Shown: positions 1 through 62,160 of the stretch, in pieces
How the letters are laid out: each line of letters starts with the position of its first letter
How positions within the stretch are numbered: the stretch's first letter is position 1
NCBI GenBank assembly: GCA_030684815.1
Contig: JAUXXQ010000199.1
Location: 1 to 62,160, forward strand
Direction of reading: 5' to 3'
Source of the DNA: Methylobacter sp.
Lineage (GTDB): Bacteria > Pseudomonadota > Gammaproteobacteria > Methylococcales > Methylomonadaceae
Length of the DNA stretch: 62,160 nucleotides
Made by a program: the position numbers and the translations under genes
The notes under the pieces: model-generated
Database searches by the model: none
What the model was told of the DNA's origin: nothing
What the model saw: only the letters and a program-made list of their open reading frames with translations

Positions 1-976
1 CAAGTCCTGCCCTACCTTTCGGACTGTTGGCGGAAATGCTCCCGCAACACGAACAAGCTTGGGTACTGTATGCTTCGTTGACTTCTATGAACACGCCTTG
101 CGTCGCTATCGACTTATATTCAAGTTGTGTTTTTAGCATCGTCCAGCCTGCATCTAACACGGACTTCGCCATGTTAGTTTTCGCAAGGCCGGACGCGCTG
201 ACGTTGCCGACGACGATTAAACTGTTTTCTTTGACTATTTTATTGCTGAATTTATGGATGGCATCCGCACGACGATTTTTAATCCTGGCGTGAATGCTTT
301 TAACCTGTTTTTTCTTGTTGGCACGTTGGGCTTTGCCGAGTTTGGCTTCGCTGTTCCGGTAGCAGTCCTGACGTTCCAGGGTATCGCCGTTGGAGCAGGT
401 GGCGGTTGTCTTTAAGCCTAAGTCGATGCCGATTTGACCGTGGCCGGACAGTCTTTCTTCAATTTCAACATGCACAACAATATTGAAGTACCAGCGGCCT
501 CTGGCATCCTGGCTGAATGAGCCGCTTCTAAAGTCGTACTGGCTTAGACCGTAGCTGTCCCAACAGTTGAAATAGAAGCCGTAAAACCGAATTTGACCAT
601 TCACCCACACTGCCGCACCGGACTTGAACGGAACCCAGCCTAACGCACGTCTGGCACCACCGGATGAACGCCACCTCAGTTTGTTTTTCTTGAACTGCTT
701 TCTGGCTTTGGCGTGGACGGCAATAACTTCCTGCACTGTACCCGCACCGATAATCATGTCCCTGTCTTTGCGGATGCCTTTGAGTTCTTTCATTAAATCA
801 AATGCCGAGGTGCCGCAATTGATATAACCGACTTCCGGGATGGGCACCCAGGAAAATTCGGCGCTTTCTTCATTGGCCGCATTCCAAACCTGATTGCACT
901 CGAAAGCCATGCGGTTCAACACATCTGTATGTTTATCCTTGATCCTGACTTTTAGTGTTTTGGTTTGTGTTTTCAT
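1..976 (-). CDS. tnpB: RNA-guided endonuclease TnpB family protein, cut by window edge
   Basis: This is the IS200/IS605-type TnpB, the transposon-encoded ancestor of Cas12 that uses a guide RNA from the element's right end. The frame runs open from an ATG at 976 to the window edge, giving 325 residues without the C-terminus. An N-terminal helical domain is followed by the RuvC-I motif GIDLGLK (Asp185). The RuvC-II region reads IVVGNVSASGLAKT (about 254-267), and a zinc-ribbon start CSCCG has Cys308 and Cys311. RuvC-III lies outside the window. The canonical RuvC-II motif has Glu-Asp (as in VVEDLNV), but here Gly-Asn occupies those places. No tnpA is seen. Family assignment is firm; whether the protein cuts DNA is open. 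Confidence 0.9.
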   Translation of the reverse strand, partial: MKTQTKTLKVRIKDKHTDVLNRMAFECNQVWNAANEESAEFSWVPIPEVGYINCGTSAFDLMKELKGIRKDRDMIIGAGTVQEVIAVHAKARKQFKKNKLRWRSSGGARRALGWVPFKSGAAVWVNGQIRFYGFYFNCWDSYGLSQYDFRSGSFSQDARGRWYFNIVVHVEIEERLSGHGQIGIDLGLKTTATCSNGDTLERQDCYRNSEAKLGKAQRANKKKQVKSIHARIKNRRADAIHKFSNKIVKENSLIVVGNVSASGLAKTNMAKSVLDAGWTMLKTQLEYKSIATQGVFIEVNEAYSTQACSCCGSISANSPKGRAGL

Positions 977-1149
977 TGGATTATGGTGGTACAGCGCATT
1001 TTATGGCTAAGCAGATTAAACGTTTTCAGATTCGGATGACAGCAGATTTTTTCTGTGCGATAAAAAAAGCTAAATCTTAGGACGGTTTCAATCGCCAAAT
1101 TAATTGTATGGGCGCTCACAGAATGACTGCAAACAAAATAAACCAAGGG

Positions 1150-1190
1150 CATCCTTACATCCCCCACCTGAAGGAAGGGGCTTTACGGAC
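1150..1190. other. Hairpin resembling an IS200/IS605 end
   Basis: Just upstream of tnpB, CCCC-A-CCT and AGG-A-AGGGG flank a GA centre and form an imperfect hairpin. Read on the minus strand it is CCCCTTCCTTCAGGTGGGG followed by GATGTAAGGATG. C/G-rich hairpins of this style occur at TnpB element ends. It could be the left end of this element or the scar of an older one. The rest of the 977-1339 gap shows no convincing gene. A 75-codon plus-strand frame at 1108-1335 has no recognisable homology by eye. Confidence 0.3.
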
Positions 1191-1339
1191 TTTTTTGGTA
1201 AAACGGCTGTTACGTTTAAAACCGCCCGCCCAGCCAACGTTAAACTACGCCGACGATGACCGCTTCACCATTCCCATCCATTATCAAAAATCAGCCAAAA
1301 AACCGCGCCGGTATTTAGGCCGGTTCCGGTCTTGATTGC

Positions 1340-2359
1340 TTAGCCCAAAAACATCGCATCACCATAGCTGAAAAACCGGTAAGAACGATCAATAGCATGA
1401 TGGTAGGCCGTCATAATCTGCTCATAACCGGCAAATGCCGAAACCAGCATCAGCAAGGTCGATTCGGGCAGATGAAAGTTAGTCAGCAGCGCATCGACCG
1501 ATTTGAATTGATAACCGGGGGTAATAAATAAATCAGTATCGCCAAAACCGGCTTCCAGTTGGCCGCTTCGGGATGCCGATTCCAACGCCCGAACTGCCGT
1601 CGTTCCAATCGCAACAACCCGCCCGCCTCTGGCTCTGGCTTGCTGAACTGCCGCCACCGTCTCCGGCAACACCGCAAAATATTCCTTGTGCATCAAATGC
1701 TCTGACAGGTCTTCCACCCTGACCGGCTGAAAAGTACCGCTGCCAACATGTAATGTCACAAAAACGCTTTGCACACCTTTGGCCTTCAGCTTGTCCATCA
1801 TCGCCTGATCAAAATGCAGGCCAGCGGTTGGCGCAGCAACCGCCCCCGCCTCCCGGGCAAAAACGGTTTGATAGCGGGTCAAGTCGGATGCGTCATCTGC
1901 ACGCGTGATATAAGGCGGCAACGGAATATGGCCGATGCTCTCCAATATACCGAGCAAATTGGTACCGCCTTTAAATTCAAGCTTAAACAAGTCATCAGCC
2001 CTGCCTAACACTTCGCAGCAATAGCCCTGATCCAGTTCTATTAACGTACCGGCTTTTGCCGACTTGCTCGATCTGACATGGGCAATGGCATGATGCTCAT
2101 CCAGAATGCGCTCGATAAGAATCTCGACCTTGCCGCCGCTTTGTTTGCTGCCAAATAATCGGGCCGGAATCACTTTGGTGTCATTAAAAACCAACAAATC
2201 ATCTTCGTTGATCAACTCAATGAAATCGGTAAACTGACGGTCGATGATTTCCCCAGAATCACGCCCCATACATAACAGACGGCTTGCATTCCGTTCAGGC
2301 AAAGGTTTTTGCGCAATTAATGCTTCAGGCAACAGGTAATTAAACTCACTTTTTTTCAT
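1340..2359 (-). CDS. queA: S-adenosylmethionine:tRNA ribosyltransferase-isomerase QueA
   Basis: QueA transfers and isomerises the ribosyl group of S-adenosylmethionine onto preQ1-modified tRNA to make epoxyqueuosine, the penultimate step of queuosine synthesis in the cytoplasm. The 339-residue protein matches the usual family length of about 340-356. It shows the N-terminal block [16 protein letters not shown], the central APTAGLHFD motif and the C-terminal [17 protein letters not shown] block. The ATG at 2359 ([17 protein letters not shown]) is preferred; an 18-residue upstream extension does not match the family. It is transcribed divergently from the tRNA-Leu gene, and tgt is not next door. 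Confidence 0.96.
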
Positions 2360-2404
2360 AGCTGGCAATATTATTAAGGTTGTTTTTGAATAGGGTTTAA
2401 AAAA

Positions 2405-2442
2405 AAGTAGCATTATTAATTAACTTTCCCTATAATGCACGT
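2405..2442 (+). promoter_or_regulatory. Probable sigma-70 promoter of tRNA-Leu
   Basis: A perfect TATAAT lies at 2431-2436, about 11 bases before the mature tRNA 5' end. No good -35 hexamer is seen at 16-18 bp. The flanking AT-rich stretch may act as an UP-like element. Confidence 0.6.
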
Positions 2443-2447
2443 TCTTT

Positions 2448-2534
2448 GCCGGGGTGGCGGAACTGGTAGACGCGCCGGATTCAAAATCCGGTGATGGTGA
2501 CATCGTGCCGGTTCGATTCCGGCCCTCGGTACCA
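2448..2534 (+). tRNA. tRNA-Leu (anticodon CAA)
   Basis: The 87-nt sequence folds as a class II tRNA with a long variable arm. The acceptor GCCGGGG pairs with CCTCGGT, including the G1-U72 pair also found in E. coli leucine tRNAs. The anticodon stem CCGGA/TCCGG encloses the loop TTCAAAA, giving anticodon CAA, which reads UUG. The T-arm contains GGTTCGATTCC, and CCA is encoded. The long variable arm and A73 support leucine. Confidence 0.97.
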
Positions 2535-2565
2535 AACATTGGTTCAGAGCCGTGCAAAGAACTAC

Positions 2566-2602
2566 AAAAACCCGCAAGCCGCAAGGCTTAGCGGGTTTTT
2601 TA
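2566..2602 (+). terminator. Rho-independent terminator after tRNA-Leu
   Basis: AAACCCGCAAGCC pairs with GGCTTAGCGGGTTT around a GCAA loop, followed by a T-run. It lies 32 bases after the tRNA. Confidence 0.9.
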
Positions 2603-2616
2603 TTGCCAAAAAAACG

Positions 2617-2720
2617 TAATCTGTGTAAATCTGCCCTATCAGTGCTATCCGTCGATTGCAGGGATGCAGGGGCAATTGAATTGCCGAGCCCCATTATTTT
2701 TTCGCTGAGTAGTTCACTCA
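2617..2720. repeat. Dispersed intergenic repeat family A, copy 1 (partial)
   Basis: It shares CTGTGTAAATC, CTATCCGTCGA, GGATGCAGG, GCAATTG and TTTTTTCGCTGAGTAGTT with the copies at 6941, 14161, 26761 and 47851. It lacks the left half that carries CGGATAACACTGAT. Confidence 0.7.
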
Positions 2721-2765
2721 TATTCGGCCACTTTAATTAAAATACCCTTTCGCATAAAAATATAA

Positions 2766-4082
2766 GTGAACACACAAAACGCTTTCGTCAGCTGGTTCAG
2801 GGATTCATCCCCTTACATCCACGCCCACCGTAATAAAACCTTTGTCATCGCCTTTGGCGGCGAGGCAGTGCTGGCCGCTGACTTCGATCACCATGTCCAC
2901 GATTTCGCCTTGCTGCACAGCTTGGGCATACGCTTGGTCTTGGTGCATGGCATACGGCCGCAGATTGATCAGCGGCTTGCCAAACTGGATGAGCCTGCAC
3001 GTTTTCACAACAATTTGCGCATCACCGATGAACTGGCCTTGCAATGTGTCAAAGAAGCGGCCGGCCTGGTGCGAGTGGAGATTGAGGCGCTACTATCAAT
3101 GGGGCTGGCCAATTCACCGATGGCAGGCGCAAAAATCAAAGTGGCTTCGGGCAATTTTGTCACCGCTAAACCGATTGGCGTGATTGATGGCGTTGATTAT
3201 GGCCATACCGGCGCCGTGCGCCGCATCGACAGCGCGGCCATCCATCAGCAACTCGACCAAAACAATGTGGTGTTAATCTCGCCGGTCGGTTATTCACCCA
3301 GCGGCGAAGTATTTAATCTATCGGCAGAACAAGTCGCTACTGCCGTGTCGATTGCGTTAAAAGCGGAAAAATTGGTGTTATTGACTGAACAAAACTGCCG
3401 TCATCCTGACAATGGCGAACAACTCCAGCAAATGACCACTGCCGAGGCCGAGGCTTTCTTGCAGCAACATCTGGAACTTCCCATCGACATCAGCTTGCCG
3501 CTTAAAGCTGCGATACAAAGTTGCCAGGCCGGTATCGACCGGGTGCACTTACTTAACCGCTGCACCGACGGCGCACTGTTGCTCGAATTATTCAGCCGCG
3601 ACGGTATCGGCACGCTGATCAGCTCAACCGCGTTTGAAGAACTGCGCCCGGCGACACTAAACGACATCGGCGGCATTTTGGAATTGATCAAGCCGCTGGA
3701 ACAACAAGGCAAGCTGGCCAAACGCTCACGGGAAAAAATCGAAATGGAAATTGCCGACTATATTATCATTGAGCGCGACGGCTTGATTATCGGCTGCACC
3801 GCGTTGCACCCCGATGTCGAATGGCACTTCGGCGCCATTGCCTGCCTTGCCGTACACCCCGATTATCAAGGCGCACACCGGGGCAACCGGATGCTGGAAT
3901 ATGTTTATCGTCGGGCGGAGGCACTTAAACTTAACACCTTATTTGTGTTATCCACGCAAACCATGCACTGGTTTATTGAACGGGGTTTTTTATCGGCAGC
4001 ACTGAGCGATCTGCCCGAGCGGCTCCGGGCGTTATATAACCCGCAAAGAAATTCTAAAGTGCTGTGTAAAAAAATAGGATAA
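2766..4082 (+). CDS. argA: Amino-acid N-acetyltransferase ArgA (N-acetylglutamate synthase)
   Basis: ArgA acetylates glutamate with acetyl-CoA, the committed step of arginine synthesis. The 438-residue protein has an N-terminal amino-acid-kinase-like domain (about 20-280; FVIAFGGEAVL, LVLVHGIRPQID) that serves as the arginine-binding regulatory domain in this family. A C-terminal GNAT domain (about 295-435) has the acetyl-CoA loop region VHPDYQGAHRGNRML. Length agrees with the E. coli enzyme (443). The start is GTG at 2766, with no clear ribosome-binding site. A phosphodiesterase gene follows after 8 bases. Confidence 0.95.
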   Translation: MNTQNAFVSWFRDSSPYIHAHRNKTFVIAFGGEAVLAADFDHHVHDFALLHSLGIRLVLVHGIRPQIDQRLAKLDEPARFHNNLRITDELALQCVKEAAGLVRVEIEALLSMGLANSPMAGAKIKVASGNFVTAKPIGVIDGVDYGHTGAVRRIDSAAIHQQLDQNNVVLISPVGYSPSGEVFNLSAEQVATAVSIALKAEKLVLLTEQNCRHPDNGEQLQQMTTAEAEAFLQQHLELPIDISLPLKAAIQSCQAGIDRVHLLNRCTDGALLLELFSRDGIGTLISSTAFEELRPATLNDIGGILELIKPLEQQGKLAKRSREKIEMEIADYIIIERDGLIIGCTALHPDVEWHFGAIACLAVHPDYQGAHRGNRMLEYVYRRAEALKLNTLFVLSTQTMHWFIERGFLSAALSDLPERLRALYNPQRNSKVLCKKIG

Positions 4083-4090
4083 AACTTCCG

Positions 4091-4894
4091 ATGCCTGATA
4101 AAACCAACTGCCTGTCCATCCTGCAATTATCCGATTTACATATTTTGGCAGTGCCGGAAGACACGATGCTGGGCATTAACACCGAACATTATTTTCATGC
4201 CTGCCTAAAACAGGCGTTTGCTAAAAAACAGCGTTTCGATTTGATCATGCTGACCGGCGACTTGGCACAGGAACCTTGCCTGGCAAGTTACCGGCGCATT
4301 TTAAGCCGCCTTGAAGCCTATCAAACGCCTTGCATCTGTCTGCCCGGCAATCATGATGATTATCAGCTGATGCAACAGGTATTCAACACCGGGCACATTA
4401 ACTGCCAAAAACAGGTGTTGTTAGGTGGCTGGCAACTAATTAGCCTAAATAGCCAGATACCCGGCAAGCCTGGCGGCCGTTTGTCCACTGAGGAATTAGG
4501 GTTTCTTGAACTCAGCTTAAAAGAACATACAGACCGTCATGCGCTTATCGCAAGCCACCATCATTGCCTGGAAACAAAAAGTTCCTGGATGGACACCATG
4601 ATCATAGAAAACAGCGATGAATTATGGGCGATAGTTAAGCGCTATCCGCAAGCAAAAGCCATCACCACCGGCCATATTCATCAGGTCATGGACATTCAAA
4701 ACGCAAATGTCCGGGTATTGGGCGCACCCTCAACCTGCTTTCAATTTGCCCCCGGCAGCAGCGAATTTATGGTGACCGACACTGCACCGGGTTACCGGCT
4801 CATAGACCTGCACGAAGATGGTAGGATTGAATCCGAAGTTATCCGTTTAGACGAGCCGTTAACCGGACTGCAAGACCACGCACATGGGTATTAG
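4091..4894 (+). CDS. cpdA: CpdA-like 3',5'-cyclic AMP phosphodiesterase
   Basis: This is a class III metallophosphoesterase of the CpdA group, which hydrolyses cAMP to AMP in the cytoplasm. The two-metal motifs appear in order: QLSDLHI (D-x-H), TGDLAQ (GD), GNHDD, SHHH and TGHIHQ. At 267 residues it has the usual CpdA size. It starts 8 bases after argA and is probably co-transcribed. A class III nucleotide cyclase is encoded at 29302-31410, so cAMP turnover is plausible in this cell. Related subfamilies have other phosphoester substrates, so the cAMP assignment is by family resemblance. Confidence 0.82.
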   Translation: MPDKTNCLSILQLSDLHILAVPEDTMLGINTEHYFHACLKQAFAKKQRFDLIMLTGDLAQEPCLASYRRILSRLEAYQTPCICLPGNHDDYQLMQQVFNTGHINCQKQVLLGGWQLISLNSQIPGKPGGRLSTEELGFLELSLKEHTDRHALIASHHHCLETKSSWMDTMIIENSDELWAIVKRYPQAKAITTGHIHQVMDIQNANVRVLGAPSTCFQFAPGSSEFMVTDTAPGYRLIDLHEDGRIESEVIRLDEPLTGLQDHAHGY

Positions 4895-4990
4895 GTAATT
4901 TCCTGAAAAGGTAGCAAAAATTGTCCACGAAAAGCAGAAAAAACACGAAAATTTCGTGACGTTCGTGTTAAGCGTGGACTCTATTTTTTA
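4893..4990. repeat. CACGAA-type palindromic repeat (family D)
   Basis: This gap holds AGGTAATTTCCTGAAAA, then GTCCACGAAAAG, a CACGAAAATTTCGTG palindrome, and GCGTGGACTCTATTTTTT. The same elements recur at 37895 and 58739, so it is a relative of the longer element at 58739-58947. No gene is seen between 4895 and 5094. Confidence 0.6.
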
Positions 4991-5094
4991 TAACGTATAA
5001 TCATTAAGAGGTGGCTTCCCCATTAATGACAAGGCGGTTTCCGGGAAAGGCGCAAAATAACAGCATGCCGCCCGAAACCCATAAAAAAGACACC

Positions 5095-5640
5095 TTAAAA
5101 CGGCAGTTGATCGCTTGGCTGTTTGATATCCGATTGGCCGGATTTGGATCTGTCATCAGCAGCCTCATAATCAAATAGGCCGGTAATCATTTCCCACAGG
5201 GTTTTTTCAAGGTCACGCTTGGGCACTTCCACTGTCATGTCATCGGATGCCTTCATAACAGGAACCGCGCTGGGCTTAAAATCGCCTTGCACACCAACCA
5301 GCTGGTCGTTATCAAAGAACAGTGAAATTCTTTTTTGTTCCTGTTCCCCATCACCCGGCCGCGCCGAATAAAGATAATCCCAACGCTTCTGATGGAAGAA
5401 ATTAACCAACATGGGCGACCCCATAATGTAAAGTACCTGACGCTTATTCATATTAGGCCTGAGCTGGTCAATCATTGCCTGATCGACAATATTGCCCTGC
5501 TGCACATCAATGGTATAGACGCCGGGCAGGTTAGTCAGAATAATATTGCAGGAGGCGAGCATCAGGCTTGCTATGGTGATAATGATGCAGCTGGTGTGGC
5601 GCTGCCTAAACAGATTGAACGCAAAAAACGGCTTTCTCAT
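5095..5640 (-). CDS. bamE: Outer membrane assembly lipoprotein BamE (SmpA/OmlA)
   Basis: BamE is a lipoprotein of the beta-barrel assembly (BAM) complex at the inner face of the outer membrane. The 181-residue product has a signal peptide ending in a lipobox, LMLASC, with lipidation at Cys31. The SmpA/OmlA fold follows, with [18 protein letters not shown] and a WDYLYSAR strand. A low-complexity acidic tail after residue 140 exceeds the usual length (E. coli 113). ATG at 5640 is chosen; an upstream TTG at 5670 would add ten residues before the signal peptide. Confidence 0.92.
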
Positions 5641-5811
5641 TTGATCTTGCGGGTATGTTGAAAATGCCAAATCATACAGGATGTTAAGGGATTATCCTAT
5701 CAATCCGGCGAACAAAGCGCCACAACACCTATGCCCATAAGGCTATTGCCGCCACCCCCGAGCTAAAGGACGTGCGCCGATTGTCATTAATAAAAAGCTA
5801 CAGGCATACGC

Positions 5812-6879
5812 CTAAAGCTCTGGCATTAATGCAGGGTAAAGCCGGTTCATCGGCTCACTGCGCGATTCGATAAGCGCCTGGCCTTGCTGCTCAATAAAAA
5901 ATGCGGCAATATTTTGCGCATTCGCCGCTGCCATGCCGTCTTGTTGCCCCAAACATTGCAAAGCGGTTGACCAGGCATCGGCAATGGTCGGGTCGCTATG
6001 AAATACGGTGACAGAAACCAGATGATGCGTAATCGGCCTGCCAGTGCGCGCATCCAGCGTATGGCTGTAGCGCTGGCCGTCCGCATCGAAATAATGCCGG
6101 TAAGAGCCGGATGTCATCACTGCCGCCGGTGCCCCCTTAGGCATCATAAGCACTTTGTGCAATATCCGCTCTTCAGGCAGCGGCCTTTCCAAGGCAATAC
6201 GCCAAGGCTCACCCCCCGGTTTATGGCCATTGGTTTTCAGTTCGCCGCCAATTTCAACCAGATAATGGCTAACGCCTTGTTGCGCCAATACCACGCTAAT
6301 CCGCTCCACGCTGTAGCCTTGGCTGATCGACGATAAATCGAGTTTCAGGTCAGCCTGTTTTTTGCGCAAATGACTGTCATCGACAATTTCCACTTTGTCC
6401 ATGCCGACTTGTTTGAGCGCGCTGGCAATGCTGGCCTCATCAGGAACGGTCGGGGTTTCACCGCTAAAACCCCATAAATCGAACAAGGGTTTGATGGTCA
6501 AATCATAGCAAGCGTGACTGGCCTGATAAACGCTTTGCGCGGTTTTGACCAAATAAACGATTTCGCTGCCGACGTCCTGGCTTTCAGTATGCTCTGTGTT
6601 ATTGAAAATTTCTATAATCGAATCAGGCCGGTAATTGGACAATTGCTGGTCTATGCTGGCAAATTCGGCTTCAACACCGGCTTTAATCGCGTCATCGTCG
6701 AGCGGCGATTCCGACCAGTAGCTGATATGGTAAGTCGTACCCTGAGCCGCACCTTCAAGCTTTTGAATGGCGGGTTCCGAGCAGCCGGTTAATATTAAGA
6801 AAGTACAGGCAGTGAGGCGCAGAATATTTTGAAATGTCGGTGATTTTTTTGTCATTACATTGTTAAAAGCAAATTTCAT
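5812..6879 (-). CDS. apbE: FAD:protein FMN transferase ApbE
   Basis: ApbE uses FAD to attach FMN covalently to a threonine of target flavoproteins such as Na+-translocating NADH:quinone reductase or Rnf subunits, on the periplasmic side. The 355-residue protein carries a lipoprotein signal with Cys33 (LILTGC). It shows the family blocks GTTYHISYW, DQQLSNYRPDSII, LDLSSISQGYSVE, YLVEIGGEL and the C-terminal YSHTLDARTGRPI (His and Asp of the active site). No target flavoprotein gene is nearby. Start ATG 6879 gives a complete signal peptide. Confidence 0.94.
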   Translation of the reverse strand: MKFAFNNVMTKKSPTFQNILRLTACTFLILTGCSEPAIQKLEGAAQGTTYHISYWSESPLDDDAIKAGVEAEFASIDQQLSNYRPDSIIEIFNNTEHTESQDVGSEIVYLVKTAQSVYQASHACYDLTIKPLFDLWGFSGETPTVPDEASIASALKQVGMDKVEIVDDSHLRKKQADLKLDLSSISQGYSVERISVVLAQQGVSHYLVEIGGELKTNGHKPGGEPWRIALERPLPEERILHKVLMMPKGAPAAVMTSGSYRHYFDADGQRYSHTLDARTGRPITHHLVSVTVFHSDPTIADAWSTALQCLGQQDGMAAANAQNIAAFFIEQQGQALIESRSEPMNRLYPALMPEL

Positions 6880-6940
6880 AAAGCGAGCAGTTTAATAACT
6901 GCAGCCTCAAAAGACAAATGGCGGCGCCATTACTACGTTG

Positions 6941-7080
6941 TAACTGTTCAGCCCTATGCTAATCATCATTAAATAGAACACGGATAACACTGATGAAAAG
7001 AACGGGTATATTTTACATAACCCGTGTAAATCCGTCTTATCCGTGTCGTCCGTGTTCTATTTTTTTCGCTGAGTAGTTAC
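6941..7080. repeat. Dispersed intergenic repeat family A, copy 2
   Basis: The element begins TAACTGTTCAG and ends CTGAGTAGTTA, an imperfect terminal inverted repeat. Inside are GAACACGGATAACACTGATG and an internal hairpin with arms ACGGGTATATT and AACCCGTGT. It fills most of the apbE-acetyltransferase gap. Confidence 0.8.
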
Positions 7081-7162
7081 GTCACATTTTAAAAAATTCG
7101 CCGCCTAAACTACGAAAACCATCAGCATTCAGCTAAAATGAGCCCTTTTTTTTGCAGGTAAC

Positions 7163-7759
7163 ATGATGGCTAACGATATTCGTGTTGAAAGATGGAGCGG
7201 TGCCGCTTTGGAGCAATTTATCCCTGAATTGGCGCGGCTTAGGATTGAGGTGTTCCGCGATTTTCCGTACTTATACGACGGCGATATTAATTACGAAAAA
7301 AAATATTTACAAACCTACATTGATTGCCCGGAAAGCGTGATCGTGATTGCTTTCGATGGCGATAGGGTAGTCGGCGCATCGACTGCAATTCCCATGAAAT
7401 ATGAAACCGATGAACTGAAACAGCCGTTTCTGGATAATGGCTATAACCTTGATGAAGTGTTTTATTGCAGCGAATCGGTGCTGGATAAAAATTATCGCGG
7501 CTTAGGCATAGGCGTGCGCTTTTTTGAACAACGGGAAGCCCATGCCGACGATTTGGGCGGTTTCAAGCATATTTGTTTTTGCTGCGTGGAGCGCCCTGCC
7601 GACCATCCGAGAAGGCCGGCTGATTATGTTCCGCTGGATAAATTCTGGAACAAACGCGGCTATGTCAAGCATCCCGAACTGCATACCAGCTATATCTGGA
7701 AAGATCTGGACGATAGTGAAGAAAACCCGAAACCGATGACTTTTTGGCTGAAACAATAG
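7163..7759 (+). CDS. GNAT-family N-acetyltransferase
   Basis: This 198-residue protein resembles the GCN5-related acetyltransferases, which use acetyl-CoA to modify an amine. An N-terminal strand-helix region (LARLRIEVFRDFPYLY) precedes VVGASTAIPMK and an acetyl-CoA loop-like segment, ESVLDKNYRGLGIGVRFFE (about 105-123). The substrate cannot be read from the sequence. ATG at 7163 has an upstream GCAGGT at a suitable distance. It stands alone between repeats and a nitrilase gene. Confidence 0.75.
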   Translation: MMANDIRVERWSGAALEQFIPELARLRIEVFRDFPYLYDGDINYEKKYLQTYIDCPESVIVIAFDGDRVVGASTAIPMKYETDELKQPFLDNGYNLDEVFYCSESVLDKNYRGLGIGVRFFEQREAHADDLGGFKHICFCCVERPADHPRRPADYVPLDKFWNKRGYVKHPELHTSYIWKDLDDSEENPKPMTFWLKQ

Positions 7760-7832
7760 TGGCTTTCCATTACCCAGGCAGCTGCAAATCTCTCAAACCA
7801 ACACATCAACCAAGTGCTGAAAGCATTTTATT

Positions 7833-7913
7833 CACCACGAAGGACACGGAGACCACGAAGTTTCATTCTTCGTGCTCTTCGTGCTCTTCGTGCTCTTTGT
7901 GTTCTTCGTGGTG
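7833..7913. repeat. CACGAAG palindromic repeat
   Basis: CACCACGAAG and CTTCGTGGTG form the ends. The right half contains four tandem TTCGTGCTC-like units. The repeat extends the nitrilase reading frame upstream as an artefactual Phe/Val/Leu-rich stretch. Confidence 0.75.
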
Positions 7914-7949
7914 ATACTTTTATCTTTTACTAATAATAAGTTACAAAAC

Positions 7950-8849
7950 ATGAACGTTAAAATTGCAAGCGCCCAGTACGACATCAGTTTTTTGGAAAAT
8001 TGGCCGCAGTATCAAGACAAAGTGGAGCGCTGGGTTAGTGAGGCGGCAGAGCAGGATGCCCAAATTCTTCTGTTTCCTGAATATAACAGCATGGAACTGG
8101 CATCCTTATTTAGCAAGGATATTTATTCCTCGTTAAACAATCAGTTAGCCGCAATGCAGTCATTACATAATGACTATTTAAATTTATACCAGCGTTTGGC
8201 AAAACAATACCGCTGCATCATACAATCCGGCACTTTTCCGGTAAAAACCGATACCGGCGCTTACCGCAACCGCGCTTATTTGTTTATGCCAAATGGCGAA
8301 GTTGATTTTCAAGATAAACTGATGATGACCCGCTTTGAAAATGAGCAATGGTTGATTCAACACGGCGAGGATCTGAAATGCTTCGATACCGAATTTGGCA
8401 GAATCGCCATTAACATTTGCTATGACAGTGAATTTCCGTTGCTGGCGCGGAAACAGGTTGAAGCCGGCGCCAACCTGATTTTGGTACCCAGTTGCACCGA
8501 TACCCTGGCCGGTTATCACCGCGTCAAAATCGGTTGTCAGGCCAGGGCGTTGGAAAATCAGTGTTATGTGGTGCAATCAGCCTTGGTCGGCGAAGCGCCG
8601 TGGTCTGAAGCAGTCGATGTCAATATCGGCGCGGCAGCCATTTATACGCCGGTGGATCGCGGATTTCCCGATAATGGTATTTTAAACGTCGGCCAGCTCA
8701 ATGCGGTGCAGTGGGTTTTTGCCGACATAGAACTCAGTGCCTGCACCACTGTCCGAGAGCAAGGCCAGGTTTTCAATTACCGCGACTGGCCGTTGCAATA
8801 TCTGCCCGGTTATGTCGAACGCTCCGAAATTAACCGGAAGATTGATTGA
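7950..8849 (+). CDS. Carbon-nitrogen hydrolase (nitrilase superfamily)
   Basis: Nitrilase-superfamily enzymes hydrolyse nitriles, amides or ureides through a Glu-Lys-Cys triad. All three are visible: Glu44 in LLFPEYNS, the lysine in FQDKLMMTRFE, and the cysteine in INICYDSEFP. At 299 residues it has the usual domain size. Substrate is unknown; it resembles the omega-amidase/carbamoyl-putrescine group only broadly. ATG 7950 (MNVKIASAQYDIS) is chosen because the frame upstream comes from the palindromic repeat. Its 3' end overlaps the convergent DUF457 gene by 20 bases. Confidence 0.88.
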   Translation: MNVKIASAQYDISFLENWPQYQDKVERWVSEAAEQDAQILLFPEYNSMELASLFSKDIYSSLNNQLAAMQSLHNDYLNLYQRLAKQYRCIIQSGTFPVKTDTGAYRNRAYLFMPNGEVDFQDKLMMTRFENEQWLIQHGEDLKCFDTEFGRIAINICYDSEFPLLARKQVEAGANLILVPSCTDTLAGYHRVKIGCQARALENQCYVVQSALVGEAPWSEAVDVNIGAAAIYTPVDRGFPDNGILNVGQLNAVQWVFADIELSACTTVREQGQVFNYRDWPLQYLPGYVERSEINRKID

Positions 8850-9543
8850 TGGCGTCCGCGACAAAAGTGTACAGAGTCCGGCTGTCATAAATCTTTTGCC
8901 ATATCGCTGCCAATGGCAGCGATGGCGGGGCCTGCGAGTAAAGTGCAAGCGTACACAGCGCCATTAATACTGAAGCCATTAGGCTGTTATAACTGCATAA
9001 TTTAAGTGCAGTGCCGAACGACTTTTTTATTCTCGAATTGGATAAATCAACGCTATAAAGCTCATCTAACAGCAAATGGGCGATAAATCCTAAGGCAATA
9101 AAAATGCCGTTCAACCACGCATTGACTGCCGCCCAGTGCAAGTAATGATAACTGACACAGGTCATTAACAAGGCAAAAAACAGGGCAGCTAATAAAGAAT
9201 GGAAAACGCCGCGATGAACAGTAAATCGGTTAAATAAACTGAACAGACCGTAACGAACCAGTAGGTAAGTGCCGACGGCAATCATCAATAACAGATGCGG
9301 CGGGTACTGGTCTTTAAAAACAGACAGCGCCATAAATAAGGCAGTAAAAGCTAATAGATTAAATAACAGTTTTACCGGCCTTGAATTACTCGCATCAATA
9401 TCAGGCAACAATCCGCCTAAGATGCTCAGAAAAACAAACCAGGGTATATCGGTGTTAGTAATCAACTTGGCGTTAACCGCAACTACAGCTGCCCCAATGC
9501 CAACCGCTGCGGCGATGGACAAGTGAGTTTTAAAATTGGCCAT
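8830..9543 (-). CDS. DUF457/YdjM-like inner-membrane metal-dependent hydrolase
   Basis: The 237-residue protein is hydrophobic with five to six predicted membrane segments. It carries the family's conserved signatures: THLSIAAAVG near the start, LGGLLPDIDASNS with acidic residues, and TVHRGVFHSLLAALFF. These histidines and aspartates are the putative metal ligands of DUF457 proteins such as E. coli YdjM, an SOS-regulated membrane protein. Function is unproven. ATG 9543 is preferred over a TTG three codons upstream. No LexA box was recognised. Confidence 0.8.
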   Translation of the reverse strand: MANFKTHLSIAAAVGIGAAVVAVNAKLITNTDIPWFVFLSILGGLLPDIDASNSRPVKLLFNLLAFTALFMALSVFKDQYPPHLLLMIAVGTYLLVRYGLFSLFNRFTVHRGVFHSLLAALFFALLMTCVSYHYLHWAAVNAWLNGIFIALGFIAHLLLDELYSVDLSNSRIKKSFGTALKLCSYNSLMASVLMALCTLALYSQAPPSLPLAAIWQKIYDSRTLYTFVADAINQSSG

Positions 9544-9709
9544 GTAAAACAATCATCCTATAAATTCAAAAGGTGCGGATTATGACAGCATCTGTCGGTC
9601 ATTGGGCGAATGCTTAGTGTGTTTTCCCGCTCACCTGCACTCACCATTCATATTCAAAAAGTGGCAGTTATGAGATCATGCCATTACTTTTTACTGACTA
9701 CTTTTATTT

Positions 9710-11404
9710 ATGAAAACTGCGTCATTTGTCGTATTGATTGTTTTACTGAATGCTTTAGTGGGCTGGCTCACTAACCTGCCTCAAGATGTAGGCTCAGATG
9801 TACCGTCTGGAAAGCTCAACAGCTTATCTTTCGCGCCGTTTCGAGAAGGCCAAGGGCCGATGGATGAAATATTCCCCAGCCCTGAACAAATTGACGCCGA
9901 TTTACGCTTAATGGGCGAAAAAACCCATTCTATCCGCACCTACGCCAGCGCAGAAGGCAGTATGCCGGTGATTCCCGAGTTGGCAAAAAAATACGGCCTA
10001 AAAATGATTCAAGGCGCTTGGCTAGGCACTATCGAAGCGGACAATAAAGCCGAAATTGCTGAAGTCATCCGTTCCGCTAATGCCCATCCCGATGTGGTCA
10101 AACGGGTTATTGTCGGCAACGAGGTGCTGCTGCGCGGCGATTTGGAACCTGAGCAACTGGTTGAATACATACGCGAAGTCAAACGCTCGGTTAAACAGCC
10201 GGTGTCTTACGCCGATGTTTGGTCGATGTACATGAAATACCCCGACTTAATCAAGGAAGTGGATTTTGTCACCATCCATATTTTGCCCTACTGGGAAGAC
10301 GAGCCTATTACTGTAGAGCAAGCGCCGGGGCATATTGAGCGCATTTTCAAGCAAGTTCAGCAAGAAATTAACGCCATTGCCCCCGGCAAAGCCATATTAA
10401 TCGGCGAATCGGGTTGGCCGGGCGAAGGCCGTCAACGTGGCTGGGCGGTGCCTAGCGTGGTCAACGAAGCAAAATTTATCCGCGAACTCATCAAGGTGGC
10501 CAACAAGAACGGCTTTGATGTCAACATCGTCGAAGCTTTTAACCAGTCGTGGAAAAGCGAGTTTGAAGGCGTGGTCGGAGCAAACTGGGGACTTTATTCG
10601 GTCGACCGTAAAGAGGTGTTTCCATTGACCGGACGGGTCTACGAAAACCCGGCTTGGCTGGCTGAACTTATCGCGTCAACGCTGCTGTTTCTGTGTGTTG
10701 CGGTCTTTTTCTGGCGGCCGTTGCAGGCCTTGTCGCCGCTGCGTATTGCACTATTTTTAGCATTCTCGCAACTGCTTGGCGTGTTACTGGTCAACATGGC
10801 CGAACATCTTTGGTATACCAGCTATAGCGATTGGCAACGTGCGCAGACGGCACTGACGGTAGGCTTAAATGCCGTATTAGGTGGTTTGATCTTGCAGCGC
10901 GGCTATGGCTTGTTAGCCAACCAGCCGACCACCATAAAACTGGGTGCGTGGCTATACACACTCTATCTGGTGTTTGCCGGATTTGCTGTTTACCAAACCG
11001 TCGGCCTAGCGCTACACGGGCGTTATATCAGCTTTCCTACCGTAGCCGTTTACATCCCGGTTGCCGGTATTTTGTGGCTATCGTTGATCGCTTCTATCAA
11101 TCAACGCTCCTGGGCATTACAAAACAGCGAGCTTAACCGCTTGGTTGGCCATCTGAACACCAAAGCCTATCAGGACAAATGGATGGCTTACGCGCTACTG
11201 ATGGCAGGTTTGGCGCTGCTTGTGTTGGAGTCTTACGGTTTCATGGGCAGCCGCGACTTTATTCTGGCTTACCCTGATATGGCTAAGCGCATCAGTAAGG
11301 CGGCTATTTTTTCGGTAAGCAACGGCCAACTTCTGGCCTGGCTGCTGTGCCTGGTTGTTCTCGCCTTATCGCTGCTGGTTGGCCGCAATAGAAAGAACAT
11401 CTAA
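9710..11404 (+). CDS. Membrane-anchored glycoside hydrolase family 17 protein
   Basis: Residues 1-20 form a signal/anchor. Residues about 38-320 form a GH17 (beta-1,3-glucanase-like) barrel with the acid/base in VGNEVLLRG (Glu138) and the nucleophile in GESGWPGEG (Glu233). The remaining 240 residues form about eight membrane segments. In NdvB-type cyclic-glucan synthases a GH17 domain is joined to a GT2 glycosyltransferase. Here no GT2 motif is visible, so the protein may be a hydrolase/transglycosylase acting with a separate synthase. The 3' end is followed by a strong hairpin shared with htpX. Confidence 0.8.
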   Translation: MKTASFVVLIVLLNALVGWLTNLPQDVGSDVPSGKLNSLSFAPFREGQGPMDEIFPSPEQIDADLRLMGEKTHSIRTYASAEGSMPVIPELAKKYGLKMIQGAWLGTIEADNKAEIAEVIRSANAHPDVVKRVIVGNEVLLRGDLEPEQLVEYIREVKRSVKQPVSYADVWSMYMKYPDLIKEVDFVTIHILPYWEDEPITVEQAPGHIERIFKQVQQEINAIAPGKAILIGESGWPGEGRQRGWAVPSVVNEAKFIRELIKVANKNGFDVNIVEAFNQSWKSEFEGVVGANWGLYSVDRKEVFPLTGRVYENPAWLAELIASTLLFLCVAVFFWRPLQALSPLRIALFLAFSQLLGVLLVNMAEHLWYTSYSDWQRAQTALTVGLNAVLGGLILQRGYGLLANQPTTIKLGAWLYTLYLVFAGFAVYQTVGLALHGRYISFPTVAVYIPVAGILWLSLIASINQRSWALQNSELNRLVGHLNTKAYQDKWMAYALLMAGLALLVLESYGFMGSRDFILAYPDMAKRISKAAIFSVSNGQLLAWLLCLVVLALSLLVGRNRKNI

Positions 11405-11408
11405 AGCC

Positions 11409-11444
11409 AACATTCCCACACGGCAATCGCTGCGTGGGAATGTT
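11409..11444. terminator. Hairpin between convergent genes
   Basis: AACATTCCCAC and GTGGGAATGTT form a long stem between the convergent GH17 and htpX genes. The trailing T-runs are weak, so bidirectional termination is likely but not certain. Confidence 0.6.
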
Positions 11445-11470
11445 AATAAAGCAGAAAGCCAGCGTGCTGT

Positions 11471-12346
11471 TTAGCGGCTGTTTTGTAATGCGGCAATACG
11501 CTCTGCCAAAGGCGGATGGGTCATAAACAATTTGCGCACGCCGCCGCCGTTAATGCCGAAAGCCGCTAATTGTCCCGGCAGGTCTTCCGCTTCGTGCCCG
11601 CGTTGCAGAGCACGTAGGGCGGCAATCATTTTTTCCCGTCCGGCCAAGTTTGCACCACCCGCATCGGCCTTGAACTCGCGGTAACGGGAAAACCACATTA
11701 CCAGCATAGAGGCCAGAATCCCTAGCACGACTTGTGCCGCCATCTGGGTGATGTAATAAGCGGGGCCGCGCCCGCGTTCGGTTTTAAACACCACACGGTC
11801 AACAACATGGCCGATAATAGTCGCAAAAAAGTAAACAAAGGTGTTGACCACGCCCTGCATCAATGCCATTGTCACCATATCGCCGTTAGCAACATGGCTG
11901 ATTTCATGGCCGACTACGGCTTCAACTTCATCGGCACTCATGTTTTGCAGCAGACCGCTACTGACGGCCACCAGAGCACTGTTTTTGCTCATGCCGGTAG
12001 CAAAAGCGTTGGATTCAGGCGTTTGAAAAATACCGACTTCCGGCATACTGATACCGGCCTGCCTGGCCTGTTTGGTCACAATACCGATAAGCCATTGTTC
12101 GCTTTGATTTTGTGGCCGCTCGATAATATGAACGCCCATCGCCCTTTTTGCCGACCATTTGGACATTGCCAACGAAATAAAGGAACCGGTCATGCCAATC
12201 ACCGCCGACATAATTAACAGTGCATTGAGGTCAAGACCGATACCTTGGGCATCCAAAGTGCCGCTCAAACCCAAAACGTTAAAAACAATACTGACAACAA
12301 CCAATATCGCTGCATTGGTTGCAAGAAAAAGTAAAATACGCATCAT
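11471..12346 (-). CDS. htpX: Membrane zinc metalloprotease HtpX
   Basis: HtpX is an M48 peptidase of the inner membrane that degrades misfolded membrane proteins. The 291-residue product has two N-terminal membrane segments, the zinc motif HEISH (147-151), further membrane helices, and EFKADAGGA with the third zinc ligand. ATG 12346 gives MMRILLFLATN, matching the family start; the frame extends 18 codons upstream without support. Length agrees with E. coli HtpX (293). Confidence 0.95.
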   Translation of the reverse strand: MMRILLFLATNAAILVVVSIVFNVLGLSGTLDAQGIGLDLNALLIMSAVIGMTGSFISLAMSKWSAKRAMGVHIIERPQNQSEQWLIGIVTKQARQAGISMPEVGIFQTPESNAFATGMSKNSALVAVSSGLLQNMSADEVEAVVGHEISHVANGDMVTMALMQGVVNTFVYFFATIIGHVVDRVVFKTERGRGPAYYITQMAAQVVLGILASMLVMWFSRYREFKADAGGANLAGREKMIAALRALQRGHEAEDLPGQLAAFGINGGGVRKLFMTHPPLAERIAALQNSR

Positions 12347-12458
12347 AATTTTAGCCTTTTGATAAGTTAATGTTTTCTTTATATGGGGCTTGAACAACAC
12401 ATTCCAAGCCTTTCAACAGTGCTAATATAGCCGAAATTCCACTCATGGAGGTTTCTCA

Positions 12459-13565
12459 ATGTTTATTATAAAAGTAATTCTATTGTCAATACCCTGTTTA
12501 GCCTTTGCACAGCCCGGCAATCAGCAGGACATTTTAAAACAACTGCAAGTACCGGCTGGATTTAAACTGTCTATTTTTGCCGACAATGTGCCCAATGCGC
12601 GCAGTTTGGCATTGGGCGATAACGGCGTGGTGTTTGTCGGCACCGGCGCTGAAGGCAAGGTTTATGCGGTACAGGACAGCAATAACGATGGCATGGCCGA
12701 TCAGCGCCATGTCATCGCCAAGGGTTTAACCATGCCTAATGGCGTGGCCTACAAAAGCGGTGCGCTCTATGTGGCGGAAATCAGCCGCATTATCCGTTTC
12801 GACCGCATCAGCGAACAATTGGCCAAGCCGCCTAAACCCGCCGTAGTTTACGACCAATTTCCGACCGAAAAACATCACGGCTGGAAATACCTGCGTTTTG
12901 GCCCTGACAATAAGCTGTACACCACGGTCGGCGCGCCTTGCAATGTATGCGAACCCGAAAAACCGATTTATGGCTCGCTGGTAAGGTTAAATGCCGATGG
13001 CAGCGGCTTTGAAATGCTGGCCCGAGGCATCAGAAGTTCAGTGGGGTTTGATTGGCAGCCGCAAACCGACGCCCTATTTTTCACCGAGAATGGCCGCGAC
13101 CACATGGGCGATGACCAGCCGCACGATAAACTTAATCAGTGGACAACGAGCGGTGAACATTTTGGTTTCCCTTATTGTCACGGCGGCGACACCCCCGACC
13201 CCGAATTTGCAGCAGGTAAACAATGCGATGAATTTACCGCGCCGGTATGGACATTCAACGCCCATTTAGCGCCGTTGGGGATGCGTTTTTATCGCGGCAA
13301 GCAATTTCCGGTTGAATTTAAACAGCAGTTATTTGTTGCGCAACACGGCTCATGGAACCGCTCTGAACCGCACGGCTATCGCGTGGTGCTGGTGAAGTTC
13401 AAACAAAACAAGCCGGTTTCCGAACGGGTTTTCATTGACGGCTGGCTGACTAAAAAAGGTGATGTGCTGGGTCGTCCGGTCGATATTCTGGAACTGCCGG
13501 ACGGCAGCCTGCTGATTAGCGATGACAAGCGCGGCGTCATTTATAAAGTTGAGTACCATGGATAA
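12459..13565 (+). CDS. PQQ-dependent sorbosone/glucose-type dehydrogenase, exported
   Basis: This 368-residue protein has a signal peptide cleaved near residue 17 (CLAFA). Its beta-propeller is of the soluble glucose/sorbosone dehydrogenase class, which oxidises sugars in the periplasm with pyrroloquinoline quinone. Recognisable blocks are MPNGVAYKSGALYVAE, EKHHGWKYLRFGPDNKLY, FTENGRDHMGDDQPHDKLN, HLAPLGMRFYRG and AQHGSWNR. Some family members lack PQQ activity, so substrate and cofactor are inferred. GGAGG stands 8 bases before the ATG. The next gene overlaps its end by 8 bases. Confidence 0.85.
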   Translation: MFIIKVILLSIPCLAFAQPGNQQDILKQLQVPAGFKLSIFADNVPNARSLALGDNGVVFVGTGAEGKVYAVQDSNNDGMADQRHVIAKGLTMPNGVAYKSGALYVAEISRIIRFDRISEQLAKPPKPAVVYDQFPTEKHHGWKYLRFGPDNKLYTTVGAPCNVCEPEKPIYGSLVRLNADGSGFEMLARGIRSSVGFDWQPQTDALFFTENGRDHMGDDQPHDKLNQWTTSGEHFGFPYCHGGDTPDPEFAAGKQCDEFTAPVWTFNAHLAPLGMRFYRGKQFPVEFKQQLFVAQHGSWNRSEPHGYRVVLVKFKQNKPVSERVFIDGWLTKKGDVLGRPVDILELPDGSLLISDDKRGVIYKVEYHG

Positions 13566-14172
13566 ACAATTCAAGGTATTCAACAAGGAAAGCGTTTATC
13601 AGGGCTTTTTCCGTGTCGAAAAATATCGCCTTAAACACACCTTGTTCGGCGGCGGCTGGAGCACGGAAATTACCCGCGAATTGTTCATGCGCGGCAGCTG
13701 CGTTGCAGTTTTGCTCTATGATCCCGATGCCGATAAGGTGGTATTAATAGAGCAATTCAGGGCAGGCGCGCTGTTAAATCCCGACAAGGCCTGGCTGGTG
13801 GAAATTGTGGCGGGGGCAATCGAAGAAGGCGAATCAGCCGAGGATGTTGCTTATCGCGAATCGCTGGAAGAGGCAGGTTGTGAAATACAGAAATTGTTGC
13901 TGATCAACGAGTTCTACACCACGCCGGGTGGCTCATCAGAGCGGATTAGCCTGTTTTGCGGCAAAGTGGACAGTTCCGAAGTGGGCGGCATTCATGGCTT
14001 AGATCATGAGGACGAAGATATTTTGGTGAGTGCCGTTGCTTTTGATCAGGCGTATAGAATGCTGGAAAAGGGGGAAATAGAATCGGCGATACCGATAATA
14101 GCCATTCAATGGCTGGCATTGAACCGGCAAAAACTTAAACAGCAATGGGGAGTGACTGCTAAACATAATTAA
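13558..14172 (+). CDS. nudF: Nudix hydrolase, ADP-ribose pyrophosphatase type
   Basis: NudF-type enzymes cleave ADP-ribose to AMP and ribose 5-phosphate. The 204-residue protein has a canonical Nudix box running from GAIEEGE through YRESLEEAG (about residues 87-107). Upstream is EQFRAGALLNPDKAWLVEIVAG, typical of ADP-ribose pyrophosphatases. ATG 13558 (MDKQFKVFNKESVYQGFF) fits the family and overlaps the upstream dehydrogenase stop by 8 bases, indicating translational coupling. cpdA, often linked to nudF in enterobacteria, lies elsewhere here. Confidence 0.9.
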   Translation: MDKQFKVFNKESVYQGFFRVEKYRLKHTLFGGGWSTEITRELFMRGSCVAVLLYDPDADKVVLIEQFRAGALLNPDKAWLVEIVAGAIEEGESAEDVAYRESLEEAGCEIQKLLLINEFYTTPGGSSERISLFCGKVDSSEVGGIHGLDHEDEDILVSAVAFDQAYRMLEKGEIESAIPIIAIQWLALNRQKLKQQWGVTAKHN

Positions 14173-14350
14173 ACAGAACACGGATAACACTGATGAAACC
14201 GATAATCACTGATTAAAAGCCCGGCTATTATTTTAAATATACCCATGTAAATCCGTCTTATCTGTGTCGTCCGTCGACTTGTATGGATGCAGGAGGTAGA
14301 GCAATGCAGGAGCAATTGCCGAGTTCTATTTTTTCGTTGAGTAGTTTTAC
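14161..14350. repeat. Dispersed intergenic repeat family A, copy 3 (long form)
   Basis: Contains GAACACGGATAACACTGATG, AATCACTGATTAAAAGC, TGTAAATCCGTCTTATCTG and TTTTTTCGTTGAGTAGTT. Relative to copy 2 it carries an extra GGATGCAGG/GCAATTGCCGAG segment, also seen in copy 1. Confidence 0.8.
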
Positions 14351-14364
14351 AATGGGCATAAACA

Positions 14365-14391
14365 ATAAAGCCCTGCAGTACAGGGCTTTAT
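14365..14391. terminator. Bidirectional terminator between nudF and ihfB
   Basis: ATAAAGCCCTG and CAGGGCTTTAT form a perfect stem with A- and T-rich flanks. It is placed to stop ihfB transcription on the minus strand. Confidence 0.85.
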
Positions 14392-14395
14392 CAAT

Positions 14396-14701
14396 TTAAT
14401 CGACTATCTTACATTTTTCCCGCGAAGCATCTACGCGATCACGAAGCTCCTTACCCGGTTTAAAATGCGGCACATACTTTTTCGATAAGGCTACCGATTC
14501 ACCGGTTTTAGGATTACGCCCCATGCGAGGAGGACGTAAATGCAGTGAAAAACTACCAAAACCCCTAATCTCGATTCTTTCGCCGGAAGATAACGCTTGA
14601 TTCATTTGTTCAATAATACATTTGACCGCTATCTCTACATCCTTCTGAGCCAGATGCGGCTGATGTCTAGCAAGTGCTTCAATTAGTTCTGATTTTGTCA
14701 C
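14396..14701 (-). CDS. ihfB: Integration host factor subunit beta
   Basis: IHF-beta pairs with IHF-alpha to bend DNA in recombination, replication and transcription, including at sigma-54 promoters. The 101-residue protein shows the HU/IHF fold, with the signature [20 protein letters not shown] and the DNA-intercalating proline in RNPKTGE. The short C-terminal tail is slightly longer than in E. coli (94). It follows rpsA, as in most gammaproteobacteria, but a terminator-like hairpin separates the two. Confidence 0.96.
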
Positions 14702-14732
14702 ATTCTATCCTGCAAAAAAACAAATAAAATAA

Positions 14733-14760
14733 AAGGGGTAGGCACATGTACCCACCCCTT
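14733..14760 (-). terminator. Terminator between rpsA and ihfB
   Basis: On the minus strand AAGGGGTGGGTAC pairs with the complementary GTGCCTACCCCTT and is followed by TTTTATTTTATTTG. It lies 10 bases after rpsA and would attenuate readthrough into ihfB. Confidence 0.8.
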
Positions 14761-14770
14761 CATGATTTTT

Positions 14771-16441
14771 TTATTTTTCCAGTTGCTTAAAGAGATCAGC
14801 AAAAGTAGATGTAGGGGCTACATTCACAGATTGTTGAGAATGATCTTTGATAGTATGAGTTTCTTCGTCACTGTCTTTCGCTTTAATAGATAAAGAAATT
14901 GACTTGCTCTTCTTGTCTACGCCAATGAACTTGGCTTCAACTTCATCACCTTCTTTCAACAAGGTTCTGGCATCTTCAACGCGGTCGCGTTGAATTTCGG
15001 AAGCGCGTAAGTAACCTTCAACATGATCAGCTAACGTGATAACCGCACCTTTAGCATCAACTTCCTTAACCGTTCCTTTTACCAGGCTGCCTTTTTCATA
15101 AGTGGCCAGGAAGTTTTGGAAAGGGTCTTGTTCCAGTTGTTTGATACCTAAAGAGATACGCTCACGCTCAGAATCAACGGCTAAAATAACAGTTTCCAGC
15201 TCATCGCCTTTCTTGAAATCACGAACCGACGCTTCGCCTTCTTCTGCCCAAGAAATATCGGACATGTGAACTAAGCCATCGATACCGCCATCCAGACCGA
15301 TGAAAATACCAAAATCAGTGATTGATTTGATTTTTCCTGAGATCTTGTCGCCTTTGTTGTGCGTTGCGGCAAACTCATCCCAAGGATTGGTTTTGCACTG
15401 TTTCATGCCTAAAGAAATACGACGACGTTCTTCGTCAATTTCCAGCACCATAACTTCGACTTCATCGCCCAACTGAACGAGTTTGGAAGGATTGACGTTT
15501 TTGTTAGTCCAGTCCATTTCAGAAACGTGAACCAAACCTTCTACGCCTTCTTCAATTTCAACAAAGCAACCGTAGTCGGTCAGGTTGTTTACTTTACCGA
15601 ATACGCGTGTACCCGCTGGGTAGCGACGGGCGATGTTTTGCCATGGATCTTCACCCATTTGTTTCATGCCTAATGAAACGCGGTTTTTATCCTTGTCGTA
15701 TTTCAGGACTTTAACTTTAATTTCCTGACCGATTTCCACACACTCAGACGGATGACGCACGCGTCTCCAAGCCATATCGGTGATGTGCAACAGACCGTCA
15801 ATGCCGCCAAGGTCGATAAACGCGCCGTAATCGGTCAGGTTCTTAACGATACCGGTAACCACTGCGCCTTCTTCCAGCGTTTTCAGCAATTCTTCGCGTT
15901 CTGCACTGTATTCCTTTTCGACTACTGCACGACGTGACAGGACAACGTTGTTGCGTTTTTGGTCGATTTTGATAACTTTGAATTCGAGGTCACGATTTTC
16001 CAGGAAAGTCGTGTCTCTGATTGGGCGAACATCAACCAATGAACCCGGCAAGAACGCACGCAATGCGCCAACCGCTACAGTGAAACCGCCGCGAACTTTG
16101 CCGGTAATGCGACCGACAATAGTGGCTTCTTTATCAAATGCATGTTCAAGTTCAGACCAAGCTTTATTTTTCTTCGCTTTATCACGAGAAAGAAGCGTAG
16201 CACCTAGACCGTCTTCAAATAAATCAAGGGCAACCTCGACTTCGTCGCCAATGGCAACTTCTAATTCGCCATCGTTATTTAGAAACTGCCATTTTGGAAT
16301 GACACCTTCCGATTTAGAATGGGTGCTGACGATGATCATATCGTTTTCGATATCAACAACCGTACCCATTAACATGGCACCAGGACGCATTTCCGTCTTG
16401 ATTAGACTTTCTTCAAATAATTCAGCAAAGCTTTCGCTCAT
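14771..16441 (-). CDS. rpsA: 30S ribosomal protein S1
   Basis: S1 binds mRNA on the 30S subunit and helps initiation on structured leaders. The 556-residue product matches E. coli (557) and consists of six S1 (OB-fold) repeats, with signatures such as [20 protein letters not shown] and [23 protein letters not shown] 16441 ([12 protein letters not shown]) fits the family; eleven upstream codons are excluded. It lies between cmk and ihfB, as in related genomes. A terminator for cmk sits just upstream, so rpsA probably has its own promoter. Confidence 0.98.
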
Positions 16442-16494
16442 ATTCCATTCCCAAGCTTGTCGAAACACGAACAAGCCTTTTCTTTATCAAAGTT

Positions 16495-16526
16495 AAAAAA
16501 AAAGATCACGCCCAAACATTGGGGTG
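16495..16526 (-). terminator. Terminator after cmk
   Basis: On the minus strand CACCCCAA pairs with TTGGGCGTG (one bulge), followed by a run of nine T. Confidence 0.8.
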
Positions 16527-16542
16527 ACCACGTAAAAAATCC

Positions 16543-17199
16543 TTAACGGATTAAATTCAGCACTTCGTCAATAACCGCATCAAGCGTCATCTCCGAAGAA
16601 TCGATATAAAGCGCGCCATCCGCCATCGCTAACGGAGCATTCTTACGCTCACTATCGCGACGATCGCGCTCTTCTATCTCAGTTGTTATCTGCAATAGGT
16701 TAGCATCAATCCCTTTTTCTATCAACTGTTTATATCGTCTTCTGGCTCTTTCAACAGCACTGGCGGTTAAAAACACCTTGTTTTCAGCATCGGGGAAAAC
16801 GACCGTCCCCATATCGCGCCCATCAGCAACCAAGCCGGGTAATTGCTTAAAATCCTGTTGCTTTTGCAATAAAACCCGCCTGACTTCGGGTAATGCGGCA
16901 ATAATGGAAGCAGCACTACCCGTACTTTCGAGTCCTAACTTGGCAGTTATGTCCACACTATCCAATCTGACGACCAATTCATCATGGCAATCGAATTCCA
17001 GCGCCATCGTCTGCGCCACGCTGACAATAGCCGATTCATCAGCAAGATCAACGCCTTGTTTCAACACGGCGATAGCCAATGAGCGGTAAATAGAACCGCT
17101 ATCGAGATAATTCCAGCCCAGTTTTTTTGCGACCGCCCGACTCACCGTGCCTTTTCCGGCCCCGCTAGGGCCATCAATGGTCAATACCGGAATAGTCAT
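16543..17199 (-). CDS. cmk: Cytidylate kinase
   Basis: Cmk phosphorylates CMP and dCMP with ATP. The 218-residue protein starts MTIPVLTIDGPSGAGKGT with its P-loop (residues 9-17). It also has the CMP-binding SGSIYRSLA and GRDMGTVVFPDA motifs and the lid ERDRRDSER. ATG 17199 overlaps the aroA stop codon by one base (TAATG), so translation is coupled. Five codons upstream are excluded. It is the last gene of the aromatic supra-operon before rpsA. Confidence 0.97.
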   Translation of the reverse strand: MTIPVLTIDGPSGAGKGTVSRAVAKKLGWNYLDSGSIYRSLAIAVLKQGVDLADESAIVSVAQTMALEFDCHDELVVRLDSVDITAKLGLESTGSAASIIAALPEVRRVLLQKQQDFKQLPGLVADGRDMGTVVFPDAENKVFLTASAVERARRRYKQLIEKGIDANLLQITTEIEERDRRDSERKNAPLAMADGALYIDSSEMTLDAVIDEVLNLIR

Positions 17200-18569
17200 T
17201 AGTCTTCCCTGCACACCAAATCAAGACCCAAGCGTAAGGCCAGGTCCCTAAACTCAGGGAATGAGGTATTGACGTTTTCGCAATCATGAACAGTAATCGG
17301 CGCATTAGCGCGTAAGCCGGCAATGGAAAACGACATTGCAATCCGATGATCGCCATGCGAAATAACCTCTCCGCCGCCTATCGAACCACCTTGAATAATC
17401 ATGCCGTCCTCGGTCGATTGGGCATCCACGCCCAAAATTTGCAAACCGTCCGCCATCACTTGAATGCGGTCTGATTCTTTCACCCGCAACTCTTCGGCGC
17501 CGGTTAAGCGGGTTTGGCCTTCTGCACAGGCAGCAGCGACAAACAGCACCGGAAATTCGTCAATCGCCAATGGCACTAAATGCTCAGGAATATCAATGCC
17601 TTTCAGCGGGCTATAAACCACATGCAAATCAGCGACCGGCTCGCCGCCGACGGTGCGCTCGTTCAACACTTCAATGTTCGCGCCCATCAATCTGAGGATA
17701 TCGATGATCCCTGTACGCGTTGGATTAACGCCGACATGCTTCAGCAACAAATCCGAACCCGGCGCAATCGATGCGCCAACCAGAAAAAATGCCGCCGATG
17801 AAATGTCGCTGGGCACGTCAATATCGGTGGCCGTCAAACTGCCTTCAGCGCTAATGCTGACTTTCGCCGCGCCTGCTCCCGGCAGGCCTGCGGCATACAC
17901 ACCATCCTTGGCGATACTGCCTTCTTGCTTCACCGGATAACTAAACCCGGTCAACATACGCTCGGTATGGTCACGGGTCGGCGCAGGCTCAGTCACCGTG
18001 GTGACGCCTTGCGCGTACATACCGGCCAACAACAAACAGGATTTAACCTGGGCGCTGGCAATCGGCATCGCATAATCAATAGCGGTCAACTGCCCTGCTT
18101 TGCCGGTAATATGCAATGGCGCCGTGCCTTTTTCCGTAGTTTTTATATCGGCGCCCATCATTGCCAACGGATCGGTAACCCGCTTCATCGGTCTGCCGGA
18201 CAAAGACTTGTCGCCGGTCAAAACTGAATTAAATGCTTGACCCGCCAATAAACCGCTCAGCAAACGCATCGATGTGCCGGAATTTCCCAGATACAAATCG
18301 TTTTTGGGCGCTTTTAGCCCATGCTTGCCGACGCCGTGTATCGTCAATTCGCCATTGACCGGGCCTTCAATTTCAACGCCCATATCGCGAAACGCCTGCA
18401 AAGTCGCCAGCGCATCTTCCGCTTCGAGAAAGCCTTTAACGTGGGTCACGCCGGTCGCCAGCGAACCCAGCATAATGGAGCGGTGCGACATCGATTTATC
18501 GCCGGGCACCCGTGCTTCGCCTTGTAATTTGCCGCCGGGTTGTACCTGAAATGTAATTGATTTTGACAT
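17199..18569 (-). CDS. aroA: 3-phosphoshikimate 1-carboxyvinyltransferase (EPSP synthase)
   Basis: AroA joins phosphoenolpyruvate to shikimate 3-phosphate in the shikimate pathway and is the glyphosate target. The 456-residue protein is longer than E. coli AroA (427). It shows PGDKSMSHRSIMLGSLA, LGNSGTSMRLLSGLL, IASAQVKSCLLLAG, TRDHTERML and DEFPVLFVAAA. SAQVK and RDHTE match motifs described for class II, glyphosate-tolerant enzymes such as CP4. ATG 18569 is chosen; a 40-codon upstream extension lies inside tyrA. The tyrA stop is one base upstream. Confidence 0.96.
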   Translation of the reverse strand: MSKSITFQVQPGGKLQGEARVPGDKSMSHRSIMLGSLATGVTHVKGFLEAEDALATLQAFRDMGVEIEGPVNGELTIHGVGKHGLKAPKNDLYLGNSGTSMRLLSGLLAGQAFNSVLTGDKSLSGRPMKRVTDPLAMMGADIKTTEKGTAPLHITGKAGQLTAIDYAMPIASAQVKSCLLLAGMYAQGVTTVTEPAPTRDHTERMLTGFSYPVKQEGSIAKDGVYAAGLPGAGAAKVSISAEGSLTATDIDVPSDISSAAFFLVGASIAPGSDLLLKHVGVNPTRTGIIDILRLMGANIEVLNERTVGGEPVADLHVVYSPLKGIDIPEHLVPLAIDEFPVLFVAAACAEGQTRLTGAEELRVKESDRIQVMADGLQILGVDAQSTEDGMIIQGGSIGGGEVISHGDHRIAMSFSIAGLRANAPITVHDCENVNTSFPEFRDLALRLGLDLVCRED

Positions 18570-18570
18570 A

Positions 18571-19449
18571 TTAATTGTTATCGGAATGGTCAAGAAAGCG
18601 TTGCCGTGCATGTCCGGCATACGTAAAGGTTGCAAAAAGTTGTTGAGTATCGTCATTCTCCAACAGACATTGTATTTTATCCAATTCATCCTTGAACTGT
18701 TCGATTAAAGGGATAATCTCATCTTTATTGGCGATACAAATATCCTGCCACATGGTCGGATCGCTGGACGCAATCCGGGTGAAATCTTTAAAGCCGCCCG
18801 CCGCATATTGAAAAATCTCACTCTGCTCATCCTTATGCCCGAGCATATCAACCAAAGCAAAAGCCAGAATATGCGGTAAATGACTGGTTGCCGCCAAGAC
18901 AGCGTCATGATGCTGTACCTCCATCACCGACACTTGCGCGCCCAGCCGTTCCCAAAAATGCTGGATTTTTTGCACAGCATCCAGCCGCGTGTGACTAAGC
19001 GGCGTGATAATCAAACGTTTACGGGTGAACAAATCATCGACAGCGGCAGTCACACCACTCTGCTCCGCACCGGCAATCGGATGCGCCGGAACCAGATTAT
19101 CCGGCACTGTCCCGAAAACTTTTTGTGCAGCCGCAATAACACTGCCTTTAGTGCTGCCAACATCGGTAACAATCACTTCATCCGACCAAAGCGGCTGAAG
19201 CTGAGCAAAAATGCTTTCGATACTGGCAACCGGCGTCGCAATCACCACGCAATCGGCACCGTTAACGGCCTCGGCCAAATCCAGGCTGTAGCCGTCAATA
19301 ACGCCAAGCTGTTGTGCGGTTTGCAGGTTTTGTTCATCTTGCTCGCGGCCATAGCCAACGATGCTGTGACATAAGCCCTGCTGCCGCGCGGTACGGGCAA
19401 TAGAGCCGCCGATTAAACCCACGCCGACAATGCAAATCCGCTTAAACAT
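18571..19449 (-). CDS. tyrA: Prephenate dehydrogenase
   Basis: TyrA oxidatively decarboxylates prephenate (or arogenate) on the way to tyrosine. The 292-residue protein has an N-terminal Rossmann site GVGLIGGSIARTA (9-21) and the family motif PAHPIAGAEQSGV with the catalytic histidine. The C-terminal helical dimerisation domain contains FKDFTRIASSDPTMWQDI. No chorismate mutase domain is fused. It overlaps the hisC end by 8 bases, and aroA follows after one base. In Pseudomonas the equivalent tyrA and aroA are fused; here they are separate. Confidence 0.95.
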   Translation of the reverse strand: MFKRICIVGVGLIGGSIARTARQQGLCHSIVGYGREQDEQNLQTAQQLGVIDGYSLDLAEAVNGADCVVIATPVASIESIFAQLQPLWSDEVIVTDVGSTKGSVIAAAQKVFGTVPDNLVPAHPIAGAEQSGVTAAVDDLFTRKRLIITPLSHTRLDAVQKIQHFWERLGAQVSVMEVQHHDAVLAATSHLPHILAFALVDMLGHKDEQSEIFQYAAGGFKDFTRIASSDPTMWQDICIANKDEIIPLIEQFKDELDKIQCLLENDDTQQLFATFTYAGHARQRFLDHSDNN

Positions 19450-20554
19450 GACCCGACAAAACCTCAGTTAATGCCTGTAAAAACAGCTCATTCTCGGCGG
19501 CTGTACCGATAGTAATACGCAAATGATTGGGCAATTCATAAACGCCCACCGGCCTGACGATAACGCCTTTGCGCAGCAAAGCTTCATAAATCGGCATTGC
19601 CGGTTGTTTCAGATCGACCAAGACAAAATTACCGGCGGAGGGAATCCATTCCAAACCCAATTTTTTAAAGCCGTCAGTGATCAATTGCATACCCTGCGTA
19701 TTAACGGCAATGGTATTTTGCAGATGCTCAGTATCACTCAGTGCCGCCTCAGCAGCCGCCAGTGCCAGCATATTATTGTTAAACGGCTGGCGCACCCGAT
19801 TTAAAATATCGGCCAATTCCGGGCTGGATAAGCCATAACCGATACGTAATCCGGCCAGACCATAAGCCTTGGAAAAAGTACGAGTAATCAATAAATTAGG
19901 GAATAAGTTTAGCCACCCGATTGAAATGTCGGCGCTGTTGTCACCGACAAATTCACAATACGCTTCATCCAGCACGCACACGCAAGTAGCCGGTAGTGCG
20001 CCAATAAAGCTTTCTAAATCGGCATGGCTCAGCAAAGTGCCGGTCGGATTATTGGGATTGGCGATAAATACCAAGCGCGTTTTCTCGGTCACCCGTTGCA
20101 GCATCGCATTCAAATCATGACCGTAATTTAACGCAGGCGCTACCACCGCCGTAGCGCCGACGGCTTGAGTCACCAGCGGATAGACCGCAAAAGCATGTTG
20201 CGAAAAAACCACCTCAAGATCCGGGGTTAAAAAGGCCCTCGCCACCAACTCCAAAATTTCATTGGAACCATTACCTAGCGTAATCTGCCCCATCTCAACC
20301 GCATATTTATCGGCTAACGCGCGCTTCAAATTAAAGCCGTTACCGTCTGGGTACAAAGCCAAATCTTTCAGTGTCGCCTGTATCGCCGCTAGGGCTTTTT
20401 TGCCCGGCCCTAAAGGATTTTCATTGGAAGCAAGTTTTATAATTTGCGTAAGCCCCAGCTCGCGCTCAAGCTCTTCAATCGGCTTGCCGGGCGTGTAGGG
20501 AATCAGTTTTTGCACGCCGGATACGGCGAGGTTGTAGATATTATTTTTATTCAT
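19442..20554 (-). CDS. hisC: Histidinol-phosphate aminotransferase (HisC/HisHb type)
   Basis: This PLP enzyme of fold type I transaminates imidazole-acetol phosphate. The copy in this operon often also serves as aromatic aminotransferase for phenylalanine and tyrosine. The 370-residue protein has LASNENPLGPGKKAL near the start, NPNNPTG (substrate binding), LDEAYCEF with the PLP aspartate, and TRTFSKAYGLAGLRIGYG with the Schiff-base lysine. A dual role is inferred from its position between pheA and tyrA. ATG 20554 lies 23 bases after a small upstream frame. Confidence 0.94.
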   Translation of the reverse strand: MNKNNIYNLAVSGVQKLIPYTPGKPIEELERELGLTQIIKLASNENPLGPGKKALAAIQATLKDLALYPDGNGFNLKRALADKYAVEMGQITLGNGSNEILELVARAFLTPDLEVVFSQHAFAVYPLVTQAVGATAVVAPALNYGHDLNAMLQRVTEKTRLVFIANPNNPTGTLLSHADLESFIGALPATCVCVLDEAYCEFVGDNSADISIGWLNLFPNLLITRTFSKAYGLAGLRIGYGLSSPELADILNRVRQPFNNNMLALAAAEAALSDTEHLQNTIAVNTQGMQLITDGFKKLGLEWIPSAGNFVLVDLKQPAMPIYEALLRKGVIVRPVGVYELPNHLRITIGTAAENELFLQALTEVLSGHV

Positions 20555-20577
20555 GAAATCTATTTTGAAATAGTATT

Positions 20578-20685
20578 TTACTCAAAAAGCGTAGATAACT
20601 TTGCCAACACCTCATCCATGATAAAAGTTGGCACATTTTCCAGCTTACGAGCATGACGTGAGTGAAGATCCAAAACGCGAGCCAT
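20578..20685 (-). CDS. Hypothetical 35-residue protein after the MazE-like fragment
   Basis: This short frame (MARVLDLHSRHARKLENV...) starts with an ATG that overlaps the stop of the preceding MazE-like frame by one base (TGATG). That arrangement is typical of coupled genes in toxin-antitoxin pairs. It resembles no toxin I know, and at 35 residues it is far shorter than MazF or PIN toxins. It may be a remnant. It ends 23 bases before hisC. Confidence 0.35.
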   Translation of the reverse strand: MARVLDLHSRHARKLENVPTFIMDEVLAKLSTLFE

Positions 20686-20834
20686 CAAATCAACTCATTA
20701 CCGACCGGTTTCGCATTTAACCAATCACTGTCTTCCACCGATAATTCTGTCGACAGTTCGCATTGAGCCAGCAAATCACCAAGCGTGTAATGGGGCTGTT
20801 GCGGCTCCCCTGTAATGATATGAATTAAAGACAT
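20685..20834 (-). CDS. MazE-type antitoxin C-terminal fragment
   Basis: The 49-residue frame contains YTLGDLLAQCELS and DWLNAKPVGNELI. These resemble the C-terminal, toxin-binding tail of MazE/ChpS-family antitoxins (YTLDELL...EWL...KPVGREI). The N-terminal AbrB-fold DNA-binding domain is missing, so it could be a relic or a minimal antitoxin. Its ATG immediately follows the pheA stop codon (TAAATG), and the next frame overlaps its own stop. Such insertion inside an essential biosynthetic operon is unusual. Confidence 0.5.
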   Translation of the reverse strand: MSLIHIITGEPQQPHYTLGDLLAQCELSTELSVEDSDWLNAKPVGNELI

Positions 20835-21920
20835 TTACAGCACCGCTTTAGGATAAGAGCCCAGCAATTTCAGCATATTAACCGTGTCATTCAACAGCGC
20901 CAAAACCTTGGCCACATCGTCATCTTCGCTATGCCCTTCAATATCGATAAAAAACACATAGTCCCACAATCCCTGCCGCGACGGCCTGGATTCGATATGC
21001 ACCATACCGATATTGAATCGGGCAAAAGGTTCCAGTATCCGATACAACGCGCCAGGCTGGTTGCCGGTTGACACCACCAACGAGGTTTTATCGTTACCGG
21101 TTGGAGCCGATATTTGCTGGCCGATAATAATGAAGCGGGTGGTGTTGTTGGATTCGTCTTCGATATTTTTTTCGATAATATTTAATTGATAAATCTCAGC
21201 CGCCGCGACACCGGCTATCGCAACAGTCTGTTTATTAGCGGCCGCAAAGCGTGCCGCCTCGGTGTTGCTGTTGACCGCCGTGCGTTTTGCATTCGGCAAA
21301 TGATTATCCAGCCACTGCCGACATTGCGCCAACGATTGCTGATGCGAAAACACTTCGGTCACATCATCCAAACTATCAACCAACCCCAGCAAATTTTGAT
21401 GTACCCTGATTTCAACTTCGCCGCAAATTTTCAGCGGTGAGCTTAAAAACCGATCCAGCGTGTGGCTGACAATACCTTCAGTAGAATTTTCAACCGGCAC
21501 CACACCAAACTGGCAATTGCCATTTTCCACCGCGTTAAAAATATCGTTAATCGTGGCGGCCGGTATCGTTTTCACCGCAGAACCGAAATGCTTAATCGCC
21601 GCCTGCTGGGTAAAAGTGCCTTCAGGGCCTAAATAAGCGACATCCAGCGGCTTTTCCAGCGCCAAACACGCAGACATCAATTCCCTGAAAAAATGCGCCG
21701 CCGTATCATCGGACAAAGGCCCTTGATTCAGGTCTTTAATACGCCGCAACACCAAGGCCTCACGATCCGGGCGATAAAACGTGCCTTGCTCGCCCTGCGC
21801 AATCTTGGTTTTGGCAACTTCCATGGCGCAAGATGCGCGCTGATTCATCAATTGCAGAATCTGCTGATCGATAGCATCAATTTTGTCTCTTAATTCTGCA
21901 AGCGGGGTAACAGATGACAT
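20835..21920 (-). CDS. pheA: Bifunctional chorismate mutase/prephenate dehydratase (P-protein)
   Basis: The P-protein converts chorismate to prephenate and then phenylpyruvate. Residues 1-90 form an AroQ-type chorismate mutase (LRDKIDAIDQQILQLMNQR). Residues about 95-275 form the dehydratase (VAYLGPEGTFTQQA; NNTTRFIIIG containing the catalytic TRF). Residues about 280-360 form an ACT domain with ESRPSRQGLWDY for phenylalanine feedback control. The length, 361, is standard. serC lies 30 bases upstream. Confidence 0.97.
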   Translation of the reverse strand: MSSVTPLAELRDKIDAIDQQILQLMNQRASCAMEVAKTKIAQGEQGTFYRPDREALVLRRIKDLNQGPLSDDTAAHFFRELMSACLALEKPLDVAYLGPEGTFTQQAAIKHFGSAVKTIPAATINDIFNAVENGNCQFGVVPVENSTEGIVSHTLDRFLSSPLKICGEVEIRVHQNLLGLVDSLDDVTEVFSHQQSLAQCRQWLDNHLPNAKRTAVNSNTEAARFAAANKQTVAIAGVAAAEIYQLNIIEKNIEDESNNTTRFIIIGQQISAPTGNDKTSLVVSTGNQPGALYRILEPFARFNIGMVHIESRPSRQGLWDYVFFIDIEGHSEDDDVAKVLALLNDTVNMLKLLGSYPKAVL

Positions 21921-21950
21921 GGCGGTCTGATTTAATGATTAAAATTTCGA

Positions 21951-23030
21951 TTAATGAGTGCGCTCAAACTCGGCCATAAAATCAATCAGAGCCTGTACAC
22001 CGGCTTCCGGCATCGCATTATAAATGCTTGCGCGCATACCGCCGACTGAACGATGGCCTTTTAATTCAAACAAACCATTCGCTTCTGCAGCCGCTAAAAA
22101 CGGCTTATCCAGACTTTCGGCGCTCAGAATAAACGGCACATTCATCCGCGAACGCGAGGCAATTTCAACCGGATTAGAATACAGCGCCGACTGGTCAATC
22201 GCTTGGTACAATTTTACCGACTTGGCAATATTACGTTGCTCAATCGCCTCAACTCCGCCTTGCGCTGTTAACCATTTCAACACCAAACCGGTCAAATACC
22301 AGCTATAGGTTGCCGGCGTATTCAGCATCGATTGGTTTTTTGCCTGCTCGGCATAATTGAAAACCGGCGGCACGCATTTAGGCGCATGACCGACCAAATC
22401 ATCTCTGACGATGACCACGGTCACACCGGCTGGACCCATATTTTTCTGGGTTCCGGCATAAATTATGCCGTATTGGCTGACATCGATTTTGCGCGACAAG
22501 ATGTTCGATGACATATCCGATACCAACGGCAAACCGTGGCTATCAGGGGTAGATTGGAATTCCACGCCGTGTATAGTTTCATTCGATGTGTAATGCAAAT
22601 AAGCGGCTTCATTATCGATAGCCCAGCTGGCGGCCGCTGGAATCGTAGTAAATTTGGTCGCTTCCGAGCTGGCGCTAACAATGACATCGCAATACGCCCC
22701 GGCATCCTTAATGGCTTTTTCCGACCAGGCACCGGTATTCAAATAACAGGCTTTGGTTTTACCGTTCAAAATATTTTGCGGTATCAGCGAGAACTGCGCC
22801 GACGCACCGCCTTGCAAAAACAACACCTTATAGTTTTCCGGGATAGCCAACAGCGCCCTCAAATCGTTTTCCAGCTCTTCGGCAATGATGGAGAAATGTT
22901 TGCCGCGATGGCTCATTTCCATAACCGACATGCCGCTGTCGCGCCATTCCAATATTTCTTGTTGCGCCTGTTGCAATACCGATTCCGGGAATGCAGACGG
23001 GCCTGCGCTAAAATTATAAACTCTGGACAT
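21951..23030 (-). CDS. serC: Phosphoserine aminotransferase
   Basis: SerC transaminates 3-phosphohydroxypyruvate in serine synthesis and the analogous step in pyridoxine synthesis. The 359-residue protein begins MSRVYNFSAGPSAFPESVL. It contains VLFLQGGASAQFS (phosphate/PLP loop), SDMSSNILSR with the PLP aspartate, and YAGTQKNMGPAG with the Schiff-base lysine. ATG 23030 is chosen over one six codons upstream because the family starts at this Met. It occupies its conserved place between gyrA and pheA. Confidence 0.97.
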   Translation of the reverse strand: MSRVYNFSAGPSAFPESVLQQAQQEILEWRDSGMSVMEMSHRGKHFSIIAEELENDLRALLAIPENYKVLFLQGGASAQFSLIPQNILNGKTKACYLNTGAWSEKAIKDAGAYCDVIVSASSEATKFTTIPAAASWAIDNEAAYLHYTSNETIHGVEFQSTPDSHGLPLVSDMSSNILSRKIDVSQYGIIYAGTQKNMGPAGVTVVIVRDDLVGHAPKCVPPVFNYAEQAKNQSMLNTPATYSWYLTGLVLKWLTAQGGVEAIEQRNIAKSVKLYQAIDQSALYSNPVEIASRSRMNVPFILSAESLDKPFLAAAEANGLFELKGHRSVGGMRASIYNAMPEAGVQALIDFMAEFERTH

Positions 23031-23178
23031 TATGATTCTCTTGGACAAGTTATTAAATAAGTTGAAAAATCTGGTAATTAGCGCTGCCTTACAATCCTAA
23101 TTCAATGATTGCAGCGGCTAAAGAAACCGGTTTTTCGCCTGCTGATTATTCTTTGGCTGCTCTTAAATCGTTAAGATA

Positions 23179-25821
23179 TTATTCATCGCCCGATTCTACG
23201 TTGTCGTCTAAATCCGGGTTATCGCTCAATGGCAAGTCATCTTCCGATATGATGGCATCATCTAAAAGCTCATCATCCTCAGCATCATCAACCCCGGTCA
23301 AGCCTTCGATACGATCGACGCCGATCACTTTTTCATTTTTGTCCGGCTTGATAATGGTTACGCCCTGCGTATTCCGCCCAACCACCGAAATGCCTTCAAC
23401 CGGCGTGCGCACCAGGGTGCCGCCATCGGTAATCAGCATGATTTCATCATTATCATTGACCAGCACAGCACCAACCACCGCGCCATTTCGCGCCGAGGTT
23501 TGTATCGCAATCAGACCCTGACCGCCGCGTTTGTGGCAGGTAAATTCTTCCAACCTGGTGCGCTTGCCGAAACCGTTTTCGGTAATATTCAACACCGTGC
23601 CTTCGGTGGCGATAATCAGCGAAATGACTTTTTGCCCTTCCTGCAACCGGATGCCGCGCACGCCGGACGCTGTCCGACCCATCGAGCGCACATCTTCTTC
23701 ATTGAAACAAACCGCCTTGCCGGTGCTGCTGAACAACAGCACGTTTTGCTGGCCGTCGGTGACAGCAACGCCAACCAAGGTATCGTCTTCGCGTAAATCG
23801 ATGGCGATTTTGCCGTTCGTACGTTGACGCTCGAATTCTTTTAACGGGGTCTTTTTGACCGTCCCCGCCGAAGTCGCCATGAAAATGAATTTAGTGTCGG
23901 TAAATTCGCGTATCGGCAACATCGCGTTGATTTTTTCGCCTTCTTCCAACGGCAGCAAATTAACGAAAGGCTTGCCTCTGGCGGCACGACTGGCAACCGG
24001 CAATTGATACACTTTAAGCCAGTAGACTTTGCCCCGTGACGAGAAGCACAAAATAATATCGTGGGTATTGGCCACAATCAGCTTGTCGACATAATCCAGC
24101 TCTTTGGTTTGCGTCGCCGATTTGCCGCGTCCGCCGCGCCGTTGCGCCTTGTAATCGCTGAGCGGTTGCGATTTAACATAGCCTTCGTGCGACATGGTGA
24201 CGACCATATCTTCTTCGGTAATCAGATCTTCATCGGACAAATCCGAATGGTTTTGGATGATTTCGGTGCGCCGTTCATCGGAATACTGTTCTTTAATCGC
24301 GACCAATTCTTCCCTGATGATTTCCATCAACCGGGTATCGCTGCCCAGAATAAACAAATATTCGTCAATTTGCTCCAGCAACTGCTTGTATTCATTGACT
24401 ATTTTATCCTGCTCCAGACCGGTCAAACGATGCAGGCGCAGTTCGAGAATGGCCTGAGCCTGAGTTTCAGATAAACGATAAATCCCGGCATGAATGCCGA
24501 ATTCTACGGCTAAATCATCCGGCCGCGAACGATCGGCATCGGCGCGATCCAGCAATGTCGCAACCAATCCGGCATCCCAGCTTTTTTCCAACAAGCCGAC
24601 TTTGGCCTCGGCAGGATTGGCGGCCGATTTAATCAGCGCAATCATTTCGTCGATATTGGCTAACGCAACAGCCAGCCCTTCCAAAATATGCGCCCTTTCC
24701 CTGGCTTTACGCAGGTTATAAATGGTTCGGCGGGTGACAATTTCGCGCCGGTGATTAATAAAGGCATGGATAATCTCGCGCAAATTCATGCAATGCGGGC
24801 GGCCATCCAGCAGCGCCACCATATTGATGCCGAACACGGTCTGGAATTGCGTCTGTTTGTACAGATTATTCAGCACCACTTCGGGCATTTCGCCGCGACG
24901 CAGCTCAATCACCATGCGCATACCGTCCTTGTCTGACTCGTCGCGCAAACCGGAAATGCCTTCGAGCTTGCCTTCCTTGACCAGTTCGGCAATTTTTTCC
25001 AGCAATCGCGCTTTGTTGACCTGATAAGGCAGCTCAGTAGTGATAATCGCCTGACGGCTGCTGTCGCCAATGTCTTCAAAATGGCAACGTGCGCGTAAAT
25101 AAATCTTGCCGCGTCCGGTCGTGTAAGCGTTGTAAATGCCGGAAGCGCCGTTGATGATAGCCGCCGTAGGAAAGTCGGGGCCGGGGATATGCGCCATCAA
25201 ATCATGCACAGTCAGCTCCGGCTGATCGATCATCGCCAGACAGGCGCTAATCACTTCAGTCAGATTATGCGGCGGAATATTGGTCGCCATGCCCACCGCA
25301 ATACCGGATGAACCGTTAATCAGTAAGGTCGGCACCCGTGTCGGCAATACTTTCGGCTCGGATTCGGATTCGTCATAGTTCGGCGCGAAATCGACCGTTT
25401 CCTTGTCCAAATCGGCCAGCAATTCATGGGCTATTTTCGACATGCGCACTTCGGTATAACGCATTGCCGCAGGCGAATCGCCGTCCACCGAACCGAAATT
25501 GCCCTGACCGTCGATCAGCATGTAGCGCATCGAAAAATTCTGCGCCATCCGTACCATTGTGTCATAAACCGCCGTATCGCCATGCGGATGGTATTTACCG
25601 ATGACATCCCCGACCACACGCGCCGATTTTTTATACGGTTTGTTCCAGTCATTGCCCAGCTCGCTCATCGCATACAACACACGGCGATGCACCGGCTTTA
25701 GGCCGTCTCTGACATCTGGAAGGGCTCGACCGACGATGACGCTCATGGCGTAATCGAGATAGGACTGTTTCATCTCGTCTTCGAGATTGACAGGTATTAT
25801 TTCTTTAGCGAAGTTTGACAT
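23179..25821 (-). CDS. gyrA: DNA gyrase subunit A
   Basis: GyrA carries the breakage-reunion activity of DNA gyrase. The 880-residue product has catalytic Tyr122 in AAMRYTE. Its quinolone-resistance region has Thr83 (Ser in E. coli, Thr in Pseudomonas aeruginosa) and Asp87. The GyrA-box QRRGGRG starts the C-terminal DNA-wrapping beta-pinwheel, and an acidic tail ends the protein. AGGGATCA precedes ATG 25821. A 150-base gap separates it from serC. Thr83 is natural in several genera and should not be read as acquired resistance. Confidence 0.98.
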
Positions 25822-26019
25822 TGATCCCTATATTGCACAGTGTGCCGTTAATAGACCGGCATGGTTCCATGACTTAAAGCACAACACACTTTTCCTGATT
25901 GTTCATGTTTTTAAGTGCGCCACAGTCACAAAATTAAGTGCGGAATTATAACAAATTGTCTCTATAGTGTCGAAAGCGATAGCGTTTTATCAAAGGTAAA
26001 AACGGCGCTTTTATGCTTA

Positions 26020-26739
26020 TCAGCTGAATATTTCCGCAAAAAAATTCTGCATCGCCAGCCACGAACGCCGATCTGCGTCTGGCTGATAAACCGTGCCGAA
26101 TCCCGGATCATTAGCCGCCGGATTGGTAAAAGCATGCATCGTATTGCCATAACTGTGCAATTGCCAATCGGCGCCTGCCTCCGTCATTTCCCGCTCAAAC
26201 GCCAGCACTTGTTCGGGCGGCACCATAGGATCATCGTTGCCATGCAATGCCAGCACTTTGGCCTTAATCATATTGCCCTGCGTATTGCCAGGCGGCAGCA
26301 GCAAACCATGAAAACTGACCACGCCTTTTATATCGACACCGGTTCTAGCCAAATCAAGCACACACAAACCGCCGAAACAAAAGCCCATCGCAGCGATTTT
26401 GCTGTCATCAACCCAGGGCATCAATTTCACCGCCGCCAACGCCGCTTTGATACGCCGCTGCAACATTGCCCGATCCGCCATAAAAGGCTGCATCAATGCC
26501 ATGTTTTCTTCAGGACTTGCCCCTAAAACGCCCTTGCCGTACATATCGACCGCAAAGCCGACATAACCTAATTCAGCCAATTTTTTCGCCTTTTCAGCAA
26601 CAAAATCATCACGGCCGCCCCAGGCATGATTAATTAACACCGCCGGCCTCTGCCCTGTCAGCGCATCATCGAAAGCAAAAAACGCTTCCAAGACGGTATC
26701 ACCATCCATATAAACCACAGTATTTGATATTATCGCCAT
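26020..26739 (-). CDS. Dienelactone hydrolase family protein
   Basis: Dienelactone hydrolases open lactones or esters with a Cys-His-Asp triad on an alpha/beta-hydrolase fold. The 239-residue protein has the nucleophile motif GFCFGG, an ALHGNDDPMVPP segment with the catalytic aspartate, and NTMHAFTNP with the histidine. No catabolic operon surrounds it, so the physiological substrate is unknown. A 198-base gap with gyrA upstream signals separates it from gyrA. Confidence 0.88.
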   Translation of the reverse strand: MAIISNTVVYMDGDTVLEAFFAFDDALTGQRPAVLINHAWGGRDDFVAEKAKKLAELGYVGFAVDMYGKGVLGASPEENMALMQPFMADRAMLQRRIKAALAAVKLMPWVDDSKIAAMGFCFGGLCVLDLARTGVDIKGVVSFHGLLLPPGNTQGNMIKAKVLALHGNDDPMVPPEQVLAFEREMTEAGADWQLHSYGNTMHAFTNPAANDPGFGTVYQPDADRRSWLAMQNFFAEIFS

Positions 26740-26760
26740 AACCTTCCCCCTCGTTATTTG

Positions 26761-26907
26761 TAACTGCTCAGCTCTATGCTAAACACAATTAAACAGGACA
26801 CGGATAACACTGATGAAACGGGTCATCACTGATTAAAAGCACGGGTATATTTAAAATATACCCGTGCAAATCCGTCTTATCTGTGTCGTCCGCGTACTGA
26901 GCAGTTA
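26761..26907. repeat. Dispersed intergenic repeat family A, copy 4 (most complete)
   Basis: This 147-bp element is bounded by perfect 11-bp terminal inverted repeats TAACTGCTCAG/CTGAGCAGTTA. Inside are ACACGGATAACACTGATG and an internal perfect hairpin with arms CACGGGTATATT and AATATACCCGTG. Its form is MITE-like. Confidence 0.85.
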
Positions 26908-26911
26908 ACCA

Positions 26912-27397
26912 TTATTTGATGCTGCCCGCTGCGCGCAAGGCCGTTAAAAACCCGGCAGAAGCCGCCTCAATCATATCCAGCACCCGCTCAAAACCGTATT
27001 GCCCGCCGTAATAAGGGTCTGGCACCTGACGTTCATTCAGTTGCGGCGCATAGTCGAGAAAATATTTGATTTTGCTTTGATAGTGTTTGGGACAAGCAGA
27101 CATCAGAATCGAATGGTTTTCATCATCCATCGCCAGCACAAAATCGAAATCCTCAAAATCGCCATAAACAACTTGCCTAGCCCGCAAACCGGATAAATCC
27201 ACACCCCGCTCAAGCGCCGCCGCTTGCGAGCGCAAATCCGGCTGATTGCCGACATGATAAGCATGGGTACCTGCCGAATCGATAGCAAAATGCGCGTCCA
27301 AATTCTGCTCTTTAACCAACTTGGCAAACACACCTTCAGCGGTCGGCGAGCGGCAGATATTACCCATGCAGACAAACAGAACCTTAATTTTTTTCAT
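26912..27397 (-). CDS. Low-molecular-weight protein-tyrosine phosphatase
   Basis: Small cytoplasmic phosphatases of this family remove phosphate from tyrosine, often partnering BY-kinases in polysaccharide export. The 161-residue protein begins MKKIKVLFVCMGNICRS, with the CX5R loop (Cys10, Arg16). It ends with the general-acid motif VPDPYYGG. No kinase or exopolysaccharide gene is adjacent, so its target is unknown. ATG 27397 is used; a 34-codon upstream extension lacks family similarity. Confidence 0.93.
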   Translation of the reverse strand: MKKIKVLFVCMGNICRSPTAEGVFAKLVKEQNLDAHFAIDSAGTHAYHVGNQPDLRSQAAALERGVDLSGLRARQVVYGDFEDFDFVLAMDDENHSILMSACPKHYQSKIKYFLDYAPQLNERQVPDPYYGGQYGFERVLDMIEAASAGFLTALRAAGSIK

Positions 27398-27678
27398 AGT
27401 GAAGCAAGCCCCCTGGTTAACCGTAACGGCGCGTATTGTAACGCCTGAACAAAAAATTGGGCAAAACAACTCAGCCTGTATCCGCTGAAATGACTGCACT
27501 AAATGTAGAGGTCTCCCAGCGAAATCGGGAAGAACCGGTTTTTTTCATTTCAAATAATTAAACATATTTATTCAGCACCAAGCTTGTTTTTTTGCTACGA
27601 TTTTCCCGTCTGTTGATTTTTATGGTGTTTTGTAGCCATAAATTAAAATTAAAAAACAATACATTAAAGGGGCGGGTT

Positions 27679-28143
27679 ATGCAGCGATTATTAAAAATAA
27701 GCGTCATGGTTTTGCTGGTGCCGGTTACGGCTTTGGCGGCATCACTGAACATTCAGGTTGAAGAAGGGCAAATTAGAAGCACACCGTCTTTTTTCGGCGA
27801 AATAGTCGATAAAGTCATTTATGGCGAAGCGGTGGAATTAGTCAAAGAACAAGGCGCGTGGCGTATGGTAAATACACCAAGAAAACCGGGTTGGATACAC
27901 CAATCTGCGGTATCGGCTTCTAAAGTCGAACTGGTGCCCGGCAGTCAGGTTAGTGCGGGTGCTAGCGGGAAGGAAATTGCTTTAGCGGGTAAAGGTTTTA
28001 ACGCCGATGTGGAAAACGCCTACAAAGCCAAGAACCAGCAGATCAATTTTGCCTGGGTGGATAAGATGGAGAAATATACCGTTGATACAGCCGAACTTCA
28101 GCAGTTCATTCAACAGGGTGGATTACGGGGGGCAGGATTATGA
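27679..28143 (+). CDS. Exported bacterial SH3-domain protein
   Basis: The 154-residue protein has a signal peptide (cleavage near TALAA, residue 20). An SH3_3-type domain follows (about 21-80; VEEGQIRSTPSFFGEIVDKV, GAWRMVNTPRKPGWIHQSAV), a fold that usually binds peptidoglycan or protein ligands in the periplasm. AAGGGGCGGG provides a strong ribosome-binding site before ATG 27679. It overlaps the M48 peptidase by four bases (ATGA), so the two are translationally coupled and may act together. Confidence 0.82.
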   Translation: MQRLLKISVMVLLVPVTALAASLNIQVEEGQIRSTPSFFGEIVDKVIYGEAVELVKEQGAWRMVNTPRKPGWIHQSAVSASKVELVPGSQVSAGASGKEIALAGKGFNADVENAYKAKNQQINFAWVDKMEKYTVDTAELQQFIQQGGLRGAGL

Positions 28144-29063
28144 AGCATCCATTATTAAGCACATTATTGGCACTCGGATTAACCGCTTGTGCGGATATGA
28201 AAGATTTGAACAAGGTCGTTAGCGGTATTGCTACGGTAGCAGGTTCGAGTGCGTTGGGGTTTGTACCTTACGGTAGCGAAATCGGCTCGGCGATGCGGGC
28301 GACGACAGCCGTTGCGAAAACACTTGAAGATATTACCCCGTCACAAGAGTATTACATTGGCCGGACGGTCAGCGCGGGTATCGTCAGCCGTTATCCGGTG
28401 AGGGACAAGCCGACGGCCAACCATTACCTGAATACGTTGGGCCAGGTATTGGTGATGGCGTCAGACAAGCCGTCAACATTTAAAGGCTATCATTTTCTGT
28501 TGCTGGACACCGATGAAGTGGTGGCTTTTGCCGCGCCTAGCGGTTTTGTTTTCGTTTCCAAAGGCATGGTCAAGTTGTGTAAAAATGAGGATGATCTGGC
28601 GGCGGTGTTGGCGCATGAAATCGGCCACGTCCAGAATTCACATGCACTGGCGGCTATTTCGACCAGCCGCATTACCTCGGCGTTGACGGTGATTGCTGCC
28701 GAAGGCACCAAGACCTTCGTTGGCGGCCCGATAGGCGAATTGACCCGGGTTTTTGAAGGCAGTATCGATGATATTACCCAAACGCTGGTTAATAAAGGCT
28801 ATGCGCGCGGTCAGGAAAACGAAGCGGACGCCACCGCCATAAAAATCATGCAGCGTGTCGGTTATGACCCGGCGGCGTTGATACGGGTGCTGGATACGAT
28901 GAAAACCAAGGTCAAACCGGGATCGACCGGCTTTATGTCAACACACCCGCCAGTGAATGACCGGATTGCCGATATTAGGCCGTTGTTGCCGCAAAGTTTA
29001 GCGGCGATGGCGGCCAATGCCAACCGCGACAAGCGTTTTGGCAAGCTGTTGAAGGCGTTATAA
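28140..29063 (+). CDS. Periplasmic M48-family metalloprotease, lipoprotein
   Basis: This 307-residue protein starts with a lipoprotein signal (LGLTAC, Cys17). It carries the zinc motif HEIGH (159-163) and a downstream NEADATAIKIM glutamate ligand. The family includes BepA/LoiP-like proteases that maintain outer-membrane proteins. Unlike BepA it has no TPR tail. Its coupling to the SH3 protein suggests the SH3 protein may target it to the envelope. The SH3-M48-cyclase order on one strand may be an operon. Confidence 0.88.
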   Translation: MKHPLLSTLLALGLTACADMKDLNKVVSGIATVAGSSALGFVPYGSEIGSAMRATTAVAKTLEDITPSQEYYIGRTVSAGIVSRYPVRDKPTANHYLNTLGQVLVMASDKPSTFKGYHFLLLDTDEVVAFAAPSGFVFVSKGMVKLCKNEDDLAAVLAHEIGHVQNSHALAAISTSRITSALTVIAAEGTKTFVGGPIGELTRVFEGSIDDITQTLVNKGYARGQENEADATAIKIMQRVGYDPAALIRVLDTMKTKVKPGSTGFMSTHPPVNDRIADIRPLLPQSLAAMAANANRDKRFGKLLKAL

Positions 29064-29158
29064 AACATCAATTAACATCAAGGCAATATAAATTATGGCC
29101 TTAACCACCCCGTTTCAATCCACATTCGACCTCATCTGCCAAATGACGTGTCTTACGA

Positions 29159-29275
29159 CAATCCATCGACAGATAGAGGTCGGTGGATTACCTCGCCGTA
29201 AACGACGAGATTACCTGAAAGGATAACGATGCAAATACATCGTTATCAATGTTGAATGAATCTCCCTAAAGGGAG
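29159..29275 (+). ncRNA. Cluster of four hairpins, candidate structured RNA or element scar
   Basis: Four stems occur in 117 bases: AATCCATCGAC/GTCGGTGGATT (one G-U pair), CTCGCCGT/ACGACGAG (one mismatch), perfect GATAACGATG/CATCGTTATC, and perfect CTCCCT/AGGGAG. They lie in the gap between the M48 gene and the cyclase gene, 26 bases before its start. The region could be a leader RNA controlling the cyclase. It could also be the right-end/guide-RNA scar of a lost TnpB-type element, whose scaffolds have similar serial hairpins. A 43-codon frame (29095-29226) overlaps it and is not convincing. Confidence 0.4.
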
Positions 29276-29301
29276 CGGTCTCAACCCAACAAGGAAATTT
29301 G

Positions 29302-31410
29302 ATGAAATTGCGTTCCGCGCTGATGACCGGTTTGATCGCGGTATTACTGGCGCAACTGTTGCAATCAAGCCGTCTGTTGGATCAATGGGAATACAGCACC
29401 TGGTCATGGCGGGTGAAATTACTGGCGCAACCTTCCGCGCATACCCAGGACATTAAAATCATCCTGTTGGATCAGGCGAGCCTCGATTGGGGCGCGTCAG
29501 TCAATGGCTTATCCTGGCCTTGGCCGCGCGAAGTTTATGCGCCGGTGATCCGGTTTATGCAACGTGCCGGTGCCAAAATAATCGCTTTCGATGTGCTGTA
29601 CACCGAGGCATCGATTTACGGCGTTGACGACGATCAGGTGTTTGCCGACGCGATGGCGGGCAATAAAGTGGTGTTACCGGTTTTTTTAGGCGAGCAGGCG
29701 CGGCAAACAACACGTTGGCCGGATAAGCTTACGCCCGCTTCGGTCAGAATTGAAGGCTTGGAACACTGGCAACAACAGACGGATAAAGGGGGCGTTAATA
29801 AAACCCACGCCACGTTTCCGCTTCAGCGTTTGGCGAATGCCGCCACCTTGCTTGCGCATGTCGATGAGGCGCCCGATGCTGACGGCGTATTCAGGCGCGC
29901 CTCATTATTCCGCGTCTTTGACCAGAAAATAATCCCGTCGATGGGCTTGGCCGCCTTGTTATTGGACAGGCAAGACCTGGCCTTAAGTTTCGACGGGGCA
30001 TTGCATTATCAGGACACTATCATCCCGATCGACAATCAGGGGCAGTTGATCTTAAAATTCCGTGGCGATTCCGGTACCCATCAGGCATTCAGCGCGGCGG
30101 CGATTATCCAGTCCGAATTAAACTTGCAGGCGGGCGAGCCCAGCACAATCGATCCGGCGTTGTTTAAAAATAAATATGTGTTTTTCGGTTTCAGTGCGCC
30201 GGGCTTAAAAGACTTACGGCCGACGCCGGTCAGCGGCGATTATCCGGGGGTGGAAGTTCATGCGACGGTGCTGGATAACCTGTTGGCGGGCGATGCAATC
30301 AAAACCTACCCGCCCTGGCTGGCTTTTGCTATTGCCTTGATACTTGCCTGTTCGGCCAGTTACCTGCTGGTTCATAGCAAGCGCATGCTGAGCCTGGCGT
30401 TGGTGTTTGTCGTGTTTACACCGCTGTCATTGTTGATCGGCTTTGTTGCCTATTGGCAAAGTTACGACTGGCCGGTGTTGTTTGTGCAGGCGGCGGTGGT
30501 GTTGGCGCTGGTCAATTCGGTCATTTTAAAATATCTGACTGAAGGCCGCGAAAAACGCGCCATTCAGACCATGTTCCAGCGCTATTTAAGCAAAGACTAT
30601 ATCGAGATACTGAAGAAAAATCCGCAGCTGTTACGCTTGGGCGGCGAAACCCGCGAATTAAGCATCTTTTTTTCCGATATTCAGGGCTTTACCACGATTT
30701 CAGAAAAACTGACGCCGGAACAGTTGGTGCATTTTCTGAACAGCTACCTGACCGACATGACCGATATTATCACCGACGAAGGCGGCACTTTGGACAAATA
30801 CGAAGGCGATGCCATTATCGCCTTTACCAACGCGCCGCTGCCGCAGGACGACCATGCAGTGCGTATGTGCCGCAGTGTCTTAAAATGCCAGCGCAAATTG
30901 GCGGAACGGCGGGACGCGTTTTTTCAGCAAACCGGCGCGTGGATTTATAACCGTATCGGTGTCCATAGCGGCACGGTGGTGGTGGGCAATTTCGGCTCAA
31001 AAACCCGCTTCAACTACACCATGCTCGGCGATGCAGCCAATCTGGCGGCCAGGCTGGAAGGCGCCAACAAGTTTTTCGGCACCTACACCATGATTTCCGA
31101 AGCCACCAAACAGCAGACCGGCGATGCTTTTTTGTGGCGCGAAACCGGCACCATCCGCGTCGTCGGGCGTAAAACGCCGGTCACCGTTTATGAATTGCTG
31201 GGCTTTAAAGGAGAACAGCTGCCGCCTGCGATACAGGCGTTTAACCAAGCGCAGGCTTTATATAAGCGAGGTGAGTTGACAGCTGCCGCTGCTGTTTTTG
31301 CTACTTTGCCGAATGATCCGGCGGCTCAGGTTTATTTGCAGCGTTGCCTTACCGAGAAGGATTCGGTCGGCCCTGATTGGGATGGGGTCTGGGTATTGCA
31401 TGAAAAGTGA
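29302..31410 (+). CDS. CHASE2-domain class III adenylate/guanylate cyclase
   Basis: The 702-residue protein has an N-terminal membrane anchor and an extracytoplasmic CHASE2 sensor domain (about 25-330). Three membrane helices follow (about 335-420), then a C-terminal class III nucleotide cyclase. Catalytic blocks are ELSIFFSDIQGFTTISE with the first metal aspartate, LDKYEGDAIIAF with the second, and NYTMLGDAANLAARLEG with transition-state residues. Product is probably cAMP, though base specificity cannot be settled by eye. ATG 29302 is preferred over a TTG one codon upstream. Confidence 0.92.
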   Translation: MKLRSALMTGLIAVLLAQLLQSSRLLDQWEYSTWSWRVKLLAQPSAHTQDIKIILLDQASLDWGASVNGLSWPWPREVYAPVIRFMQRAGAKIIAFDVLYTEASIYGVDDDQVFADAMAGNKVVLPVFLGEQARQTTRWPDKLTPASVRIEGLEHWQQQTDKGGVNKTHATFPLQRLANAATLLAHVDEAPDADGVFRRASLFRVFDQKIIPSMGLAALLLDRQDLALSFDGALHYQDTIIPIDNQGQLILKFRGDSGTHQAFSAAAIIQSELNLQAGEPSTIDPALFKNKYVFFGFSAPGLKDLRPTPVSGDYPGVEVHATVLDNLLAGDAIKTYPPWLAFAIALILACSASYLLVHSKRMLSLALVFVVFTPLSLLIGFVAYWQSYDWPVLFVQAAVVLALVNSVILKYLTEGREKRAIQTMFQRYLSKDYIEILKKNPQLLRLGGETRELSIFFSDIQGFTTISEKLTPEQLVHFLNSYLTDMTDIITDEGGTLDKYEGDAIIAFTNAPLPQDDHAVRMCRSVLKCQRKLAERRDAFFQQTGAWIYNRIGVHSGTVVVGNFGSKTRFNYTMLGDAANLAARLEGANKFFGTYTMISEATKQQTGDAFLWRETGTIRVVGRKTPVTVYELLGFKGEQLPPAIQAFNQAQALYKRGELTAAAAVFATLPNDPAAQVYLQRCLTEKDSVGPDWDGVWVLHEK

Positions 31411-31632
31411 CCTGATTGGATAAGGTCTGCCGCTATAAGGCATTTGTTTTGATTCGATAGCATTTACACACACTGGCAATCAATAACTTATCGAGACCTT
31501 TAAAAGAACCGGCCAAGGCGAAATTAATGCTTATAAGCTATTGATTGTTTGTAAAAATATCGAATTGTTAAGTTTTTGTACAATCTAACAAAACACTAAT
31601 AAAAACCGCAGTTAAGCGTTCAATAAAACAAT

Positions 31633-31667
31633 CAATCCACAGAGTTATCCACAGCTTTTGTGAATAA
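31633..31667. promoter_or_regulatory. DnaA-box cluster
   Basis: A consensus DnaA box TTATCCACA (31645-31653) faces an inverted TTATTCACA (reads TGTGAATAA, 31659-31667). A weaker CAATCCACA lies at 31633. The boxes sit in an AT-rich 300-base gap between the cyclase and a convergent gene, about 720 bases before dnaE. The surrounding gap holds no gene. Confidence 0.55.
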
Positions 31668-31715
31668 CTATTTCTTCCGTTGCCCGCTGTCGTATTCCGG
31701 CCACGAGCAGGCCGG

Positions 31716-32159
31716 TTAAAGGTTCGGCAAATATTGCGGAAGGTGTTGGCGAATGTCGTCGGCACTTAATAGCGTGAGTTCTTTGTTGAGCTCGAAGCGA
31801 ACCCGTTTCTTGACCTGTTCGGATAGATGGCTGCGCAGTAAGCCGAGAAAGGTCGGGGCTGCAACAATCAGCAGCTGCTCAAAGCGGTTTTCGTTATAGG
31901 CTTTTTCCAAATGTTGGGCAAGGCTATGGGCAAAGTTGTCGGTTTCGTGTTTTTTAGGGTCGGTAGGCTGTTCAAAAGCATGGCCGCCTGCACCGGTGCT
32001 TTTTATTTTTCCCGGCAGGTCGGAGGTTATTTCCCTGTCATGTAAACGGCTTTCGCTATGGGTAAAGCCCTCGATTTCTTCTAAAGGCGAAGCGGAACTG
32101 TCGGCGGTAAAAACACGAGCGCGAGTGCTGTCGGCAATGAGTATCCAGGTCAGTTTCAT
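31716..32159 (-). CDS. Host attachment family protein
   Basis: The 147-residue protein matches the family first described as required for attachment of Agrobacterium-like bacteria to host cells. It shows TWILIADSTRARVF, DLPGKIKS, HETDNFAHSLAQHLEKA, LLIVAAPTFLGLLRSHL and VRFELNKELT. It is widespread in non-pathogens, and its fold recalls eRF1/baeRF-type RNA-binding domains, so the historical name is not evidence of host interaction. ATG 32159 (MKLTWILIADS) is chosen over an upstream start with 15 extra residues. Confidence 0.85.
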   Translation of the reverse strand: MKLTWILIADSTRARVFTADSSASPLEEIEGFTHSESRLHDREITSDLPGKIKSTGAGGHAFEQPTDPKKHETDNFAHSLAQHLEKAYNENRFEQLLIVAAPTFLGLLRSHLSEQVKKRVRFELNKELTLLSADDIRQHLPQYLPNL

Positions 32160-32388
32160 GATTGTTCCCTCGGTGGCGGTTGGGTTTAAAGGCAGGTTCG
32201 ACAAAGGCGGTTAAGCTAAAAATATCCGTTTTTGCATTGCAAGCTTAGCATAGAGAAATCAAGCTGTTCAGACAATAAGTAGTAATACCAAAGTTATTTG
32301 GCATTATCTTTGGTCACACCCAGGGTTGCTGACAGGTTAAAATAGCCGGTTCGGTATCACCCTAAATCTGAATCACTTTGTTAATCCC

Positions 32389-35300
32389 ATGCAGCCAGCT
32401 TTTGTCCATTTAAGACTCCATTCCGAATTTTCTCTGGTCGACGGCCTTGTCAAAATCAAGCCTTTGGTCAAGCGTCTGGCTGAGCTGAACATGCCTGCGG
32501 TGGCGGTCACTGATCATGCCAATTTGTTCTCACTGGTCAAGTTTTATAAAGCCGCAATGGGGCAAGGGATCAAGCCGGTTGCCGGTGCCGATGTGCTGGT
32601 TTTTAATCCCGACGATCCCGCGACGCCCTACCGCTTGACCTTGTTGGTCAATAATCATGCCGGTTACATCACGCTGACCGAATTGATTTCCTTAGCCTAT
32701 CAGGAAGGCCAGCATCAGGGCGTGCCGATGTTGCGGCAAGAATGGATAGAAGCCAATCATGGCGGCTTGATTGCCTTGTCCGGCGCAATGGAGGGCGAGA
32801 TTGGCAAGGCACTGCTGGCAGAAAATCTGGATGCTGCGAAACGGCTGGCGGAATTTTGGGGCGGTTTGTTTGAGCATAGCTTTTATCTGGAAGTGCAGCG
32901 GGTCGGCAAACCCGATGAAGAGCGCTATATCGCCGCCGCTGTTGCGCTGGCATTGACGACCGGCTTGCCGGTGGTGGCGACCAATGATGTGCGCTTTGTT
33001 TATCAGGCCGATTTTGCCGCCCATGAAGTGCGGGTTTGCATCAATCAGGGTCGAGTATTGGACGATACGCGCCGCCCCAAGGATTACACCGAGCAGCAAT
33101 ATTTGCGCAGTGTCGAGGAAATGCAGGCGCTGTTTGCCGACCTGCCCGAGGCGCTGGAAAACACCGTGGAAATTGCCAAACGCTGCAATTTGACGCTGAC
33201 GCTGGGCAAAAATTTCCTGCCTGATTTTCCTGTGCCCGAAGGTATGAATCTAGGCGAATTTATGGCCGAAGAATCGCTAAAAGGCCTGGAAGAGCGCTTG
33301 CAGCATTATCCGGCGGTGGGCAAAGGCACGGACGAGGAAAACCGGCAAGTTTATTATCAGCGCCTGGATTTCGAGCTGAAAATGATCACGCAAATGGGTT
33401 TCCCCGGCTATTTCATGATCGTTGCCGACTTTATACAGTGGGCAAAAAATAATCTGATTCCGGTAGGACCAGGGCGGGGTTCCGGTGCGGGTTCGTTGGT
33501 GGCTTATGCGCTGAAAATCACCGACCTTGACCCGATTGAATTCGACCTGCTGTTTGAGCGGTTTTTGAACCCCGAGCGGGTTTCGATGCCCGACTTTGAC
33601 GTCGATTTTTGCATGGATAGGCGCGACGAGGTGATCGATTATGTCGCGCGAAATTACGGCCGAGACCATGTTGCGCAGATCATCACCTACGGTTCGATGG
33701 CGGCCAAAGCGGTTATCCGCGATGTCGGCCGGGTGCTGGGTTTCGGTTACGGTTTCGTCGACCGGTTATCCAAATTGGTGCCGTTTGAAATCGGCATGAC
33801 GCTGACCAAGGCGCTCAAAGACAGCCCGGAACTCAAACAGCTTTACGATACCGAAGAGGAAGTCAAAAGCCTGATCGATATGGCGCTGTCGCTGGAAGGC
33901 ACGGCCAGGAACGCAGGTAAACATGCGGGTGGCGTGGTGATTTCGCCGACCAAACTGACCGATTTTACCCCGCTGTATTGCGACCAGGACGGCAACAATC
34001 TGGTCACCCAGTTTGATAAAGATGACGTGGAAGCGGTCGGTCTGGTCAAATTCGACTTTTTGGGTCTGCGCACACTGACTATCATCGATTGGGCTTTGCA
34101 GGACATTAACGCCAAACAAATCAAGCTAGGCTTGCCGCCGGTCGACATCACCACCATTCCCCGCGATGATCCGGCGTCTTACAAGCTGCTGACCCATGCC
34201 CAGACTACCGCTGTATTCCAGCTGGAATCACGCGGCATGAAGGAGCTGATTAAAAAGCTCAAACCCGACTGCTTCGATGACATTATCGCGCTGGTGGCGC
34301 TGTTCCGGCCGGGGCCGCTGGAATCGGGCATGGTTGACGATTACATCAACGTCAAGCACGGCGCCAAAGCCGAATACGCGCATCCGTTGCTGGTGCCGAT
34401 TTTAAAACCCACCAACGGCGTTATTTTGTATCAGGAACAGGTGATGCAAATCGCCCGGGAAATGGCGCTGTACACCTTGGGCGGCGCGGACATGCTGCGC
34501 CGCGCAATGGGCAAGAAAAAGCCGGAGGAAATGGCCAAAGAGCGGGATAAATTTACCGCCGGTGCAATCGAAAATCAGGTCGACGAAAAAATCGCCACTT
34601 ACGTGTTCGATTTGATGGAGAAGTTTGCCGGTTACGGTTTCAATAAATCGCATTCCGCAGCCTACGCACTGGTGGCCTATCAAACCGCGTGGCTGAAAGC
34701 GCATTTTCAGCCCGAGTTCATGGCGGCGGTGATGTCCGCCGATATGGATAACACCGACAAAGTGGTGATTTTGATTGAAGAATGCAAGCAAATGAAGCTG
34801 GAAGTTTGCCCGCCCACCATCAATATTTCCAAATACAAATTCACCGTCAATGATAAAGGCCATATTGTTTACGGCCTGGGCGCGCTCAAAGGCGTGGGCG
34901 AGGCGGCGATTGAAGAAATGCTGGTCGAGCGCGAAGCCAACGGGCCGTTTGCCGGGCTGTACGATTTATGCAAACGGGTCGATTTGCGAAAATTCAACCG
35001 GCGTGTGTTGGAGGCCTTGATACGCGCCGGAGCATTCGATGAATTCGACGACAATCGCGCCGGGCATTTGGCGGAATTGCCGACCGTGTTAAAAGTCGCC
35101 GAGCAGCATGGAAAAATGGCGCAAACCGGCCAGAACGATTTGTTCGGTTTGGCGGTCAATGTCGACAATGCCGATGACGAAGAGGCTTATGCGACGGTGG
35201 TTGAGCCGTGGTCGGAAAATGAACGGCTGAATGCTGAAAAACTGACGCTGGGCTTGTTTTTGACCGGCCATCCGATCAATCAATACGAAGCCGAATTAAG

Positions 35301-35880
35301 GCAATTTACCCACGGCACCATCGCGTCGCTGTTAGGCGATGTCGAGCGCTCACGCGGCAAGATGGAAGCGCGTACCGCAGGCTTGGTGGTCGAAGTGCGC
35401 ACCCGGCAGACCAAGAACGGCAAAATGATGGGTTTTGCCACCATCGACGATAGAACCGGCCGTCTGGAAATCGCCGCATTCGGCGAAACTTACGAAAAAT
35501 ACCGGGGCATTTTTACCCGCGACAGCCTGTTGATTGCCGAAGGCGCGTTGGGTGTTGACGATTATTTGGGCACACTGCGCTTGACCGTGGAAAAGCTGTA
35601 CAGCATGGAGCAGGCGCGTGATGTTTTTGCCCGAAGCCTTCAGTTGGTCTGGACTGCGACCGGCGATAACAGCGCAGACCGCAGTTTTATCAGCAAATTA
35701 ACCGCCGCTCTGGAACCGTTCAAAGGCGGTTCTTGTCCGGTGGGCATTGCCTACAGCTCAACGCAGGCCAAAGCCAACCTGCAATTGGGCGATGCCTGGC
35801 GCGTCCATCCGACCGATGAATTGTTGGCGCGGTTGAGGTTGCTGCTAGGGAAAGGCGCGGTAGAAGTCAAATACCGGTGA
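32389..35880 (+). CDS. dnaE: DNA polymerase III subunit alpha
   Basis: DnaE is the replicative polymerase catalytic subunit. The 1163-residue protein matches E. coli (1160). It has a PHP domain at the start (FVHLRLHSEFSLVDG), the catalytic aspartates in MPDFDVDFCMDRR, PHP/palm and fingers blocks such as GPGRGSGAGSLVAYAL and RPGPLESGMVDDYI, and a C-terminal OB fold followed by the tau-binding tail. It is DnaE1 type, with no ImuB/DnaE2 features. Its usual neighbours lpxB/rnhB or accA are absent here. Confidence 0.98.
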   Translation: MQPAFVHLRLHSEFSLVDGLVKIKPLVKRLAELNMPAVAVTDHANLFSLVKFYKAAMGQGIKPVAGADVLVFNPDDPATPYRLTLLVNNHAGYITLTELISLAYQEGQHQGVPMLRQEWIEANHGGLIALSGAMEGEIGKALLAENLDAAKRLAEFWGGLFEHSFYLEVQRVGKPDEERYIAAAVALALTTGLPVVATNDVRFVYQADFAAHEVRVCINQGRVLDDTRRPKDYTEQQYLRSVEEMQALFADLPEALENTVEIAKRCNLTLTLGKNFLPDFPVPEGMNLGEFMAEESLKGLEERLQHYPAVGKGTDEENRQVYYQRLDFELKMITQMGFPGYFMIVADFIQWAKNNLIPVGPGRGSGAGSLVAYALKITDLDPIEFDLLFERFLNPERVSMPDFDVDFCMDRRDEVIDYVARNYGRDHVAQIITYGSMAAKAVIRDVGRVLGFGYGFVDRLSKLVPFEIGMTLTKALKDSPELKQLYDTEEEVKSLIDMALSLEGTARNAGKHAGGVVISPTKLTDFTPLYCDQDGNNLVTQFDKDDVEAVGLVKFDFLGLRTLTIIDWALQDINAKQIKLGLPPVDITTIPRDDPASYKLLTHAQTTAVFQLESRGMKELIKKLKPDCFDDIIALVALFRPGPLESGMVDDYINVKHGAKAEYAHPLLVPILKPTNGVILYQEQVMQIAREMALYTLGGADMLRRAMGKKKPEEMAKERDKFTAGAIENQVDEKIATYVFDLMEKFAGYGFNKSHSAAYALVAYQTAWLKAHFQPEFMAAVMSADMDNTDKVVILIEECKQMKLEVCPPTINISKYKFTVNDKGHIVYGLGALKGVGEAAIEEMLVEREANGPFAGLYDLCKRVDLRKFNRRVLEALIRAGAFDEFDDNRAGHLAELPTVLKVAEQHGKMAQTGQNDLFGLAVNVDNADDEEAYATVVEPWSENERLNAEKLTLGLFLTGHPINQYEAELRQFTHGTIASLLGDVERSRGKMEARTAGLVVEVRTRQTKNGKMMGFATIDDRTGRLEIAAFGETYEKYRGIFTRDSLLIAEGALGVDDYLGTLRLTVEKLYSMEQARDVFARSLQLVWTATGDNSADRSFISKLTAALEPFKGGSCPVGIAYSSTQAKANLQLGDAWRVHPTDELLARLRLLLGKGAVEVKYR

Positions 35881-35952
35881 AGATGGTTTGTAGAAAGTGG
35901 CGGATAAAACCCCCAATACAATCACATTGACCTAAGACTCGCCATCGAACGC

Positions 35953-35978
35953 TAGTCGCGACGTAGGCGTCGCGACTA
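35953..35978. repeat. Perfect 11-bp palindrome downstream of dnaE
   Basis: TAGTCGCGACG and CGTCGCGACTA flank TAGG. There is no T-run, so it is not a classical terminator. The 35881-36013 stretch otherwise shows nothing. Confidence 0.6.
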
Positions 35979-36013
35979 TAACCATAGTAAATTGATTTAT
36001 ATTGGGTTATTTT

Positions 36014-36138
36014 GGCTACCAACTTAAGCCGGGGCAAACTGGGAACGCCAAGCCCCAGCTTGGCGAGTGTTCGCGCCAAGCTGGGGCTTGGCGTTCCCGG
36101 CCACCCATTTAAAACTGTCCCGGCTTAAGTGGGTAGCC
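36014..36138. repeat. 125-bp palindromic repeat family B, copy 1
   Basis: A near-perfect hairpin has outer arms GGCTACCAACTTAAGCC and GGCTTAAGTGGGTAGCC and inner arms GGGAACGCCAAGCCCCAGC and its complement. It is in the opposite orientation to copies 2 (45845) and 3 (47961): its right half carries the CACCCATTTAAAACTG segment that they carry on the left. Confidence 0.92.
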
Positions 36139-36175
36139 GTTATTTTAGTCAAACTAAAAACTTGAACATCGTGTA

Positions 36176-36757
36176 TTAGCTAGCACGACCCACTTCCATT
36201 GCCGCAGGCACTTCAACTAACCGGCCTGAAGCGCAGTCGTAGATATAACCGTAAACAGGAATATCGGAAGGCACCAGCGGATGGCCTTTAATGCGGGTGA
36301 CATCTTCCAAAACACTTGCCTCCAGATCGCTAATCGTCAGCCAATCAATATATTTACCCTCGGCAGAACCCGAGCCTTCGCAGCAATCATGCCAACCATC
36401 AGCATCAACCGAGGCGGTTTTTAAACTGCTGCTTAACAGGCCGCGCATGATGTCGTCGGTAAATGTTTCCATACCGCAGTTAGTATGATGAATGACGAAC
36501 CATTCGCGGGTGCCCAATAATTTATAGGAAATGACCAAAGAACGGATCGCATCATCACTGGCGCGGCCGCCTGCATTGCGGATGACATGCGCATCGCCTT
36601 CGGACAAACCTGCGTATTTGGCAGGATCCAGACGGGCATCCATACAGGTCAAAATAGCAAAATGGCGTCCTGGCGGCATAGGCAATGCACCTTTGTCGCC
36701 AAAATCATTCACATAATCCCTATTTGCCGCTAAAACTTCATTAACAATTTTGCTCAT
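36176..36757 (-). CDS. Beta-class carbonic anhydrase
   Basis: The enzyme interconverts CO2 and bicarbonate with a zinc ion. The 193-residue protein shows CMDARLDP (zinc Cys38, catalytic dyad Asp40-Arg42) and HHTNCGM (zinc His91, Cys94), the type II beta-CA pattern. AGGTGT precedes ATG 36757; a start two codons upstream is less likely. An intrinsic terminator lies in its leader, and a LysR gene is divergent. That arrangement suggests control by CO2 status or by the LysR protein. Confidence 0.92.
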
Positions 36758-36784
36758 AAACACCTCTTTTTATTATTGTTGGGA

Positions 36785-36838
36785 CAAAAAAAACCGCTTG
36801 GCTTTTATCACTAAGGGGGAATGAAAAAGACCAAGCGG
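36785..36838 (-). terminator. Leader terminator/attenuator before the carbonic anhydrase gene
   Basis: On the minus strand CCGCTTGG (36838-36831) and CCAAGCGG (36801-36794) enclose a loop of about 29 bases, followed by eight T. It lies between the probable promoter and the coding start, so full transcripts must read through it. It could be an attenuator or the end of a short leader RNA. Confidence 0.6.
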
Positions 36839-36864
36839 CAGTTAGACTACTATCTCCGAGCGAA

Positions 36865-36892
36865 AGTGTACCGCAATAAACCAAGGTTTCAA
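36865..36892 (-). promoter_or_regulatory. Probable sigma-70 promoter of the carbonic anhydrase leader
   Basis: On the minus strand TTGAAA (36892-36887) and TACACT (36870-36865) are spaced by 16 bases. Transcription would begin near 36858 and meet the terminator about 20 bases later. Confidence 0.5.
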
Positions 36893-36913
36893 ATAGCGAT
36901 ATAAGTTATACAA

Positions 36914-36932
36914 TATAAACTTTAAGTTTATA
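36914..36932. promoter_or_regulatory. Palindromic operator candidate between LysR gene and carbonic anhydrase
   Basis: TATAAACTTTAAGTTTATA is a 19-bp palindrome with one central mismatch. It lies 13 bases before the LysR start and upstream of the divergent promoter. It fits an autoregulatory LysR site, but also a simple AT-rich promoter. Confidence 0.45.
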
Positions 36933-36944
36933 AAATTAACCGAT

Positions 36945-37847
36945 ATGGCTAAATTAACCAACATGCAAGTATTCTGCCGCATTGTCGAATTAGGCACTTT
37001 CGCGGCCGTTGCCCGTGAAATGAACCTTTCAGCGATGATGATCAGCAAATACATGGCCCAACTGGAAGAATCGTTAGGCGTCGCCTTATTAAACCGCACC
37101 ACCCGGCAATTGAGCATGACTGAAGCGGGAAAAGTCTACTATTACCGCAGCAAGCAGTTACTGGATGATTTCGCGGAACTGGAAGAATACACCTCACAGC
37201 TTGGCCGTCAAGTCAAAGGCACTTTAAAAATCAGCGCCCCGATTGATTTTGGCGGGCTTTATATGGTGCCTGCGATTGACGCTTACCAGCGCGCCTATCC
37301 CAACGTTAAGATTTTAATGACACTGCACAACAGCCAGGTTAATTTAAGCGAAGGCCATTTTGACCTGTCCATTTTAGTGACCAACGACCTCGATTTAGGC
37401 GTAGTCGCCCGAAAAATCGCCCAAACCCGCTTATGCACTTACGCCTCGCCCTGCTATATCGCCGAACATGGCGAGCCGAAAACCATCGACGAATTAAGTT
37501 CGCACCGCTGCCTGCATTATATGGACACCCCGCATAAAGATTACTGGCTGTTTAATGTCGCCGGTGAAGAAGTTAAAATCAAGACCAGCTGGCACTTTGC
37601 TTCAAACAATGGCCGGGCATTGTGTCAGGCGGCCACCTTGGGCATGGGCATCACCCAGGCGCCGGATTTATCGGTGATGAATTATTTAGAACAGGGGAAA
37701 TTGATAGAAATTTTGCCGGATTTTCGCATCCCCTCCTTGGACATTTACGCCACCTATCTGCAACGGCGCTTTTTACCGGCCAAATTGGCGACATTCGTCG
37801 ATTTTTTAATCCACTATTTTGGCGAAAACAATAAGCTCAGCAAATAA
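36945..37847 (+). CDS. LysR-family transcriptional regulator
   Basis: The 300-residue protein has an N-terminal winged HTH (1-60; MQVFCRIVELGTFAAVAREMNLSAM, NRTTRQLSMTEAG). A periplasmic-binding-protein-like effector domain follows (about 90-295), of the subgroup related to AaeR/PA2877-like regulators. It is divergent from the carbonic anhydrase gene, the classical LysR arrangement, so that gene is its likeliest target. The effector is unknown. Confidence 0.92.
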   Translation: MAKLTNMQVFCRIVELGTFAAVAREMNLSAMMISKYMAQLEESLGVALLNRTTRQLSMTEAGKVYYYRSKQLLDDFAELEEYTSQLGRQVKGTLKISAPIDFGGLYMVPAIDAYQRAYPNVKILMTLHNSQVNLSEGHFDLSILVTNDLDLGVVARKIAQTRLCTYASPCYIAEHGEPKTIDELSSHRCLHYMDTPHKDYWLFNVAGEEVKIKTSWHFASNNGRALCQAATLGMGITQAPDLSVMNYLEQGKLIEILPDFRIPSLDIYATYLQRRFLPAKLATFVDFLIHYFGENNKLSK

Positions 37848-37917
37848 GACTATTTCCGGGAAATAACATCCCTTGATGATCAAGGCCTGTAAAAAATAGA
37901 GTCCACGCTTAACACGG

Positions 37918-37956
37918 GACAGACCTTCCAGGTTTTTAAAACCTGAAAGGTCTGTC
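37918..37956. repeat. 39-bp palindrome before hsdM
   Basis: GACAGACCTT, CAGGTTTT and their inverted copies form a near-perfect hairpin, followed by TTTTTT after a further GTTCGGCA. Upstream lie family D remnants (AATAGAGTCCACGCTTAACACG). It may terminate the LysR transcript. The rest of the 37848-38058 gap should hold the hsd promoter, which I could not place. Confidence 0.65.
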
Positions 37957-38058
37957 GTTCGGCATTTTTTTCGCCTAACATAAGCCGAAAACTTAACCGT
38001 TCAAAGTATACAGACTAATCATAGCCTTACCCTTTACGATACAAAAAGGACAACGATT

Positions 38059-40674
38059 TTGAATAAACAACAACTAGCCGCCAAAATTTGGGAATCGGCT
38101 AACCAGATGCGCTCGAAGATTGAAGCCAATGAATACAAAGACTACATCTTGGGCTTTATTTTCTACAAATACCTGTCCGATCAACTCGTCCAGTTCGCCA
38201 AAAATCAAGATATGTCCGATGCGGAAATCGCACAACTGAGCGAAGACGACACTGAAACCGCCGACTACATCAGAAAAAACTTAGGCTACTTTATTGCCTA
38301 TGACAATTTGTTTTCCACATGGCTGAACAAAGGCCGTGATTTTGATGTCGCCAACGTGCGTGATGCCTTGTCTGCCTTTGAGCGCCTAATACACAGCAAC
38401 CACAAAAAACTGTTCGACGGCATTTTTAACACCCTGCAAACGGGCTTAAGTAAATTAGGGGAAAGCGCGGCCAAACAAACCAAAGCCATCAGTGACTTGC
38501 TGCAACTGATCAAAGCCATTCCCATGGATGGCAAGCAAGACTACGACGTGCTGGGCTACATTTACGAATACCTGATTGAAAAATTTGCCGCCAATGCCGG
38601 TAAAAAAGCCGGTGAGTTTTACACGCCCCATGAAGTTTCACTGCTCATGTCCGAGATCATCGCGCACCATGTCAAAGACAAAGACAAGATTGAAATTTAC
38701 GATCCTACATCCGGATCGGGTTCTTTACTGATCAACATCGGCAACAGCGTCGCCAAGCACAGTGACGGCCAAGACAACATCAAATACTTTGCCCAAGAGC
38801 TGAAAGCCAATACTTACAACCTCACCCGTATGAACTTGATCATGCGCGGCATAAAACCCAACAACATTGTCACCCGCAACGGCGACACCCTGGAAGACGA
38901 CTGGCCTTACTTTGACGAGAACGACCCCATGGGTTCCTATAATCCGCTGTATGTGGATGCCGTTGTCTCCAATCCGCCGTATTCGCAACAGTGGGATCCA
39001 GACCACAAAGAAAACGACCCGCGTTATTCCCGCTTTGGCCTGGCGCCTAAAACCAAAGCCGACTACGCCTTTTTGCTGCACGATTTGTATCACCTAAAGC
39101 CCGACGGCATGATGACCATTGTTCTGCCCCACGGCGTGCTGTTTAGAGGCGGCGAAGAAGGCGCCATTCGCAAGCAGTTAATCGAGCAAAACCACATCGA
39201 CGCCATTATCGGCCTGCCTGCCAATATCTTTTTCGGCACCGGCATTCCGACAGTGATCTTAGTATTGCGCCAACAACGAGATAACACCGATGTATTAGTA
39301 GTCGATGCCTCCAAACACTTTTTAAAAGTGGGCAAAAACAACAAACTGCAAGCCTCCGACATTAAGCGCATTACCGATGCCGTTATCAATCGCGAGAGCC
39401 GCCCGAAGTTTTCCCAATTAGTCAGCAAGCAAACCCTGCGCCAAAACGACTACAACCTGAATATTCCCCGCTATGTCGATTCTGCGCCAGAAGCCGAAAG
39501 TTGGGATTTGCACGCCACCATGTTAGGCGGTATTCCCGTCAGTGAAATCAACCAGTTCGAGCCGTATTGGCAAGCGTTTCCGGCCTTACGCCAAGCCTTA
39601 TTTAGCAACACCTCAAGCCACTATGCAGAGCTTGCCATTGCGACCGATGAGATAAAACCAACCATCACCCAACATGCTGAGGTAAAAAGCTTCGCGCAAA
39701 GCTATGTGAACGCCTTTGATGATTTTGATAGTTACCTAAAAAACGAGCTAATCACCCAGTGGCACAGCATTAAAATTAACCAGCATGAAGGCGTATTAAG
39801 CCATGCCTTGTTTATGCGCATCGCTAAAACGGCGTTAAATGACATTAATTTAATCGACAAATACCAAGCCTACCAGTTACTCAATAACCATTGGCAAACC
39901 ATTAGCGCCGATTTAGAAATGCTGCAAACCGAAGGCTTTGCCGCCAGTAAACGGGTTGACCCCAATAGGGTCATCAAAAAAATCAATGGCAAAGACACCG
40001 AAGTGCAAGACGGCTGGAAAGGCCGCATCATGCCGTTTGAGCTGGTGCAAAGCCTTTATTTAAACACCGAGCTGCAAGCCCTCAAACAACAGGAAAACCG
40101 TCTGGCGGAAATCGGCGCAGAGCTGGAGAGCCTTCTCGATTCGCTCAGTGAAGAAGAAAAAGAAGGCGATAGCGTAAAAGAAAGCAAAGACGGTTTTGTC
40201 AATGCTGCCGTGGCTAAAGAAGCCAAGGAATTCAAAGCAGAGGCCAAACAACACGGTGCGTTTGATGCCGAAAGCTATCAAGCCAAAATTATCCAAGCGG
40301 ATGCGTTAATCAATGAGGAAAAAACCCTGAAAAAAGCGGTAAAAGCTTACGCCGAGGCACTGCATTTACAAACCAAAACCACGATTGAAAATTTAACCGA
40401 CGAACAAGTAAACACCCTGCTGGAACGTAAATGGATCACCCCATTGCTGGAAGAGTTAAGCCAACTACCTACTAACCTGATTCACCAGCTCACCAGTCAG
40501 GTGCAAAAACTGGCGGATAAATATGCGATCACTTATGCCGATGTCGCCAAGGAAATAAAAACCAGCGAGCAAGCCTTAGCGGGTTTGATTGACGAACTCA
40601 CTGGCAACGAGTTTGATCTGCAAGGCTTGGAAGAATTGAAAGCTTTCTTATTAGACGGTAGGGCGGGTAAATAA
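38059..40674 (+). CDS. hsdM: Type I restriction-modification methyltransferase subunit HsdM
   Basis: HsdM methylates adenine as part of the M2S(R2) complex. The 871-residue protein has the N-terminal HsdM helical domain (NKQQLAAKIWESANQMR). Next are SAM motif I DPTSGSGSL (215-223) and catalytic motif IV NPPY (305-308), typical of N6-adenine methylases. About 380 residues with coiled-coil character follow the core. This long tail (RM core is about 480-520) is seen in some type IC-like systems. The start is TTG 38061-phase at 38059 with AAGGA upstream. Two bases separate it from hsdS. Confidence 0.94.
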   Translation: MNKQQLAAKIWESANQMRSKIEANEYKDYILGFIFYKYLSDQLVQFAKNQDMSDAEIAQLSEDDTETADYIRKNLGYFIAYDNLFSTWLNKGRDFDVANVRDALSAFERLIHSNHKKLFDGIFNTLQTGLSKLGESAAKQTKAISDLLQLIKAIPMDGKQDYDVLGYIYEYLIEKFAANAGKKAGEFYTPHEVSLLMSEIIAHHVKDKDKIEIYDPTSGSGSLLINIGNSVAKHSDGQDNIKYFAQELKANTYNLTRMNLIMRGIKPNNIVTRNGDTLEDDWPYFDENDPMGSYNPLYVDAVVSNPPYSQQWDPDHKENDPRYSRFGLAPKTKADYAFLLHDLYHLKPDGMMTIVLPHGVLFRGGEEGAIRKQLIEQNHIDAIIGLPANIFFGTGIPTVILVLRQQRDNTDVLVVDASKHFLKVGKNNKLQASDIKRITDAVINRESRPKFSQLVSKQTLRQNDYNLNIPRYVDSAPEAESWDLHATMLGGIPVSEINQFEPYWQAFPALRQALFSNTSSHYAELAIATDEIKPTITQHAEVKSFAQSYVNAFDDFDSYLKNELITQWHSIKINQHEGVLSHALFMRIAKTALNDINLIDKYQAYQLLNNHWQTISADLEMLQTEGFAASKRVDPNRVIKKINGKDTEVQDGWKGRIMPFELVQSLYLNTELQALKQQENRLAEIGAELESLLDSLSEEEKEGDSVKESKDGFVNAAVAKEAKEFKAEAKQHGAFDAESYQAKIIQADALINEEKTLKKAVKAYAEALHLQTKTTIENLTDEQVNTLLERKWITPLLEELSQLPTNLIHQLTSQVQKLADKYAITYADVAKEIKTSEQALAGLIDELTGNEFDLQGLEELKAFLLDGRAGK

Positions 40675-40675
40675 A

Positions 40676-41932
40676 ATGAGTGCAGAAAACAAAGTACCTG
40701 CGATTCGGTTCAAGGGGTTTTCAAAAAGATGGACTGTGAAAAAGTTACAAGATCTAACGGAAACGGGTTTTAGTAATGGCGTATTTAATGACCCTCAAAA
40801 AGTAGGTAAGGGATATCGTCTCATAAATGTTAAAGACATGTATGCAGGGAATAGCATTGATGTAGAGAGTCTTTCTTTGGTAGACATCGATGAAAAAGAA
40901 TTCAAGAAGAATAAGGTCGAATATGGTGATATTTTTTTCACAAGGTCGTCGTTAGTAAAAGAAGGAATAGCTTATTCAAATGTAAATTTGAGCAACCATC
41001 AAAATATCACATTTGATGGGCATTTGATTAGAATGCAGCCATGTAAGAGGTCGACTAATCCAGTATTTTTATCGTCATTATTTAAAACACCTTCTGCACG
41101 CAACCAGTTCATTCTTGGTGGAAAGACTACAACTATGACCACTATAGGTCAGAGTGATATAGCTTCAGTTGAGGTTCCGATACCTTCAGTTGAAGAGCAA
41201 ACCAAAATCGGCAATTACTTCCAACAGCTCGACACCCTGATCGCCCAGCATCAGAAAAAGCACGACAAACTGTTAAACCTTAAAAAAGCCCTGCTCGAAC
41301 TTATGTTCCCCAAACAGGGTGCAACCGAGCCAAAGATTCGATTCAAGGGGTTTAGCGGAGAGTGGGAGGAGAAGGGACTGGAAGAAATTTCTGTAAAAAT
41401 TCAGGATGGTACTCATTTTTCACCAAAATCATTTGATACTGAAGATTTCTTGTATATCACATCTAAAAATGTAAAAAACGGATATATTGAACTCTCAAAG
41501 GCTCAATTTATTTCAAAAGAAGAACACGATAACATCTACAAAAGATGCGATGTAAAACAAGGTGATGTATTGTTGACAAAAGATGGAACAATTGGCCAAG
41601 CATGTGTGAATGAGTTATCAATTCCATTTAGTTTACTTTCTAGTGTTGCATTCATCAGACTGAATCCAAATTTTTCAAATTATTTTTTATATCACCTTCT
41701 GGTTTCACAAATAGGACAGAAAGAAATAGAAAGTCAAATTGCAGGTCAAGCACTGAAAAGAATTACTCTTACAAAAATTAATAACTTTTCTTTCGATTTT
41801 CCTTCGCATCAAGAACAACAAAAAATTGCATCTTGTCTTTCTGCCTTAGATGCGCTCATAACCCAACATCAAGCCCAACTCAAAAAACTAAGCAACATCA
41901 AGCAAGCCTGCTTGGAAAAAATGTTTGTGTAA
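40676..41932 (+). CDS. hsdS: Type I restriction-modification specificity subunit HsdS
   Basis: HsdS sets the bipartite target. The 418-residue protein has two target-recognition domains (about 15-170 and 220-380), each followed by a conserved coiled-coil spacer: EEQTKIGNYFQQLDTLIAQHQKK and QEQQKIASCLSALDALITQHQAQ. The DNA of both recognition domains is clearly more AT-rich than the spacers and flanking genes. This is as expected for domains exchanged by recombination. The gene looks intact. Confidence 0.94.
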   Translation: MSAENKVPAIRFKGFSKRWTVKKLQDLTETGFSNGVFNDPQKVGKGYRLINVKDMYAGNSIDVESLSLVDIDEKEFKKNKVEYGDIFFTRSSLVKEGIAYSNVNLSNHQNITFDGHLIRMQPCKRSTNPVFLSSLFKTPSARNQFILGGKTTTMTTIGQSDIASVEVPIPSVEEQTKIGNYFQQLDTLIAQHQKKHDKLLNLKKALLELMFPKQGATEPKIRFKGFSGEWEEKGLEEISVKIQDGTHFSPKSFDTEDFLYITSKNVKNGYIELSKAQFISKEEHDNIYKRCDVKQGDVLLTKDGTIGQACVNELSIPFSLLSSVAFIRLNPNFSNYFLYHLLVSQIGQKEIESQIAGQALKRITLTKINNFSFDFPSHQEQQKIASCLSALDALITQHQAQLKKLSNIKQACLEKMFV

Positions 41933-41996
41933 TGAATTATGAATGCTGAATTGTTCATTCATAACTCATAACTCATCATTCAAACGGAGTGTGCAG

Positions 41997-42617
41997 ATGA
42001 CCTTAGAAAACAAACTCGGCATTACTGATGCAGTAGAGTTGGCACGGGTTGAAGAAAAACTCAGTAAAGCACGCGCCCATAAACTCTTTACCAGCGGTTT
42101 TTTAAACACCTTGCCTGTCGGCAGTTTTGAGGCTTTGGCAAGTATTCACCACTATCTGTTTGGTGAAATTTATGACTTCGCCGGAACAATCCGCACAGAA
42201 AATATTGCCAAAGGAAATTTTCGTTTTGCGCCCGTCATGTACTTGGAAGTTGCTTTAAAACATATTACGGCCATGCCGCAATCCAGCTTTAATGAAATTA
42301 TCGAAAAATATGTAGAGATGAATATTGCCCACCCCTTTAGAGAAGGCAATGGCAGAAGTACACGAATATGGCTCGACTTAATACTTAAAAAAGAACTAAA
42401 ACAGGTAGTTGATTGGCAGCGTGTCGATAAAAATGATTATTTAATGGCCATGGAACGCAGCCCCATTAAAGATGTTGAAATCAAGGTATTACTCAAACAG
42501 GCCTTAACCGACAAAATCGACGACACTGTTATTTACATGAAAGGCATTGATGCCAGTTATTACTACGAGGGCTATACGCTCTATAAAACCGAAGACATTA
42601 CGGACGATAAAGCATGA
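41997..42617 (+). CDS. fic: Class III Fic-domain AMP-transferase
   Basis: Fic enzymes transfer AMP (or a related moiety) to target proteins. The 206-residue protein has the active-site loop HPFREGNGR (112-120). Near its C-terminus is SYYYEG (187-192), matching the inhibitory (S/T)xxxE(G/N) motif of class III Fic proteins such as Neisseria NmFic, where it blocks ATP binding. ATG 41997 with CGGAG upstream is chosen; 18 codons upstream are excluded. It sits between hsdS and hsdR and overlaps hsdR by four bases, so it is part of the restriction operon. Confidence 0.92.
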
Positions 42618-45600
42618 CATTTACAACAGAAAGCACTTTTGAAACTGCCTTAATTAATGAGTTAAAAAACAATAAAGGCTGGAAAAATGGGGTATTAAAA
42701 AACTCAAGCGAAGCCGACTTACTGCAAAATTGGGCGACTATTCTGTTTGAAAACAATCGCCGTATTGATTGCCTCAATGAGGTGCCGCTAACCGATACCG
42801 AAATGCAGCAAATTATTGAGCAAATTCGCGAGTTAAAAACCCCGCTCAAACTCAATGGCTTTATTAACGGCAAAACCGTCTCTATTATCCGTGATAACCC
42901 TGCCGACCCCTTGCACTTGGGTAAAGAAGTCAGTTTAAAAATTTACGACCGCCAGGAAATATCCGGCGGGCAAAGCCGTTACCAAATTGTGCAACAACCC
43001 CGGTTCGCTAAAACCTCAAACATACTCAACGACCGCCGTGGCGATGTGATGCTGCTCATTAACGGTATGCCGCTGATTCACATAGAACTTAAACGCAGCG
43101 GCGTGCCGATAAGCCATGCGTATAATCAAATTGAAAAGTACAGCGCTGAGGGTGTATTTACCGGTTTGTTTGCCTTGGTGCAGATTTTTATCGCCATGAC
43201 GCCGGAAGAAACACGTTATTTTGCCAACGCCGGGTCAGATGGCCGCTTTAATCAGGATTATTACTTTACTTGGGCCGATTTTAACAACGAACCCATTAAC
43301 AACTGGAAGGCGATTGCCGCCAGTTTGTTGTCTATCCCTATGGCGCACCAGTTAATTGGTTTTTACACCGTGGCCGATGGCTCTGATGGTGTGCTCAAGG
43401 TGATGCGCAGTTATCAGTATTATGCGGCCAATGCCATTTCCGACAAGGTGTCAAAAACCCGTTGGGCGGCACCGAACCCTTTGGGTGGTTATGTGTGGCA
43501 TACCACTGGGTCAGGTAAAACCATGACCAGTTTTAAATCGGCGCAGTTGATTGCCCAATCGAAAGACGCCGATAAAGTCATTTTTTTAATGGATCGCATT
43601 GAGTTAGGCGTGCAATCGCTGCGCGAATATCAAGGCTTTGCGGCTGATGATGAAGACGTGCAAGCCACTGAAAATACCAGTGTGTTAATCACTAAGTTAA
43701 AAAGTAATGACCCTGCCAATACGTTGATTGTTAGCTCGATTCAAAAAATGAGCAATATCTATGAGGCAGTGAATGACGAGGGCATTAGCCTGAACAGCGA
43801 TGACATTGCGCGTATCAATAACAAGCGCTTGGTGTTTATTGTCGATGAAGCCCATCGTTCTACCTTTGGCGATATGTTAATTACTATTAAAGGCACCTTT
43901 CCTGCTGCCTTGTTTTTTGGTTTTACCGGCACACCGATTCATGAAGAAAACCAAAAGAAAAAAAGCACCACCGCTATGGTGTTTGGTGATGAGCTGCACC
44001 GTTACAGCATTGCCGACGGTATTCGTGATAAAAACGTGCTGGGCTTTGACCCGTATAAAGTCACTACTTTTAAGGATGCCGATTTACGGCGCGAAGTGGG
44101 TTTGTTGAAAGCCAAAGCCACTACGGAAAACGAAGCCTTAAGCGATCCGAAAAAATCAGCTGTTTATTATCGTTATATCAATGACGTGCCGATGGCGGGT
44201 TATACCGATAATGCGGGTCAGTATGTAAAGGGCATTGAGGATGAAGTATCTAAATCACAGTATGGCGAACAGCACCAAAATGCCGTGGTTGCGGATGTGT
44301 TAGATAAGTGGACGATGCTCAGTCGCAACTCTAAATTCCATGCCCTGTTAGCTACCGATAGCATTGCTGATGCCATTAGCTATTACCGCCTGTTTAAACA
44401 GGCAGGCTCGAATTTGAAAATTACCGCCTTATTTGACCCGAATATTGCCGAAGGTGACGATTACCAAACCAAATCAGCCTTTAAGCAAGCGGGGTTAGTG
44501 GAAATTATTGATGACTACAATCAGCGTTATGGGCATGATTTTAGTTTGGCGAATCACGCCAAGTTCAAGAAGGATGTGGCCGCACGTTTAGCCCATAAAA
44601 AGCCCTATTTACGCATTAACCAAACACCTGACCAACAACTCGATTTACTGATTGTTGTTGACCAAATGCTGACGGGTTTTGACTCTAAATGGTTGAATAC
44701 CTTGTATATGGATAAGGTGGTAGCGTATGAAACGATTATCCAGGCGTTCTCACGCACCAACCGCTTATTTGGGCCGGACAAACCGTTTGGTACGATTCGT
44801 TATTATCGTTATCCGCACACCATGGAACGCAATATTAATGCAGCGGTTAAGCTGTATTCGGGCGATAAGCCCATGGGTTTGTTTGCTGATCAGCTGGAAA
44901 CCAATCTGCACAAAATGAATGAGGCCTTTGCAGATATTGAGGCACTTTTTATGCATGCTGGTATCGCTAACTTTGAAAAGTTGCCCGATGATAATGCCGT
45001 GCGGGGGCAGTTTGCTAAACATTTCAGGCGCTTTAATGAGTTTTTAGAAGCGGCGAAAATCCAGCGTTTTACATGGCAGCAGCTAATGTACTCTCTTACT
45101 GATAATCAGGGCGCGACAACTGACGTTGAGCTGAGCCTTGATGAACAGACTTATTTGGTGCTGGCCTTGCGTTATAAAGAACTGCCCACGGATGACGGCG
45201 CTGGCGGCGGTGACGATGAGGTGCCTTTTGATATTGCCACCCATTTAATGGAAATTGATACCGGTAAAATCGATGCGGATTATATGAATACCCGTTTTGA
45301 CAAGTACCTTAAAACACTGCAAGCCGGTGCCGATAATGCCGACATTCAAAGTGCGGTAGATGAACTGCATAAGTCGTTTGCATCACTTAGCCAGGAAGAA
45401 CAAAAACAAGCTAATATTTTCTTAAATGATGTGCAACGGGGTGATGTCACGCCCGAAGCAGGGAAAAGCTTTAGGCAATACATCAGTGAATATCAATTCA
45501 GTGCCAAGCAGGCGCAAGTAAATAAACTCGTCAGCTTGATGGGTGCGGATGAAGCAAAACTGAAAGCGATGATGAATACCGGCGTGACAGCCGTCAATAT

Positions 45601-45766
45601 AAATGACTTTTGCCGTTTTGATGCCTTAAAAGCCACCGTCGATATAGTTAAAGCCAAGGCGTATTTTGAAGAGCGAGATGGTGAAACTATTCCTATCTTT
45701 AAGGTGAATATGAAAATCGATAAATTGCTGGAGGATTTTATTATTAGTGGTGGGTTTGATTTGTAG
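42614..45766 (+). CDS. hsdR: Type I restriction endonuclease subunit HsdR
   Basis: HsdR provides ATP-driven translocation and cleavage. The 1050-residue protein has an N-terminal PD-(D/E)XK nuclease (about 140-165; [21 protein letters not shown]). Superfamily 2 helicase motifs follow: GSGKT (299-303), DEAH (411-414), TGTP and FSRTNR. The helical C-terminus contacts HsdM. It resembles the EcoR124 (IC) type. It starts ATGA-overlapped with fic. The operon ends here; inverted-repeat sequences follow. Confidence 0.95.
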
Positions 45767-45844
45767 CGCACAAGCCTTATTCGTTAGGTGCGATTAACAA
45801 ATTTCCACTGAATATCATCTTAAATTCAACTCATAGTAGTCATT

Positions 45845-45969
45845 GGCTACCCACTTAAGCCGGGACAGTTTTAAATGGGTGGCCGGGAACGCCAAGCCCC
45901 AGCTTGGCGCGAACACTGGCCAAGCTGGGGCTTGGCGTTCCCAGTTTGTCCCTGCTTAAGTGGGTAGCC
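45845..45969. repeat. 125-bp palindromic repeat family B, copy 2
   Basis: It is an inverted copy relative to copy 1, with the same 125-bp length and a few substitutions. Copies 1 and 2 bracket the carbonic anhydrase-LysR-hsd block. Confidence 0.92.
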
Positions 45970-45971
45970 GT

Positions 45972-46036
45972 AGTCATTCAAAAGTTTCTTAACAAACAAG
46001 TTGTTTTGCTGCCAATAGCTAAAGCTATTGGACTCC
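45972..46036. repeat. Repeat family C, copy 1
   Basis: AGTCATTCAAAAGTTTCTTA, ACAAACAAGTTG and the palindrome CAATAGCTAAAGCTATTG followed by GACTCC recur at 53584-53669. The remainder of the 45767-46118 gap shows no gene. Confidence 0.85.
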
Positions 46037-46118
46037 GATGCTGGGAATGAACGCTAGGGTTACACTTCGGAGTTGAATCCGCCCTCGGAAATCGCCTTGG
46101 CCTTAAGTCGGGAAGCAA

Positions 46119-47273
46119 TCAACGGCTGTCATGTTCGCTGCGCCAATAACTCTCCGATTGCATATCAATCAACCTCGACACCGTGCGCTCAAATTCAAAC
46201 GCGCCTTCGCCAGTTGTGTACAGCTCTTGAGCCGGGACTTCGGCGGTGCAAATCAGTTTTACCTTATGCTCATATAACGCATCAATCAGTGTGACAAAGC
46301 GCTTGGCTTCGTTACACTTTTCTACCGTCAGTTTGGGAATGTCCGCCAGAATGACAATGTCAAAACAGCTGCCTATTTCCAAATAATCGGCCGGCCCTAA
46401 CGCGTGCATACAGAGTTCGTCGAAGGACGTGAGCGCGACATTGCCATGCACTGCAGACAATACGACTTTTCTGCCCAACACTTCGATAACACCAGGTTTT
46501 TGCGGGGCAAAATGGGTCAATTCGTTATAACTTTGGCGCACGAATGCTGCCGCCTTTTCATCCAGCGGATAATGGTAAGTGGTCTTTAAGGCCTGCAAAT
46601 GACTGAGCCGGTAGTCTTGTTTTGCAAGCAATTCGATGACTTGGGCTTTTTGTTGCAAAAGCCCGACAAAAGGCAGAAACAAATCCCGTTGCAGGCCGTC
46701 GTGATACAGCTCATTAGGATGGCAATTGGAGGTAATGACGACAACAATGCCCAATTCAAACAAGCGCTTGAACAGCCGCAGCAAAATCATTGCATCGGCA
46801 ATGTCGGAAACATGGAATTCGTCGAAACAAAGCAGCAGTTCAGATGCCCTGATATGTTCCGCCAAAGCGGCAACGGCGTCGGTGCTGTTTTGCTTGCGCC
46901 AGTGATGGATGAAGGTGTGGACATCCTGCATGAAAGCATGAAAATGAACCCGTTTTTTTTCACGGATAGGACAGGCATCGAAAAACAAATCCATCAGCAT
47001 AGACTTGCCCCGACCTACATTGCCGTAAAGGTACAAGCTTTGATAATTAGCCGGTTTAGCCGAAAAAACTTTACGCAGGATGGATTTTTGCCCGTACTCG
47101 GCAGCCGCCGTCAAATTGTCGAGCAGGGTTTGCAGATGGTGTATTGCCACCATTTGCGCCGGTTCGTATTCAATATGGCCTTGCGCGACAAGGCCGTTAT
47201 AGTGCTTTACCAACAAACCGGGGGCGGCGCAGGACGGTTTTTCAAAGGTTTGTTGGGGCTGTTTTTTTGCCAT
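46119..47273 (-). CDS. zapE: Cell division protein ZapE (AFG1-type ATPase)
   Basis: ZapE is an AFG1/LACE1-type AAA+ ATPase that acts on FtsZ rings under stress. The 384-residue protein has Walker A GNVGRGKSMLMD, Walker B LLLCFDEFHVSDIADAMIL, sensor VVITSNCHPNELYHDGLQR and the C-terminal block FVTLIDALYEHKVKLICTAE. ATG 47273 is preferred over a TTG four codons upstream. It lies after terB in the same direction with 77 bases between, and its function appears unrelated to the Ter genes. Confidence 0.93.
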   Translation of the reverse strand: MAKKQPQQTFEKPSCAAPGLLVKHYNGLVAQGHIEYEPAQMVAIHHLQTLLDNLTAAAEYGQKSILRKVFSAKPANYQSLYLYGNVGRGKSMLMDLFFDACPIREKKRVHFHAFMQDVHTFIHHWRKQNSTDAVAALAEHIRASELLLCFDEFHVSDIADAMILLRLFKRLFELGIVVVITSNCHPNELYHDGLQRDLFLPFVGLLQQKAQVIELLAKQDYRLSHLQALKTTYHYPLDEKAAAFVRQSYNELTHFAPQKPGVIEVLGRKVVLSAVHGNVALTSFDELCMHALGPADYLEIGSCFDIVILADIPKLTVEKCNEAKRFVTLIDALYEHKVKLICTAEVPAQELYTTGEGAFEFERTVSRLIDMQSESYWRSEHDSR

Positions 47274-47350
47274 GGTTACACGCAATCAATGTGCCGAGTG
47301 GCCGACCAGCGCGCTTTATGGCACGCCGGCATCATTTTTACACGCCATCC

Positions 47351-47803
47351 CTACAATTCAAATTCGGCAGGATCAATACCCAGCTCCTTGGCTATTTTGA
47401 CGGCGACCTTTTTTTCGTCATCATCAAAATCGCCATCCGACGAGGCAATGCCGATAATCATGCGCACCAACAGCCGTGAGGCCTGGGCATTTGATTTCAT
47501 TTTGCTCAGCGCTTCATAAGCTTTAGCTTCGCCAATGTCTTTGTCGAATTCGAGCTGGCCGACAAAGTCCTGAAAAGCCTTAATCACGTCGCTGGTGCTA
47601 AAAATCGACAGTGCATCGTGGCTTTCAATAAATTTGACCATTTTTTGCTTTTCTTCCGAACTGACGCTGCCGTCAGCCATGGCGATCAAGGCTGAACCGG
47701 CCATTGCCGCATTCAGAAAATCCTTGTTCTTAAACTTCAATGCCTCTGTTTTCAATTCATTGGCTTTGTTTTTTAACTGGCTTAAAAAATTATCGAAACT
47801 CAT
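47351..47803 (-). CDS. terB: TerB-family tellurite resistance/stress protein
   Basis: TerB is a small all-helical metal-binding protein of the Ter stress system. The 150-residue product has an N-terminal LKNKANELKTEALKFKNKD segment and the tandem acidic helices GSALIAMADGSVSSEEKQKM and GIASSDGDFDDDEKKVA. Its DG(S/D) turns hold the metal-binding aspartates. It is the last Ter-type gene of the locus on this strand, separated from the TerD-TerA gene by two intergenic repeats. Its own promoter is therefore likely. Confidence 0.88.
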   Translation of the reverse strand: MSFDNFLSQLKNKANELKTEALKFKNKDFLNAAMAGSALIAMADGSVSSEEKQKMVKFIESHDALSIFSTSDVIKAFQDFVGQLEFDKDIGEAKAYEALSKMKSNAQASRLLVRMIIGIASSDGDFDDDEKKVAVKIAKELGIDPAEFEL

Positions 47804-47850
47804 GGTGTTCTCCTGCTGTTAAATGATGGTTGTGTGTAATAGTTTGGCGG

Positions 47851-47951
47851 CTGCTAAAAATGATTAAATGGAACTCGGATGACACCGATTAAACCGATAA
47901 TCACTGATTAAAAGCACGATATACCCGTGTAAATCCGTCCTGTGTTCTATT
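47851..47951. repeat. Dispersed intergenic repeat family A, copy 5
   Basis: Contains GAACTCGGATGACACCGAT, AATCACTGATTAAAAGCACG and TACCCGTGTAAATCCGTCC. It directly abuts a family B element. Confidence 0.75.
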
Positions 47952-47960
47952 GCCTTTTTA

Positions 47961-48085
47961 GGCTACCAACTTAAGCCGGGACAGTTTTAAATGGGTGGCC
48001 GGGAACGCCAAGCCCCAGCTTGGCGTGAACACTCGCCAAGCTGGGGCTTGGCGTTCCCAGTTTGTCCCGGCTTAAGTTGGTAGCC
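47961..48085. repeat. 125-bp palindromic repeat family B, copy 3
   Basis: Same orientation as copy 2; arms GGCTACCAACTTAAGCC and GGCTTAAGTTGGTAGCC. It lies 20 bases after the TerD-TerA gene and could fold as a very stable hairpin in its transcript. Confidence 0.92.
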
Positions 48086-48105
48086 CCTTTTTACGGTTGT
48101 GTCAT

Positions 48106-49284
48106 TTATTTGCTGCCCGCGACATAGTTTAACCCCCAACCGAAAGCGCGATCCATTTGTTGATGACCGGCAAAATAATCGGTCAGTTTGGTGATTTGGA
48201 GCTGGCCGTTTATGTTTTCAAGCATGGCAAGGGCGCATAAAAACTGGTCGTCGCGGTAGCTGTCAAGGCGTATTTCTATATCGGGTTGGTTTTTGCTTTT
48301 AATTGTAATAACGGCATCCACATGCGACCAGTTCGGCACACCGTCGTAGATAAAGGTGTAAATCAATATACGCCGGAACTCGTGCAGGTGTTGGGTGTTG
48401 ATGCGTAGCGTTTCGCCACCGAGCGAACTGCCGCTGCGGTCATCTTGATCCAGTTCAATGTAAGGAAACTGCTGCAGATTGCCGAAATGGCCGCCTAATG
48501 CCTGCACCGCGCCAATTTCGCCGCTGTTAAACTCCCACAGGCAAGCCAAGTCCAGATCGATGCCGGCGGCTGAAAATTTACGGAAAAGCCCGGCTGATTT
48601 GACCGGTGTTGCGTTCCAGTTCAGGTTGACCAGAATTTCGCCAGACCCGCCGGTATTTTTTTCCAGCGAAACCGACTGGCCTTTTTTGTCCAAGGTTATT
48701 TTGCTCAAATTTATTTTCCCCGCCGGTGCAGCGGGTGCAGGCGCAGCCTCGCCTTCGCCGACATCGACGCCGTAAAATTCGGCTAAAGGTTGCAGTCCGC
48801 CAATGAAGCCTTGGCCAACCGCACGGAATTTCCATTGCTGCTGATGACGGTAAAATTCGCCGACAATCAATGCCGATTCCTTGTTTTGCGCGGTGTCCAT
48901 CGAGAAGCAAGCAAGCTCGATGCCGGTGAGAAAATCCTTCACCAATACGGTGACATTATTCAGCTGGGAAAAGTTTTGCCCTTTGGCTTGCCCATCGGTA
49001 ATGGTCAGTGCCAGAGATATTTTTTGAATACCGGCGCCGGTACGTTCCAAATGCAGCGTGAACCGCCCCAATTCCGGCTCCAGCAAAACACCTTGCTCAG
49101 CCCGTGCCGGTTGGTTAAAGAAAATGAAATCATCATCGGTTGACACCTTGCCCTGAGCATTAAGCAAAAAAGCGCTGACATCGGCAGCCACGCCCTGCGC
49201 CTGCCCGTGACTGACCGAAACATGCAGCGATGTTGTCGGCAATGGGCAATTTTGCCCGGCAACCAAATCAATACGATGACTCAT
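48106..49284 (-). CDS. TerD-TerA two-domain fusion protein
   Basis: The 392-residue protein joins two domains by an Ala/Pro linker (near residue 180, EAAPAPAAPAG). The first is an N-terminal TerD-like domain (about 1-175; SVSHGQAQGVAADVSAFLL, DDDFIFFNQP, ESALIVGEFYRHQQQWKFRAVGQG-type ending). The second is a C-terminal TerA-like domain (about 195-390; VNLNWNATP, GIDLDLACLWEF, HVDAVITIKS). TerA and TerD are related Ca2+-binding domains of the Ter system. GGGGGAAAA precedes ATG 49284. It ends the operon before the repeats. Confidence 0.85.
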   Translation of the reverse strand: MSHRIDLVAGQNCPLPTTSLHVSVSHGQAQGVAADVSAFLLNAQGKVSTDDDFIFFNQPARAEQGVLLEPELGRFTLHLERTGAGIQKISLALTITDGQAKGQNFSQLNNVTVLVKDFLTGIELACFSMDTAQNKESALIVGEFYRHQQQWKFRAVGQGFIGGLQPLAEFYGVDVGEGEAAPAPAAPAGKINLSKITLDKKGQSVSLEKNTGGSGEILVNLNWNATPVKSAGLFRKFSAAGIDLDLACLWEFNSGEIGAVQALGGHFGNLQQFPYIELDQDDRSGSSLGGETLRINTQHLHEFRRILIYTFIYDGVPNWSHVDAVITIKSKNQPDIEIRLDSYRDDQFLCALAMLENINGQLQITKLTDYFAGHQQMDRAFGWGLNYVAGSK

Positions 49285-49304
49285 TTTTCCCCCTTTTTTT
49301 TTGG

Positions 49305-50237
49305 TTAGTTGACAAACAACTCCGTATAACCCGGCAACAGCAGCGATTCGCCGTAATAGTGCCGTCTGTCCATTATATGCTGCCCCCATTGCTGATGCGT
49401 CGCCACTTCGCACATCGCATCATGCATCCTAAACACGGCGGGCGATTCGCTTTGGCATAAAGCCTGCGCCATGTCGTAATCGTCGCTATCGACGCTATAC
49501 ATCGCCTCAATAACCGGCACTTGCACCGGATGGATCGCGGTTTTACCGGTCAGGCCATGCGCCAAATCCAGCCGGATTTCTTGTTGCAGGGTAGCCGTAT
49601 CGTCCAAATATTCAAACACCGGCGCCGATAAAGAAAATCCATAAGGCTTAAATACCGTCACCAGCTGCGCGATAATGTGGCCGAGCGGCGTTTCATATAA
49701 GGTCATCTGCCGAGGCCGCCTGATGCCCAGCAAATTCATCAAATCGTTGCCGCCAATCCGCAGCATTAATATCCGCGCAAAAACAGTCTCCTGCAGCAAA
49801 GCCTCGCGCAATTCGCGCATGGCGCCGACATCAAACACATCGCGGGTTTCTAGCGTCGGCATAATCTTAAACGCCGTGCCCTGCAATTGGTCGAAATAAG
49901 CATGGAAATTAGCGGCGTTAAATTTCGGCAGCACAAAACCGTCGATTTTTTCTATATCAGGCAATGCCAGCAGACGCGCCAAAATGTCGGGATTTCTGGC
50001 ACGGATAAAACGGAAGCGTTGCGGCGTGTCCCTAAAGCCCTGCAAACACAGACCTAAATGGCGCAGGCTGCTGTCCAGTTCGCTTTGGGACACCGCATCT
50101 TCGGTGCAAAAAATCATCGAACGCAAATCTTGCAATTTCTCGCCATTGGCACAATCCATCAAATCGAAGCGATGTGCAGGCATATACAATGACGCCCCTA
50201 AACACCATGGTGAAAAAACTTTGGGCGCTGTGTTCAT
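49305..50237 (-). CDS. HpcH/HpaI aldolase/citrate lyase beta-like enzyme of Ter locus
   Basis: This 310-residue TIM-barrel protein resembles CitE-like C-C lyases (GASLYMPAHRFDL, LRSMIFCTEDAVSQSEL, PLGHIIAQLVTVFKPYGF, GLTGKTAIHPVQ). In published genome analyses of Ter islands such an aldolase accompanies an ATP-grasp and a PRTase in a predicted pathway for a nucleoside-like metabolite. All three are here. The reaction is unknown. It starts 196 bases after an oppositely oriented Rpn gene and is followed after 20 bases by the TerD-TerA gene. Confidence 0.83.
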   Translation of the reverse strand: MNTAPKVFSPWCLGASLYMPAHRFDLMDCANGEKLQDLRSMIFCTEDAVSQSELDSSLRHLGLCLQGFRDTPQRFRFIRARNPDILARLLALPDIEKIDGFVLPKFNAANFHAYFDQLQGTAFKIMPTLETRDVFDVGAMRELREALLQETVFARILMLRIGGNDLMNLLGIRRPRQMTLYETPLGHIIAQLVTVFKPYGFSLSAPVFEYLDDTATLQQEIRLDLAHGLTGKTAIHPVQVPVIEAMYSVDSDDYDMAQALCQSESPAVFRMHDAMCEVATHQQWGQHIMDRRHYYGESLLLPGYTELFVN

Positions 50238-50433
50238 TATTAAATGTCCGTAAAAGCCAAGGTGTGAAACGGAATGCCGAAGGTCATGCCTTTAACCATG
50301 CGGCCAAGCCGCGCCCCATTCCATAAAATACGCAAGCATTATAGACTTTTTTATAGTTATCAAGGTAACGGGTCTATTGCCCAGGCATGTTACCGTTACC
50401 GATGTTTAACAATTCTTGCTAGACTATGGCGCC

Positions 50434-51390
50434 ATGGGCGATAAAGACATTATTTCAAAACATATACTCAAACGGCTGCTACTCGATATGGCGCGTTATT
50501 TATGCCAGCTTGATATTGTCGATGCGGAGCTATTGAACACCGAACAACAGCGTATCGAAGATCGGCGCGCCGATTTAGTGGCACGGGTCGAACCCACGCA
50601 AGGCGCGCCATTTATTCTGCATATCGAAGTACAAAATGGCAACGATAGCACCATGGTCAACCGCATGTTGCGCTATTTGGCCGATATTCAGCACAGCCAT
50701 CCCGGTTTGCCTGTGCATCAATGCCTGCTCTATATTGGCCGCAAGCGCCTGACCATGACGGACGGGCAGACTGGGGCGCAATTGCACTATCGTTATCAAC
50801 TGGTCGATATGCGCACAGTGGATTACCGTCACCTTTACAACAGCGATGACCCGAATGCGCTGGTGCTGTCGATATTATGTGATTTCCAGGGGAAATCCAG
50901 TAATAAAGTGGTACGGCATATCTTGACCAAGCTGCAAACACTCACGGGCGACAACGAAAAACAACGCCGGGAATACATCCAGATGCTCGAAATATTAGCG
51001 GATAACCGGGACTTAAACATCGACATACAAGAGGCTTACGATATGTTACAAATCAGACTTGAACGCCTGCCCAGCTATCAAAAAGGCATGGAGCGGGGTG
51101 AGAAGCTTGGCATCGAACGGGGTGAGAAACTCGGTATAGAACGGGGTGAAAAACTCGGTATAGAAAGGGGTGAGAAACTCGGTATAGAAAGGGGCGAGAA
51201 ACTAGGCATCGAACGGGGCCTTGCCGATGAAGCGCGGTTATTGCTCAAACGCGTATTAACACGGCGCTTTGGTGATATAACGTCAACGCTCGAAGAAAAT
51301 ATCGGCCAAGCCAGCCGTAAGCAAATTGAACAGTGGTTCGACCGGGCGCTGGAGGCGGAAAGTCTGGATGAAATCTTCAAGAGTGGATAA
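50434..51390 (+). CDS. Rpn-family PD-(D/E)XK nuclease (transposase_31-like)
   Basis: Rpn proteins are recombination-promoting nucleases once grouped with transposases. The 318-residue protein has an N-terminal PD-(D/E)XK core (RRADLVARV with the aspartate, FILHIEVQNGND with E-x-Q), LLYIGRKRLTM and VLSILCDF motifs. Five tandem ERGEKLGI units (residues about 220-259) and a C-terminal helix follow. ATG 50434 is chosen over a TTG six codons earlier. It is the only plus-strand gene between 46.1 and 58.3 kb and splits the Ter operon. Confidence 0.88.
   Translation: MGDKDIISKHILKRLLLDMARYLCQLDIVDAELLNTEQQRIEDRRADLVARVEPTQGAPFILHIEVQNGNDSTMVNRMLRYLADIQHSHPGLPVHQCLLYIGRKRLTMTDGQTGAQLHYRYQLVDMRTVDYRHLYNSDDPNALVLSILCDFQGKSSNKVVRHILTKLQTLTGDNEKQRREYIQMLEILADNRDLNIDIQEAYDMLQIRLERLPSYQKGMERGEKLGIERGEKLGIERGEKLGIERGEKLGIERGEKLGIERGLADEARLLLKRVLTRRFGDITSTLEENIGQASRKQIEQWFDRALEAESLDEIFKSG
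51091..51219 (+). repeat. 24-bp tandem repeat encoding ERGEKLGI
   Basis: Five units plus a partial sixth, differing at a few third positions, keep the reading frame of the Rpn gene. They are suited to slippage in whole units. Rpn proteins commonly have such RG-E repeats. Confidence 0.9.
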
Positions 51391-51492
51391 CCACACCCCC
51401 GCCCAATCAGCAAAAGCCAAACTTTGAAAACATGCAAGCTGTGTCCATCAATACCGGGCATGCATTTTCCCAAGGCTTAGAGCACGGTATCA

Positions 51493-52695
51493 TCAAGACC
51501 TAAAAAAATGTAGCTTTGCATGATGTGGAAGGTTGGGTTGAAGCTCAAATCGGGCGCTAATGGCGTGCCAGGCATGCAATCGATCATTGAGTGAGGCGCA
51601 TAGCGGTGTTTCATGGCAAAGGATAATGTGCCCGTAAGCATCGGGGTTCAGGTTGTAAATAAAATTGGGGATACCGTCGTCATAATTGTCTTCAAAGCGG
51701 CACACAGTACCGATAGCGCCGCCCTGATGAATCGGCGAACGCGTGGTGCTTTGCACATTGACCTTGAAACCGGCCGCTTCTAATGCGCGTCCCAGCAAGT
51801 AAGCGGGCGCATTGCATTCGCCGGTGCCCAAGACCAAAACCGGTCTGTCATCGCGACCCAAGCCGTTACGACACAACTGCTCGACCACATCGCTATCCAG
51901 GTTGATCGGCGCGGTTAAACCCAAGCGCCCCGGCCACGCCAGCAGCGCTTTTTTGCAGTCGCCATTGCCAGAAACATTGACGGTGATGCTGTCGATGTCG
52001 GCATTTTGGCTATCCTCAAAACGCAATAAACCTTGCCGGAAACACACCCATTCAACCGCCACACCGGCTTGGTTTTCCAACGCGGCGCGGTCATCGGGAT
52101 GGGCAAAATTGACTAGGCTGACAATAAACACTTTGCGCAAACCGGGATTCACCTTTTGATAAGCTTTAATCAAGCGTAAAAAGGTCAGCCCGGTACTGAT
52201 TTCATCGTCGATTAACACCAATGTTTTGGCATTTAAAAACTGTGCACGGTACTCCGGCAGCTCAGGATAATACAAGAAAAAATCGGTGGCATGACTGTGC
52301 GCTTCTTCAAACTCCAGCCGCTCAATGCCGTCCAAATGATAGCGCGTGGTCTGCATAAACAAGGCCTGCCCGACGCCTTCGCGGCAGGCCGCTTCAAACA
52401 CGCCATAACCCAGGCCGGTTGCGGTTTCCGCCATGCCAATCCACAGCGAACCGGCCTCTACGCCGCGCGCCAGAGCCATTCTTGCCAGTGCACGGTACGA
52501 CCACCCCATCAGTTTTGGCGACACCGGATAATGCTTGCCCAACACTTTGCTGACCAACAAAAACTTGCGTTTGCTGCTGACCCTAGCGGCAAAGCCCAGC
52601 AAGCGGTTCAACGGAATGTGGCCGGGTTCAACATCCAGGTGCAGGATGCCGGTATCAAGTGCGACAGTGACTGTTTTTAGCTTGGTTGGATTCAA
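51493..52695 (-). CDS. Phosphoribosyltransferase with TRSP domain (Ter locus)
   Basis: The 400-residue protein combines an N-terminal PRTase_2-type phosphoribosyltransferase with a C-terminal TRSP domain. The first has the PRPP loop VLIDDEISTGLTF. The second is named after its motif, seen as TTRSPIHQGG. The pair is characteristic of the Ter biosynthetic module. The likely start is TTG 52695, whose TTGA overlaps the stop of the AIM24 gene. The longer frame starting at 52791 would overlap that gene by 100 bases. The product is inferred to be a nucleoside-like compound. Confidence 0.87.
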   Translation of the reverse strand: MNPTKLKTVTVALDTGILHLDVEPGHIPLNRLLGFAARVSSKRKFLLVSKVLGKHYPVSPKLMGWSYRALARMALARGVEAGSLWIGMAETATGLGYGVFEAACREGVGQALFMQTTRYHLDGIERLEFEEAHSHATDFFLYYPELPEYRAQFLNAKTLVLIDDEISTGLTFLRLIKAYQKVNPGLRKVFIVSLVNFAHPDDRAALENQAGVAVEWVCFRQGLLRFEDSQNADIDSITVNVSGNGDCKKALLAWPGRLGLTAPINLDSDVVEQLCRNGLGRDDRPVLVLGTGECNAPAYLLGRALEAAGFKVNVQSTTRSPIHQGGAIGTVCRFEDNYDDGIPNFIYNLNPDAYGHIILCHETPLCASLNDRLHAWHAISARFELQPNLPHHAKLHFFRS

Positions 52696-53516
52696 GTGCG
52701 TGTTCCCATACTGCCTTGAGGACGGCTCAGGTTGGCAATGCTGCCTTGCATTTTCATTTTGTTGTACACGCCTTGAGTGGGTGCTATCCATACCATGCCG
52801 GGGCCGGTAAACGTCTGTAGCAAGCCTTCGCCGCTGGTGACCGACTGGAACAAGGTTTTGCCTGATGTTTCGGCTTGAAAGCTGACACTGGCGGTTCTGA
52901 CAAAGGCAAAATTACCATCGACTGACAATTTTTCCCCAGGTGCCAATTCATACATTAACAACTCGGAAACCGGCACTGGCGAACTGAGCACCACCACGCC
53001 AGAGCCTTTAATTTGGGTTTGAAAAAAACCTTCACCGCCAAACAGCGCACTGGAAACGTTCTGTTGCATTTTCGCACTCACCTCCAAATTGGCGGTCGCG
53101 CAATAAAAGGCGCTCTTATCAACAATCAGCGCGTCATTATCAATATTGAATAGCAAATAATGGCCGAAACTCGGCTCCAAATAAATCTCGCCAGTGCCTT
53201 TGATACGCGATTGAAACAACGTTTCGCCAGTCATGAATTTGCGCATCAAGCCTTTGGCAATGCCGCCCTGCGTACTTGATTCCAACTGCAAATTGCCTTT
53301 CATAAAATACAGTGCGCCCGGTTCGATAAGCAATTCGCTCCTATCTAGCCTGACCCGGATCATCTTTAAATGAATGCTGGCCTGATTAGCGAAAAACACT
53401 TTTTCGGCGACCTCCAAATCATCGGAGCCTTTTAGTGATTTATACTGCACCACCTCCAGCACCGCACCCGGTATACTTTCGCTTTCCACCACATCAAAAG
53501 GATCGGTATCACTCAT
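52692..53516 (-). CDS. AIM24-family protein (TIGR00266-like)
   Basis: The 274-residue protein is rich in beta strands and matches the AIM24 family, a trimeric beta-barrel-like fold also found in fungal mitochondria. Recognisable repeats are LLIEPGALYFMKGNL, GTGEIYLEP, GGEGFFQTQIKGSGVVVLSSP, ELAPGEKLSVDGNFAF and SGEGLLQTFTGPGMVWI. Biochemical function is unknown; it recurs in Ter islands. It is coupled to the PRTase gene by a four-base overlap. Confidence 0.85.
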   Translation of the reverse strand: MSDTDPFDVVESESIPGAVLEVVQYKSLKGSDDLEVAEKVFFANQASIHLKMIRVRLDRSELLIEPGALYFMKGNLQLESSTQGGIAKGLMRKFMTGETLFQSRIKGTGEIYLEPSFGHYLLFNIDNDALIVDKSAFYCATANLEVSAKMQQNVSSALFGGEGFFQTQIKGSGVVVLSSPVPVSELLMYELAPGEKLSVDGNFAFVRTASVSFQAETSGKTLFQSVTSGEGLLQTFTGPGMVWIAPTQGVYNKMKMQGSIANLSRPQGSMGTRT

Positions 53517-53583
53517 AATTATTACTCTTTGTTGTTAATTTATGTCGTTTCCACATACCGGCATCAGGTTTCAATTAATAAGT

Positions 53584-53669
53584 AGTCATTCAAAAGTTTC
53601 TTAACAAACAAGTTGGGAGTAAAACAGCTTTAGCTGTTTTACCGCCAATAGCTAAAGCTATTGGACTCC
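53584..53669. repeat. Repeat family C, copy 2 (long form)
   Basis: Shares AGTCATTCAAAAGTTTCTTA and the CAATAGCTAAAGCTATTG palindrome with copy 1. It adds a second palindrome, AAAACAGCTTTAGCTGTTTT. Confidence 0.85.
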
Positions 53670-53698
53670 AATGTAAATGTTAAAAGAAATAGGCTTAC

Positions 53699-54000
53699 CT
53701 ACTTAACTGCCAGTTCCCGTAGCTTTCCAAGAAAATAGTTAAAACTGAGCGATGTATTATTATCCAAACTCATGTGTGGAGAAATATTCTCAGCCCAAGC
53801 CGATTTTTCAGCACCTATAATGTGCTGTCCCTGACTTGAAAGCCGCCTTTATAGACAGCATCAGCAAGCAGCTCCCATGTACCGCAAATAGAATCACTGA
53901 TATAAGCATTCAGTACAACCTCTTTACCAATGATTTTGTGCACAAGAATATCTAACGAAACTTTTCCTGACTGATCTTCCACGAGTATTTCAAAGTGCAT
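53699..54000 (-). pseudogene. DUF4276 gene remnant with internal deletion and frameshift
   Basis: The frame begins MHFEILVEDQSGKVSLDILV, the conserved start of DUF4276 proteins. It then jumps after KIIGKE to NAYISDSICGTWELLADAVY, which belongs near the C-terminal third of the family, so roughly 100 residues are missing. It next hits a stop at 53815. In another frame the family ending resumes: GAEKSAWAENISPHMSLDNN ... LGKLRELAVK, ending at 53699. DUF4276 genes commonly follow AAA ATPases like the one directly upstream, 4 bases away. The effector half of this pair is therefore broken. Confidence 0.8.
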
Positions 54001-54004
54001 TATT

Positions 54005-55279
54005 TCACCTTGCATCCAGATAATCGCTATACCAAAGCCCGCCTAATGGCAGTCCTTCGGCGACCATGTCTTTTACCAGCGCATCATCACTGGCTCGCCG
54101 AATAATGGAAAAACCATCCGCACCTTTTTCCAGAATCCAAACTTCATTCGGTTCAAGCGCATCCACAAAATAAGGCTGGTGCGTGGTGATAAAAACCTGA
54201 GAACCGCCTTTTCGTCCGGTTGCATGTTCGCGGAATTCCATGGCTAATGTTTCCAGTAATTTGTGATACAAGCCGTTTTCAGGCTCTTCAACACACAAAA
54301 AAGGCGGCGGTACAGGATCTTCCAGCAAAAGTAAATAAGCGAACACTTTTAACGTGCTATCAGACATTTGTTGTGCATAAAAAGGATCTTGAAAACCCTT
54401 GTCATTGAAGCGCAACAGCAATCGATCATCGCCCGTCTTTTCAGTATCAATTTTATTGATGCCTGGAATCTTTTTTGCAATACGATCTAACACCTTCTGA
54501 AAACGAGCTTGCTGCTCCCTTTCCATGAACTGCACAACATTGCCAAGGTTATCGCCATGAATATTCAGATGTTTTTGAGGGCCTGCTAATGGAAGGCTTC
54601 TAGCCGCATCAGGAGTAAAGTAACTCAGATACCAGCCTTCTATAAACTGACGAAAAACCGAAATTCTTGGATGCTGCTTTAAAGAGCCGAGCGTGGCAAT
54701 ACCCAGCCTCCTCTTATCGGTCAGTTCCACTGATTCCGTTTCTTTGCTTTCTTCTTCTTCAAGTAATTTAAGAAAGTCATCAAGATCAAATTCTTTTTTA
54801 TCTTCTTCAATTTTTTTACCTTCCCCTTTCCAGACCAAACCTTTGCCGTTATTTAAGACCAAAAAAGAAAAGGGCCAACCGCGTGTCTGATTTTCGCGCC
54901 GTTGACGAAGACGCTCTTTTTGTACAAAAGGACGACCGGAATCGTCTGCTTCAATAGACAGTTCATAAGTAATCGGACGGGCATTACCGTTTTCCTTGTA
55001 ATAGATTTCAAACTCAATCGCCCCTGTTTGTCCTTGGGAGCGTATTTTTTTAAAGCCACCTCGACCGCGCAAATCACAAGCTTCCTCTACGCCAAATTTA
55101 AGCGCGTCAGCCAAAAAACCAAAGACATCAAACAAGGTACTTTTCCCGACACCGTTTTTACCAATGACAACCGTCATAGGAGTCAGCGGTTCTGATTTTT
55201 GCTGATTCCACAACCTTCCCAAGGTAACATCTTTCAATGCACGGAAATTCTTTACCCGAATGCCTTCAATTTTAGCCAT
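54005..55279 (-). CDS. AAA (SMC/OLD-like) ATPase, partner of DUF4276
   Basis: The 424-residue ATPase has Walker A GKNGVGKST (40-48), the AAA_21/15-type Walker B with signature LCVEEPENGLYH, a D-loop and switch histidine QVFITTHQPYF, and a charged central insertion (KEFDLDDFLKLLEEEESKE). Such ATPases paired with DUF4276 or other TOPRIM-like partners occur in defence islands, with a broad parallel to PARIS or Abi pairs. The gene lies on the Ter strand between AIM24 and ATP-grasp genes and looks intact. Its partner is not. Confidence 0.85.
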   Translation of the reverse strand: MAKIEGIRVKNFRALKDVTLGRLWNQQKSEPLTPMTVVIGKNGVGKSTLFDVFGFLADALKFGVEEACDLRGRGGFKKIRSQGQTGAIEFEIYYKENGNARPITYELSIEADDSGRPFVQKERLRQRRENQTRGWPFSFLVLNNGKGLVWKGEGKKIEEDKKEFDLDDFLKLLEEEESKETESVELTDKRRLGIATLGSLKQHPRISVFRQFIEGWYLSYFTPDAARSLPLAGPQKHLNIHGDNLGNVVQFMEREQQARFQKVLDRIAKKIPGINKIDTEKTGDDRLLLRFNDKGFQDPFYAQQMSDSTLKVFAYLLLLEDPVPPPFLCVEEPENGLYHKLLETLAMEFREHATGRKGGSQVFITTHQPYFVDALEPNEVWILEKGADGFSIIRRASDDALVKDMVAEGLPLGGLWYSDYLDAR

Positions 55280-55309
55280 TGTTTACCTTCCATTTTTGCA
55301 GCTGTTTGT

Positions 55310-56332
55310 TCACAACGCTTCCTGCATCAGCACCGGCGTATTGATCTCAGTCACCCGCAGCCCATAGCGGATAGTCGGCGGCTGGAAGGGTTCGCCTTTG
55401 ATACTGTGCAACGCAATCTGTGCCAGGTTGGCGCCGGATAAACAGGCCATGCCGAAACCGCCGGACGGACGTGGGTTAATCTCCAGCAAACGCACGCCGT
55501 TAACGCCTTCCTTAAACTGGATGTTGAACAAGCCATTGAGCCGGTAATGTGCGGCTAAGCGTGCTGTCATGCCGGCAATGTCGGCATTGTTGTCGATCAT
55601 TTGCCCGCCGCCTGCGAGTTGCGATTTTTTGCGCTGCACCGCGCACAGCAATTCGCCGTGCCGCCCGGCGCAATCGACGCTCCATTCCGCGCCGCCCAAA
55701 TGCTCCATCACCAACAGTGTGGCAAATTCAGGCGTATTTAACATACCTTGCCGCAACTCTTGCAACGGAATCTGGTATTCGATGCCGTCAAGCAGCTGGG
55801 TGATGCTGTCGCGCTCGGTATCCAAAACCCGAAAACCCAAGCCGAACACCGATTGGGCCGGCTTGACGCACAATACTGGATGTTTTATGGATAAGTCGGC
55901 AACCGCGCTGTCGAAGGCATCACGGTCATTAACGGCGATGAAATCCATGACCTGGGCAACATTTGCAGGCAATGTGCTATAAAACTCGGCTTTGTTATGC
56001 AACAAAGTCAGCGTATCGAAATCGCCCACCGACAACACCTGCACGCCGATTGCCTGGAAAAATTCATGATGCTTGCTGATAAAGGCCGCTTCTTTGCCCG
56101 GCCAAAATAACTGGATATTATGTTGCCGACAAAATGCCACGCACCATTCAAGATAATCCTGTTCGTTGAGATCGGCCGGTTCAAGATAGCTTTCATCCGC
56201 CGCCAAAAAGGCGGCGGCATGGGGGTTGGTATGCGTACAAATTAGCGTGCTGCCGCCGCTCGGCATCGACTGGCGAAGATTTCTAAAAACGGCGTGTATG
56301 GTCGAAAATGTCTTGTTAAACCAAATTCTCAT
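55310..56332 (-). CDS. ATP-grasp ligase of the Ter locus
   Basis: The 340-residue protein shows an ATP-grasp fold. An N-terminal Rossmann-like part (FWPGKEAAFISKHHEFFQ) precedes the ATP-binding segment VLCVKPAQSVFGLGFRVL. A central lobe has LVMEHLGGAEWSVDC, and the metal-binding C-terminal motif is VRLLEINPRPSGGFGMA. Such ligases form amide-like bonds and accompany the PRTase-TRSP and aldolase in Ter islands. Substrate unknown. It starts 6 bases after a TerD paralogue, so they are co-transcribed. Confidence 0.87.
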   Translation of the reverse strand: MRIWFNKTFSTIHAVFRNLRQSMPSGGSTLICTHTNPHAAAFLAADESYLEPADLNEQDYLEWCVAFCRQHNIQLFWPGKEAAFISKHHEFFQAIGVQVLSVGDFDTLTLLHNKAEFYSTLPANVAQVMDFIAVNDRDAFDSAVADLSIKHPVLCVKPAQSVFGLGFRVLDTERDSITQLLDGIEYQIPLQELRQGMLNTPEFATLLVMEHLGGAEWSVDCAGRHGELLCAVQRKKSQLAGGGQMIDNNADIAGMTARLAAHYRLNGLFNIQFKEGVNGVRLLEINPRPSGGFGMACLSGANLAQIALHSIKGEPFQPPTIRYGLRVTEINTPVLMQEAL

Positions 56333-56338
56333 TGATGC

Positions 56339-56938
56339 CTACAGGTGAATGATGATTTGCGGCAGTAAGTCTTCAATAGTCCGGCCAGTGCCGTTTTCGC
56401 CTATCGCGTGCATTTTCCATTCACCGTTATGACGGTACAATTTGGCCATGATTTGTGCGGTATGCGAGCCTTGCGCACTCAGTGTGTAACGCGCCACTTC
56501 GGCATTATTGCTGCTGTCGACGATGCGGCAATAGGCATTGTCAATTTCATCGAAAGTCTCGCCGGAAAAGGAGTTGACGGTAAACACCAATGATTTGACC
56601 GTTTCAGGCACTTTGTCCAGATCAACCTTGATTTGCTCATCGTCGCCGTCACCGGCACCGGTACGGTTGTCGCCGGTATGGACAATACTGCCGTCGCGGC
56701 TTTTTAGTTGGCCAAAATAAATGGTGTCAACCACTTTATTTTGCTCGTTAAACATCACACAAGATGCGTCCAAATCAATGGCGCCGCTTTTACCGCCGCC
56801 GCCAAACAAGCCTTTTAACAGGCCGCCGGAAGGGGCCTGTTTAGCATCCCAGCCCAAACCCATGACGATTTTGCTCAACGTGCCGCCGGACTCTTTGGAC
56901 AGGGAAATTTTTTGCCCTTTTTGTAAGTTTATAGCCAT
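56339..56938 (-). CDS. TerD-family protein, TerX/TerZ-like
   Basis: The 199-residue protein shares the TerD fold: LQKGQKISLSKESGG start, GLGWDAKQ, IDLDASCVMF and the calcium motif [19 protein letters not shown]. It carries a Gly-rich insertion (LLKGLFGGGGKSG, about 39-51) between the first Ca2+-site strands and ends RTIEDLLPQIIIHL. That ending is typical of TerX/TerZ-type rather than the GGL-ending TerD/E. A hairpin terminator upstream may lower its expression relative to the two TerD genes. Confidence 0.88.
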   Translation of the reverse strand: MAINLQKGQKISLSKESGGTLSKIVMGLGWDAKQAPSGGLLKGLFGGGGKSGAIDLDASCVMFNEQNKVVDTIYFGQLKSRDGSIVHTGDNRTGAGDGDDEQIKVDLDKVPETVKSLVFTVNSFSGETFDEIDNAYCRIVDSSNNAEVARYTLSAQGSHTAQIMAKLYRHNGEWKMHAIGENGTGRTIEDLLPQIIIHL

Positions 56939-57011
56939 CTGTATTGCCTCGATAAATAAACCGCGCTGTTCAACGCTGTTTTTCTGCTATGTGGAATATG
57001 TTTGTTCTCTA

Positions 57012-57050
57012 CAAAAAAGATGAAGGGCGGTATTTTTCTTCGCGCCCTTC
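57012..57050 (-). terminator. Intrinsic terminator between terD and the TerX-like gene
   Basis: On the minus strand GAAGGGCG and CGCCCTTC enclose about 13 bases, followed by ATCTTTTTTG. It sits 24 bases after terD and probably reduces readthrough into the downstream Ter genes. Confidence 0.7.
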
Positions 57051-57073
57051 GTGTTCTTTATGGTTAATAATTT

Positions 57074-57649
57074 TTAAACATTGACCCCAAAAGAGGCCGC
57101 TAAAGGCCCAAGCCCACCGGCAAAACCTTGACCGACAGCCTTAAACTTCCACTCAGTGCCGACACGGTAAATCTCACCGAAAATCATCGCGGTTTCAACC
57201 GAGGCATCTTCGCTCAAATCGTAACGGGCAATTTCTGCGCCGCCGTCTTCGTTGCAGATACGGATATAAGCATGGCTGACTTGGCCGAAATTTTGTTTAC
57301 GCGCTTCGGCGTCATGGATAGTCACAGAAAACACGATTTTGTCCAATTCTGCGGGCACTTTGGACAATTCGACCTTGACCACTTCATCATCGCCATCCCC
57401 CGCGCCGGTAAGATTGTCGCCCTGATGCTGAACCGCACCGTCACCGACAACCTTATTATTGTAGAAACAGAAATCGCTGTCTGAGCGGACTTTACCGTCC
57501 ATTTTGACCAAAAATGCGCTGGCATCCAAATCGAATGCGGCGCCATCGGTGGCACGGGCATCCCAGCCTAAGCCCACTGCGATTTTATTCAAGCCGGGGG
57601 CTTCTTTGCTAAGGTTAACGTTGCCGCCTTTGGTAAGTGATACTGCCAT
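57074..57649 (-). CDS. terD: TerD-family calcium-binding stress protein (second copy)
   Basis: At 191 residues it matches TerD/TerE. It shows [56 protein letters not shown] (Ca2+ ligands), [22 protein letters not shown] and [17 protein letters not shown]. It is about as long as, and clearly duplicated from, the gene at 57701. The function is in envelope/phage/tellurite stress by family knowledge; the mechanism is not established. Confidence 0.94.
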
Positions 57650-57700
57650 GATGCTCTCCTGGTGCTTATTAAAATTAATAGTGGATGCCCACTGTTGTTG

Positions 57701-58276
57701 CTAAATATTAATGCCGTATTGGCGCGCCAATGCCGCTAGGCCTCCGGCATAGCCTTGGCCGACCGCCTTAAACTTCCACTCAGTACCGTGTTTGTAAATC
57801 TCGCCGAAAACCATGGCGGTTTCAATCGAGGCATCTTCGCTCAAGTCATAACGGGCAACTTCGGCATTTGAATCCTTGTTGACCACCCGGACATAGGCCT
57901 GCGATACCTGGCCGAAATTCTGTTTACGCACGTCGGCATCATGGATGGTGACGGTAAAAACCACGCGCTGAATATCAGCCGGTATTTTGTCCAGCAGCAC
58001 AATAATCGATTCGTCGTCGCCCTCCCCTTCGCCGGTACGGTTATCGCCGGTATGTTCAATCGAACCGCAGGTGGATTTGGTTTGGTTGTAAAAAATAAAA
58101 TCGCTGTCAGCTCTGACCTTACCGTCTTCTTTGACCATGAATGCACTGGCATCCAGGTCGAAATCGGCGCCATCGGTAGGCCTTGCGTCCCAGCCGAGGC
58201 CAACCAGTATGTTTTTTAACGTGGGATCCGTTTTGGACAGGCTGATGTTACCGCCTTTAGTGAGTGAAACAGCCAT
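57701..58276 (-). CDS. terD: TerD-family calcium-binding stress protein (first gene of the locus)
   Basis: The 191-residue paralogue has the same motifs ([60 protein letters not shown]). It is preceded by GAGGAGA six bases before the ATG. It is the promoter-proximal gene of the Ter cluster and 51 bases separate the two copies. Which corresponds to TerD or TerE cannot be decided by eye. terC, terF and terY are not in the window. Confidence 0.94.
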
Positions 58277-58474
58277 AAATCAATCTCCTCATAAAGAATA
58301 CAAAGGTTTAATGAACACGCCTTTTAAAACTATTTTCTCTCAACTTAACATGATGCAGAAAAAATATTAAAAAGCTGTTACGCCATGACATACAGCACAT
58401 TTTTAGAATGCGTCAACAGGCGCCAGCGCCATAATAACCGCTAATATACGCCTTGCATAGCCGGACATACGCGT

Positions 58475-58687
58475 TTATAAACGCGTTAACTGAGCCGCAA
58501 GCCATGAAAAAAACCGTGCAATGACAGCTACCATTAAAAAAACCGCCACTAGCGCACCACAATAAGGCAAAAATACATAGGCAATGATAGTTTTTTGCAC
58601 AACTATGGTGCACCATGGCCGCCGAGTAATTTCCATAAAAGACACGAAGTCCAAAAGCAGGCCGCGTTGGGCGGCACGAATTTTCAT
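58475..58687 (-). CDS. Possible small membrane protein
   Basis: A 70-codon frame encodes one strongly hydrophobic segment (about 28-62; TIIAYVFLPYCGALVAVFLM). It resembles no family I know, and its first part overlaps a palindromic repeat, so it may be spurious. It is the only candidate in the 58277-59039 spacer. Confidence 0.2.
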   Translation of the reverse strand: MKIRAAQRGLLLDFVSFMEITRRPWCTIVVQKTIIAYVFLPYCGALVAVFLMVAVIARFFSWLAAQLTRL

Positions 58688-58726
58688 TGTTCGTGCCGGT
58701 TGCAGACTTCGTGGCGATAGTCTTTT
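58637..58726. repeat. Nested palindromic repeat of family D
   Basis: AAAAGAC...GAAGTC and GACTTC...GTCTTTT form the outer arms. CGGCACGAA and TTCGTGCCG form the inner arms around TTTTCATTG. Confidence 0.75.
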
Positions 58727-58738
58727 TAACTGTTATTA

Positions 58739-58947
58739 AGGTGATTTCCTGAAAAAAACAGCCCTAAATAATTGCCCACGAAAAACACGAAAAGCACGAA
58801 AATCCAAAAGCAGGCATCTCCAGGCGATACGAAAATAAGCAAAGCTATTATTTTGACTGTTTTTTTTTCGTGGCTTTCGTGCTTTTCGTGGACTCTGTTT
58901 TTCTACAGCTTTCGATTATCAGGGACATTTTTTATTAGAAATCACCT
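58739..58947. mobile_element. MITE-like element with 10-bp terminal inverted repeats
   Basis: The 209-bp segment is bounded by AGGTGATTTC and GAAATCACCT. It contains CCACGAAAAACACGAAAAGC on the left and CGTGCTTTTCGTGGACTC on the right, so most of it folds on itself. It has no coding capacity. Part of the family at 4893 starts with the near-identical AGGTAATTTC. Confidence 0.65.
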
Positions 58948-59084
58948 AATACGAAAATAAGCAGGCCATTGTTCTTACTGCTTCTTTTCGTGGCTAGTGA
59001 ACCCTATTTTTCTACAGCCCACAATTACCGGCCTGCAAATTGCTAGAAAATGATATTCATACTTTAAACCCTATTAAAGCCAAC

Positions 59085-60146
59085 ATGTATAAACGCATCC
59101 TTGACCATCTGAACGGCGCCATCTTGTTATTCGACCGCGACCTCATCCTCAGTTATATCAACTCTGCCGGAGAAATCCTGTTGGCCGACAGCTCGCGCCA
59201 TTTGGTCGGGCTGGGTGCGCATGAATTGTTCAAGTCGTCCGATTCCGCATTACTGACCCATTTACAACAATGTCTGGGCATGGCCGAGCCGTTGATCGAC
59301 CGTGAGCTGATTTTAGATAGGATGACACACAGCGTCACCATCAATTTCAGCGCCACCCCCTTATTAAACAATGAACAGGTCAGTGAGATTCTGGTCGAAT
59401 TACAGCAAGTGGACAATCAACTGCGCATTTCCAAAGAAGAACAGCTATTGACCCAGCAAAACACCGCCAGATTGCTGGTCAGGGGGTTGGCGCATGAAAT
59501 CAAAAACCCCTTGGGCGGCTTGCGCGGCGCAGCACAATTGCTGGATCTGGAATTACGCGACCCCGAACTGAAAGAATATACCCAAATCATCATTGCCGAA
59601 TCTGACCGCCTGCAAGGTTTGATGGATAAAATGCTCGGCCCCAACAAACTGCCCAATAAAAAAGCGCTTAATATCCACGAAGTGCTGGAACGGGTCAGGC
59701 AGTTGGTACAGGCCGAATCCAGCGGCAGCATGAGCATACAAACCGACTATGACCCCAGCATTCCAGAAATACTCGCGGATAAAGACCAGCTGATCCAAGC
59801 CATTTTAAACATCACCAGAAACGCAGTCCAAGCGCTCAACGGTCAAGGCCGCATCATCATCAAAACCCGGATACACCGGCAAATGACCATCGGCCGAAAA
59901 TGCTATAAATTGGCGGTCAAATGCGACATCATCGATAACGGCCAAGGTATCGACGCCGACATGATGAAACAAATATTCTATCCGATGATCACCGGACGCG
60001 CAGACGGCACAGGATTAGGCTTATCCATCGCCCAAGCGCTGATCAACCAACATAACGGCCTGATTGAATGCAGCAGCGAACCCGGCAACACCGTATTTTC
60101 AATCTTCTTACCGATCATTAGCCAAGAGGAGAGCGGCAATGACTAA
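59085..60146 (+). CDS. ntrB: Nitrogen regulation sensor kinase NtrB
   Basis: NtrB phosphorylates NtrC under nitrogen limitation and is controlled by PII. The roughly 353-residue protein has an N-terminal PAS domain (LNGAILLFDRDLILSYINSAG). The phospho-acceptor block is RGLAHEIKNPLGGLRGAAQLL (His137). The ATPase motifs are NITRNAVQAL (N box), DNGQGI (G1) and GTGLGLSIAQALI (G2). ATG 59085 is used; a TTG at 59040 would add 15 residues and neither has a clear ribosome-binding site. It overlaps ntrC by 8 bases. glnA is not in the window. Confidence 0.94.
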   Translation: MYKRILDHLNGAILLFDRDLILSYINSAGEILLADSSRHLVGLGAHELFKSSDSALLTHLQQCLGMAEPLIDRELILDRMTHSVTINFSATPLLNNEQVSEILVELQQVDNQLRISKEEQLLTQQNTARLLVRGLAHEIKNPLGGLRGAAQLLDLELRDPELKEYTQIIIAESDRLQGLMDKMLGPNKLPNKKALNIHEVLERVRQLVQAESSGSMSIQTDYDPSIPEILADKDQLIQAILNITRNAVQALNGQGRIIIKTRIHRQMTIGRKCYKLAVKCDIIDNGQGIDADMMKQIFYPMITGRADGTGLGLSIAQALINQHNGLIECSSEPGNTVFSIFLPIISQEESGND

Positions 60147-61566
60147 ACCCGAAACTGTCTGGATCATTGATGACGACAAATCCATACGCTGGGTGGTGGA
60201 AAAAGCCCTGCAAAAAGCGGACATTATTACCCGCAGCTTTTCCGATGCCGCCAATTTACTCGCCGCCCTGCACAACGACGCGCCCGACGCGCTGATTACC
60301 GACATCCGTATGCCCGGCATGGACGGGCTGGAATTGTTAAGCAAGATCCAATTAAGCTACCCCAGCCTGCCGGTTATTGTGATGACCGCGCATTCGGATT
60401 TGGAGAGCGCGGTTTCGGCGTTCCACGGAGGCGCCTTTGAATACCTGCCCAAACCCTTTGATATTAAAGAGGTCGTTGAGCTTGCCCGTAGAGCCTGCAT
60501 TCACAGCAGACAGCAGCAGATTGAAACAACAACGTCGGAACTCGTACTGGAATCGACACCGGAAATTATCGGCGAAGCGCCGTCAATGCAAGAGGTGTTC
60601 CGCGCCATAGGGCGATTGGCGAGGTCGCACATCACCGTACTGATCAACGGCGAATCGGGCACCGGCAAAGAATTGGTCGCCAAAGCCCTGCACCGGCACA
60701 GCCCCCGCGCCGCCAAGCCGTTCATCGCACTGAACATGGCCGCCATCCCCAAAGACCTGATGGAATCGGAACTGTTCGGCCACGAAAAAGGCGCCTTTAC
60801 CGGCGCACAAGCACGCCGCGCCGGACGCTTTGAACAAGCCGACCGCGGCACCCTGTTCCTGGATGAAATCGGCGACATGCCCGCCGAACTGCAAACCCGT
60901 TTATTGCGGGTACTGGCCGATGGCGAGTTTTATCCGGTCGGCTCCTACACCTCGGTTAAAGTCGATGTGAGGATTATTGCCGCCACCCATCAGAACCTTG
61001 AATCACTGGTAGAACAAGGCCGTTTTCGGGAAGATTTGTTCCATCGCTTAAACGTCATCCGCATCCATATCCCGCCCCTGCGCGAGCGCAAACAAGATGT
61101 CCCCTTGCTATTGCGCCACTTTCTAAACCAGGCCGCTATTGAATTGAACAGTGAAATAAAAATCCTAAAACCCGAAGCGGAGGCTTTTTTAAGCACATTG
61201 GATTGGCCGGGCAATGTGCGGCAACTGGAAAACTGCTGCCGCTGGCTGACCGTAATGGCCTCGGGGCGGGAAGTTCATCTGCACGACTTGCCACCCGAAT
61301 TGCTGGGGTCCACGTCAGAAAAAAACGCGGCTGAAGCCGACTGGGAAACCTTACTGAGAAACTGGATAGACCAACAACTGTTGTTGCATTCACTTGGCGG
61401 GCATGAAAATGAAGGTGAAATCGCCAAACATATCATTCCCGCCGTTGAGACCATTTTAATTAAAGCGGCATTAAACTTTACCCACGGCAAACGCCATGAA
61501 GCCGCCATTTTATTAGGTTACGGAAGAAATACCCTGACGCGGAAGATCCAGGAACTAGGTATATGA
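60139..61566 (+). CDS. ntrC: Nitrogen regulation response regulator NtrC
   Basis: NtrC is a sigma-54 activator. The 475-residue protein has a receiver domain (phospho-acceptor Asp55 in LITDIRMPGMDGLEL) and an AAA+ domain with Walker A GESGTGKE (171-178) and the sigma-54-contact loop GAFTGA (218-223). The C-terminal Fis-type HTH ends AILLGYGRNTLTRKIQELGI. GAGGAG precedes ATG 60139, which overlaps the ntrB stop. No terminator follows within 50 bases; two small-RNA genes lie downstream. Confidence 0.96.
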   Translation: MTKPETVWIIDDDKSIRWVVEKALQKADIITRSFSDAANLLAALHNDAPDALITDIRMPGMDGLELLSKIQLSYPSLPVIVMTAHSDLESAVSAFHGGAFEYLPKPFDIKEVVELARRACIHSRQQQIETTTSELVLESTPEIIGEAPSMQEVFRAIGRLARSHITVLINGESGTGKELVAKALHRHSPRAAKPFIALNMAAIPKDLMESELFGHEKGAFTGAQARRAGRFEQADRGTLFLDEIGDMPAELQTRLLRVLADGEFYPVGSYTSVKVDVRIIAATHQNLESLVEQGRFREDLFHRLNVIRIHIPPLRERKQDVPLLLRHFLNQAAIELNSEIKILKPEAEAFLSTLDWPGNVRQLENCCRWLTVMASGREVHLHDLPPELLGSTSEKNAAEADWETLLRNWIDQQLLLHSLGGHENEGEIAKHIIPAVETILIKAALNFTHGKRHEAAILLGYGRNTLTRKIQELGI

Positions 61567-61616
61567 CCCGCTAAAAACGACTCTCACAAAGTGCACCAAA
61601 TAACCTACTGAAACAC

Positions 61617-61637
61617 TGCGACAATATGCCACATTCC
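61617..61637. promoter_or_regulatory. Palindromic box upstream of sRNA 1
   Basis: TGCGACAATATGCCACATTCC contains the imperfect palindrome TGYGRCA-N3-TGYCRCA. It recurs before sRNA 2 and after it. It ends about 20 bases before the -10 element. Confidence 0.6.
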
Positions 61638-61667
61638 ATCATCTACGTATTTTTACTAATATATAGG

Positions 61668-61741
61668 CAACTCTTGAGATGCAAATTTCCTCCTCGAAAT
61701 TCAGAGTTTTTTAATGCGGCCTAATCAGCCGCATTTTTTTT
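61668..61741 (+). ncRNA. Candidate sRNA 1 (tandem sibling pair behind ntrC)
   Basis: A -10 element TAATAT (61657-61662) predicts a start near 61668. The RNA begins with a CAACTCTTGAGATGC segment and contains the pyrimidine-rich, anti-Shine-Dalgarno-like AAATTTCCTCC. It ends in an intrinsic terminator, TGCGGC/GCCGCA with loop CTAATCA, followed by eight T. It carries no plausible reading frame. The sibling 165 bases downstream preserves the 5' segment, pyrimidine tract and terminator but varies between them. Confidence 0.7.
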
Positions 61742-61766
61742 GCCTGCAAAATGACCTTGACCATAC

Positions 61767-61802
61767 TGCGACATTCTGACACGCGGCAATTTGCCACATT
61801 CC
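61767..61802. promoter_or_regulatory. Double palindromic box upstream of sRNA 2
   Basis: TGCGACATTCTGACA is followed directly by CGCGGCAATTTGCCACATT. Both halves fit TGYGRCA-N3-TGNCRCA, the second closely (GGCAATTTGCC core). Confidence 0.6.
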
Positions 61803-61832
61803 ATTATTCAAGCCTCACAGTTAATATACTTG

Positions 61833-61915
61833 CAACTCTTGAGATGCAAACTTCCTTCTAGGAATTCAGAGCGTTATATCCTTCTCTAATGCGGCCAACT
61901 GGCCGCATTTTTTTT
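61833..61915 (+). ncRNA. Candidate sRNA 2 (sibling of sRNA 1)
   Basis: The same TAATAT -10 (61822-61827), the same 5' segment CAACTCTTGAGATGCAAA, a changed pyrimidine tract ACTTCCTTCT, and terminator GCGGCC/GGCCGC with loop AACT followed by eight T. It is about 9 bases longer than sRNA 1. Terminator arms differ from sRNA 1 with compensating changes, which supports RNA-level selection. Confidence 0.7.
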
Positions 61916-61939
61916 GCCTGCAAATGACCTTGACCATGC

Positions 61940-61974
61940 TGCGGCATTCTGACATGCGGCAATTGCCACATTCC
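61940..61974. promoter_or_regulatory. Third copy of the double palindromic box
   Basis: TGCGGCATTCTGACA followed by TGCGGCAATTGCCACATT (perfect GGCAATTGCC core). The surrounding 75 bases nearly repeat those before sRNA 2, but no third sRNA follows. A transposase-like frame ends 55 bases away. Confidence 0.55.
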
Positions 61975-62028
61975 ATTATTCAAATCTCACGCCTACGTCG
62001 TGACTAGAATGCTATAAGTATATAGGAC

Positions 62029-62160
62029 TTACGCATTGACGGAATGCCTAAATTGTGGATTGAGATTTTTTATTTCAGGCATGAGTGTCGCGATAGAATT
62101 TGCTACCACAGTATTAAATAACTCACGCTGGAGCTCGTAACAGTTACTGATAAGCTCAGC
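62029..62160 (-). CDS. C-terminal end of a probable IS transposase, cut by window edge
   Basis: The open frame covers 43 residues plus stop from the window edge (ELQRELFNTVVANSIATL, NLNPQFRHSVNA). Its stop codon lies inside TATAGGACTTACGCA, which looks like an insertion-sequence terminal repeat next to a TA dinucleotide. I do not recognise the IS family. A genuine non-mobile gene is possible. Confidence 0.45.
   Translation of the reverse strand, partial: AELISNCYELQRELFNTVVANSIATLMPEIKNLNPQFRHSVNA

Follow-up and report, generated by a model that had tools for sequence, protein, structure and literature searches.

Tandem sRNA genes behind ntrC in Methylobacter belong to a multicopy RNA family whose promoter box probably points to a RegB/RegA-type system

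The window, which is the whole of a 62160-base contig from the 4.29-Mb, 235-contig genome of a Methylobacter sp., carries near its end ntrB, ntrC, a pair of cassettes at 165-bp spacing and a third box, in that order, before the contig stops at 62160. The gene immediately upstream of the cassettes is ntrC (TIGR01818, 722.6 bits against a cut-off of 558.6), as the initial annotation had it. The features are as follows.

61617..61635, + strand: putative single RegA-type box, copy 1 (TGCGACAATATGCCACATT); matches the conserved pattern exactly
61657..61662, + strand: -10-like TAATAT of copy 1, by sequence; TA..ATA is conserved in the alignment
61668..61741, + strand: predicted sRNA copy 1, 74 nt, lacking TATATCCTTCT; covariance model 80.3 bits, E 1.5e-14
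61713..61735, + strand: intrinsic terminator of copy 1; found by scan, consensus helix 3 with both-side changes in 7/8 pairs
61767..61800, + strand: putative double RegA-type box of copy 2; pattern and consensus match
61822..61827, + strand: -10-like TAATAT of copy 2, by sequence
61833..61915, + strand: predicted sRNA copy 2, 83 nt; covariance model 101.1 bits, E 3.2e-19
61836..61871, + strand: 5' stem-loop of copy 2; outer stem 61836-61839/61868-61871, inner stem 61852-61855/61861-61864
61874..61885, + strand: unpaired pyrimidine tract TTATATCCTTCT of copy 2, candidate pairing seed; not in copy 1
61888..61909, + strand: intrinsic terminator of copy 2; found by scan, with consensus pair changes
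61940..61972, + strand: third box with no RNA body behind it, a remnant or interrupted copy; partial repeat of the box region at 61963

A repeated cassette of 165-bp periodicity, composed of box, -10 element, RNA body and terminator, had been proposed from the letters, and both its coordinates and its anatomy hold. Two 57-nt direct repeats, starting at 61657 and 61822, are 82% identical at a spacing of 165, and the 18-mer CAACTCTTGAGATGCAAA is found exactly at 61668 and 61833 and at no other site of the window with up to three mismatches (0.04 expected). A terminator scan of the window recovered both cassette terminators (two found versus a shuffle mean of 0.7); their arms differ in sequence with pairing kept, which agrees with the earlier observation. 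TAATAT ends 6 nt upstream of each RNA start. A promoter scan of the + strand found no sigma-70 site with both hexamers, consistent with a promoter that has no -35 element. The anti-Shine-Dalgarno-like pyrimidine tract that had been ascribed to the cassettes is present in copy 2 and in 70 of the 94 matched RNAs described below (as ATCCTTC, or AUCCUUC in the RNA), and is absent from copy 1, which lacks a stretch that most relatives have.

Two further regions of the window were recorded. Positions 62025-62160, from GGACTTACGCA to the contig end, hold a 43-aa frame on the - strand and interrupt or follow the third cassette; they look like an insertion-sequence end, and a Pfam search of this region gave no match. 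Three adjacent TerD-like stress proteins are encoded on the - strand at 56339-58276 (by eye), and the one of the three that was tested had no NCBIfam match at 1e-20.

The two cassettes, siblings whose predicted sRNAs measure 74 and 83 nt, are members of a genuine RNA family, found in one family of Methylococcales. With a single copy as query and a threshold of E 0.01, 113 of 151 genomes of the bacterial family gave matches, in some cases to the box or terminator only. A covariance model was built from 18 sequences, copy 2 of the window among them, and returned 94 matches in 66 of 70 sources, which had been picked from single-copy-query matches and later box loci. In a sample of the order, the same model matched 70 of 151 genomes at E 0.001, and every one of them belongs to the window's family. 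The exact core is present in 52 named stretches, again all Methylococcales (Methylobacter, Methylovulum, Crenothrix, and uncultured Methylococcaceae and Methylococcales). The initial annotation had suggested a multicopy sRNA with a conserved box and a covariance search in relatives as a check; the search bears the suggestion out, as stems and boxes are conserved and the box precedes 93 of the 94 RNAs.

In the model-guided alignment, which leans towards its own structure, both-side changes affect 14 of 18 base pairs and 92.9% of cells are paired; RNA alignment A1 omits one match (L088:3711). Covariation is 0.203 versus 0.114 in shuffled alignments (0 of 500 reach it) and 0.015-0.067 when slid. 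Both-side changes occur in three of the six pairs of consensus helix 1 and all four of helix 2, adding to those of the terminator helix, and one compensated stem across relatives reads CAACTC..GAGTT versus CAATTC..GAATT. Part of the case for the 5' stem comes from the model: the alignment follows the structure it was fitted to, and RNAalifold, applied to a sequence-only alignment, recovered just the terminator. The outer 5' stem is missing from the lowest-energy fold of copy 2 and present in that of copy 1, and 5' parts folded alone are no better than shuffles. A small ORF within the RNA was considered and dropped, since indels of one base, seen by eye between copies, disrupt its conserved ATG frame.

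Searches of Rfam gave no sRNA family at gathering score in the window and nothing over threshold except tRNA and group II intron in 19 other box stretches; the best sub-threshold hits were ncS025 (19.9 of 46 bits) and RyhB (19.3 of 55 bits). No earlier account of these RNAs was found in Rfam or in the literature searched, which covered few subscription journals. By eye, four sRNA types with a common box occur in the window's family. The second sRNA-like type, CTAACTTTT..GAAAGTTGCGTTATTCTTCC..terminator, lies divergent from regB at L134 4615-4780 (G000:C37) and recurs in many genomes of the family, with regB not always adjacent. Two more box-driven sRNA-like cassettes in the window's genome, L135 826-1000 and L136 612-780, give weak model matches (E 0.0003 and 0.008, respectively). 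The - strand of L135 also holds a group II intron D1-D4-7 at 4745-4880 (RF02012, 97.1 bits).

The location behind ntrC raises the possibility of an NrsZ-like, nitrogen-controlled sRNA transcribed by NtrC and sigma-54, and a tie to nitrogen status had been suggested as possible on similar grounds. We examined 61 stretches, comprising 60 loci and the window. The nearest upstream neighbour of the RNA is ntrC in nine of them, all belonging to the genus of the window, where they make up 9 of 14 stretches and come from 9 of 11 genomes, and in none of the 47 stretches from other genera, which argues against such control. More common is the pair pdxA and ksgA (TIGR00557 and TIGR00755), found together in 30 of 61 stretches, with the RNA directly behind ksgA in 27. 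Sites were sought with the commonly known patterns for sigma-54 and NtrC. There is no GG-N10-GC on the + strand of 61566-61835 and one on the - strand at 61745; the best NtrC match agrees at 12 of 17 positions, five of them N, versus a shuffled mean of 12.24. The initial annotation was right that no -24/-12 promoter is visible and that the sequences are unlike NrsZ. Pseudomonas NrsZ is itself transcribed from the ntrC intergenic region (PMC8395346), and together with the recurrence of ntrC upstream in the window's genus this speaks for a nitrogen-controlled RNA, a reading we regard as very improbable. As judged from sites and neighbourhoods, a nitrogen link of the twin sRNAs is not supported.

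What precedes the RNAs consistently is the box, a 19-bp site resembling YGCGRCA-N3-TGNCRCATT. The single RNA scored without one has lost its promoter at a contig end, and the box is doubled before 56 of the 94 RNAs, as in copy 2. The matrix was built from these same copies, and 71 of 20000 random 90-mers reach the score. In 91 of 93 cases the box ends 31-33 nt before the RNA start, so its centre falls near -42, where a bound activator could replace a -35 element. The boxes of copies 1 and 2 fit the RegR consensus GNGRCRTTNNGNCGC, taken from PMC5506826, at 13-14 of 15 positions (13 for copy 1, or 14 on the other strand) and the RegA consensus SSGNVRDNHYSNCSS at 14 of 15, both being degenerate enough that 64 of 124292 window positions reach 13/15 for RegR and 562 reach 14/15 for RegA. 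Exact boxes number 49 in 16 genomes of the genus versus two reversed-pattern controls, and in the window's genome all five precede sRNA-like cassettes. Across the order, the box is present in 71 of 81 genomes with two control matches altogether; outside it, a stricter pattern occurs in 10 of 227 genomes with none.

The association of boxes with sRNA-like cassettes extends past the reach of the covariance model. In families without model-detected RNA, tandem boxes 166-217 bp apart occur in 8 of 41 genomes among the matches listed. Many boxes of other families are followed by a -10 element, a body, a CCUCCUCUU-like tract and a terminator; a terminator stands behind 25 of 34 boxes, and CCTCC lies 55-150 nt downstream of 24 of 34 versus 275 of 3000 random places. 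In 80 stretches taken for boxes or RegA, a terminator is found 60-190 nt downstream of 64 of 84 boxes (207 of 3000 random places), and 56 of the 84 also have a pyrimidine tract ahead of it (50 of 3000), counted with a pattern that was widened after misses were seen. The 20 boxes without a rule-detected terminator include some with evident terminators by eye (L231-L233, L287, L289, L291), and others that lie within hairpins or ahead of protein genes. The hairpins, AGGCAATGCGACA..TGCCACATTGCCT in L138, L139, L147 and L150, sit between protein genes, are terminator-like and mimic the box, and their boxes enter the count of 84 where the score was reached. A few boxes precede protein genes (L243, L244, L245). 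In f7 genomes, a box is also ahead of a secreted protein on the - strand (L244 1668 and L245 1602), and the one f7 secreted protein tested gave a weak TonB-receptor plug match (E 0.002, under cut-off). Outside the order, three of six stretches inspected have the box ahead of TonB-receptor-like genes (L266, L268, L269; by eye).

RegB/RegA is a well-studied global redox system, and the window's genome encodes a RegB-like kinase of 460 aa and a RegA-like regulator of 182 aa, beside which a box and a further sRNA-like cassette run divergently. We use the names RegA-like and RegB-like because the best NCBIfam models, ActR/PrrA/RegA and ActS/PrrB/RegB, are both below their equivalog cut-offs (188.6 of 250 and 200.4 of 350 bits, respectively). 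The regulator has PF00072 and PF02954 within its 182 aa, the layout of a receiver and a Fis-type HTH in ∼180 aa. It has the phospho-acceptor Asp59, and the kinase has the quinone motif GGASNPI at 99 and, for its His box, His242; Asp59, GGASNPI and His239 are described for Methylomonas RegA/RegB (PMC13274454). The DNA-binding end aligns with that of PrrA (1umq), and the stretch LNMHRRTLQR is identical.

Box and regulator are associated in both position and occurrence. In the genus, the box is 1.47-1.67 kb from the best ActR/PrrA/RegA match in 12 of 16 genomes (by eye). Because a loose threshold was also positive in 12 of 14 control genomes, only top RegA matches were used, later those at E 1e-30, where one of 14 control genomes is positive. 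By this measure, RegA is found in 47 of 48 box-positive genomes of other families versus 4 of 10 box-negative genomes (Fisher 3.4e-5) and, among complete genomes, in 40 of 40 versus 1 of 6 (Fisher 4.4e-6), values that overstate independence because the genomes are related. Within the window's family, the box is near regB at 9 of 20 RegA loci, within the fetched stretch. In other families, it is near regA in 22 of 40 box-positive genomes with a RegA row, among the matches listed, which cover 41 of the 48 genomes (G212, with no RegA row, is left out). Similarly, regB adjoins the box in 13 of 20 other-family stretches fetched for boxes, or 11 of 18 in a blind count that omits L238 and L239, which were picked knowing that RegA was nearby. 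One genome, G006, is 98% complete and has the RNA and no RegA at 1e-30.

These patterns, read from sequence, indicate that the promoter box probably points to a RegB/RegA-type redox two-component system instead of nitrogen control. A different regulator could bind the box, the sites merely occupying the same intergenic region as regB. Retention of RegA in 4 of the 10 box-negative genomes would fit this, as would the f7 and f3 genomes, which, among the matches listed, have no box near regA except in G187. We nevertheless consider another regulator unlikely, because box and RegA are missing jointly from two f8 genomes, three f6 genomes and G216 of f4, that is, in three families, because the box fits both the RegA and RegR consensus, and because the recognition stretch is common to the regulator and PrrA. 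The boxes ahead of TonB-receptor-like genes outside the order also argue for RegA, since in Methylomonas a TonB-receptor gene depends on RegA, without direct binding (PMC13274454).

Building on the computed RNA family, its structure, the box, its spacing and its link to regB and regA, we infer transcription, activation by RegA, anti-Shine-Dalgarno action and the signal as follows. It is likely, in our judgment, that RegB/RegA drives a battery of multicopy sRNAs whose pyrimidine tracts mask Shine-Dalgarno sites. An over-reduced quinone pool or NADH would activate RegB, and phosphorylated RegA would bind the boxes so that several sRNAs rise together. Each copy would have its own promoter, with the RegB/RegA-type regulator at about -42, in the place of a -35 element, probably activating transcription. 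The predicted fold of the RNA has a stem-loop at the 5' end and a terminator hairpin, leaving the pyrimidine tract UAUCCUUCU free. A further segment that may be free is CCUCC, which about half of the copies carry in the 5' loop region (it is within the first 45 nt of 49 of the 94 matched RNAs). The free tract would most likely pair with Shine-Dalgarno regions and prevent a group of mRNAs from being translated. Outside the window's family, the terminator-proximal tract often reads CCUCCUCUU, nearly the anti-Shine-Dalgarno sequence itself. Silencing by these RNAs, and their choice of targets, are inferred. Since the RNAs are multicopy and probably driven by a two-component system, and C/U-rich tracts could bind a protein, they might instead titrate a protein in the manner of RsmY/RsmZ or otherwise act by protein binding. 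This is quite improbable given that GGA occurs not at all in copy 1 and once in copy 2, that the tracts are anti-Shine-Dalgarno-like, and that CCTCC follows other-family boxes far above the random rate given above.

The target prediction that had been recommended gave a single recurrent gene, exbB, which failed its control. In 11 genomes of the genus, AGAAGGATA(N2-9)ATG occurs at 26 places in nine genomes, and only exbB of the tonB-exbB operon recurs (7 of 11 genomes). We rejected it because what the motif captures is the 3' end of tonB (..EG stop), where it overlaps the Shine-Dalgarno of exbB, because many distant homologues also retain GAAGGATA, and because the sign is wrong for a repressor, tonB expression dropping in a Methylomonas regA deletion (PMC13274454). 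FeoB was located in all eight genomes searched, and no box at score 20 was found around it in short stretches that probably stop before the feo promoter.

Tentatively, and with slightly more doubt than confidence, we propose that the conserved core of the RegB/RegA regulon in Methylococcales is a battery of sRNAs rather than enzymes. It would have been ancestrally divergent from regB and repeatedly duplicated to new sites, and would relay redox state mainly in translation through anti-Shine-Dalgarno RNAs, the intermediates of the indirect effects of RegA in methanotrophs. In an Acidithiobacillus study, RegA sites were too degenerate for motif derivation (PMC5506826). Here, a sharp, almost invariant site is kept across an order, and most sites examined precede sRNA-like cassettes. 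The box and sRNA set may offer a read-out of RegA activity in methanotrophs, and the twin sRNAs are natural tandem duplicates with changing seeds.

Known systems offer close comparisons. The Rhodobacter sphaeroides sRNAs PcrZ and PcrX are under PrrA, the counterpart of RegA (PMC8307010), and resemble the twin sRNAs in having a RegA-type regulator, which for the latter is predicted. They differ in being controlled also by FnrL and AppA-PpsR and in having photosynthesis targets, and PcrX is cut from a 3' UTR (PMC8307010). The available part of that paper describes no tandem copies beside a kinase gene; PcrZ and PcrX are set apart here by description, not by sequence.

Sibling or repeated-motif sRNAs are likewise found elsewhere, and CcsR RNAs carry a CCUCC motif. 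CcsR1-4 and the cuckoo / alpha-r14 RNAs (NfeR1) of Alphaproteobacteria are of this kind (PMC8307010, PMC10746234), and silencing through anti-Shine-Dalgarno motifs was tested for NfeR1 (PMC10746234). As described, the CcsR RNAs are processed from one ccaF1 transcript, whereas each twin sRNA has its own putative RegA-type promoter and terminator. NfeR1 has three hairpins, each with CCUCCUCCC; the twin sRNAs have two, and CCUCCUCCC is absent from copies 1 and 2, which places them outside cuckoo / alpha-r14. NrsZ, like the twin sRNAs, lies behind ntrC, but at ∼226 nt it depends on NtrB/C and RpoN (PMC8395346), and neither its sigma-54 promoter nor a sign of NtrC control was seen here. RsmY/RsmZ resemble the present case in that a two-component system acts through several sibling RNAs, yet their regulators are not of the RegA type, and Rsm RNAs titrate proteins by GGA motifs, multiple copies of which the twin sRNAs lack. 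Qrr RNAs also serve a two-component system through several siblings, again under a regulator other than RegA.

Methylomonas, which we take to belong to the same bacterial order as the window's organism, provides a comparison at the level of the regulator. RegB/RegA of Methylomonas sp. DH-1, whose redox-dependent phosphorylation has been studied, is of the same type, with Asp59 and GGASNPI common to both (PMC13274454). That 2026 paper gives 56 candidate RegA targets, with direct binding at the feo promoter and not at tbdr or tonB; the targets treated are protein-coding, feo direct and tonB and tbdr indirect, and the terms sRNA, small RNA and noncoding have zero occurrences in its available text (PMC13274454). 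It states that the intermediary factors of indirect RegA regulation remain to be identified, and we propose the twin sRNAs, as a suggestion only, as candidates for this role (PMC13274454). No RegA-driven sRNA of methanotrophs was found in the literature searched, few subscription journals being covered. The kind is already known, because PrrA-controlled sRNAs exist in Rhodobacter (PMC8307010), whereas a multicopy set of sRNAs linked to regB order-wide is, as far as we know, a new form of it.
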